Origin: Pseudomonadales bacterium
GTDB taxonomy: Bacteria > Pseudomonadota > Gammaproteobacteria > Pseudomonadales > JAHRWD01
Length of the DNA stretch: 38,209 nt
Assembly (NCBI GenBank): GCA_016763075.1
Contig: JAESUM010000088.1
Location: forward strand, 1 to 38,209
Direction of reading: 5' to 3'
The position numbers and the translations under genes were made by a program. Below, in pieces: positions 1 through 38,209 of the stretch; the first letter of the stretch is position 1, and the number at the start of each line of letters is the position of its first letter. The notes beneath the pieces are model-generated. The model did not search any database and had not been told where the DNA came from. It was given only the letters and a program-made list of their open reading frames with translations.

Positions 1-122
1 GCGTTTCTGCGCCTGTCCCGGCGGCAGCAAATGACGAGTTGTTCCTTCTCATCGTCGAATTTTATCTGGTTGACGCACTGCCCTTTGAGGCCCAAAATGT
101 CCCGCTGGATGTCGATTCCCAT
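1..122 (-). CDS. Transposase N-terminus (ISL3-like), 5' partial gene cut by the window edge
   Basis: Forty codons are open from an ATG at 122 to the left edge. The protein begins MGIDIQRDILGLKGQCVNQ, continues with an acidic stretch (KFDDEKEQL) and then a CCRRDRRR basic segment. A short 'ILGLKG' opening followed by an Arg-rich, Cys-containing segment resembles the N-terminal zinc-ribbon part of ISL3-type DDE transposases. An in-frame TAG lies four codons upstream, so this ATG is the first available start; a weak ACAGG precedes it. The catalytic domain is outside the window, so whether the gene is intact is unknown. The match is recalled family resemblance, not a search. Confidence 0.55.
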   Translation of the reverse strand, partial: MGIDIQRDILGLKGQCVNQIKFDDEKEQLVICCRRDRRRN

Positions 123-217
123 AAACCTGTTCTATGTAGAGTTGTCAGAAGCCTTATATACCAACAGATTACGTGGGGATCGGCATCCTTTTTCACTCAT
201 AGAAGCGGCGAAGAGCC
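1..217 (-). mobile_element. Partial insertion sequence, ISL3-like, running off the left edge
   Basis: Reading the minus strand from 217, the element opens with GGCTCTTCGCCGCTTCTATG. The GGCTCTTC start is what I recall of ISL3-family terminal inverted repeats. A promoter-like TATATA and the start of a transposase reading frame on the same strand follow about 95 bases further in. The element therefore ends at 217 and its other end lies outside the window. ISL3 elements usually make 8-bp target duplications; the candidate copy here is AGCCTAAT at 218-225, which cannot be checked without the far end. The family call rests on the terminus plus the transposase N-terminus, both from memory. Confidence 0.6.
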
Positions 218-260
218 AGCCTAATCTTATTAATTCCTTTAAAAACAATGTATTGCATTA

Positions 261-298
261 GGTTGAGCGCGTGGCTTTTAACCAATTGGTCTCGAACC
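261..298 (+). pseudogene. tRNA-Lys(TTT) remnant
   Basis: TGGCTTTTAACCAATTGGTC (268-287 approximately) is the anticodon arm and variable region of a bacterial tRNA-Lys with TTT anticodon. It is preceded by GGTTGAGC, like the end of the D arm, and followed after a gap by TCGAACC, like the T loop. Several bases of the T stem are missing, and neither an acceptor stem nor a CCA end can be built, so it cannot fold as a tRNA. It lies 44 bases from the IS end. It may be a leftover of an integration or deletion at a tRNA-Lys gene. Confidence 0.6.
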
Positions 299-927
299 AT
301 TATCCCGGATGGCCCGCCCTTTTAAAGATCTGTAGCTCCTCAAGACTGAATAACACCTCAGCCCTGCCATGAGCTTAAAATACCGCGCTTGGCGTCTGGC
401 AGTCGAGTGTGCTCACAGGTGAAAGAGTCCAGCTTGCGTGGAAATAAATCTAGTGTGACTGCCAGCTCCGCAAAGCTGATTTGATCTATGTCCCCGTCCC
501 GGAAAAGAGTTAACTTGATGTTTGATGGTTACCCAGAGTTTCCTTTACTAATGACCTTCAGCAGGGCTAGCATTTGAAGCAAGGCCGTTTGCAGTGTGTG
601 TCAGCGTGAGAAGAAAAGTTAGTGTCCGATGCATGAGGCCCGCATCGTATGTTTACAGGTTTTTATACCAATTGTAAGGATAGGGTTTTGCTGAGTGCCG
701 GCTATGCTTTGCTGAAATGGGGTTTAGTTCATTACAGCAGGGTGGCTATAGTGGAAAACAGGCATGGGTGAGTGCTTGGGGGTTGTAAACCTACGTTCCA
801 CTGACGTTCCATAGAAGGGACAATCATAGACGGTGGTAGGCCGGGAGGTAGAAGTGGTAAGGCTGGAAAAATACTTAAGAATCAATGCATTAAGTGGCTT
901 GTTGTGGTCTTTCGAGGTTTTTCAGAA
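299..927. other. Long spacer without a supported gene
   Basis: Neither strand has a credible gene. The minus strand has short open stretches around 369-600 interrupted by TAA at about 525, giving peptides such as LQTALLQMLALLKVISKGN and ISFAELAVTLDLFPRKLDSF. These could be eroded coding DNA but match nothing I recognise. An ACGTTCCA direct repeat occurs near 793-811. Together with the adjacent IS end and tRNA-Lys remnant, the spacer looks like degraded accessory DNA. Confidence 0.4.
867..895 (-). terminator. Possible terminator of the tRNA-Leu transcript
   Basis: On the minus strand ACTTAA and TTAAGT form a 6-bp stem around an 11-base loop, followed by ATTTTTC. It lies about 33 bases beyond the tRNA 3' end. 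The stem is short and AT-rich, so the call is weak. Confidence 0.3.
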
Positions 928-1014
928 TGGTGCCCAGGAGAGGACTTGAACCTCCACGACCTTGCGATCACTAGCACCTGAAGCTAGCGTGTCTACCAAT
1001 TTCACCACCTGGGC
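928..1014 (-). tRNA. tRNA-Leu(CAG)
   Basis: An 87-nt tRNA on the minus strand. The acceptor stem pairs GCCCAGG with CCTGGGC, followed by A and an encoded CCA. The anticodon stem CTAGC/GCTAG encloses the loop TTCAGGT, giving anticodon CAG, which reads CUG leucine codons. The long variable arm around GTGATCGCAAGGTCGT is as expected for a class II tRNA, and the T arm GAGGTTCAAGTCCTC is intact. A tRNA-Leu beside rnr is also known in pseudomonads. Confidence 0.97.
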
Positions 1015-1060
1015 GTATCTTGCGTAGCGCCGTAGAAACCGGCGCTGGAAGAGGGCGCGC

Positions 1061-1089
1061 ACTGTACCGAGCAGCCAAAAGGTTGTCAA
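1061..1089 (-). promoter_or_regulatory. Sigma-70 promoter of tRNA-Leu with GC-rich discriminator
   Basis: On the minus strand TTGACA (1089-1084) and TACAGT (1066-1061) are separated by exactly 17 bases. They are followed by GCGCGCCC, a GC-rich discriminator typical of stable-RNA promoters under (p)ppGpp/DksA control. The expected start near 1054 leaves a leader of about 40 nt before the tRNA 5' end at 1014. Confidence 0.82.
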
Positions 1090-1257
1090 GGACTTGTCAT
1101 ATTGGCCGTGCTATCATTCGCGGATTCAACGACGTTCAAAAAAACGGTCACAAACTGGCCGGGTCAACGTGTTGATCTACGCCTATCCTTATTACGCCCC
1201 CTCTATTTATAGCCCCACAAAATAGTCCCTTAATTAGCCCACGCTGGCTGGTACTGA

Positions 1258-4020
1258 ATGCCTAAATCCAAAAAACCGAATGACCCCTACGCCTCCCGTG
1301 AAGCCGGACGTTACGACAACCCGATTCCAAGTCGCGAATTTATTCAAGAACACCTGAAAAACCGCAAAGGCCCCGCCAATTTTGACCATTTGGTTGACGA
1401 GCTAGGCCTGACATCCGAAGGCTCCCACGAAGCACTGGGCCGTCGGCTTAAAGCTATGGTGCGTGATGGCCAGTTACTGCGCAATCGCCGCGATGGCTAC
1501 GCCCCGGTAGATAAACTCGATCTTATTAAAGGCCGGGTTCAAGGTCACCGTGATGGTTTTGGGTTTTTGATTCCTGAAGATGGCTCAAGTGATTACTACC
1601 TCGGTAGCCGCCAAATGGAACAAGTGTTCGATGGCGATATCGTACTGGCGCGCGAGAAAAACGACAAATGGTCTCGGCGCCGCGAAGCCGCCATTGTCGA
1701 AGTCGTCGAGCGCTCGATACAACGTATTGTTGGCCGTTACTTTGAAGAAAACGGCATTAGCTATGTAACTCCAGAAAGTCGGCGTATCAGCCAAGACGTG
1801 ATGATCCCGCCGGATGCCCGTGGCGATGCAAAACATGGCCAATACGTGTTGGCAGAAATCACCGAACAGCCAGGCCTTCGGCATCGTGCCATGGGTAACA
1901 TTACCGAAGTGCTGGGCGAAGCATCGGACCCCGGGGTAGAAGTTGAAGTAGCGATACGGCAGTTTCAGATCCCCCATACATGGGGTGATGATGTTGAAGA
2001 AGCGCTTCAAACCCTAGCCGAAGAAGTACGTGAGCAAGATAAATTTAACCGTTTTGATCTACGGGATTTACCCTTCGTAACCATCGACGGTGAAGATGCG
2101 CGAGACTTTGACGATGCGGTATATTGCCACGCGAAAAAAAGCGGCGGATGGACATTGTTCGTGGCGATTGCAGATGTCTCGCACTATATTCAGCCTGGCT
2201 CGGCGCTAGACCGCGAAGCTATTCAACGTGGTACATCGGTTTATTTTCCCGATCACGTAGTCCCTATGTTGCCAGAACTACTCTCTAACGGGTTGTGCTC
2301 GTTAAAGCCAAAGGTTGATCGACTGTGCATGGTTTGCGAGCTTAGCATTGGCCCAGCTGGCCGCGTTGGCGGTTACGAGTTTTATGAAGCCGTGATGCAT
2401 TCGCAAGCAAGGCTAACCTACAATCAGGTGGGGGCTTTTCTTGACGATTCGGGTTCCGCTGAAGCTGAAATTATTCAAAAGCTAAATCCAGATCTGATCG
2501 AACCCATTGAAGAGCTGCACAAACTCTATGGTGCATTACGCAGCGCGCGTTCTGCCCGTGGCACGATTGATTTTGATACCGTTGAAACTCGCATTGTGTT
2601 TGGCGAAAACCGAAAAATTGAAGAGATTGTTCCCACCACGCGAAACGATGCACACAAAATAATTGAAGAATGCATGCTTGCGGCAAACGTGGCCACCGCA
2701 CGTTTTCTTGAAAAATCTGAACTCGAATGTTTGTACCGCGTTCACGAAACCCCATCAGAAGAAAAACTAAAAAACCTACGGGAATTTCTTGGCGAATTAG
2801 GTTTGAGTTTGGGTGGCGGTAACAAACCAAAGCCGCGTGAATACCAAACGTTATTATCGAGCATTTTGGAACGGCCTGATTTTAGGTTAATTCAAACCGT
2901 AATGCTGCGATCATTAAAGCAAGCGGTGTACCAGCCGGAAAACTTAGGCCACTTTGGTTTGGCGTACAGCAGCTATGCGCATTTCACTTCGCCCATTCGG
3001 CGTTACCCTGATTTATTAGTGCACCGTGCTATTCGCTCATTAATTCGCTCCGAAAAACCAATAGAACATGTGAAGCGTTTTGAAACTGCGCAGGTATTAA
3101 CCCAGCAACAAAGTTACCCCTATGGCATGGCAGAAATGCTGCAGTTCGGCGAGCATAGCTCAATGACCGAACGCCGTGCAGATGAAGCCACCCGCGATGT
3201 AACCGATTGGCTCAAATGCGTATACGTACAAGACCGAGTAGGCGAAGAGTTTGAAGGCATCGTTACTGCCGTGACCTCCTTTGGTTTATTCGTAGAGTTG
3301 GAAAATTTATATGTAGAAGGCTTAGTTCACATTACTGCCCTGGCCAACGACTACTATCATTTTGATAAAGTAAAACATCGTTTAGTGGGCGAACGCACCG
3401 GAAAAGTATTCCGTCTCGGCGATTCAATTCGTGTGCGTGTTATGCGCGTAAGCGTAGACGAAAAGAAAATAGATTTTGAAGCGGCTGATGGCGGATCTTC
3501 CTCCAAGGGTGGAAAAGGAGCGGGAAGAGGAAAGAGCCCAGGATCTGAAAAAAGAAAAGGCCCCGGCAAAGCGCGGGGTAAAAATTCCCGCCCAAATAAC
3601 AACAGAAACCTCGGGTCAAGCGAAAGAACCCAGAGCGCTGTAGAAGGCTCAAACAAAGACGAAGCGCGTAAAGAATCTAACACTAGAACCGCAAAAACCA
3701 AACGCAAGCCCAGCAGAAAAAACCGAAAAGGCAAAGCAGAAAGAAACGCCGCCGCTAAAGGTATATCTAAACCAGAAAGCATTATGCGTGGCAATGGCAA
3801 TGAAAAGTCCGCCAGTGATAAAACCAATAGTGATAAGCCTAAAGGCGAAACCCCTAAAGCTGCGGAGAGTAAGAAAAAACCAAAAAGAAGGCCAAAGCAC
3901 CCGCCAAAAAATAAATCAAAAAACAAACCTGGTGCTGCGGCCAATGCTTCCAAAACCGATGCCCCAAAAACAAAAGCACCTATTACAAAAGAACCTAAAA
4001 CAAAAACTAAACCAGAATAA
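1258..4020 (+). CDS. rnr: Ribonuclease R, with a long basic C-terminal tail
   Basis: A 3'-5' exoribonuclease that degrades structured RNA, takes part in rRNA and tmRNA-linked mRNA turnover, and acts in the cytoplasm. The N-terminus (PNDPYASREAGRYDNPIPSRE) aligns with the start of RNase R and leads into a winged-helix domain (about 20-90). Cold-shock domains follow at about 88-240 (VQGHRDGFGFLIPED). The RNB domain begins near 260 with the catalytic Asp cluster DGEDARDFDDAV (277-288), and HFTSPIRRYPDLLVHR lies at 575-590. An S1 domain spans about 662-742. The last 180 residues are Lys/Ser/Pro/Ala-rich low complexity, making the protein about 100 residues longer than E. coli RNase R. There is no strong Shine-Dalgarno, but the start fits the family. 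rlmB begins 5 bases after the stop. Confidence 0.96.
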   Translation: MPKSKKPNDPYASREAGRYDNPIPSREFIQEHLKNRKGPANFDHLVDELGLTSEGSHEALGRRLKAMVRDGQLLRNRRDGYAPVDKLDLIKGRVQGHRDGFGFLIPEDGSSDYYLGSRQMEQVFDGDIVLAREKNDKWSRRREAAIVEVVERSIQRIVGRYFEENGISYVTPESRRISQDVMIPPDARGDAKHGQYVLAEITEQPGLRHRAMGNITEVLGEASDPGVEVEVAIRQFQIPHTWGDDVEEALQTLAEEVREQDKFNRFDLRDLPFVTIDGEDARDFDDAVYCHAKKSGGWTLFVAIADVSHYIQPGSALDREAIQRGTSVYFPDHVVPMLPELLSNGLCSLKPKVDRLCMVCELSIGPAGRVGGYEFYEAVMHSQARLTYNQVGAFLDDSGSAEAEIIQKLNPDLIEPIEELHKLYGALRSARSARGTIDFDTVETRIVFGENRKIEEIVPTTRNDAHKIIEECMLAANVATARFLEKSELECLYRVHETPSEEKLKNLREFLGELGLSLGGGNKPKPREYQTLLSSILERPDFRLIQTVMLRSLKQAVYQPENLGHFGLAYSSYAHFTSPIRRYPDLLVHRAIRSLIRSEKPIEHVKRFETAQVLTQQQSYPYGMAEMLQFGEHSSMTERRADEATRDVTDWLKCVYVQDRVGEEFEGIVTAVTSFGLFVELENLYVEGLVHITALANDYYHFDKVKHRLVGERTGKVFRLGDSIRVRVMRVSVDEKKIDFEAADGGSSSKGGKGAGRGKSPGSEKRKGPGKARGKNSRPNNNRNLGSSERTQSAVEGSNKDEARKESNTRTAKTKRKPSRKNRKGKAERNAAAKGISKPESIMRGNGNEKSASDKTNSDKPKGETPKAAESKKKPKRRPKHPPKNKSKNKPGAAANASKTDAPKTKAPITKEPKTKTKPE

Positions 4021-4025
4021 ACTTC

Positions 4026-4778
4026 ATGAAAGAACAACCTAAACAAAGTTGGATATACGGCATTCACGCAGTAGAGCGGTTGCTTAAAGGCTCGCCAGAA
4101 CGTGTAGAAAAAATAGTAGTTCTGCGTGGCCGCCAAGATGCAGCCATAGAAGCCGTAGAGCTACAAGCCCACAAACACAAAATACCCGTCAGTGCAGTTG
4201 AGCGTAAAGAGATCGACAAAATTGCCCCGGGGGTTCACCAAGGTGTAGCAGCCTTGTGCGAAGCCCGCGTACCGCTTACTGAAAAACAACTGTGGCCACT
4301 GCTTGAAACGATGCAAGAGCCGCTGTTGATTTTGATACTCGATGGCGTAACAGACCCACACAATTTAGGCGCTTGTTTACGAACCGCAGAAGCTGCCGGC
4401 GTACACGCAGTGCTCGTACCTAAAGATAAATCTGTGGGTTTAACGCCAGTGGTAGAAAAGGTCGCTTGTGGCGCAGTTGAGCTAGTGCCTTTTGTGCAAA
4501 TTACCAACCTTGCGCGCGTAATGGATAAGCTTAAAGAGAAAGGCATCTGGATTGTCGGCACCGACGACGAAGCACCACAAACCATGTTCGATCTAGATTA
4601 CCGTGGCTCCATCGCCATGATAATGGGCTCAGAAGGAAAGGGCCTAAGGCGCCTAACCAAAGAAAATTGCGACTGGCTTGCCTCTATTCCAATGGCAGGG
4701 AAAGTGGAAAGTTTGAATGTGTCTGTCGCTACAGGGGTTTGTTTGTATGAAGTGGTGCGTCAGCGAATGGGCGAGTAA
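4026..4778 (+). CDS. rlmB: 23S rRNA (guanosine-2251-2'-O)-methyltransferase RlmB
   Basis: A SPOUT-class methyltransferase that uses SAM to methylate the ribose of G2251 in the 23S rRNA P loop. An N-terminal substrate-binding domain (WIYGIHAVERLLKGSPERVE, about 9-75) is followed by the SpoU domain with its three motifs: DPHNLGACLRTAEAAG near 110-125, IMGSEGKGLRRL near 198-210, and IPMAGKVESLNVSVATGV near 219-236. The last forms the trefoil-knot SAM site. At 250 residues it is a normal length. It sits directly behind rnr, the usual gammaproteobacterial pair, and is probably co-transcribed with it. Confidence 0.97.
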   Translation: MKEQPKQSWIYGIHAVERLLKGSPERVEKIVVLRGRQDAAIEAVELQAHKHKIPVSAVERKEIDKIAPGVHQGVAALCEARVPLTEKQLWPLLETMQEPLLILILDGVTDPHNLGACLRTAEAAGVHAVLVPKDKSVGLTPVVEKVACGAVELVPFVQITNLARVMDKLKEKGIWIVGTDDEAPQTMFDLDYRGSIAMIMGSEGKGLRRLTKENCDWLASIPMAGKVESLNVSVATGVCLYEVVRQRMGE

Positions 4779-4790
4779 GGTGCTTTTGAC

Positions 4791-4811
4791 GGTACGTACA
4801 TTGTACGTGCC
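4791..4811. repeat. Inverted repeat downstream of rlmB
   Basis: GGTACGTAC, ATT, GTACGTGCC forms a 9-bp hairpin with one G-T pair, 12 bases after the rlmB stop. It has no T tract, so it is a weak candidate terminator or an mRNA 3'-end stabiliser for rnr-rlmB. Confidence 0.4.
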
Positions 4812-4927
4812 TACGAATAGGCTTAAATGCCTTGATCCTGAATGAATTAGATTATGCAAAGATCAAAGCATATCGAACTAGCGTCACCAAGAAAATCACA
4901 GATTTGAAAGAATGCGCACCCTAAGTA

Positions 4928-5188
4928 TCAGCCAGTGATCAAATCAGCCAGAATAATTATTATCTTCGGCCTCAAATAATTGACTCGTTGAGCACTTTTC
5001 AGGTCACTCCACTCGTATATTTGGCTTATTGTTGTATTGTCAGAAGCCCCTATTAATGTGTAGTTACTTGTAACCGTGCTGTTTGGCGCGGCTATAATTT
5101 CTTCGTGTAGGCTTTTTAAAACGCCTGTTTTTTCGCGTTATTTTCCGGTTTCTGTTTTGAATACGAAAATTTCAGTTGCTGGATTCAT
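4928..5188 (-). pseudogene. Decayed small gene, possibly a dimeric alpha/beta-barrel (ABM-like) protein
   Basis: An ATG at 5188, preceded on the minus strand by AAGAAAGG, starts MNPATEIFVFKTETGK and hits TAA at codon 17 (5140-5138). The same frame continues for 69 codons with protein-like composition (REKTGVLKSLHEEIIAAPNS, then YTLIGASDNTTISQIYEWSDLKSAQRV) to a TGA at 4928. After SAQRV the frame turns into an Ile-rich run, while another frame reads QLFEAEDNN, which suggests a second lesion. The pattern of an N-terminal strand, a helix with HEEI and a Y-W-x-DLxSA segment resembles small antibiotic-biosynthesis-monooxygenase-fold proteins. That is recalled resemblance, and the family is uncertain. 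It lies divergently to an intact ABM gene. Confidence 0.45.
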
Positions 5189-5337
5189 GGGTTGTACCTT
5201 TCTTCCGGTTTGGGTTTTTAATGCTTGTCTAAAGCTTGCTCATAACTTTTGTGTGAAAAGAGCCTACTTCAAGTTGTAGTTACACGTGCTATGAATGCTA
5301 ATGAGTAACTTCCCCTGAAACAATAAAGGAATGCCTT

Positions 5338-5652
5338 ATGAATCACGTTGAAACACCCTGTTATGCGGTTATTTTTACCGCTACGCTCACGTCGGATACC
5401 GACGGTTACGCTGAAATGGCTAAAAAGATGAATGCTTTAGCCGCGGATCAGCCGGGCTTTTTGGGAGTGCGTGGCGTGACCAAAAACAACCGAGAAATCA
5501 CGGTAACCTATTGGCGCACGCTGGAGGATATTCAGGCATGGAAGGAGCACCCAAACCACGCTGCGGCGCAAGCGTTGGGTAAGAGTAAATGGTATAGCGA
5601 TTATCAGGTAGAGATTGCAAAAATGGAGCGTGGTTATTCGCACTCGGGGTAG
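5338..5652 (+). CDS. Antibiotic biosynthesis monooxygenase (ABM) domain protein
   Basis: A 104-residue single-domain protein of the ABM dimeric ferredoxin-like fold, a family that includes small cofactor-free oxygenases and haem-degrading enzymes. The motifs DGYAEMAKKMNALAADQPGF (21-41) and VTYWRTLEDIQAWKEHPNH (about 60-78) are typical of the 'YadE/HmoA-like' ABM subgroup, and the C-terminal KWYSDYQVEIAKMERGY completes the barrel. AAAGGA lies 8 bases before the ATG. The gene stands alone and is followed by a hairpin terminator. The substrate cannot be read from the sequence; many members are annotated only by fold. Confidence 0.85.
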   Translation: MNHVETPCYAVIFTATLTSDTDGYAEMAKKMNALAADQPGFLGVRGVTKNNREITVTYWRTLEDIQAWKEHPNHAAAQALGKSKWYSDYQVEIAKMERGYSHSG

Positions 5653-5707
5653 TTTTTAATGGCTACTTAAGGCGTTAGGGCGCGAATAATTTGCGAGTTG
5701 AAAATAG

Positions 5708-5769
5708 AGCCACCGGCTAGTCTAGGCAATGTTAATAGGCAATATTAAGTAGCTAGGCGGTGGCTTTTT
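5708..5769 (+). terminator. Hairpin terminator between the ABM gene and bamD
   Basis: AGCCACCGGCTAG (5708-5720) pairs with CTAGGCGGTGGCT (5753-5765) over 13 positions with one mismatch, around a 32-base loop, and is followed by TTTTT. The T tract favours termination of plus-strand transcription from the ABM gene. On the minus strand the tail is only CTATTTT, so it may also weakly serve the convergent bamD. Confidence 0.65.
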
Positions 5770-5782
5770 GTTTGGCAGGGTT

Positions 5783-6553
5783 TTATGAGGCTGGGAAGTT
5801 TTTGTTGATGAGTTGTTCGGTGTCTTTAACCAAGTCGTCGAGCTTGAGAGCGCGATAGGACTCTAGCATTAGGTTTAGGCCATCGACTACGGATGGGGTC
5901 GATGGGTAGTTATCGACTACATATTGGCCACGGTTGGCTGCGGCAACGTATGCACCACGGGTGATGTAGTAACGCCCAACGGCAATTTCATAGGCAGCTA
6001 AGCGGTCGCGCAGATACACCATACGGGCCCGGGCATCGGGTACGTATTCGCTATTGGGGAAGCGTTTTAGCAGTTGGTAGAACTCTGCGAAGGCTTCGCG
6101 GGCGCGGCCTGGGTCTTTGTCGTTGGTGCTGGTGGGCAGGTAACGTTCAACAAACCCGATATCCATCTCATAAAGTGCTACACCTTTTAGGTAGTAGGCA
6201 TAATCTACTTTTGGATGCTGGGGGTTTAGCCGAATAAACCGGTCAGCGGTGGCGATGCCGGCTTCAGGTTCAAAGTTTTTGGTGTAGGCGAAAATCAGCT
6301 CTAGTTGTGCTTGTTGGGCGTATTTTCCAAAGGGAAAGCGTGATTCAAGTTTTTGGAAAAGTTCGATGGCTTCGGAGTGTTGACCAATGTCCATCGATGC
6401 TTCGGCACGTTGGTAAATTTCGTATTCTGCCAACGAGGCGGTTTCGTCGGATTCTTCTTCAGATTCGGGGTTTGAGCTACAGCCGCTAAACAATGCAAGC
6501 AAGCTGATGAGTAGAATAATTCGTAGAGATAACTGTTTTGTAAACATATGCAT
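5783..6553 (-). CDS. bamD: Outer-membrane assembly lipoprotein BamD
   Basis: The essential TPR lipoprotein of the BAM complex, which contacts BamA and helps insert beta-barrel proteins into the outer membrane. A lipoprotein signal peptide (residues 1-24) ends in the lipobox LFSG before Cys25. An acidic linker (PESEEESDE) and five TPR-like helical repeats follow, including YEIYQRAEASMDIGQHSEAI, ESRFPFGKYAQQAQLELIFA and RFPNSEYVPDARARM. The length of 256 is normal for the family. The ATG two codons later is an alternative start. It is divergent from rluD, the standard gammaproteobacterial arrangement. Confidence 0.96.
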   Translation of the reverse strand: MHMFTKQLSLRIILLISLLALFSGCSSNPESEEESDETASLAEYEIYQRAEASMDIGQHSEAIELFQKLESRFPFGKYAQQAQLELIFAYTKNFEPEAGIATADRFIRLNPQHPKVDYAYYLKGVALYEMDIGFVERYLPTSTNDKDPGRAREAFAEFYQLLKRFPNSEYVPDARARMVYLRDRLAAYEIAVGRYYITRGAYVAAANRGQYVVDNYPSTPSVVDGLNLMLESYRALKLDDLVKDTEQLINKNFPAS

Positions 6554-6573
6554 CGATAGGCTCGAAGTCAGCG

Positions 6574-6594
6574 TATAATCGGGCCGCCATTATA
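6574..6594. promoter_or_regulatory. Back-to-back -10 elements in the bamD/rluD divergent region
   Basis: TATAAT occurs on the plus strand at 6574-6579 and on the minus strand at 6594-6589, within the 179-bp region between bamD and rluD. The minus-strand copy is well placed for bamD, with a leader of about 30 nt. No convincing -35 hexamer accompanies either, so these are candidate promoters only. Confidence 0.4.
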
Positions 6595-6732
6595 AGCACA
6601 AAAACGCTACAAAGCCGTATGGATGCTGAAAAAGGCGCTAAATCAGCGGGCTTCACGGAGCATTCACTGGCTTCAGCGGCCCAAAAGATTGATTGAGAGA
6701 ATATTCTCGTTTTACTAGATGAACCTTATTAG

Positions 6733-7701
6733 ATGACCGAACCAGAAAAAATTTCATTGCAGGCCGAAATTCCTGAAGAACTTGACGGAGCACGGCTGGA
6801 TCAAGCCGCCGCTAAACTGTTTGCCACGTATTCGCGGTCCCGTTTAAAGCTATGGATAGAAGCCGGCGAACTCACGGTAGATGGGCAAAGCCAGCGACCG
6901 CGCCAAAAGGTTAGAGAAGGGCAGGTCGTTCGTATTGAAACGGAGCTTGATGCCCCTGATGAATGGGAACCGCAAAAGATTGATTTGAACGTGGTGTATG
7001 AAGATGACCACATTGTGTTGATCAACAAACCCGCTGGTTTTGTGGTGCACCCCGGTGCCGGAAACTGGTCTGGCACGTTGCTTAATGGGCTGTTGCACCG
7101 TTACCCAGAGCTGGCGCAAATACCCAGAGCCGGCATTGTTCATCGTATCGATAAAGACACCACCGGTTTAATGGTGGTGGCACGAACGCTGCGCTCGCAT
7201 ACGCGTTTGGTTCGGCAGTTGGAAAAACGCAACATGACGCGCCAATACGAGGCAGTCACCCAAGGGGTGATGGTCGGCGGCGGTACGGTTAACAAACCAA
7301 TGGGCCGGCATCCGGTTCACCGCAAAAAAATGGCCGTCATCGAACACGGCGGCAAACCCGCGGTTACTCATTACCGTGTGGTGAAGCGCTTTCGTACCCA
7401 CACGCATATTCGCGTTCAACTAGAAACCGGCCGTACCCACCAAATTAGGGTGCACATGGCGCATATTCGCTATCCGCTGTTGGGGGATCCGGTTTATTTG
7501 GGCCGATCAAGACTACCCGCAGGTGGCACCCCAGAGTTTAAAGAGACCATGCTGCGCTTTGGCCGGCAAGCGTTACACGCCAAGTTTTTGGCCTTCGAGC
7601 ACCCTGATACTGGCGAATGGATGGAGTGGGAAATACCCCTTCCCGACGACATGCTGGCGCTAATAGAAGTATTGAACGAAGACAAACGAGACCATGAATG
7701 A
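6733..7701 (+). CDS. rluD: 23S rRNA pseudouridine(1911/1915/1917) synthase RluD
   Basis: Makes the three pseudouridines in helix 69 of 23S rRNA. An S4 RNA-binding domain (about 17-75, LDGARLDQAAAKLFATYSRS) precedes the RluA-type catalytic domain. The catalytic Asp140 is in HRIDKDTTGLMV (137-148), with the supporting motifs INKPAGFVVHPGAGN near 97-111 and LETGRTHQIRVHMAH near 235-250. At 322 residues it is close to E. coli RluD. The following gene overlaps it by 8 bases, so the two are translationally coupled. Confidence 0.97.
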   Translation: MTEPEKISLQAEIPEELDGARLDQAAAKLFATYSRSRLKLWIEAGELTVDGQSQRPRQKVREGQVVRIETELDAPDEWEPQKIDLNVVYEDDHIVLINKPAGFVVHPGAGNWSGTLLNGLLHRYPELAQIPRAGIVHRIDKDTTGLMVVARTLRSHTRLVRQLEKRNMTRQYEAVTQGVMVGGGTVNKPMGRHPVHRKKMAVIEHGGKPAVTHYRVVKRFRTHTHIRVQLETGRTHQIRVHMAHIRYPLLGDPVYLGRSRLPAGGTPEFKETMLRFGRQALHAKFLAFEHPDTGEWMEWEIPLPDDMLALIEVLNEDKRDHE

Positions 7702-8485
7702 TTGGGTTGTTCCCAATTGGCCCGCGCCGGCACAGGTTCATGCACTGGTCACCACCCGCAATGGTGGCCTAAGCGCAGCCCCGTGGCACAGCATGAATCT
7801 GGCAACCCATGTTGGCGATGCCCCCCGCAGTATTGAGCAAAACCGTAAACGGCTTCAGCAACATTTAGTGCTTCACCAGGGTGCGGTGCATCCCATTCAA
7901 TGGCTAGATCAAGTACACGGCACCGCCGTTGTTGAAGCCACCAGCCCAACAATTTCTGCACGGCATAATCAGCAGCCCGTTAAAGCAGATGCCATCATTA
8001 CCCAGCAGCGTCGCCAACCCATTGCGGTACTCACGGCCGATTGTTTGCCGGTGTTTTTTTGTGACCAACAAGGTACACAAATAGCCGTGGCTCATGCCGG
8101 TTGGCGTGGTTTGAGTGCCGGAATATTAGAGCAAACCGCTGCACGTTTTGCCTGCTCGACTACGCAAATAATGGTGTGGTTTGGCCCCGCAATTGGCCCC
8201 AATCAGTTTGAAGTGGGCGATGAAGTGCGCAGCCAAATGATGGCTGAATCACCAGCCAACGCACCGCTAGATGCATTTTTTACTCCGGTGAATAAGCGCG
8301 CTGGCCACTGGCTGGCAGACCTGTACGCTATTGCCCGGGCAAAATTAAGCGCCTTGGGCATTGAGCATATTTATGGCGGTGATCTGTGCACCGTAGAACA
8401 ACCAGAGCAGTTTTATTCTTACCGGCGTGATGGCCAGACTGGCCGCATGGCTTCGGTTATGGTGCTGAGTAGCCCAGAGTCATAA
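7694..8485 (+). CDS. pgeF: YfiH/PgeF family (LACC1-like) purine nucleoside phosphorylase / peptidoglycan-editing factor
   Basis: The family has a multicopper-oxidase-like fold. Members act on adenosine and inosine phosphorolysis in vitro, and in E. coli YfiH is implicated in removing wrongly incorporated serine from peptidoglycan precursors. Conserved metal-site motifs are present: DQVHG with His75, TADCLPV with Cys117, and AHAGWRG with His134. GDLCTVEQPEQFYSYRRDG and the TGRMASV end complete the signature. Length 263. The start overlaps the rluD stop region, the usual rluD-pgeF pair. In many gammaproteobacteria clpB follows directly; here about 5 kb intervenes. Confidence 0.93.
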   Translation: MNDWVVPNWPAPAQVHALVTTRNGGLSAAPWHSMNLATHVGDAPRSIEQNRKRLQQHLVLHQGAVHPIQWLDQVHGTAVVEATSPTISARHNQQPVKADAIITQQRRQPIAVLTADCLPVFFCDQQGTQIAVAHAGWRGLSAGILEQTAARFACSTTQIMVWFGPAIGPNQFEVGDEVRSQMMAESPANAPLDAFFTPVNKRAGHWLADLYAIARAKLSALGIEHIYGGDLCTVEQPEQFYSYRRDGQTGRMASVMVLSSPES

Positions 8486-8566
8486 CGCGTTGGCCCAGCT
8501 GTTTCGGCCACGAAAAACTGCAATTAAGCCCACGCTAGGGCTGCCTCAAATGGCTAGTTAGTTGGA

Positions 8567-9472
8567 TCAAAGAGTATCGAATGATTGACCCGCAGCAGCC
8601 TGCCCAACATCAATAAACTTTCGAATGTACGCAATATCGCGGTCGCTTTCGCGCATAGCAATATACAGATGCCGGGGCATTCCAGTTTCACCTAATTGCA
8701 AAATGCTCAAGTTTTGGTTGGTGCAGCGGCTTTGCGCCAACCATTTTGGCAGTACGCAAACACCCCGCTGTAGGGCTGTCATTTGCAGCATCAACTCTAG
8801 CGATTCCACTACTTTGTGATGAGCTGGTTTAAGCTGGGCAGGCGTCAAAAAATGGTTGAAAATATCGAGCCGTTGTTCCGGTACCGGGAATGTTAGGAGG
8901 GTTTGCCGGGCCAGTTGTTCAGGGCTGATTTTTTGGTTGCCCGCAAGCGGGTGATCTTTGGCCAGCACCAACACCATTTCATAGTCGGTTAATATTTCGT
9001 AGTAGCTACCCTCTTGGTTGATGCGGTCAGGTGTCACCAATATATCAATGTGATGATTCAGCAGTCCTTCAAGCCCGGAAAATTGGAATTTGCTGATGAT
9101 GTCGATATCTACATCGGGCATTTGCCGCATGAACTCACCGGTTACGCCTGTCAGCCATTCATAACACGGGTAGCATTCAACTCCAATGCGTAATAGTCCT
9201 TGGCGGCCTTCGCCGTAGGCTTTGAGGCTGGCTTCTGCTTGGCTCAACACCGGCAGCACTTGCTCGGCAACTTGTAGCAAAAGCATGCCGGCTTGGGTGA
9301 GCCGCAGGTACCTGCCGTTACGTTCCCACAGCGCAACTTGTAGCTTTTTTTCAAGGCTTCTAATTTGATGCGAAAGCGCCGACTGGCTTAAAAACAGGGT
9401 ATTCGCAGCCTCGGTAAGTGTGCCGTTACGGTGCAGCGCCGAGATTATTTTGAGGTGGCTGTGTTCAATCAT
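8567..9472 (-). CDS. metR: LysR-type regulator MetR
   Basis: A homocysteine-responsive LysR activator of methionine biosynthesis genes. The winged helix-turn-helix (residues 1-62) reads NGTLTEAANTLFLSQSALSH and leads into SLEKKLQVALWERN. The effector domain (about 90-295) has the MetR-like IGVECYPCYEWLTGV and LLTFPVPEQRLDIFNHFL. The length of 301 is typical. It is transcribed divergently from metE, the classical metR/metE arrangement, so it most likely activates metE and represses itself from the shared 103-bp region. Confidence 0.93.
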   Translation of the reverse strand: MIEHSHLKIISALHRNGTLTEAANTLFLSQSALSHQIRSLEKKLQVALWERNGRYLRLTQAGMLLLQVAEQVLPVLSQAEASLKAYGEGRQGLLRIGVECYPCYEWLTGVTGEFMRQMPDVDIDIISKFQFSGLEGLLNHHIDILVTPDRINQEGSYYEILTDYEMVLVLAKDHPLAGNQKISPEQLARQTLLTFPVPEQRLDIFNHFLTPAQLKPAHHKVVESLELMLQMTALQRGVCVLPKWLAQSRCTNQNLSILQLGETGMPRHLYIAMRESDRDIAYIRKFIDVGQAAAGQSFDTL

Positions 9473-9475
9473 CTA

Positions 9476-9514
9476 TGAATAATTCTCATCAATAGCGAAT
9501 AAATGATCATTATT
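9476..9514. promoter_or_regulatory. Probable MetR operator region between metR and metE
   Basis: TGAATAATTCTCA (9476-9488) differs by one base from the MetR consensus TGAA-N5-TTCA. A second palindromic element, AATGATCATT (9502-9511), lies inside AT-rich flanks 14 bases further. Both sit in the metR/metE divergent spacer, the first immediately before the metR start, as in autoregulated LysR systems. The consensus is recalled and binding is inferred. Confidence 0.5.
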
Positions 9515-9575
9515 ACTCACCACCCATCCTCAATACAATGCGCCGCTATCACATTAACACTGGAGTAATTTGGTC

Positions 9576-11864
9576 ATGGTTACGACCCACAATCTTGGGT
9601 TTCCGCGGATTGGCGGCAAACGAGAATTAAAACAAGCACTGGAAAAATACTGGAAAGGCCAGACGAGCCAATCGACATTGCTTGATAGCGCGGCAAAACT
9701 GCGAAGAGCCCACTGGCAACAGCAAGCCAGTTTGGACTACCTGCCGGTGGGGGATTTCTCGTTCTACGACCAAGTGCTCGATACCAGCTTTTTGCTGGGC
9801 CACGTGCCACCTAGAGTGGCAGGTTTGCCGGGTAATGCGCTAGATAATTACTTCAGAGTAGCGCGTGGACGGTCGGCCCACGACCAGCCAAAAAACTGCG
9901 TGAGCGCGGGCGAAATGACCAAATGGTTCGATACAAACTACCACTACATTGTACCGGAGTTTGACCGCGATACCTGTTTTAGCCCAGATGCAGCCGCGTT
10001 GGTGGACCAAATTCGCGAGTCAAAGGCACTGGGGTTAACCGTAAAACCGGTGATTATTGGCCCCCTAACTTATTTATGGTTGGGGAAAAGCAAAGACGGC
10101 AGTCATAAAATAGAGCTGCTGGATGACTTGATTACAGCCTATGAAATCCTGCTCGATAGCTTACAAAGTTGCGGTATTGAATGGCTTCAAATGGATGAAC
10201 CTGCGTTAGTCACTGAGCTTGACGAACAGTGGCAAGAAGCCGCGAATATTATTTACCAGCGCCTTCAAGGCCGTTCGTTCAAGATCATGATTGCCACCTA
10301 TTTTGGTCAGCTTAAAGAAAATCTGAGCCTCGCCTGTGGGCTGGCAGTGGATGGCCTACATCTGGATGCGATCAACGCAAAAGATGAAGTTGAGGCTGTG
10401 GTCGCGCATTTGGGCGAAACGAAAGTATTGTCGTTAGGGGTGATTAACGGCCGCAATATCTGGATTACAGACCTTAACCAAACCTTAGATTGGCTTGAAC
10501 CGCTGCATCAACGTTTGGGCGGTGTGAGCAGCCAGCGCCTATGGCTGGCACCGTCGTGCTCGTTATTGCATGTTCCGGTGGATTTGGCGAGTGAGCAAAA
10601 ATTAGACCCAGAACTTAACTCTTGGTTGGCTTTTGCCGTGCAGAAATTGCAAGAATTGGAGCTGTTATCAAAGGCACTAAATGATGGGCGTTCGTGCGTT
10701 GCGGTGGCTTTGGCGCAAAATTCTGCGGCGCTGCAGACACGCCGTAACTCAAGCCGGGTTCATGACCCGCAGGTTAAACAAGCGTTAAGTACACTCAACG
10801 ATGAGATGGCTAAGCGCAATTCAAGTTATGCCGTACGGGAAGAAGTTCAGCAAGAAAAACTACGGTTACCGCGCTACCCAACCACCACCATTGGGTCTTT
10901 CCCGCAAACGCCAGAGATACGGAAAAGCCGCCGGGATTTTCGCGCAGGTAAATTATCGAAGCAGCAATACCGCGAAGATATGAAGCGCGAAATAACCTTG
11001 TGTATTAGCGAGCAAGAAGCGCTGGGGTTAGATGTACTGGTTCACGGTGAGCCAGAGCGCAACGACATGGTGGAGTATTTTGGTGAGCAACTAAAAGGAT
11101 ATACCTCAAGTCAATTTGGTTGGGTGCAATCCTATGGGTCGCGTTGTGTGAAACCGCCCATCATCTTTGGCGATATTTCACGGCCAAAACCCATGACAGT
11201 GGAGTGGGCTTGTTACGCTCAGTCTCTAACCAAAAAACCGATGAAGGGCATGTTGACTGGCCCAGTGACTATTCTGAATTGGTCTTTTGTGCGAGACGAC
11301 CAACCGCGCTCAGACACCTGCCTGCAAATAGCATTAGCTATCCGCGAAGAGGTGTTAGACCTTGAGGCAGCGGGAATAGATATTATTCAAATAGATGAAG
11401 CGGCATTACGCGAAGGCCTGCCGTTGCGTAAATCCCAATGGGCTAAATATCTAGATTGGGCAATTGGTGCATTTTGCGTAGCAGCCAACGGTGTTAAAGA
11501 TGAAACGCAGATTCACACCCACATGTGTTATTCCGAGTTTAATGACATCATTGAATCGATCGCTAAAATGGATGCCGACGTCATCACCATTGAAACCTCG
11601 CGCTCAGACATGACCTTGCTGGATGTGTTTGATGACTTTCATTACCCCAACCAGATAGGCCCAGGGGTGTATGACATTCATTCACCCAATACGCCAACAG
11701 TGGAGCAAATAGTTCAGCTTATACAAAAAGCGCAGCAGCGTATTCCGGCAGAACGTTTGTGGATAAACCCAGATTGCGGACTAAAAACCCGCAGTTGGGA
11801 AGAGGTATTGCCAGCGCTACAAAACATGATGGCAGCGCGTGAGCAATTGCTAATAAATAGCTAG
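9576..11864 (+). CDS. metE: Cobalamin-independent methionine synthase MetE
   Basis: Transfers the methyl group from 5-methyltetrahydropteroyl-triglutamate to homocysteine, the last step of methionine synthesis, in the cytosol. I chose the ATG at 9576 ([19 protein letters not shown]) because GGAG lies 10 bases upstream; a TTG two codons earlier is unlikely. The N-terminal barrel (about 1-380) is followed by the catalytic C-terminal barrel ([20 protein letters not shown]). Zinc ligands are His649 and Cys651 in [10 protein letters not shown], Glu673 in [10 protein letters not shown], and Cys734 in PDCGLKTR. Length 762. The divergent metR is its expected activator. No B12 riboswitch is evident upstream. 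Confidence 0.97.
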
Positions 11865-12013
11865 AAAAATACTGAGAGGAATAGCCAGAGGAGTAATGGG
11901 GGAGAGCAGCTAAACAGTGGGATAGTTACGCGCCGGGGGAAAGAAGCCCAGCGCGTGACTGATGAGGGCTATCCAGTACCGTATACCGTCAGTGCTGGCT
12001 AAGCCGCTGAAAT

Positions 12014-12436
12014 TTACTTAACCGTAATGGTGATCTTGTTAGAAACCACCGGTGGGTTATGAGGAATGTGTAAATGATTACCCAAAATTAATTGTAGCGT
12101 GTGAGTGCCTTTGGATAGTTCGATAGTTTTTTCAGTTTGGCCTCCGCCAAAATGCATCACATCTTTACCCAAAGGTTGGGTTAAATCAGGAAGCTTGTTA
12201 CCGTCTATCAATAAATGATGATGCCCAGTTTTGGCTTTTTCAACGCCCGCTGGCGAGACGCCCATTCCTGTTAAACCAAACTGAATGGTAACTGTAGTGC
12301 CAACGGTTTGGCCATCGGTAGGTGAAATAATATAAACACTGGCTCCAGCAGGAGACATTGAAACTGGCGAGCCGGCGTAACTAAAAGAAGAAACTCCAGC
12401 TAATATTACGGACAGTGCGATCAATAAAGTTTTCAT
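12014..12436 (-). CDS. Secreted DUF4399 protein
   Basis: A 140-residue exported protein. The signal peptide spans residues 1-21 with a cleavage site after FSYA. The mature part shows the DUF4399 signature: YIISPTDGQTVGTTVTIQFG, then GHHHLLIDGNKLPDL, then HFGGGQTEKTIELSKGTHTL and HIPHNPPVVSNKITITVK. The His-rich segments suggest metal binding, but the function of the family is not established. A strong AAAGGAA lies upstream of the ATG. It is a single gene downstream of the broken membrane-protein gene on the same strand, with no clear link to metE. Confidence 0.87.
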   Translation of the reverse strand: MKTLLIALSVILAGVSSFSYAGSPVSMSPAGASVYIISPTDGQTVGTTVTIQFGLTGMGVSPAGVEKAKTGHHHLLIDGNKLPDLTQPLGKDVMHFGGGQTEKTIELSKGTHTLQLILGNHLHIPHNPPVVSNKITITVK

Positions 12437-12492
12437 GGAATGTTCCTTTGTGTAAGAGGTATATGACTAGCGTAGTATAGTTAAGTTAAAGC

Positions 12493-13008
12493 TTATACGT
12501 TGAGCTTGGCTGTTATTGATTTTCTATAATACTGAACAGCGAAATAAATTATAGCGCCAATGACTCCGCTATATATACATAATTGGTGTAACCACTGGGT
12601 AGGAATACTGCCCAATAAATAATTGGCCGTCTAAAATGGATAAAACGGTTCCATATCTTGGTGCATAAAGCTATCGATCACCACATGACTGAATGTGCCG
12701 ATAAACGCACTCATGAAGCAAACGCACCACCGTACTTGAATGGGGTTTTGGCTCCGTGGTATACGCAGTACCCTAAGGCCTAAATCCGCAAGGTACTTTC
12801 CGGTAATCGCTGAAAATACCCCCAGCAATATAGCGCCCATATAGGAATGCGAAAACCCGTGTAAATGCCCTTCGCCAGTTAGCAAAACCAACATCGGCTG
12901 CAAGCCCATTATGAACTGAGCCCAACCAAAAACAATTAAGCTAAAGCTACCCTGAAGTACAGACTTTATGAGTAATCCTGGGCCTATATGAAAATGTGTG
13001 TACGGTAT
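12493..13008 (-). pseudogene. Membrane-protein gene interrupted by an amber codon and lacking a normal start
   Basis: One reading frame of 172 codons runs from ATA CCG TAC ACA at 13008 to TAA at 12493, broken only by TAG at 12633-12631. Before the stop it reads PYTHFHIGPGLLIKSVLQGS, FGWAQFIMGLQPM, HLHGFSHSYMGAILLG and GTFSHVVIDSFMHQDMEPFY. After the stop it continues coherently as TANYLLGSIPTQWLHQLCIY and a hydrophobic segment. The paired His motifs and TM segments resemble the small integral membrane hydrolase-like proteins related to YdjM/DUF457. The expected Met start before IPYTHFH is ATA, and the next ATG (12909) would remove 33 conserved-looking residues. A recent pseudogene is the simplest reading; amber readthrough is an alternative. 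Confidence 0.72.
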
Positions 13009-13353
13009 GAGTAGACGTATTCGCCGTGATCGTTAGTGTATGAAAAAATAACTATTTAGAATGTATGTTGTACAGCTGTATATACGTCACCGTTTTTTGG
13101 TGCGATATAGCCTGCGGTTTCTACGCCATCAGTCGGTTTTCTGAAAGCCAAACTGACCCGCCCAAGTGAAGCAGCAGCTGAGATACCAACATAGTAGGTA
13201 GTATTAGTTGACTGTGAAGACGGAATAATCAACGAAAATAGCGTTAACATTGCTCGGTATCCAGTGGCCGATTCTCGCACCGTACACGTGCATTAAATCA
13301 TACCGAATATTGATGGTTATCCGTGAATAAAATCGCGTAATTTTAATTCTATG
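13009..13353. other. Spacer upstream of clpB without a supported gene
   Basis: The minus strand has a 74-codon open frame (13280-13056) ending DGVETAGYIAPKNGDVYTAV. It has no Shine-Dalgarno and no family I recognise, so it is not called. The right end leads into the clpB heat-shock promoter. Confidence 0.4.
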
Positions 13354-13381
13354 CTTGAATCAGTGGTTTTCGCCCCTATCT
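13354..13381 (+). promoter_or_regulatory. Sigma-32 (RpoH) heat-shock promoter of clpB
   Basis: CTTGAA (13354-13359), a 13-base spacer, and CCCCTATCT (13373-13381) closely match the RpoH consensus CTTGAAA-N11-16-CCCCATnT. Transcription would start near 13388, giving a leader of about 63 nt before the clpB ATG. This position rules out upstream TTG codons as the clpB start. Confidence 0.85.
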
Positions 13382-13450
13382 CTAAATCAGGGCGTTGAGC
13401 GCCACCCCGGCAGTAACCACCGTAGATTAAAACTAAGAGGTATAAAATTA

Positions 13451-16036
13451 ATGCGAATGGAAAAGTTAACCAGCAAACTTCAAACTGCAGTTTCCGATGC
13501 GCAATCTTTGGCGGTGGGTTTTGATAATAATTTGATCGAGCCCGTTCATCTAATTCAAGTGTTACTAAATCAACCCGGCGGTTCAATTCGTCCTTTGCTA
13601 ATGCAAACCGGCTTTGATGTGAAGGCACTGTCGCTTCAACTTAAAGATGCCATTTCACGCCTGGCGACCGTATTGGATCCCGAGGGTGATGTGGCGTTAT
13701 CTTCGGCATTGACGCAGCTGTTAAACCGGGCAGACAAACTCTCGCAAGAACGCAACGACCAGTTCATCTCAAGTGAGCTTGCGTTACTAGCCGCGATGAG
13801 CGACAAAGGCGATGCCGGAAAAATTTTGAATAGCTTTGGTGTAACGGCGCAGGCATTGAATGTCGCGATACAAAATATTCGTGGTGGAGACTCAGTGGAT
13901 AGCGCAAATCCAGAAGAGCAATACCAAGCGTTAGACAAATACACGTTAGATTTAACTCAGCGCGCCGAGCAAGGAAAGCTTGACCCAGTCATTGGCCGCG
14001 ACGATGAAATCCGTCGAACCATTCAAGTACTTCAGCGCCGCACCAAAAATAACCCCGTATTAATTGGTGAACCCGGCGTGGGTAAAACTGCAATTGTTGA
14101 AGGTTTAGCGCAACGCATTGTAAACGGCGAAGTGCCCGAAGGCTTAAAGCACAAACGGGTGCTGTCGCTAGATATGGGCGCACTGATTGCGGGAGCCAAG
14201 TTTCGCGGTGAATTTGAAGAGCGCCTAAAAGCAGTGCTTAAGGAGTTAGCAAAACTAGAAGGCAGCATCATTTTATTCATCGATGAAATTCACACCATGG
14301 TGGGTGCCGGTAAAGCAGAAGGCTCGATGGATGCCGGCAATATGTTAAAGCCAGCTTTAGCGCGGGGCGAGCTTCACTGCGTAGGTGCAACCACATTAAA
14401 TGAATACCGAACCGACATCGAAAAAGATGCGGCGCTTGAGCGGCGCTTTCAAAAAATAATTGTAGAAGAGCCTAGCGAAGAAGACACCGTGGCAATCTTG
14501 CGGGGCCTAAAAGGTCGGTACGAAGTACATCACGGCGTTGAAATTACCGACTCGGCAATTATTGCCGCAGCAAAGTTATCCCAACGATATATTACCGACC
14601 GCCAACTACCGGATAAAGCAATTGATTTGATCGATGAATCCGCTAGTAGAATTCGTATGGAAATTGATTCCAAGCCCGAAGTGATGGACCGTTTAGAACG
14701 ACGGCTAATCCAACAAAAAATTGAACGTGAAGCACTAAGAAAAGAAAAAGACCAGGCGTCCAAGCAGCGCCTTAATAAACTCGAAATGCAGATCAACGAA
14801 GTTGAACGAGAATTTTCAGACCTTGAAGAAATTTGGAATAGCGAAAAGTCATCGGTTCAGGGTGCACAGAAAATAAAATATAAACTTGAGTCTGCGCGAG
14901 ATGAGTTTGAAAGTTCTCGGCGCGCAGGCGACCTAGCGCGTATGTCTGAGCTACAGTACGGAGTTATTCCCAAGCTAGAAAAAAATCTTGAAGACAGTCG
15001 CAATGCAACGCAGCCAACCATGAAGTTACTACGCGACAAAGTAACTGAAGAAGAAATAGCAGAAGTGGTTTCGAAATGGACAGGTATTCCTGTTGCAAAA
15101 ATGCTTGAAGGCGAACGTGAAAAATTACTACGTATGGAACAGGAGTTGCATAAACGAGTAATAGGTCAGCAAGAAGCTGTTGTGGCCGTTTCAAACGCCG
15201 TGCGGCGTTCCCGTGCAGGACTATCTGACCCTAGTAGACCCAATGGTTCATTTTTGTTTCTTGGGCCAACTGGCGTGGGAAAAACTGAATTGTGTAAATC
15301 GTTGGCTACATTTTTATTTGATACAGAAGACGCAATGATACGCATCGATATGTCGGAGTTTATGGAAAAGCACTCTGTAGCGCGGCTAATCGGGGCTCCG
15401 CCAGGTTATGTGGGTTATGAAGAAGGTGGGTATCTAACCGAAGCCGTTCGCCGTAAACCTTATTCTGTTTTATTGCTCGATGAAATTGAAAAGGCCCATC
15501 CGGATGTATTCAATATACTACTGCAAGTGTTAGATGATGGGAGGCTAACCGATGGCCACGGTAGAACCGTTGATTTTAGAAATACCGTTATTGTCATGAC
15601 ATCAAACTTAGGGTCAGACTTGATTCAACAATTTACAGATGAAGCCGATTATGAGCAAATGCAAAGCGCCGTGATGGGTGTTGTTGGCCAGCACTTTAGA
15701 CCAGAATTTATAAACCGTATTGATGAAAGCGTGGTATTTCACCCGTTAGCAAAAGAACAAATAGCCGGTATAGCGCGAATTCAACTAAATAATCTGGGAA
15801 AACGTTTGGAAGAACGGGAATTGAAGTTTGAAATAACAGATGCCGCAATGCTAATGTTGGCAGATGTGGGTTTTGATCCAATGTTTGGAGCAAGGCCGTT
15901 AAAGCGAGCTATTCAAAAGCTTATTGAGAATCCTTTATCTCAAGATATCTTAAGTGGAAGGTTTATAGCAGGCGATACTATTTGTGCAGATTATATAAAT
16001 AATAAATTTGTTTTTGAAAAAAATAAAATTAGTTAG
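13451..16036 (+). CDS. clpB: ATP-dependent disaggregase ClpB (Hsp100)
   Basis: A hexameric AAA+ chaperone that works with DnaK to pull polypeptides out of aggregates. The start [20 protein letters not shown] matches ClpB N-termini, and AAGAGG lies 10 bases upstream. The Clp-N domain covers about 1-145. NBD1 has Walker A GEPGVGKT (206-213) and Walker B ILFIDE (274-279). A coiled-coil M domain covers about 410-525. NBD2 has GPTGVGKTE and [14 protein letters not shown] plus the GYVGYEEGG pore loop. There is no ClpP-binding tripeptide loop, as expected for a disaggregase. At 861 residues it is a normal length. It is expressed from the adjacent heat-shock promoter. Confidence 0.97.
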
Positions 16037-16611
16037 GAAGATAAAGATTGTTTGGGTTTGGCGCTATGTTTTGCGATTTTAGATGAGGGGCTGTTTGGGG
16101 TTTTATTATAAACATCGCTATTTCTAAAATTGCAGGCTGAATGCACGGTCGTAACATTTTGAACAACGCCATACTTTACATAAAAATCGGTTACTTTTAT
16201 AAATGCATTGCTTGAGTCATTCGGGCTTGCAACTTCTAATGCGACTATACGTATAGTGTTAAGCGAAGCCCATTTTGTTTTTTTTGATTTTCGTTTAAAA
16301 GTTAGCTCTATAACGGTATCTTCCTTGTCATCTTTTATAGCTGAAAAAACCAAGTACTGATCTGGAGCTAACTCGTCGTTATATTCATTAAGTTCTTCGC
16401 TTTTAATAGTTAAAGTTTTTGATTTTCTATCCCAGCTAAGATAGGAGGCCAATATGTTTTTTTGTTCATAGCCTACCATGTAAATGCGATCACAGAGCAA
16501 GTCAAAACTATCGGGGTACGCGCCGCTAACGGCCAACGAACTGTTGCTTAAACTTAGGCCAAATAACACCGGGAGAGCTAGCAGTATCTTCTTAATCATA
16601 TATCTTTTCAT
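16033..16611 (-). CDS. Hypothetical exported protein
   Basis: A 192-residue protein I do not recognise. The N-terminus ([20 protein letters not shown]) is a signal peptide with likely cleavage after SSLA (residue 27). The mature part is mostly beta-strand-like with two cysteines, Cys40 and Cys160, which could form a periplasmic disulfide. The C-terminal 25 residues are Lys/Ser/Pro-rich and probably disordered. Codon use is more AT-rich than in clpB. Its stop overlaps the clpB stop by 4 bases tail-to-tail, so the two genes converge with no room for a terminator. ATG codons at residues 1 and 5 are both possible starts. Confidence 0.65.
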
Positions 16612-16817
16612 TCCATCATTTGATGCTTATTTACTATCATACGTTTTAAATATTACCAAGCTAGGCTAGCGAGTTATATTTAGGCGATTAAGCCAAACCC
16701 ATATAAGTTAGACTTGTGTGTTCATGTCTGTGACTTATCTTTGTTTGATCGGTTAGACTCGGTGCACCTCATTTATTTTGGTGTTAACTTCGCGTACTGC
16801 GCCGAATAACTACGTGC

Positions 16818-16835
16818 ATTTCACACCTGTGAAAT
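16818..16835. promoter_or_regulatory. Perfect inverted repeat upstream of the acetyltransferase gene
   Basis: ATTTCAC-ACCT-GTGAAAT, a 7-bp perfect inverted repeat, lies 41 bases before the ATG at 16876, where an operator would sit. Its arms (TTCACA/TGTGAA) are in the opposite order to a CRP site, so it is not a standard CRP box. The regulator is unknown. Confidence 0.45.
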
Positions 16836-16875
16836 CTGTTTTCTTTACACTCATGTTTTTAAAACGGACGTTACT

Positions 16876-19305
16876 ATGGACAGCATCCATTACCTATCAG
16901 GTTTAATTAAGCCGCGTTCAATAGCGGTTATTGGTGCCAGCGAAAACCTAACATCGGTGGGAGGTACCGTATTAAACAACCTTTTTGACGGAGATTATCG
17001 TGGTGCTATCTACCCCGTTAACCCGGCATATTCTGAACTGTTTAATCATCCCTGTTATGACTTCGTTAGCGAGCTTCCAGAGGCTCCGGACTTAGCGCTT
17101 ATCGCAACACCTGCCGCCGTTACAGCGAGTATAGTTCAAGAATGTGGCCGTAAAGGCATTCTTTCCGCGGTGATACTTTCAGCTGGTTCAGACGAATACT
17201 TGAAGAGCGAACACAACGCTGGGCTCATGGACGTTGCCAAAGAGGCGGGTGTTCGGTTACTAGGGCCCAATAGTTTGGGTGTTATACGCACCGATATTGG
17301 CCTGAACGCAAGTACCGGGCGCTGCGCAGTGCGGCGTGGTAATTTGGCTTTTGTCTCTCAGTCGGGAGCTATTTGTTCAGCCACCATTGATTGGGCTGAA
17401 ACCGCCGGTATTGGTTTTTCATCGATCATTTCGACTGGCAGCGGCAAGACCGTTGAAACCTGGGAAATTCTTGACTACTTAGTTAAAGATGACCAAACCA
17501 AAGGGGTTTTGATTCACCTTGAGCATATGACAAATACGCGCGAGTGGATCAGCTCATTACGTGCATTGGCTAGCGTTAAGCCGGTCATTGCAATTAAGTC
17601 CGGGCGTTTTGGCGTGAATCGGTATATCGACGATACCTTTATTCCTCGGGATCACCTTTTTAGCTCTATTCTTCGCCGTACTGGTGTAGTACGGGTCCAT
17701 TCGACAACCGAGCTGTTTAGCGCGGCTAAAACCCTGACCTCAAAGTATCGGCAATCTGGTGATCGGCTTGCGATTATCAGCAATGGCGACGGCCCGGCAG
17801 ATTTGGCGGCAGATAGAGTGCTTGAGCTGGGTTTAACCTTAGGTCAGGTTAGCGAACCGACCCGCGCTGCACTCGACCAGCAGCTACCTGATTTTTGTCA
17901 GCTAGATAACCCCATCTATATTCTGGCCGATGCAGATGCCCAGCGTTACCGTACGGCCATTGAACTGGCACTGGCAGACTCGAACATAGATGGCGTGTTG
18001 GTGATCGTGACACCTCAAGCAATGACGCCACTAAACGACATAGAGTCTGTTGTTATTGATATCGCCAGCAGCAGTACGAAGCCCTTGCTAGCGTGCTGGA
18101 TGGGCGAAACTTCAGTCGTGCAAAACCGTGCAAATTTGGGCGTTTCTCATATACCCGTGTTCCGTGATCCAGAAATGGCAGTGCGTGGTTTTGGTTATTT
18201 GGTTCAGCATCAGAAATCGCAACAATTGTTGCTGCAAACTCCGGGGCCAGAGGTTACTGCCTGGCAACCAGATACCCAACAAGCCCGCAAGTTAATTAAA
18301 AACGCCCAAAGCAGCCATCAACAACAGTTAGATCAAACGCAGTGCCAGCAACTGCTAGATTACTATCTCATTCAACGTGGCGAGCCCGATGCTGCAACAG
18401 GTAACCCCATTCCTGTACTGCAATTAATGGTTCGGCATGATCCAGGTTTTGGCCCGGTTATTTTGTTTGGCCCGCAAAGCCGGTGGAAAAAATCAGTAGC
18501 CGATCGTTTCAGTGTCGCGTTGCCGCCACTTAATGAAGAGCTTGCAATCGACCTTATTGAAAGCGCGCGGCTCGAAGCCGATTTCTCAAATTATATGGAG
18601 GCCATCACCACAGTGCTGGTGCATTTATCAGAAATGATCGTTGATCTACCGGAAATTAACGCAATAGATCTTTCGATGACGTTGATTGAAGGTAACGCAT
18701 ATATTGGTGAGCAAACGATTTCAATTACCACTGAAAAAGCGGCAACTAATTATCGCCACTTAGCGATCTACCCCTATCCAAAACACCTGATCACTCAGTG
18801 GGAATTACGCGACGGTATTATTGTCAACGTGCGACCAATCAGGCCCGCTGATGCAGAAATGGAACAGAAGTTTGTTCGCGGTTTGTCAGACGAGTCTCGG
18901 TATATGAGATTCTGGAGTTATATGTCAGAACTTAACCGTAAAATGTTGGCGGAGTTTACCAAAGTCGACTTTAACCGGCAGATGGCTTTAGTGGTAACGG
19001 TAGATCAAGAAATTAACGAAAAAATAGTTGAAACGGAAATTGCGGTGGCAAGTTTTGTGCTGTGCCAAGACCGAGAAAGGTGCGAGTTTGCAGTGGTGGT
19101 TGCAGATGACTGGCAAGGCTATGGGTTAGGGTATCGTTTAATGAACTACCTGATTGATGAAGCGCGCCGTTGGGGGCTTAAGAGCATCGATGGTGAAGTC
19201 ATGGGTCACAACGATGGCATGATGAAAATGATGAAAAAACTTGGATTTTCATCACGTTTTGATCCAGATGATTACAGTATAAAAATCGTTAGTAAAAAGT
19301 TATAA
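16876..19305 (+). CDS. Pat/YfiQ-like protein acetyltransferase (acyl-CoA-synthetase-like + GNAT) with a shortened ATP-grasp region
   Basis: Proteins of this type acetylate lysines of acetyl-CoA synthetase and other enzymes from acetyl-CoA. A CoA-binding domain (IKPRSIAVIGASENLTSVGG, 11-30) and succinyl-CoA-ligase-like domains (LAFVSQSGAICSATIDWAE, 157-175) are present to about residue 450. A C-terminal GNAT domain (about 652-805) has the acetyl-CoA loop WQGYGLGYRL at 746-755. Between them, the ATP-grasp part normally holding 'YPV-LK' and 'HKSDVGGV' motifs is missing: LLDYYLIQRGEPDAATGNPI (493-512) leads straight to LMVRHDPGFGPVILFG. At 809 residues it is about 75 shorter than E. coli YfiQ. 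Synthetase activity is therefore unlikely, while sensing by the CoA domains and GNAT activity may remain. Confidence 0.85.
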   Translation: MDSIHYLSGLIKPRSIAVIGASENLTSVGGTVLNNLFDGDYRGAIYPVNPAYSELFNHPCYDFVSELPEAPDLALIATPAAVTASIVQECGRKGILSAVILSAGSDEYLKSEHNAGLMDVAKEAGVRLLGPNSLGVIRTDIGLNASTGRCAVRRGNLAFVSQSGAICSATIDWAETAGIGFSSIISTGSGKTVETWEILDYLVKDDQTKGVLIHLEHMTNTREWISSLRALASVKPVIAIKSGRFGVNRYIDDTFIPRDHLFSSILRRTGVVRVHSTTELFSAAKTLTSKYRQSGDRLAIISNGDGPADLAADRVLELGLTLGQVSEPTRAALDQQLPDFCQLDNPIYILADADAQRYRTAIELALADSNIDGVLVIVTPQAMTPLNDIESVVIDIASSSTKPLLACWMGETSVVQNRANLGVSHIPVFRDPEMAVRGFGYLVQHQKSQQLLLQTPGPEVTAWQPDTQQARKLIKNAQSSHQQQLDQTQCQQLLDYYLIQRGEPDAATGNPIPVLQLMVRHDPGFGPVILFGPQSRWKKSVADRFSVALPPLNEELAIDLIESARLEADFSNYMEAITTVLVHLSEMIVDLPEINAIDLSMTLIEGNAYIGEQTISITTEKAATNYRHLAIYPYPKHLITQWELRDGIIVNVRPIRPADAEMEQKFVRGLSDESRYMRFWSYMSELNRKMLAEFTKVDFNRQMALVVTVDQEINEKIVETEIAVASFVLCQDRERCEFAVVVADDWQGYGLGYRLMNYLIDEARRWGLKSIDGEVMGHNDGMMKMMKKLGFSSRFDPDDYSIKIVSKKL

Positions 19306-19428
19306 GTAGTACTGGTTGCGAAAACAGTCTGCCTTTCAGTTTATTTAGGAAAAATAACTACTGTGATGGTTGTGAGTGTTAGTTGCGGCGCGAACATTTA
19401 GAAGGACTTTACGATGCAGTGAAACAGC

Positions 19429-19465
19429 AAGTAACTATAGAACTAACCATGGAGTTACTTTTTTT
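19429..19465 (+). terminator. Terminator of the acetyltransferase gene, overlapping the 3' end of mazG
   Basis: AAGTAACT (19429-19436) pairs perfectly with AGTTACTT (19453-19460) around a 16-base loop and is followed by TTTTT. The right arm and T tract are also the last codons of the convergent mazG. Confidence 0.5.
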
Positions 19466-20237
19466 CTGCTTCCTTAGCTTGGTCCCACAGCTGGTCAAGC
19501 TTTTCTAACGAGCATTGCTCTAGTGTAAATTGGTTTTTTTCTACCTGCCTTTCAATGTATTGAAAACGCCGCATGAATTTTTGATTACCCTTTCGTAAGG
19601 CTTCTTCAGCATCAATTTTTAAATGCCGTGAAAGATTCACTACGCTAAATAGCAGGTCGCCAATTTCTTCTTCAAGTTCCTCTGGGCTGGCTTCACGTAC
19701 TTCCTGAAGCTCTTCGTTTATTTTTTCGAAAACGGGTTCGATTTGTTGCCAGTCAAACCCAACTTTTGACGCGCGTTTTTGCAGCTTTTGCGCCCTTGAT
19801 AATGAAGGCAGCCCAACGGTAATGCTATCGAGAATAGAAGTATCACCTTCAGATTTTTGTTTTTCTTTGCGCTCTTCTATTTTGGATTGCTCCCAAAATG
19901 CAGCGCGCTGTTCGTCGGTTTCAAATTTTTCATCGCCAAACACATGCGGGTGGCGGCGTACTAGTTTGTCGGAAATAGATTTTGCGATGGCTTCGAAATC
20001 AAATTTATTGTCTTCACTGGCAAGCTGAGCAGAAAACACAACTTGCAGCAGTAAGTCGCCAAGCTCATCACGAATATCATCGGTATCGTTGCGTTCTATA
20101 GCATCGACCACTTCATAGGCTTCTTCTAAAATAAATGGCGGTAATGTGCTGAGGTCTTGTTTTAAGTCCCAAGGGCAACCGGTTTGCGGGTCACGCAGTT
20201 GCACCATGATTTCTTTGAGCCGACTAATTTCATCCAT
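19455..20237 (-). CDS. mazG: Nucleoside triphosphate pyrophosphohydrolase MazG
   Basis: Hydrolyses (d)NTPs to the monophosphates and PPi, and in E. coli is linked to the stringent response. The duplicated all-alpha NTP-PPase fold is visible. The N-terminal copy has LRDPQTGCPWDLKQDLSTL, then EEAYEVVDAIE and RDELGDLLLQVVF; the C-terminal copy has EELQEVREA and EEIGDLLFSVVNL. The ExxE and ExxD Mg2+ motifs are present in both. I start at the ATG at 20237, whose ATGGATGA overlaps the relA stop by 8 bases; an upstream TTG would add 8 residues. The protein is 260 residues, and the gene is coupled to relA as in Pseudomonas and E. coli. Confidence 0.95.
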   Translation of the reverse strand: MDEISRLKEIMVQLRDPQTGCPWDLKQDLSTLPPFILEEAYEVVDAIERNDTDDIRDELGDLLLQVVFSAQLASEDNKFDFEAIAKSISDKLVRRHPHVFGDEKFETDEQRAAFWEQSKIEERKEKQKSEGDTSILDSITVGLPSLSRAQKLQKRASKVGFDWQQIEPVFEKINEELQEVREASPEELEEEIGDLLFSVVNLSRHLKIDAEEALRKGNQKFMRRFQYIERQVEKNQFTLEQCSLEKLDQLWDQAKEAEKK

Positions 20238-22521
20238 TTTTTGCGATTCTTCGTGCTTCAACTACGTTGGGCAGTTGGTTTATTTTGGATAGTACCGCAC
20301 CGAGTTGTTGAAATCCGGAGGTTTCAACAGCAAGTTCCATGCTGGCGGTATGATTGGATTTTTCTGATGAAGTGCTGACGGCAATAATATTGACCGATTG
20401 TTCGGCAAGTATGGCTGTCACATCTCTTAATAGGCCAGAACGGTCGTAGGCGCTGATCATAATGTTGGAGACAAATAGTTTCTCCGGCACTTGGCCCCAG
20501 CTGACTTCAATAATACGGTCAGGGTTTACTTCGTCTAGGCGAACAAGGTTGCCGCAATCCTGACGGTGAATTGTGACGCCACGGGCTTTGGTGATGTAGC
20601 CAATGATGCCATCTTCCTGGGATGGCGTGCAGCACTCAGCAATATGAGTCATCAAATTACCGACCCCGCGCACTTGAATGCCGCTTAAGCTCTGCGGTGT
20701 TGTGGTAGTAGCTGGGCTTGCAGGTACCTTGATGCTAGAAGAGCCAAAGGGCAGTTCAAGGTTGCGGCTTGCCGCGTTGTACAGTAGCTGGGTTGCACGG
20801 ACAATTTGGGTGGTTGGAATATTACCGCGGCCCACCTCGGCGTATAGCTCATCCAATTGTGTGAGCTGATACTCATGCAGGGTTTCTTTGAGCCGTTTGG
20901 GGCTGACAGCCAAACGCCGAAACTCGCGCTCGAGCATTAATCGGCCATCCAGAATGTTCTGTTCGTGGTTTTGGGCACTGAACCACTGGCGTACTTTTGA
21001 GCGCGCTCGGGCAGTATTGAGATAACCAAGGTTCTCATTGAGCCAGTCGCGTTTAGGGTGACCATCTTTACGGGTTAATACTTCAACCATGTCGCCGGTT
21101 TTTAGTTGATAACTAAGGGTTACGATACGGCCGTTGACCTTAGCGCCTCGGTAGCTGTGGCCGACTTCAGTGTGTACGTAGTAGGCAAAATCCAGCGCAG
21201 TAGCATGGAGCGGAACGCTAATCACATGGCCGTCGGGGGTGAACGCATATACCCGGCTTTCTGAATCATAGCCGTGTAGCTCGTCTTGCAAATTATTGGG
21301 GTCGCCAACTTCGTCATGAAGCTCTAATGCTTGGCGCAACCAGGCGGTTTTACTGTCGAAATCGACCGGCCGCGGAGCGACTCCTTTGCGGTTGGTTTCT
21401 TTGTAAGTCCAATGTGCGCACACCCCATATTCGGCTTCTTCGTGCATTTGCTGGGTGCGAATTTGAATTTCAATCACTTGGCCTTCGGGGCCAACTACTG
21501 CGGTATGCAGCGAGCGATAGCCATTTTCCTTTGGCGTGGCGATATAATCGTCGAACTCGTTGGGAATGTGGTTCCAAAGTCGGTGAACGATGCCGAGTAC
21601 TTCATAACATTCACGCACCGATCCGGTCAAAACCCGGACCGCTCGAATATCATTGAGCTGTGAAAAGCCAATTTTCTTGCGCTGCATTTTGCGCCAAATG
21701 CTGTAGATATGCTTGGCGCGGCCGCTGATATCCGCAGTAATGCCGGAGGTTTCCAGTGAGTTCGCAAGGCTATCAACCACGTCGTTAATGTAGCTCTCTC
21801 GAGCAAGACGTTTTTCATCCAGCAGGTGGGCGATGTTTTTATAGGTGACGGGTTCCAAGTAGCGAAACGCTAAATCTTCGAGTTCCCACTTGAGTTGACC
21901 AATACCCAAACGATGCGCCAGCGGTGCGTAAACTTCGAACACTTCTTTAGCGACACGGTACTGACGGTCGCGGTCGCGGTTTTTTACTGCGCGGATCATG
22001 CAGGTGCGTTCGGCTAGTTTAATCAGCGCGACACGCACGTCGTCAACCAGTGAAAGCAGCATGCTGCGCAGGTTTTCGACTTGTTTTTGGTTGCTGACTA
22101 CGGCTTTATCCGTTGGTGCGGTTGAGGTCCGTATGCTGATGGCGGCCATTTTTAAGACGCCATCGCTAAGGGTAGCTACGGCATCGCCGAACTGTTCGCG
22201 GATTTGTGAGAGCTTGAGTTTTCCCTCGCGCAGACCACGGTACAAAATAGCCGCTTGAATCGTCTCGGTGTCGAGCTGGAACTCGGCCAAGATTTCGGCC
22301 ATCTCTAGCCCTGTGCGAAAGCAGCTGGGGCTGAGAGCCCAGGCATCGTCGCTGGTCGCAGCTTTTTCGGCGGCCTTTTCTGTGAAATAACTGGTTTCGC
22401 AGGCGGCGATAATACTGTCGTGATCAAGAGAAGGGCTGAGCTGATTAAGGCGCAGAAACCATTCCTCCAAATCTCCGAAGTCTTCAAGTTTGTCGGTTAA
22501 TTGTTCTCTTGCCTTAACCAT
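20230..22521 (-). CDS. relA: GTP pyrophosphokinase RelA
   Basis: Ribosome-associated (p)ppGpp synthetase activated by uncharged tRNA. The N-terminal pseudo-hydrolase region (about 60-200) reads AAILYRGLREGKLKL where bifunctional SpoT enzymes have HDxxED, so this is a synthetase-only RelA. The synthetase domain has GRAKHIYSIWRKMQRKKI (267-284) and FDDYIATPKENGYRSLHT (323-340). TGS follows (about 422-482, RVYAFTPDGHVISVPLHATA), then the zinc-finger/conserved-Cys region HIAECCTPSQEDGIIGY (626-642) and a C-terminal ACT domain (about 685-763). Length 763. It lies between rlmD and mazG on the same strand. The tRNA-Leu promoter in this window carries a discriminator of the ppGpp-sensitive type. Confidence 0.97.
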   Translation of the reverse strand: MVKAREQLTDKLEDFGDLEEWFLRLNQLSPSLDHDSIIAACETSYFTEKAAEKAATSDDAWALSPSCFRTGLEMAEILAEFQLDTETIQAAILYRGLREGKLKLSQIREQFGDAVATLSDGVLKMAAISIRTSTAPTDKAVVSNQKQVENLRSMLLSLVDDVRVALIKLAERTCMIRAVKNRDRDRQYRVAKEVFEVYAPLAHRLGIGQLKWELEDLAFRYLEPVTYKNIAHLLDEKRLARESYINDVVDSLANSLETSGITADISGRAKHIYSIWRKMQRKKIGFSQLNDIRAVRVLTGSVRECYEVLGIVHRLWNHIPNEFDDYIATPKENGYRSLHTAVVGPEGQVIEIQIRTQQMHEEAEYGVCAHWTYKETNRKGVAPRPVDFDSKTAWLRQALELHDEVGDPNNLQDELHGYDSESRVYAFTPDGHVISVPLHATALDFAYYVHTEVGHSYRGAKVNGRIVTLSYQLKTGDMVEVLTRKDGHPKRDWLNENLGYLNTARARSKVRQWFSAQNHEQNILDGRLMLEREFRRLAVSPKRLKETLHEYQLTQLDELYAEVGRGNIPTTQIVRATQLLYNAASRNLELPFGSSSIKVPASPATTTTPQSLSGIQVRGVGNLMTHIAECCTPSQEDGIIGYITKARGVTIHRQDCGNLVRLDEVNPDRIIEVSWGQVPEKLFVSNIMISAYDRSGLLRDVTAILAEQSVNIIAVSTSSEKSNHTASMELAVETSGFQQLGAVLSKINQLPNVVEARRIAKNG

Positions 22522-22588
22522 AAATATATCGCACTAGTCTGTTGTTGTTTTCTAAATCTAACTCAAATAACAGAGCGTTTTATACAGG

Positions 22589-23917
22589 TTAAATCCGTTC
22601 AAAAAGAACCATAGATTCAACATGCGCGGTGTGTGGAAACATGTCCAATACACCGGCTTTTTTAATCTTGTACCCAGCATTGGCGATGAGTTTAGCATCT
22701 CGTGCCAAACTGGTCGGATTGCACGATACATAAAGTATTTTGTCTGGGTCAATCAGATGAAGATTGTTAGCAACTTCTTCAGCACCCGAGCGTGGCGGGT
22801 CAATCAGCAGCGCATCGTACTTTTGTTTTGCCCAGGGTTGCTCGGCAAACGGCTCGAAGAGGTCGGCGTAATGAAACGCAGCATTGCCGATCTGGTTATG
22901 TTTGACGTTTTCATCCGCTCGTGACACAGCAGATTCGCTGCCTTCAACACCAACAACCGCAGCCACTTTTCGTGCAATCGGTAGGGTGAAGTTACCCAGA
23001 CCGCAGAACAGGTCAAGTACCGTATCTTGTGGTTTTGGTTGCAGCCATTCCAGTGCCTGATGAATCATTTTTTGGTTGATTTCTGCATTCACCTGAGTGA
23101 AATCCATCGGGTGAAATAGCATCTCTAAATTAAACTGAGGTAGTGCGTAGCTCAGCCGCTCAATATTGTCTGCCGGCCACACTTTGTGGACGGTATTGAG
23201 CCCACCGGGCTGCAGGTACATGTGCAGGTCATGTTGCTCGCCAAATTTGATCAGTGCTTGTTGATCAGCATCGCTTAAACCATCTAAATGACGCACTACC
23301 AGCGCGGTTTGAGTATCGCCAGCAGAGACTTCAATTTGTGCAATTCGCTCGAAGGCATCTAAGCCACCAATGAGCTCGCGCAGTGCTAATAGTCGCTCGC
23401 CGACAGCGGGAGTGAGCACCGGGCAGCTGTCTAGTTCAGCCACGTAACGGCCATTTTTTTCGCGAAAGCCAACCAGTAGTTTTTCTTTCTTTTGAACGTA
23501 CCGAACACCTAACCGTGCTTTGTTGCGGTAGCCAAGTTTTGGGCCCAGTAATGGTTCTATCCACTGCTCTGGTTCGGGTACTTCTTCGGCTGCAAACAAT
23601 GCTTGCAGGCGCGCCTGTTTGGCCAGTATTTGGGCATCATTAGATTGGTGATGCAGGCAGCATCCGCTGCAAATTTCTGCGTTTGGGCAGGCTGGTTCAA
23701 CCCGATCTGGCGAGGCCACAAGCACCTCGGTGGTTTTGGCGACTAGGTTCTTCTTCTTTTTACCTTTTATCTCGGCGATCACTTTTTCGCCCGGTAATGA
23801 GCCTTCAACCAGTAATAGCTTTCCCAAGTGCTCGGCGGTGCCGCGGCCATCGTTATACAAACCAGTGATTTCTAGCTCGATGGGTTCGGGTGAAAATAGG
23901 CGTTTTTTTCGGCTCAT
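22589..23917 (-). CDS. rlmD: 23S rRNA (uracil-1939-C5)-methyltransferase RlmD
   Basis: An iron-sulfur SAM-dependent methyltransferase that makes m5U1939 in 23S rRNA. An N-terminal TRAM domain (1-66) is followed by the four 4Fe-4S ligands Cys77, Cys83, Cys86 (ACPNAEICSGCCLHHQ) and Cys165 (ELDSCPVL). The SAM-binding motif is VLDLFCGLGNFTLP (300-313). The catalytic nucleophile is Cys399 in LYVSCNPTSLARD, and the general base is Glu434 in HVESMVLFE. Length 442. It lies in the conserved cysM-rlmD-relA-mazG order, with its own spacer and a cysM terminator upstream. Confidence 0.96.
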   Translation of the reverse strand: MSRKKRLFSPEPIELEITGLYNDGRGTAEHLGKLLLVEGSLPGEKVIAEIKGKKKKNLVAKTTEVLVASPDRVEPACPNAEICSGCCLHHQSNDAQILAKQARLQALFAAEEVPEPEQWIEPLLGPKLGYRNKARLGVRYVQKKEKLLVGFREKNGRYVAELDSCPVLTPAVGERLLALRELIGGLDAFERIAQIEVSAGDTQTALVVRHLDGLSDADQQALIKFGEQHDLHMYLQPGGLNTVHKVWPADNIERLSYALPQFNLEMLFHPMDFTQVNAEINQKMIHQALEWLQPKPQDTVLDLFCGLGNFTLPIARKVAAVVGVEGSESAVSRADENVKHNQIGNAAFHYADLFEPFAEQPWAKQKYDALLIDPPRSGAEEVANNLHLIDPDKILYVSCNPTSLARDAKLIANAGYKIKKAGVLDMFPHTAHVESMVLFERI

Positions 23918-23958
23918 AGAATTTTTCTTAGTGTAGAGAGAGGTGAGGACAGGTGTTC

Positions 23959-23988
23959 AAAAAAGGGCCGCTATTCTATCATCGGCCC
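23959..23988 (-). terminator. Rho-independent terminator of cysM
   Basis: On the minus strand GGGCCG and CGGCCC form a GC-only 6-bp stem with a 12-base loop, followed by TTTTTT, 37 bases after the cysM stop. The loop contains GATAGAAT, which could double as a -10 for rlmD. Confidence 0.72.
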
Positions 23989-23993
23989 CAGCA

Positions 23994-24008
23994 GATATCT
24001 GAGATATC
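23994..24008. repeat. GATATC inverted/direct repeat between cysM and rlmD
   Basis: GATATC-TGA-GATATC: two copies of a self-complementary hexamer three bases apart, lying between the cysM stop and its terminator. It may be part of the 3' hairpin structure or a binding site; no regulator is recognised. Confidence 0.35.
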
Positions 24009-24024
24009 CACGCTTTGAATGGCC

Positions 24025-24927
24025 TTAGTCAGCAGAAAATACACCAGTAGATAAGTAACGATCGCCACGATCGCAAATAATCGCAACAATCACTGCATTT
24101 TCGACTTCGGCGGAGATCTTTAATGCGCCGGCCACCGCTCCACCGGAAGACACACCACAGAAAATTCCCTCTTTGCGGGCCAGTGCTCGCATGCAATCTT
24201 CGGATTCTTGTTGGTTGAGGTCAATCACACGGTCAACCCGCGAGGCTTCAAAAATAGTGGGCAGATATGCTTTAGGCCAGCGTCGGATGCCTGGAATGGC
24301 CGCACCTTCTTTAGGCTGTAAGCCAATAATTTCGATCGATTCGGATTGTTCTTTGAGAAACCGAGACACACCCATAATGGTGCCGGTAGTGCCCATAGCG
24401 CTGACAAAATGGGTGATACGACCATCGGTTTGTTGCCAGATTTCTGGCCCGGTGCCGCTGTAATGGGCCGCGGGGTTGTCCATGTTGCCAAACTGGTTCA
24501 GTACTACGCCTTTACCTTGTGTTTGCATTTCGTCGGCAAGATCGCGGGCGCCTTCCATACCGGATTCTTTAGGTACTAATACAAGTTCTGCACCGTAGGC
24601 CGACATCGATTGTTTACGCTCAGCGCTCATATGGTCCGGCATGATCAAAATCATCCGGTAGCCTTTAATAGCCGCGGCCATTGCTAGGGCTATACCGGTG
24701 TTGCCGCTGGTGGCCTCGATGAGTGTATCACCTGGTTTAATATCGCCGCGCGCTTCTGCCTTAGCAATCATATTGACCGCAGGGCGATCCTTTACAGAAC
24801 CAGCCGGATTGTTGCCTTCAAGCTTGAGCAATATCTGGTTGCTGCTGTTGCCGGCCATACGTTGCAGGCGCACTAGCGGCGTGTTGCCAACGTAATCTTC
24901 GATCGTCGGAAAAGGTTTGTGTGTCAT
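24025..24927 (-). CDS. cysM: Cysteine synthase B (O-acetylserine sulfhydrylase) CysM
   Basis: A PLP enzyme that makes cysteine from O-acetylserine with sulfide or thiosulfate. The PLP Lys46 is in GNNPAGSVKDRPA (39-51). The substrate loop EATSGNTGIALA (67-78) and phosphate-binding MGTTGTIMGV are intact, as is the C-terminal FCGVSSGGAVAGAL. The short form of 300 residues, with RRWPKAYLPTIFE and no long C-terminal tail, marks CysM rather than CysK. It is the first gene of the cysM-rlmD-relA-mazG block, but a terminator follows it, so it is probably a separate transcript. Confidence 0.95.
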   Translation of the reverse strand: MTHKPFPTIEDYVGNTPLVRLQRMAGNSSNQILLKLEGNNPAGSVKDRPAVNMIAKAEARGDIKPGDTLIEATSGNTGIALAMAAAIKGYRMILIMPDHMSAERKQSMSAYGAELVLVPKESGMEGARDLADEMQTQGKGVVLNQFGNMDNPAAHYSGTGPEIWQQTDGRITHFVSAMGTTGTIMGVSRFLKEQSESIEIIGLQPKEGAAIPGIRRWPKAYLPTIFEASRVDRVIDLNQQESEDCMRALARKEGIFCGVSSGGAVAGALKISAEVENAVIVAIICDRGDRYLSTGVFSAD

Positions 24928-24969
24928 AGAGCTATTTTCCTAATCGCTTTAGCAGCGGTTGTTCTTTCA

Positions 24970-25445
24970 TTAGCTGAGTACATCATTTCGTTTTAGCGAC
25001 TTAATCATGCTGAAATTGGTCAGCGTTTGGTTGTTCATAGGTACTTCGTTTTGGCTGGTTGTGACAAACCCACATACTTTAAAAAAAGCTTTAGCTAGCA
25101 GGCATCGACCAGAAATGTTTGCATTCCCCGTTTTAACGCTTGCGCTTCTACGTGCTGGTATAGCTGGTTGGCGACACCTTGCCGGGCAAAATCTGGGTGC
25201 ACGTATATGCAGTCGATAGCATTGGATTCTAGCAACTCAATAAACCCGGCAATTGTTGGCGGGTTTTCTTGGCTTGCCGCTACAAAAGGTTTGATGCTAT
25301 TCAGGCGGCGTCGGTGCTTAGGCCCTTAACATTACTGCGGGCTATATTGTTGTACCGCAAGGCGGTGAATGCTGCTGTGAAACAGATCCGTGATCTCACG
25401 GGCATCGGTTGTTCGGTAATTACGTATGGTGATATTAAGCGTCAT
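24970..25445 (-). pseudogene. GNAT-family N-acetyltransferase pseudogene
   Basis: From an ATG at 25445 the frame reads MTLNITIRNYRTTDAREITD and LFHSSIHRLAVQQYSPQ, a typical GNAT beginning. It then hits TAA (25334-25332) and a second TAA two codons later. The same frame recovers with IDCIYVHPDFARQGVANQLY and QHVEAQALKRGMQTFLVDA, the acetyl-CoA-binding motif region, until TAG at 25097-25095. A one-base shift restores LAKAFFKVCGFVTTSQNEVP and MNNQTLTNFSMIKSL, ending in TAA at 24970. All expected GNAT parts are in the right order over about 158 codons, so it is a once-functional gene with at least two lesions. It sits between cysM and acpS. The 219 bases beyond it to acpS hold nothing I can support. 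Confidence 0.87.
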
Positions 25446-25664
25446 ACGTAATGGCTGAAGCCTCTTTTATGTGTCGCTTTTGTGCCGCCTTTTTATACCT
25501 TTTTTTAAACGGTTGGACTATGGCGTTACCAAAAGCGTAGACACATACTATCCGAAGCGCTTAGTACAGAAAACACTTAATAATTCTTAATTTATGCAAA
25601 AAAGGAATAACGAAGGGGTGATCAGGTAATGACTACGCTACGATTAGCGCGGGTGATGTTGCAA

Positions 25665-26045
25665 CTATTGGTTTGAAAGCACGACAAAAGCAATGGCATG
25701 ATCTTTTTCGTCGGAGAGGCTCACGTGGCTTTGGTTGCAGCCAAGTTTTTGCCAAATTAAATGGGCTTTATCGCTGAGCATCAATATAGGTGCCCCCAGC
25801 TCGGTATGGGTAAGGCTTATTTGGCGTGGATGTAAACCTTTGCCAAAGCCGGTGCCCAATGCTTTGGCGGCGGCTTCTTTTACCGCAAAGCGTTTGGCTA
25901 AAAATGAGGGTTGGTTTTTAGATTGGCCGAATTCAAGCTGCTCGGATTCAGACAATATACGCTGAGCAAAACGCTCGCCGTAGCGTTCAACCAGCATTTT
26001 GAAGCGCCGAATGTCGGCGATATCAACGCCTATCCCAATAATCAC
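25665..26045 (-). CDS. acpS: Holo-[acyl-carrier-protein] synthase AcpS
   Basis: Transfers 4'-phosphopantetheine from CoA to apo-ACP, enabling fatty-acid synthesis. The two family motifs are present: [13 protein letters not shown] (3-15, with the Mg2+-binding Asp) and [20 protein letters not shown] (48-67, with the catalytic Glu and Lys). Length 126. The start is GTG, and GTGA overlaps the pdxJ stop by 4 bases, so translation is coupled to pdxJ. It is the last gene of the lepA-acpS block in its ancestral order. Confidence 0.95.
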
Positions 26046-26812
26046 TGGGGTTGGTCCGCGGGGCGCGCGTGTTGAATGAGGCTTTTCATCTCTTTAACCG
26101 CTTCTAGTAGGCCAGTTAATACTGCGCGGGCAATAATGGCATGGCCAATGTTGAGTTCGTAAATATCTGGAATGGCAGCGATGGCAGTAACGTTGTGGTA
26201 GTGCAAACCATGGCCTGCGTTCACAATTAAGCCTTTCTGGTTAGCGTATTCAACGGCTTGCTGAATACGCATGAGCTCAAGCTTGGCTTCGGTGGGGTTT
26301 TGCGCATCGGCGTAACGGCCGGTGTGAACTTCTATTAATGGTGCACCGCTGGCTACTGCGGCGTTAATTTGGTGAAAGTCTGGGTCAATAAACAGTGACA
26401 CTTCAATGTCTGAGCGGGCGAGCCGTTCGCAGGCACGGGTGATTTCGGTTAGGTTTTGAATCACGTCGAGGCCGCCTTCGGTCGTCAGCTCTTCGCGTTT
26501 TTCTGGAACCAAACAGCAGTAGCTTGGTTTGACCTGCTCAGCGATGGCGATCATCTCGGCGGTAACCGCCATTTCAAAATTAATCCGGGTTTGGATCGTT
26601 TCTTTGAGCATGAAGAGATCGCGGTCTTGAATGTGCCGGCGGTCTTCGCGCAGGTGTAATGTAATGCCATCGGCACCGGCTTTTTCGGCGATGAATGCGG
26701 CTTCGATGGGATCGGGGTAGCGGGTACCGCGAGCTTCGCGCAGTGTCGCAACGTGGTCAATATTGACGCCAAGCAGTGGGGTATTGGTTTTAGCTGATGT
26801 GGGGTTTTGCAT
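26042..26812 (-). CDS. pdxJ: Pyridoxine 5'-phosphate synthase PdxJ
   Basis: Condenses 1-deoxyxylulose 5-phosphate with 3-amino-2-oxopropyl phosphate to form pyridoxine 5'-phosphate. The TIM-barrel signature [20 protein letters not shown] lies near the N-terminus, followed by [36 protein letters not shown], and the C-terminal [20 protein letters not shown] with [14 protein letters not shown] use the ATG at 26812 ([10 protein letters not shown]). The reading frame extends 25 codons further upstream, but that part is not family-like. At 256 residues it is close to other PdxJ. It is coupled to acpS. Its usual upstream partner recO is displaced by three inserted genes. Confidence 0.95.
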
Positions 26813-26937
26813 AAAATGAGTACAGAGAGTTAATACGCGTGGTGAATAGATATTCTTGGGCCGATCGAACTGGCGGAATTGTACCACCGAATAGATGAAT
26901 ATAACCCCGCCGTGAAGTGGTTAGGTATAGACCGGTG

Positions 26938-27888
26938 TTATTGCCAGTTAGCCTGGCCAGTATGGGTATTCAGGAATGAAATCAGCGCTTGGTTAACGAC
27001 CGTTGCCTTTTCAATATTAACCCAATGTGCAGCGCCATCAATACCAATGAGTGTTGCATGGGGTACAAGCTCCGGAAGTTTCTCTGAATGGGAGAACGGA
27101 AAACTGATGTCCTGTTTGCCCCAGATAAATACAACAGGTTTGTTGAGTTTCCCAAGTTGTCGCCAGCCGTCGCTGTAATCCATCACAGGAGAATGCCGGA
27201 GTATCGAAAGAGCAGCCCGCGTAAAACCTGGGTAGCTCGCGAACCTGTCCCATTGCTCGACTGCTGAGGAATATTTTTCCTGATCGATAAAATAACCCTC
27301 TACCGTAGGTCGAATAAGTTGTTTGCCAAAGTAGTGGAATATTAGCTCCCCAAGCACAGGAGTATCCAGTGCTGCATTGCGCCCCTCCGATGCAGGCCAG
27401 CCGGCTGGTCCAATTAACGACAGGCTTTGTACATTTTCTGGATGATGTAATGCGTAATCGGTGGCAATGACACAGCCAAATGATGAACCGATTATATGTA
27501 CATCTTTGGCTCCGATATGTTTGATGAGCGAATCAAGCTGGTCACGAAACAGCTCAAGGTTATATTCAGTCCAGGGGCGATCAGAAAGACCACGACCAAA
27601 AAGGTCATATGCAACTACTCGGTAACCTGCATTTACCAGAGCGTCGATATTGGCGTTCCATGTTTCAATATAGCCATTAAAGCTATGTACCAAAACAACC
27701 GTTGCGGTGTTGTGTTCGCCAAATATCTGGTATCGAGTGCTACCTATTTCTGATTCCAGCATTACCGCGGCTAAATTTTCTCTGGCTGCTAGAACTGCTG
27801 AGTCATCCTCATTGATATATTGGTAGTAGGTAACTCCACCGAATAAAATAACGAGAGAAATAAAAACTAGAGTGATTTTGGCTTTCAA
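26938..27888 (-). CDS. Membrane-anchored alpha/beta hydrolase
   Basis: A 316-residue serine hydrolase of the alpha/beta fold; the substrate is unknown. One N-terminal hydrophobic segment (5-22) with few following charges suggests a signal anchor, placing the catalytic domain in the periplasm. The oxyanion region is VVLVHSFNGY (64-73). The nucleophile is Ser136 in the elbow GSSFG (134-138), the acid is Asp260 in WGKQD, and the base is His288 in GAAHW. YDLFGRGLSDRPW (94-106) is typical of the MhpC/haloalkane-type subgroup. It follows the beta-lactamase-like gene by 35 bases on the same strand, probably one transcript, and lies between recO and pdxJ where normally nothing intervenes. Confidence 0.88.
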   Translation of the reverse strand: MKAKITLVFISLVILFGGVTYYQYINEDDSAVLAARENLAAVMLESEIGSTRYQIFGEHNTATVVLVHSFNGYIETWNANIDALVNAGYRVVAYDLFGRGLSDRPWTEYNLELFRDQLDSLIKHIGAKDVHIIGSSFGCVIATDYALHHPENVQSLSLIGPAGWPASEGRNAALDTPVLGELIFHYFGKQLIRPTVEGYFIDQEKYSSAVEQWDRFASYPGFTRAALSILRHSPVMDYSDGWRQLGKLNKPVVFIWGKQDISFPFSHSEKLPELVPHATLIGIDGAAHWVNIEKATVVNQALISFLNTHTGQANWQ

Positions 27889-27923
27889 AGGTGTTCTCCG
27901 GTGTGCGCTATTTAGTGGGTGTT

Positions 27924-29144
27924 TTACTCTTCTATCGATGAATAGATAAGCGACTGAAGTTCACCCCTGAAGTTGTATTCGGTGTTACCCATAAGCTGAG
28001 TTAGAAAGATAACGATCATCTCCTCTTTTGGGTCAATCCAGAAAAGAGTACTCGCTGCGCCGCTCCAATAATATTCGCCAACTGAGCCGAGGTTTGAGTT
28101 TTTAGCCGGATCAAGTTTTACCGCGAAACCTAAACCGAACCCAATACCTGCATAGGTGTCTTCGCTGAATTTCCCCATAGCAAACGCGGCGATATCTGCG
28201 TTGTTGGGTAAGTGATTTTGAGTCATATATTCGACGGTGCGTGGGCCAAGAATGCGCTGCTCGTTGAAGATACCGCCATTGAGCAACATGCTGCAAAATT
28301 TAAAGTAGTCAGTAATGCTGGACACCAGCCCGCCGCCACCGGAGTCAAATGTTCGGTTGGCAAAGGCGCTGTCGAGTGGGTCGTCGGCTAACACCGGTTG
28401 GTTTTTAGGATTAAATTGATAACAAGCTGCAAAACGTGAGGTGTGTTGCTGAGGTATTTCAAAACCGGTTTCTGTCATGCCTAAGGGCGATAAAATGGCT
28501 TGTTCAAAATAGTCGCGTAAACGCATGCCAGATACTGCTTCCACTACGCGGCCCAGTACATCGGTAGATACTGAATAATTCCAACGCTCGCCGGGGCTAA
28601 ACTCTAAGGGAACCTGAACCAGTTTTTCGATCAGTGTTTGGTTGGTATCGCCGGGTGCCCAAGTACCGATTTTCATTTTACGGTAGGTGTAGTCAACGTT
28701 GGTGGCGCGCATAAACTCATACGTTAGGCCAGAGGTATGGGTTAGCAAATTTTTGATGGTCATGGGCCGCGCGGGTGCGGAGCTTGCAAATACGGGGTAC
28801 GAGCCTGTTTCAAACACCTTCAAGGTTTCAAATTCTGGAATAAACTTATGAACAGGGTCTGTTAGGGCTAAACGACCTTGTTCATACAGCATCATAATGG
28901 CAACGGAAGTCACCGGTTTGGTCATGGAATACATACGAACAATGGTGTTGTTTTGCATTGCTACGTTGCGCTCGCGGTCTGCCGTACCTAGCGCATCTAA
29001 ATAACAAACCTTACCTTTGCGGGCTACTAATGTGACGCAGCCAGAAATCTTCCCGGGTTTGATGTAGCGGCTATTTAAGTGTGATTGAATGCGCGCAAGT
29101 CGTTCGCTGCTCATGCCTACTTGTTCTGGTTTTACAATATCCAT
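27924..29144 (-). CDS. Serine hydrolase of the class C beta-lactamase family (EstB-like)
   Basis: A penicillin-binding-protein-fold serine hydrolase (COG1680), usually an esterase rather than a true beta-lactamase. Starting from MDIVKPEQVGMSSERLARI, the catalytic SMTK is at 73-76 and the Tyr motif YSVS is at 190-193. LLTHTSGL (133-140), FSPGERWNYS and FDSGGGGLVSS are family landmarks. In place of KTG it has WSGAAST near the C-terminus, as in EstB-type esterases. An upstream TTG could add 11 residues, but this ATG fits homologues better. There is no signal peptide, so it is probably cytoplasmic; about 406 residues. It probably forms a two-gene unit with the alpha/beta hydrolase. Confidence 0.9.
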   Translation of the reverse strand: MDIVKPEQVGMSSERLARIQSHLNSRYIKPGKISGCVTLVARKGKVCYLDALGTADRERNVAMQNNTIVRMYSMTKPVTSVAIMMLYEQGRLALTDPVHKFIPEFETLKVFETGSYPVFASSAPARPMTIKNLLTHTSGLTYEFMRATNVDYTYRKMKIGTWAPGDTNQTLIEKLVQVPLEFSPGERWNYSVSTDVLGRVVEAVSGMRLRDYFEQAILSPLGMTETGFEIPQQHTSRFAACYQFNPKNQPVLADDPLDSAFANRTFDSGGGGLVSSITDYFKFCSMLLNGGIFNEQRILGPRTVEYMTQNHLPNNADIAAFAMGKFSEDTYAGIGFGLGFAVKLDPAKNSNLGSVGEYYWSGAASTLFWIDPKEEMIVIFLTQLMGNTEYNFRGELQSLIYSSIEE

Positions 29145-29290
29145 TGGATCAGCCCGAATAAAAGGTGCGTACAGCAAAAAATGGGATCAGTGGTTTGAAT
29201 ACTAATCTGAAGCGGCAAAATAAGGTAGGGGCATGCACTAGCGAGGGGTGAAAGCGTTGTAGCAGGAGGGAGGGTATGGGGAAATGTTGC

Positions 29291-29336
29291 AAAAAAATGT
29301 AATGGATACCTTCTGACGATGCAGAAGGTATCCATT
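29291..29336 (-). terminator. Second terminator downstream of the cold-shock gene
   Basis: AATGGATACCTTCTG (29301-29315) and CAGAAGGTATCCATT (29322-29336) form a perfect 15-bp stem with a 6-base loop. On the minus strand it is followed by ACATTTTTTT. Placed right after the first hairpin, it makes a tandem terminator that separates the cold-shock gene from the hydrolase pair. Confidence 0.72.
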
Positions 29337-29358
29337 AAAACGGGAGTTTACACTCCCG
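29337..29358 (-). terminator. First terminator of the cold-shock gene
   Basis: On the minus strand CGGGAGT-GTAA-ACTCCCG is a perfect 7-bp GC-rich hairpin followed by TTTT, 23 bases after the gene's stop. Confidence 0.75.
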
Positions 29359-29381
29359 CGTACTAACTGGGTTGTGTGTCT

Positions 29382-29588
29382 TTAAACAGCCACAACTTTG
29401 TTTGCACATGGGCCTTTCTGGCCTTCGCCTACTTCAAATTCAACTGCTTGGCCGTCGTCCAATGTTGCGTAACCGCCGCCAGCTTGAATTTCAGAATGGT
29501 GAACAAACAGATCTTTGCCGCCATCTTCAGGAGTAATAAAACCGAAACCTTTGTCGGCGTTGAACCATTTAACTGTACCTTTACTCAT
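29382..29588 (-). CDS. CspA-family cold-shock protein
   Basis: A 68-residue single OB-fold RNA chaperone that binds single-stranded nucleic acid. RNP1 KGFGFI (13-18) and RNP2 LFVHHSEI (27-34) are intact, as is the WFNADKGFG opening. AAGAGAGA precedes the ATG. A spacer of almost 300 bases upstream and tandem terminators downstream make it a stand-alone transcript with room for the long structured leader typical of cold-inducible csp genes. Which csp paralogue it corresponds to cannot be told from sequence alone. Confidence 0.95.
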
Positions 29589-29886
29589 TTCTATCTCTCT
29601 TATGTAGTGAAAAATATAATTCTGTTTTGGCTATCACCATTACGAAAACAGAGTTTAAATAGTTGAATCTTGCTTAATAGTAGCTCGCCCAGCCCTTATT
29701 GCCGAGGGATACACCAAGATAATTGTAAGCCTTGGTATAAAGCGCTGCTTTTTTCAGTCCGTCAGCCCTTCAATTCAGTGTTTGGAGCTATTCTTTTCCG
29801 ATTATCCATGTATATGCCGCAGGATAGAAGGATAGATTTTTCATATTAACATAACCATTAGCGATCATTACACTCAGGCGTTGGCT
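29589..29886 (-). promoter_or_regulatory. Leader/promoter region of the cold-shock gene
   Basis: This spacer between recO and the cold-shock gene is AT-rich. TCTGTTTT (29621-29628) and AAAACAGA (29645-29652) form a perfect 8-bp stem 33 bases before the start codon, and CCAAG/CTTGG pairs around 29711-29738. Such structures fit a regulated 5' leader. No promoter can be placed confidently. Confidence 0.4.
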
Positions 29887-30720
29887 CTAACCAAACAGAT
29901 CGCGGCTTTTCAGTGGCTTATTGCCCAAATGTGGCTGAAGAGCCTGCCGAGTTAGCCGTTTGGCCGCGTTGGTTGTTTCCGGTTGGGAATATTGAGCGCC
30001 ATGAATAGCGATCAATTGTTCGCCTCTGAAAGTATCCATGCGAGTTTGTGCGTTACCCTGGAACTTTGAAAGGCTAAAGCCATGCTGCTGATCAAATTGG
30101 TAATTTAGCTCTGCTTCCAACGCTTCGCCGTTGGCAAGTTCGAAATTGATGCCGTAGCCAATTTCTTTTAATACCAGTAATTCAAACGTTCGCAGTAGCG
30201 GTTCGAGCTCGTCTTTGCCTGAAAGCTCTATCAGTAATGTTTGGTAGTGCTGGTAAAGGTTGGGGTGTGGGTCTTGCGCGGTAATAAGCCGCGTTAGTAG
30301 CTCGTTAACATACAGCCCTGAAAAGAGCCGATGACCTTTGAGCATAAGCCCGGTGGCTGCGGGTTCAATTTTTTGGATAGTCTTTAAGCCACCGTTGCCA
30401 AACCACGAAATTAACACCGGTGAGAAGGGCTGGGCATACTGGCCTGTATTGGGTTTTGAGCGGGCTTTCGCGACGTTTTTTTTACCACGGGCGCCGCGTA
30501 GTACTGCAGATACGCGGCCATGTTGAGCGGTAAAAAACTCGACAATCAAGCTGGTTTCACGGTAATTACGAGTATGTAACACGTAGGCAGGGTGCAGGGC
30601 TTCTTGTACAGGTTTTTGCAAGGCTTTGATATTGCGAGTGGCTTTGGGGAAATACGCAATGGATTGCCCTTTTGTATCCGCAAACGTTGAGTGGTCGGAC
30701 CTGTTAGTCAAGATACCCAA
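29887..30720 (-). CDS. recO: DNA repair protein RecO
   Basis: Loads RecA on SSB-coated DNA with RecR in the RecFOR pathway. An N-terminal OB fold ([39 protein letters not shown]) is followed by a helical domain ([30 protein letters not shown]). The zinc-finger cysteines of some RecO proteins are absent, as in E. coli. The start is unclear: the frame has no ATG before the OB fold, and the given end is the first TTG, inside the era stop region. A TTG at codon 34 (then [15 protein letters not shown]) gives a family-length protein of about 244 residues. It overlaps era by 17 bases with the upstream start. Confidence 0.9.
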
Positions 30721-31612
30721 GCCGGCGCATGGCGCGCTCGTCGTCGGACCAGCCTTTTTTGACCTTCACCCACATGCTTAACATCACTTTGCTGTCGAAT
30801 AGGGTTTCCATATCTTTACGGGCTTCGGTGCCAAGTAACCGAATACGGCTGCCATCTTCGCCCAGCAGAATGCCTTTTTGGCTGTCTCGCTCGACATAGA
30901 TTACCGCGTTAATATGCAAGCAGTTGTTACGCTCTTCGAACTGTTCGATATCTACGGTCATTCGATACGGTAATTCATCGCCGAGTTGGCGGGTGATTTT
31001 TTCGCGTACCAGCTCTGCCGCCATAAAGCGTTCACTGCGATCAGTAAGCTGGTCTTCTGGAAAGTAAAAAGGCTGCTCAGGTAAGCGGCTCATGATTTCT
31101 TGTTCAAGCGGCCCAAGGTTTTGGCTTTTTAATGCAGAAAGCGGAACGATGGCAGCAAAATCCATTTTTTTGGAGATGCTTTCTAAGTAGGGGAGTAGCT
31201 GGGTTTTATCTTCGATTTGGTCGACTTTGTTAATGCCAAGGATCACCGGTCGGCGAAACTGTTTAAGTTTATCCAAGACAATTTCATCTTCATCGGTCCA
31301 CTTCATTCGGTCGACGATAAAAACCAAAAGGTCGGTTTCTTTAAATACCCGTGACGCTTCGCGGTTCAAATAACGGTTGAGCGCGTATTGTTTGCCGGCG
31401 TGAATGCCGGGGGTATCGACATAAATGGCTTGGGTGTTACCTTCGGTTTTTATACCCAGCATATTGTGCCGAGTGGTTTGTGGCTTGCGCGATGTAATGG
31501 CAATTTTTTGCCCAAGCAAATAATTAAGCAGGGTAGATTTGCCGACGTTCGGACGACCGACAATGCCTACGTATCCGCAGCGTTTTGGGGTTGTTGATGC
31601 GTCGTTACTCAT
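30704..31612 (-). CDS. era: GTPase Era
   Basis: A GTPase with a KH domain that binds the 3' end of 16S rRNA during 30S maturation. G1 is GRPNVGKS (19-26), the G2 region is [13 protein letters not shown]3 is VDTPGIH, G4 is NKVD and G5 is SALK. The KH domain in the last third has the [20 protein letters not shown] motif. Length 302. It sits between rnc and recO, the universal gammaproteobacterial order, and 59 bases after rnc. Confidence 0.97.
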
Positions 31613-31671
31613 ATTGCGCTCGTATGTAAATAGGGTCGTTTGGTGGTGTAGTTAGTGTGGTTCACGGTAGT

Positions 31672-32364
31672 TCATTCTACGCCTAATTTGGCCAATGCTT
31701 TTGCAGCCGCTTGTTGTTCTGCTGCGCGGCGGCTACTGCCAATACCTTTGATTTTTTTAGGCAGCGTATCGATCTGACATTCGATTTCAAAGGTTTGGGC
31801 GTGAGCTTCACCGCTAGTGGCGATGATTTGATAATCGGGAACTGGCTGTTTGCGCGACTGCAAAAACTCTTGCAGGCGAGTTTTAGGGTCTTTTTGTAAG
31901 TTGGTAAGATCCAGTGCGTTGAGCCTGCTTTCAAACAACCCCAGTACTACGGTTCGGCAAGTGTCTAAACCGGCTTCGAGATAAATGGCACCTATGATGG
32001 ATTCTACCGTGTCGGATAGGGTAGATTCACGTCGGTGGCCGCCGCTTTTTAGTTCGCCGCCACCGAGTTTAAGAAACTCGCCTAACTCAAGTTCTTTGCC
32101 AATTTCAGCTAAGGTTTTGCCCCGTACAATACGTGAGCGCAACCGAGTAAGTTCGCCTTCTTTGGCGGTTTCAAAACGTTGGTATAGCTCTTCGGCGATG
32201 ATCATGCCAAGGATAGAGTCGCCTAAAAATTCTAGACGTTCGTTGTTATGGCTGCCGCTAACGCTACGGTGGGTCAGGGCGTGTTCGAACAGTTCAATAT
32301 CGGAAAAATGGTAACCGATACGTTTAAACAGTTTGGGGTAATTGCGAATTTTACGGTTGTTCAA
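31672..32364 (-). CDS. rnc: Ribonuclease III
   Basis: A double-strand-specific endoribonuclease that processes rRNA precursors and some mRNAs. The signature NERLEFLGDS is at 41-50, with Asp49 and Glu121 (DTVESIIGAIYLEAG) as catalytic metal ligands. A C-terminal dsRNA-binding domain covers about 158-228 (KDPKTRLQEFLQSRKQPVP, then SSRRAAEQQAAAKAL). Length 230. It overlaps the DUF4845 gene by 14 bases, so translation is coupled. In E. coli RNase III autoregulates through its leader; no such leader is possible here because the coding regions overlap. Confidence 0.97.
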   Translation of the reverse strand: MNNRKIRNYPKLFKRIGYHFSDIELFEHALTHRSVSGSHNNERLEFLGDSILGMIIAEELYQRFETAKEGELTRLRSRIVRGKTLAEIGKELELGEFLKLGGGELKSGGHRRESTLSDTVESIIGAIYLEAGLDTCRTVVLGLFESRLNALDLTNLQKDPKTRLQEFLQSRKQPVPDYQIIATSGEAHAQTFEIECQIDTLPKKIKGIGSSRRAAEQQAAAKALAKLGVE

Positions 32365-32722
32365 AGTGATTCTTAAAGTGAAGGTTGATGTCGATATTGT
32401 AAATAATGGGGATGATAATGTTGTAATTGATATCGATAGACAGCTTCTTTGAAGCGCGTTTAATCACGATATCTTTACCGCCGACATGAGTAATGTTGTT
32501 GAGTTGAAAACTCTGCATTAGTTTTAGCCGCACTTTCCCTTTAGAAAGATTGTCAAAATTCGGGTCTTCCGGTAACGCATGTAATGCACTGGCTACCAGC
32601 TGGTTGTTGTAGTAATGCGGGCCAATTTTAACAACGGCCATTATGTTGGCCGCGGCGGTACAAACAAGGTAAACCGTCATCAGCATCGATGTGCCGGTTT
32701 GACGTGATTTAAGTGCTCTCAT
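32351..32722 (-). CDS. DUF4845 membrane protein between lepB and rnc
   Basis: A 123-residue protein with one N-terminal transmembrane segment (about 12-34, SMLMTVYLVCTAAANIMAVV) followed by KIGPHYYNNQLVASALHALP, the DUF4845 landmark, and a beta-rich extracytoplasmic part (DIVIKRASKKLSIDINYNI). The domain is commonly found between lepB and rnc in gammaproteobacteria; its function is unknown. The C-terminal 14 bases overlap rnc. Its fixed position suggests a link to secretion or to co-expression with signal peptidase. Confidence 0.85.
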   Translation of the reverse strand: MRALKSRQTGTSMLMTVYLVCTAAANIMAVVKIGPHYYNNQLVASALHALPEDPNFDNLSKGKVRLKLMQSFQLNNITHVGGKDIVIKRASKKLSIDINYNIIIPIIYNIDINLHFKNHFEQP

Positions 32723-32781
32723 AGTGTTTTCCTTTCATCCACGGCGCTGCACGGCCGTGTACTGTGGTGGCTGAGTTTCAA

Positions 32782-33588
32782 TTATTTAATAAGCCTGTCA
32801 TCACTAAAACTAGGCAAACTCCAGAAAGTTTTCCAGTGCATCCACACAAGGTAGGCTTTGCCGACGATATTTTCTTCAGGAACGAATCCCCAAACTCGGC
32901 TGTCAGCGCTGTTGTCGCGGTTATCGCCCATCATGAAATAATGCCCTTCTGGTACCAGCCATTCACCGGCCAACAAGCTGCGGCGAGTACTGAGCTGAAT
33001 GCGGTGGACAGAATCGCCAAACTTTTCGTCGATGATTGTAAAGTCAGGGTTTACCGCCGGCAAACGAGCTACAAAAGTTTGTTGCATCTGTTCGCCATTG
33101 ATATACAACACTCTGTTTTTGTAAACGATACGATCACCGGGAAGGCCTATCACTCGTTTGATAAAATCTACTCCGGGTTTGTGGGGCGGACGAAATACCA
33201 TGACGTCGCCTCGCTCGGGGCTGCCTACATCGATGATTTTGGTCTGAATAACCGGTAGTCGAACCCCGTAAGCAAACTTATTCACCAGCAAAAAATCACC
33301 GATTTTTAGGCTGGGAATCATTGAGCCCGTTGGGATTTGAAACGGCTCAAACAAAAATGAACGCAGCACCAGTACGATGAGCAAAATAGGAAAGAACGAT
33401 TTTGCGTATTCAACGGCAATCGGCTCGTTGATGCCAGCGCTTTGTTGTTCGAGTTCTTCGGTGCTTGATGGGCTGGTTTGCGCCAGCGCAACGCGTCGTT
33501 TAGGGGCAAGGAAAACCAAATCCGCGGCCCAGATAACTCCGGTCACGAAAACGCCAATCACCATAATTAAAGGAAAATCGATATCCAT
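32782..33588 (-). CDS. lepB: Signal peptidase I
   Basis: The inner-membrane serine protease that removes signal peptides from exported proteins. Two N-terminal TM segments (about 5-27 and 64-82) flank a cytoplasmic loop. The catalytic Ser89 is in PTGSMIPSL, and the general base Lys144 is in DFIKRVIGLPGD. Box E (GHYFMMGDNRDNSADSRVWG) follows. Length 268, shorter than the 324 of E. coli. It lies 40 bases after lepA in the conserved order. Confidence 0.97.
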   Translation of the reverse strand: MDIDFPLIMVIGVFVTGVIWAADLVFLAPKRRVALAQTSPSSTEELEQQSAGINEPIAVEYAKSFFPILLIVLVLRSFLFEPFQIPTGSMIPSLKIGDFLLVNKFAYGVRLPVIQTKIIDVGSPERGDVMVFRPPHKPGVDFIKRVIGLPGDRIVYKNRVLYINGEQMQQTFVARLPAVNPDFTIIDEKFGDSVHRIQLSTRRSLLAGEWLVPEGHYFMMGDNRDNSADSRVWGFVPEENIVGKAYLVWMHWKTFWSLPSFSDDRLIK

Positions 33589-33628
33589 ATTGTCTTAGCT
33601 GCTCAGGTTGTGTGGTTTGAGGTACGGT

Positions 33629-35428
33629 TTAGTTATCTACTTTAAGTACCGCAAGGAATGCTTCTTGGGGTATTTCTACGGAGCCGACTTGTTTCATGCG
33701 TTTTTTACCGGCTTTCTGTTTTTCTAGCAGTTTTTTCTTACGGCTGATATCGCCACCGTAACATTTTGCGGTGACATTCTTTCTCAGTGCTTTTACGCTA
33801 GAGCGGGCAATAATTTGCCCTCCAATGGCTGCTTGAATGGCCACGTCGTACATTTGCCTTGGGATGAGCTCTTTCATTTTTTCGACCAATGCTTTGCCGC
33901 GATGACGCGCTTGGTCTTTATGACAAATAACTGCCAGCGCATCGACAGGCTCAGAATTAATCATGATGTTCACTTTGACCAGCGGCGAAGCCTCAAAGCG
34001 ATCAAGACTGTAGTCTAGCGACGCATAACCACGGCTGACTGATTTAAGTCGATCAAAGAAATCTAGCACGACTTCGCTCATCGGTAATTCATAACTTAGC
34101 GTGACTTGGTTACCGGAAAATTGCATATCTTTTTGTACGCCACGTTTATCGACGCACAGGCTGATAACGTTGCCCAGATATTCCTGCGGGGTAAATATAT
34201 TAGCTTGTACAATCGGCTCGCGGGTTTCTTCAATGACCGATGGGTCAGGTAACTGTGAAGGGCTATCAATATTGACGATATCGCCGTTCTTTTTCTTGAC
34301 CTGATAAACCACCGTCGGTGCCGTGGTAATAAGCTCTAAATTATATTCGCGCTCCAAACGTTCTTGGATGATCTCCATGTGCAACATTCCCAGGAATCCG
34401 CAGCGAAACCCAAAACCGAGGGCATCTGAGCTTTCCGGCTCAAAGAATAAAGAGGCATCATTTAGCTTGAGTTTATTCAGTGCATCGCGGAAGTCTTCGT
34501 AATCATCGGAGCTGATTGGGAACAATCCGGCGAATACCAGCGGCTTGATGGTTTCAAAACCCGCGAGTGAATCGACGTCCGACGTGGCGATATGAGTAAT
34601 CGTATCGCCCACCGGCGCACCGTGAATGTTTTTAATTCCAGCTACGACATAGCCCACTTCACCGGCCCGTAATACGCCAGTATCCACTCGTTTGGGGGTG
34701 AAAATACCGATCTGATCCGCTTGATGGGATTGACCAATGGATTTGGAGATGATTTTGTCGCCCTTTTTGATGGTGCCCGAAACCACACGTACCAAGGAGA
34801 CCACACCTAAATAGGTATCAAACCAAGAGTCAATAATCAGCGCCTGAAGCGGACCTTTGGGGTCGCCCTCTGGCGGCGGAATAATGCGCACCAATGCTTC
34901 CAGTAGTTCATCAACCCCCATGCCTGTTTTGGAGCTGACTTTGACTGCATTGCCGGTGTCTATGCCAATGATGTCTTCAATTTCTTGGCAGACTCTCTCC
35001 GGCTCTGCCTGGGGTAAATCCATTTTATTGAGCACTGGCAGCACTTCTAAACCTTGCTCAATTGCCTTATAACAGTTGGCAACCGACTGCGCTTCTACGC
35101 CTTGGCCGGCATCTACCACCAACAGTGCGCCTTCGCAGGCCGCCAGCGAGCGAGATACTTCGTAGGAGAAATCTACGTGGCCGGGAGTGTCAATAAAGTT
35201 GAGTTGATACTCTTTACCGTCGTTGGCCTTGTACGTGAGCGTCACGCTCTGCGCCTTAATAGTGATACCTCGCTCGCGTTCAATGTCCATTGAATCAAGC
35301 ACTTGGTTGGCCATTTCTCGTTCGCTTAGACCGCCGCAGACTTGAATAAGTCGATCTGCGAGGGTGGATTTTCCATGGTCGATATGGGCAATAATCGAGA
35401 AATTTCGGATATGTGTAAGATCGGTCAC
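33629..35428 (-). CDS. lepA: Elongation factor 4 (LepA)
   Basis: A ribosome-dependent GTPase, implicated in back-translocation and in translation initiation or 30S biogenesis. G1 is AHIDHGKST (14-22), G2 lies in [14 protein letters not shown]3 is DTPGHVDF and G4 is NKMD. Domains II and III follow, then the LepA-specific C-terminal domain with [20 protein letters not shown] and [20 protein letters not shown]. At 599 residues it equals the E. coli length. It is the first gene of the lepA-lepB-DUF4845-rnc-era-recO transcription unit; the promoter should lie in the 257 bases before it, shared divergently with adk. Confidence 0.97.
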
Positions 35429-35685
35429 TAACGGGCTCTCAAAGTAACGAAGGACGATTTTGAAGTCGGCGGGTTGAGGAAGGTGTTATCGGGTCGGGAT
35501 TTTACCTGAATCAGCACGGCTGCGCCATGCGCCCGCCGCTTGAATGTGTCCTATGCAGCGTGTATGGTTGCGGGCTGTTTTCACGAACGATCCGAGTGTT
35601 AGAGTGCGGTATAACTATAGCTCTTACTGGTTCCGGGTTCATGATCAATATCCCAACAAATCAATAATTACTGAGGTGAATCAGC

Positions 35686-36330
35686 ATGCGTATTATTCTG
35701 TTAGGGCCGCCGGGTGCCGGCAAGGGTACACAGGCTCAGGCAATCTGTGAGACGTATTCAATTCCACAAATTTCAACCGGTGATATGCTGCGGGCTGCTG
35801 TTAAAGCGGGTACAGAGCTAGGCAACCGAGTGAAAGATGTAATGGATTCTGGCGGGCTGGTTACCGATGAAATTATTATTGATCTGATTAAAGACCGCAT
35901 CACGCAAGCCGATTGCGCTAATGGTTTCCTGTTTGATGGCTTCCCAAGAACCACTCCACAGGCAGATGCACTCACCAACGAAAAAATTGAGTTAGACCAT
36001 GTGCTCGAAATTGCCGTTGACGACGAGCAAATTATTTCTCGTATGAGTGGCCGCCGAGTTCACCAGGGTTCCGGTCGTGTTTATCACGTACTGTTTAACA
36101 AACCTAAGAAAGAAGGTCTTGATGACGTCACCGGCGAACCATTGGTTCAGCGCGAAGACGATCATGAAGATACTGTGCGCAAGCGTCTTGGAATCTACCA
36201 TGATCAAACCGCACCATTAATTAGCTATTATCAAAAGCAATCTGATGCTGGCTCATTGACATATACTCGAGTCGAAGGCGCTGGAGATGTTACAGATATC
36301 ACCAAAAATATTCTTGCTGCCATCAGCTAG
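35686..36330 (+). CDS. adk: Adenylate kinase
   Basis: Interconverts AMP + ATP and 2 ADP, keeping adenine nucleotides balanced. The P loop GPPGAGKGT is at 7-15, and the AMP-binding region includes STGDMLRAA and [10 protein letters not shown] long-type LID ([20 protein letters not shown] to [10 protein letters not shown]) has no zinc cysteines, as in other Gram-negatives. Length 214, equal to E. coli. GAGGTG lies 7 bases before the ATG. It is divergent from lepA and followed by a hairpin at 36363. Confidence 0.97.
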
Positions 36331-36362
36331 TCTTGCAAGATAGATTCTTAGCTATAAATACC

Positions 36363-36396
36363 ACGATCAGTCCGCCAATTTGGCTCGACTGATCGT
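36363..36396 (+). terminator. Long hairpin downstream of adk, possible terminator
   Basis: ACGATCAGTC (36363-36372) pairs perfectly with GACTGATCGT (36387-36396), and the loop contains a nested GCCAA-T-TTGGC stem. It lies 32 bases after the adk stop. There is no T tract, so it may be an mRNA-end structure or a Rho-assisted terminator rather than an intrinsic one. Confidence 0.45.
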
Positions 36397-36915
36397 TCGG
36401 TAACTTTCCCCGCAGGTTTGCACACACTGCAACGAATAACCCAAAAAGATCGAAGCCTAATTATTCGAAAACCAACCAGTTTACTTTTTTGTTCTGCGTA
36501 GGTTTTGTGTGGGCTTTCGTTAGCGGTCTAATTCAATACGTGCGCACTATCAATGCAAGCTGATTTATATTCGGACCTTGCGTGAGCTGATTGTGTGGCT
36601 ACCGATATTTTTCGCATAGCGGGCTTGTACTAAGCGTTAGGTCATTTATCTTCCCGATCAAATTTGTTGATGTTATCTCGGAACTGACCACGACCTTCAC
36701 GCATGAAAAACAAGTGAATTTTCGGATTTGCTCTATCCTTTATTCAAATGGTTTTTGCCTGCGATCTTGCCTGAGTGGAATACCCGTTGACTGCAAAATG
36801 AGTAGTAAAAAATCACACACAAAATAAAACGCGACGGAATTAGAAGGTTTTAGTATCAAAAAGGCAAAATGTTTCATCTAAATGCCGGTATTTGTAAAAA
36901 AACTCCTTTTAAATC
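36397..36915. other. Spacer between adk and the histone-like gene, no supported gene
   Basis: Both strands are broken by frequent stops. A 78-codon plus-strand frame (36591-36827) has no Shine-Dalgarno and Cys/Ser-rich, unprotein-like composition, so it is not called. The AT content rises sharply toward the promoter of the next gene. Confidence 0.4.
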
Positions 36916-36934
36916 ATTGGTTTTTGAATATAAT
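36911..36934 (+). promoter_or_regulatory. Candidate promoter of the histone-like gene
   Basis: TATAAT (36929-36934) is a perfect -10, with a weak -35-like TTAAAT about 14 bases before it (TTTTAA gives 16), inside a very AT-rich stretch. The leader would be about 65 nt. Confidence 0.45.
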
Positions 36935-36973
36935 TTGCGGTTTTTAAAATAACAGAAATATTTGTGCTAATGT

Positions 36974-36999
36974 AATTTCGAAGTTAGCGAAATTAGGAG
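36974..36999 (+). promoter_or_regulatory. Inverted repeat abutting the Shine-Dalgarno of the histone-like gene
   Basis: AATTTCG-AAGTTAG-CGAAATT is a perfect 7-bp inverted repeat ending directly before AGGAG (36995-36999), which is 7 bases from the ATG. As RNA it could form a hairpin beside the ribosome-binding site; as DNA it could be an operator. Confidence 0.45.
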
Positions 37000-37006
37000 A
37001 GAGAAT

Positions 37007-37741
37007 ATGGCTCGACCAAAAGGTTCTACTGCCAAAAAAACGGCAGCTAAAAGTACCGGAACTAAAAAGACAGTTGCCGCAAAAAAAGTAGTTTCTGCAG
37101 TTCCGGCATCTTTCAAGAGCGCTGAAGTTGCATTAGCTAAATTAACGAAAGAGTTAGATCAGCTGAAAAAGCAATCTACATCTGCGGGTAAGAAGTTGGA
37201 TGCTGCTGTAGCTCGAGTTTCAAAATCACCTACTGCTGCTGCTAAAAAAGCGCTGGTTAAAGGCCGTGGCGATGCTAAGAAAATCTCTACTCAAGTAAAA
37301 GCCGCACGCGCTAAAGTTGGTGTTGCTTTTGGCAAGCTAGCGGAGCAAAAACGAATAGCTCGGACTGTAGCTAAAGCAGCAGATCAAGTTGCTCGTGGTA
37401 AAGCCCTTGAAATTAAAATGGCAGACAAAGTTGAAGCAGATCTTGCAATGGCTTTGTCAGCGTTTGAAACCAAGTGGCGCAAACAGCGATCTCGTTCAGA
37501 TGGTGCTAAACTAAAGGCGCGAGCTAAGAAAGCCGCTGCAACTAAAAAAGCACTGGCTTCTAAGACGAAAGAGCAAGCAAAGGAAAAGGCAGCTACTAAG
37601 AAAGCAGCAAAGAAATTAGTAGTAAAAAAACCAGCAGCCAAAAAGGCAATTGCCAAGAAGCCTGCCGTTAAGAAAGCAGTGGCTAAGAAGCCTGCAGCCG
37701 GTGCACCTAAGCGACGCGGCCGCCCACCAAAGGCTAAGTAA
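37007..37741 (+). CDS. Histone H1-like, lysine/alanine-rich DNA-binding protein with AT-hook
   Basis: A strongly basic 244-residue protein. An N-terminal ARPKGSTAKKTAAK segment leads into a helical, coiled-coil-like centre (about 38-170: EVALAKLTKELDQLKKQS, then RIARTVAKAADQV and VEADLAMALSAFETKW). The C-terminal 70 residues are Lys/Ala/Pro repeats of the KKPAAKKAIAKKPAVKK type, ending in KRRGRPPKAK, a canonical AT-hook (GRP core). This layout resembles AlgP/AlgR3-type histone-like regulators of pseudomonads and eukaryotic H1 tails. It probably binds AT-rich DNA and influences nucleoid structure or transcription. AGGAG precedes the ATG, and a strong terminator follows. Confidence 0.85.
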   Translation: MARPKGSTAKKTAAKSTGTKKTVAAKKVVSAVPASFKSAEVALAKLTKELDQLKKQSTSAGKKLDAAVARVSKSPTAAAKKALVKGRGDAKKISTQVKAARAKVGVAFGKLAEQKRIARTVAKAADQVARGKALEIKMADKVEADLAMALSAFETKWRKQRSRSDGAKLKARAKKAAATKKALASKTKEQAKEKAATKKAAKKLVVKKPAAKKAIAKKPAVKKAVAKKPAAGAPKRRGRPPKAK

Positions 37742-37830
37742 ATTACTCATGCGTTTCGATAGTTGGAATGTAATAAAAGGTAACATCGAGGCGGTTTAAA
37801 TATTGCCAATGAAACCTTTAGGTAATCGCA

Positions 37831-37870
37831 CATAAAAAAACCGATGGTTAACCCTATCGGTTTTTTTATG
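37831..37870. terminator. Bidirectional terminator between the histone-like gene and the MBL-fold gene
   Basis: CATAAAAAAACCGAT (37831-37845) and ATCGGTTTTTTTATG (37856-37870) form a perfect 15-bp stem with a GGTTAACCCT loop. The A/T runs in the arms give a T tract in both directions, suiting the two convergent genes. Confidence 0.9.
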
Positions 37871-37895
37871 TCTGCATCATTATACCCAATGCATA

Positions 37896-38209
37896 CTATT
37901 TCAACGTATTGAGTGGGATTTTTAGATACTGAATACCGTTTGCATTGGGAGCTGGCAATTCGCCTGCTTGGATATTCACCTGTATCGAAGGGATTATTAG
38001 AGCAGGCATTGTCAATTGAGCATCACGCTTATAACGAAGGGTTATGAATTCAGCCTCAGTAACTCCAATATGAATATGAATGTTTTCTTCGCGTTGTTGT
38101 TTGACTGTGGAAACAAAACAATTTTCATTTTGCTTGTCGAGGTAATCGTGACATAAATAAATATTTGTATTGCTGGGTAAATTTAGTATTCGTTGAATCG
38201 AATGGTATA
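37896..38209 (-). CDS. MBL-fold metallo-hydrolase, C-terminal part, cut by the right edge
   Basis: A frame of 104 codons is open from the right edge to TAG at 37896. It reads SIQRILNLPSNTNIYLCHDY, then STVKQQREENIHIHIGVTEA, RYKRDAQLTMPALIIPSIQV and NIQAGELPAPNANGIQYLKI. GHDY/CHDY followed by 'ST..EQ...NIH', 'RD..L..P.LI.PS.QVNI.AGELP' and 'YLKIP' is the C-terminal signature of the beta-lactamase-like, persulfide-dioxygenase-related MBL hydrolases (Blh/ETHE1-like). The HD here contributes the last metal-ligand region; the HxHxDH motif is beyond the window. The usual Gly before HDY is Cys. The gene has no start in view. Confidence 0.82.
   Translation of the reverse strand, partial: YHSIQRILNLPSNTNIYLCHDYLDKQNENCFVSTVKQQREENIHIHIGVTEAEFITLRYKRDAQLTMPALIIPSIQVNIQAGELPAPNANGIQYLKIPLNTLK

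Follow-up and report, generated by a model that had tools for sequence, protein, structure and literature searches.

The short-form pat gene and its deletion

The window, a stretch of 38,209 nucleotides from a Pseudomonadales bacterium, carries on its forward strand an ORF of 809 aa (16876-19305) that begins with ATG and runs without internal stops or frameshifts. The Pfam domain order and the whole-length fold match of its product agree with type I Pat/PatZ, and the ORF, Pfam, phmmer and Foldseek (to 9it0) results mark the protein as a short-form Pat, a type I GNAT lysine acetyltransferase. An ORF of 192 aa that starts like a signal sequence lies on the reverse strand (16033-16611) between pat and a ClpB-like gene; the sister species has a copy of it in the same place with 54% identity. 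Scans for regulatory signals around pat found 5 promoters with 5.5 expected, which is shuffle level, and 5 terminators with 3.4 expected, which is near shuffle level.

All features of the gene described below lie on the forward strand. The protein starts with a CoA-binding domain (CoA_binding_2, residues 14-137, 16915-17286; PF13380, E 6.6e-22), followed by a succinyl-CoA-ligase-like flavodoxin domain (Succ_CoA_lig, residues 154-287, 17335-17736; PF13607, E 2.2e-33) and a Ligase-CoA_2-like domain (residues 300-419, 17773-18132), whose PF19045 match of 21.4 bits is slightly below the cut-off of 23.7. The functional roles of the ligase histidine and of the ATP and metal residues are known from ADP-forming synthetases. 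At the position of the ligase phospho-His loop, the alignment shows HTGALxGSD in long relatives, the His of which we take to be the phosphorylated residue as in ADP-forming acyl-CoA synthetases, and DDTFIPRD (17629-17652), without His, in the window protein. The position of the ELDINPLL motif, presumably the metal site of the ligase, is occupied by INAIDLSM (18655-18678), without Asn. The C-terminal GNAT domain comprises residues 634-809 (18775-19302), with Pfam matches at about 651-792 (PF00583, E 3.6e-9) and a structure match to 4u5y. It has both marks of a type I GNAT, the catalytic glutamate and the Q/RxxGxG/A loop: Glu737 (19084-19086), invariant in a 55-row alignment, is the presumed general base. 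The sequence motif QGYGLG (19114-19131) represents the acetyl-CoA loop of GNATs as defined in PMC8556138.

The synthetase-like region of about 700 aa, which in E. coli includes a full ATP-grasp domain, is incomplete in the window protein, and the protein has neither the phospho-histidine nor the complete ATP-grasp domain with ATP lysine of ADP-forming acyl-CoA synthetases. Against TIGR02717 (NCBIfam acetate--CoA ligase alpha subunit), it scored 399.4 bits and E. coli PatZ 378.9, both under the curated cut-off of 567.15.

When the protein was compared with E. coli PatZ (9it0) by phmmer, residues 7-497 matched 6-493 of PatZ and residues 514-793 matched 584-865, leaving 16 residues (498-513) opposite 90 residues of PatZ (494-583, the first ATP-grasp half), a deficit of 74. 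In the alignment, this gap covers the ATP lysine of PatZ and its KSEVQGV loop. Of the 221 positions of the ATP-grasp_5 profile (PF13549), E. coli PatZ covers 1-220 and the window protein only 112-203 (E 1.2e-13), a match that corresponds to a retained second ATP-grasp half (residues 515-600, 18418-18675). The deletion is thus confirmed and in frame, with its junction at 18367-18414. A preliminary description of this DNA had placed at 18334-18480, an interval that includes the junction, an in-frame loss of some 70-80 residues carrying the ATP lysine and loop; phmmer and Pfam bear this out as a clean loss of about 75 residues. It also held that the core of the ATP-grasp domain was lost; the first half is indeed gone, but the window protein and all seven other short forms scanned still have the second.

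Elsewhere in the window genome (G000), PF13549 matched a frame of 393 aa that is full-length and lies close to a SucD-like match and, weakly (profile 8-53), a segment inside an ATP-grasp/LMW-phosphatase fusion; no complete ATP-grasp domain for Pat was found with this profile. Supply of the lost half in trans was also considered and rejected, because PF13549 found no dedicated stand-alone half in either of the two genomes of the genus.

A structure model predicted from 55 sequences (15 short, 40 long) had a mean pLDDT of 88.1 and a pTM of 0.85, with low confidence (pLDDT below 50) at residues 506-509 of the junction. Foldseek matched it to E. coli PatZ with E values of 9.8e-77 (9it0) and 5.4e-72 (9isq), and structure comparison with the two PatZ structures gave Z scores of 40.3 and 40.1 with 786 of 881 and 777 of 877 residues aligned. 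The shortened protein is therefore predicted with confidence to fold onto PatZ. In the model, a loop connects helix 487-496 directly to the strand that opens the kept half (514-522), a continuity that is expected for a clean excision.

Conservation in the sister species and the predicted target

The only other species of the genus compared (G001) has the same gene order around pat, and its copy of the protein is also 809 aa long, 79.7% identical and free of alignment gaps. For the whole gene, pN was 0.128 and pS 0.776; since pS is saturated, no single omega applies to the whole gene, and for residues 1-446 omega was about 0.05. Identity was 83% for residues 1-446, 58% for the junction stretch 447-513 (the least conserved), 70% for residues 514-625 and 86% for residues 626-809, the GNAT part being the best conserved. 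The gene is under purifying selection, and the earlier claim that intact GNAT and CoA-binding domains, as identified by Pfam, are maintained by selection agrees with this comparison.

In PMC8556138, the synthetase-like domains of type I enzymes are described as inactive, binding acetyl-CoA and regulating the GNAT, and the N-terminal region is stated to be required for the activity of PatZ and Salmonella Pat. The same text notes that the exact role of the synthetase-like region, kept as an acetyl-CoA sensor, is not fully understood. By analogy, the window protein would be an acetyl-CoA-responsive Acs acetyltransferase minus the ATP jaw. The preliminary description of it as a pure acetyl-CoA-sensing acetyltransferase is thus plausible as a prediction. 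The Acs of the window genome is 63% identical to E. coli Acs and contains the PKTRSGK site; on the same analogy Acs is the likely target of the window GNAT, with other substrates possible.

We propose that the window protein is a type I Pat that acetylates Acs, senses acetyl-CoA and carries a dead ligase domain trimmed of one ATP jaw, and we assign this reading a probability of roughly 0.78. The ancestor would have been an ADP-forming acyl-CoA synthetase fused with a GNAT domain. In the window lineage, the synthetase chemistry would have gone with the loss of the phospho-histidine, and the first ATP-grasp jaw, with its ATP lysine and HKSDVGGV-type loop, would have been excised in frame, so that ATP is, as we propose, no longer held. 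The CoA-binding/flavodoxin scaffold that remains most likely serves as an allosteric sensor by binding acetyl-CoA, and the GNAT at the C-terminus most likely acetylates the lysine of PKTRSGK in Acs, which would shut down acetate activation at high levels of acetyl-CoA. The analysis shows the anatomy of the protein, its conservation and selection, the recurrent loss, the predicted fold and the presence of Acs with its site; we infer the enzyme activity, the target, the sensing of acetyl-CoA and the absence of ATP binding.

A search for a SIR2 deacetylase, for which the control was positive in 10 of 14 known genomes, found none in the two genomes of the genus, so that the classical Pat/CobB pair is incomplete. 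Each genome has one HDAC-family protein (G000:C34:4524-5390 and G001:C18:33370-34236), which could be the eraser partner or could act on other acetylated compounds. The missing sirtuin would also fit a GNAT that has been retargeted away from Acs, with the leftover ligase part serving as an oligomerisation scaffold only. In the trees, the branch leading to the window pair is long, with 1.25-1.6 changes per column, and the remnant and junction evolve faster than their neighbours, so that the remnant may be no more than a spacer. We nevertheless consider retargeting unlikely: conservation is highest in the GNAT and CoA-binding parts, the PKTRSGK site of Acs is intact, and the modelled GNAT superposes on that of S. 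lividans PAT (4u5y) with a Z score of 26.0 and an rmsd of 1.4 for 165 residues; the S. lividans domain was co-crystallised with the C-terminal domain of an acetyl-CoA synthetase.

Short and long forms among relatives

Relatives were collected by an order search (390 genomes, 153 matching at E 1e-30) and a class search (369 genomes, 89 at E 1e-60). Full-length ORFs from the best 30 loci of each search and from chosen regions were aligned, together with E. coli PatZ, in 90 rows, from which L012_1 and L012_2 (one gene in two frames), L011 (cut at a contig end), L053_1 and L017_1 (repeats of L005 and L052) and ORFs below 700 aa had been dropped. In the interval of PatZ 494-583, 25 of the 90 rows were short (14-21 residues) and 65 long (89-98), with no intermediates. 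The short rows belong to the window genus (2), f26/g26 (15), f30 (2), f40/g40 (1), f15 (2, in two genera), f114 (1) and f207 (2); a scan of named proteins showed f26 to be Marinomonas-like. The GNAT glutamate is present in 88 of the 90 rows, including all 25 short ones; the other two, both long, are without those columns (L049 has no GNAT and L097 is cut at a contig end).

The deletion is neither unique to the window genome nor universal in the family, since 65 of the 90 aligned relatives keep the segment. Because 25 of the 90 share the deletion, we file the window protein as a Pat variant and not as a typical member. The preliminary description of an architecture reduced compared with known Pats was right in direction but too narrow, for these 25 relatives, in at least four lineages, are alike, and the contrast with known Pats is made smaller by E. 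coli PatZ, which is already without the ligase catalytic histidine.

Among the best 80 of 574 named proteins, 14 were short and 66 long; the 14 are no frequency, because the scan was queried with short forms and only the best 80 were kept. They comprise eight Marinomonas, Pusillimonas, Neopusillimonas, three betaproteobacterial or unclassified proteobacterial MAGs and one MAG labelled Legionella, and 7 of the 80 were identical to rows of the first set. E. coli PatZ as the query of a phylum-wide search matched 116 of 398 genomes at E 1e-100; this query and limit favour E. coli-like long forms, and no short GNAT-bearing frame was among the matches listed. A plasmid search gave 508 records, 81 of them with at least 80% query coverage. 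One genome (G456, f114) contains both a short Pat (L056) and a long Pat (L085), possibly a natural comparison pair. The Pat-like gene at L012 extends over two ORFs (frames of 609 and 503 aa, with 45% and 47% identity to the window protein); it may be a split gene, a frameshift or an assembly error.

Trees were built with the deletion interval excluded from the alignment. The short rows are long branches, and most trees were quick ones with SH-aLRT support only, a 25-row tree being made with a careful method. The 78-row tree (which omits L049, L097, L016 and 9 of the 15 f26 rows) required six changes between long and short, four of them forced by starred branches; a 43-row tree required five, with four forced, and a 53-row tree including named rows required six, with five forced. 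On these trees, at least four long/short changes appear to have occurred, with the short form in at least four separate lineages, and a single origin is rejected.

The boundaries of the deletion are nearly identical: in all eight short forms scanned, the remnant starts at ATP-grasp_5 profile position 107-113, and in two long forms the profile matches run from 2 to 221 and from 1 to 220; among these matches, that of L007 is below the curated cut-off. Such uniformity would be expected if the short form had arisen once in an old ancestor and the subfamily had spread by descent or gene transfer, without repeated excision. A clade of the window, f30 and f26 rows is also compatible with the data (p 0.33), and the loss in the window lineage may therefore be common to those two groups. 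As an account of all short forms, however, one origin is very unlikely, since forcing 13 short rows (against 30 long) into one clade cost 553 log-likelihood units (p-AU 8.5e-47), a clade of the window with f40/g40 was rejected (p 0.0019), the f15 short rows lie within an E. coli-like group beside a long member of their own family (SH-aLRT 99), and four or five changes are forced. An assembly error of the metagenome bin or a decaying pseudogene, as the 95 contigs of the window genome and the long branch of the window pair might suggest, is hardly credible against the gap-free copy of equal length in a second species, the purifying selection, the 86% identity of the GNAT, the ORF without a stop, the identical cut in at least three other lineages and the confident predicted fold.

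The repetition of the same cut in related bacteria suggests that the first ATP-grasp half is dispensable for acetyltransferase work. The short Pat is a variant of type I Pat that is real, inherited and recurrent. Among the titles and abstract beginnings listed from the open PMC literature, none dealt with a Pat with a truncated ATP-grasp domain.

Loss of ligase motifs and comparison with known systems

The ligase-loop His was found in 51 of the 90 rows, all of them long, and was missing from all 25 short rows and from 14 long rows. In ten of these 14, the ATP lysine or the loop was also substituted; the other four, which retain both by the criterion used, are E. coli PatZ, L050, L085 and L086. 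Full-size ATP-grasp segments (96-98 residues) in which the His and the KSDVGGV loop are substituted, for example by RWRGV, occur in the long Pats L036, L037, L038, L039, L040, L044, L051 and L087 (groups f5, f6, f19, f36, f37 and f38). The metal-site Asn was lost in 13 of 16 short rows (kept in L006, L009 and L056) and in 4 of 62 long rows. In the named set, the His was present in all 66 long proteins and absent from 13 of the 14 short ones, so that over both samples 38 of 39 short rows are without the phospho-histidine. The losses of the ligase chemistry and of the ATP jaw thus appear to coincide. A sign test of His loss against deletion over independent pairs gave a median p of 0.25; with only 4-5 supported pairs, too few for significance, the link rests on the counts. 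The one exception is the short Pat of the MAG labelled Legionella (L127:3001-5427), which has HTGHLISED with the His; His loss is therefore not a strict precondition, and excision can come first.

We tentatively suggest, as a possible but doubtful scenario, that Pats have repeatedly shed the same ATP-grasp jaw at nearly the same boundary in a stepwise convergent reduction of an active ligase-acetyltransferase fusion, with the phospho-His lost first, followed by decay of the ATP motifs or excision of the entire ATP-binding half, and that an enzyme responsive to ATP and acyl-CoA would so have come to respond to acetyl-CoA only. If this is true, the ATP-grasp half of E. coli-type Pats serves in regulation (by nucleotide), a role abandoned in the short forms. 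The short forms are natural deletion experiments on the synthetase-like region, marking a dispensable part (the first ATP-grasp half) against an indispensable one (the CoA-binding part and the second ATP-grasp half), and by comparing them with long forms, what the ATP-grasp half does in E. coli PatZ can be tested directly.

The long relatives that keep the His (51 of 65) include L010, L054, L055 and L057-L082, and in the 78-row set the ATP motif (lysine and loop) was kept in all 48 rows with the His. Many type I Pats may therefore be active ligase-acetyltransferase fusions, unlike PatZ, and with so many long relatives having full ligase motifs, the picture of a dead enzyme may not fit all type I proteins. 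The long gammaproteobacterial Pats L058 and L054 share with the window protein the architecture, 42-43% identity and a conserved GNAT, but unlike it they have the His of HTGALVGSD, the ATP lysine, KSDVDGV and ELDINPL all intact. Judged by these motifs, such a long Pat may combine a still-active ligase with a GNAT.

ADP-forming acyl-CoA synthetases such as 8wzu and 4xz3 are enzymes with an ATP-grasp domain and a phospho-His. The fold of residues 4-617 of the window protein matches that of the 4-hydroxybutyryl-CoA synthetase 8wzu (Z 44.5, 594 aligned), and residues 6-457 match ckcACD1 (4xz3, Z 45.5). Unlike these synthetases, the window protein has neither a full ATP-grasp domain nor a phospho-His, and it has an added GNAT domain.

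E. coli PatZ/YfiQ (886 aa; 9it0, 9isq) resembles the window protein in domain order and fold (Z 40), with about 33% identity, and likewise has no phospho-His but does have the GNAT glutamate and loop. It differs in having the full ATP-grasp domain (profile 1-220) with the lysine and KSEVQGV, from which the window protein is short by 74 residues; in place of the metal-site Asn, missing from the window protein, PatZ has His. The short Pats of Marinomonas (for example M. fungiae L106 and M. communis L107) are like the window protein in their 16-residue interval and in having neither the His nor the metal-site Asn. At about 32% identity between the g26 rows and the window protein, the loss may be shared by the two (p 0.33).
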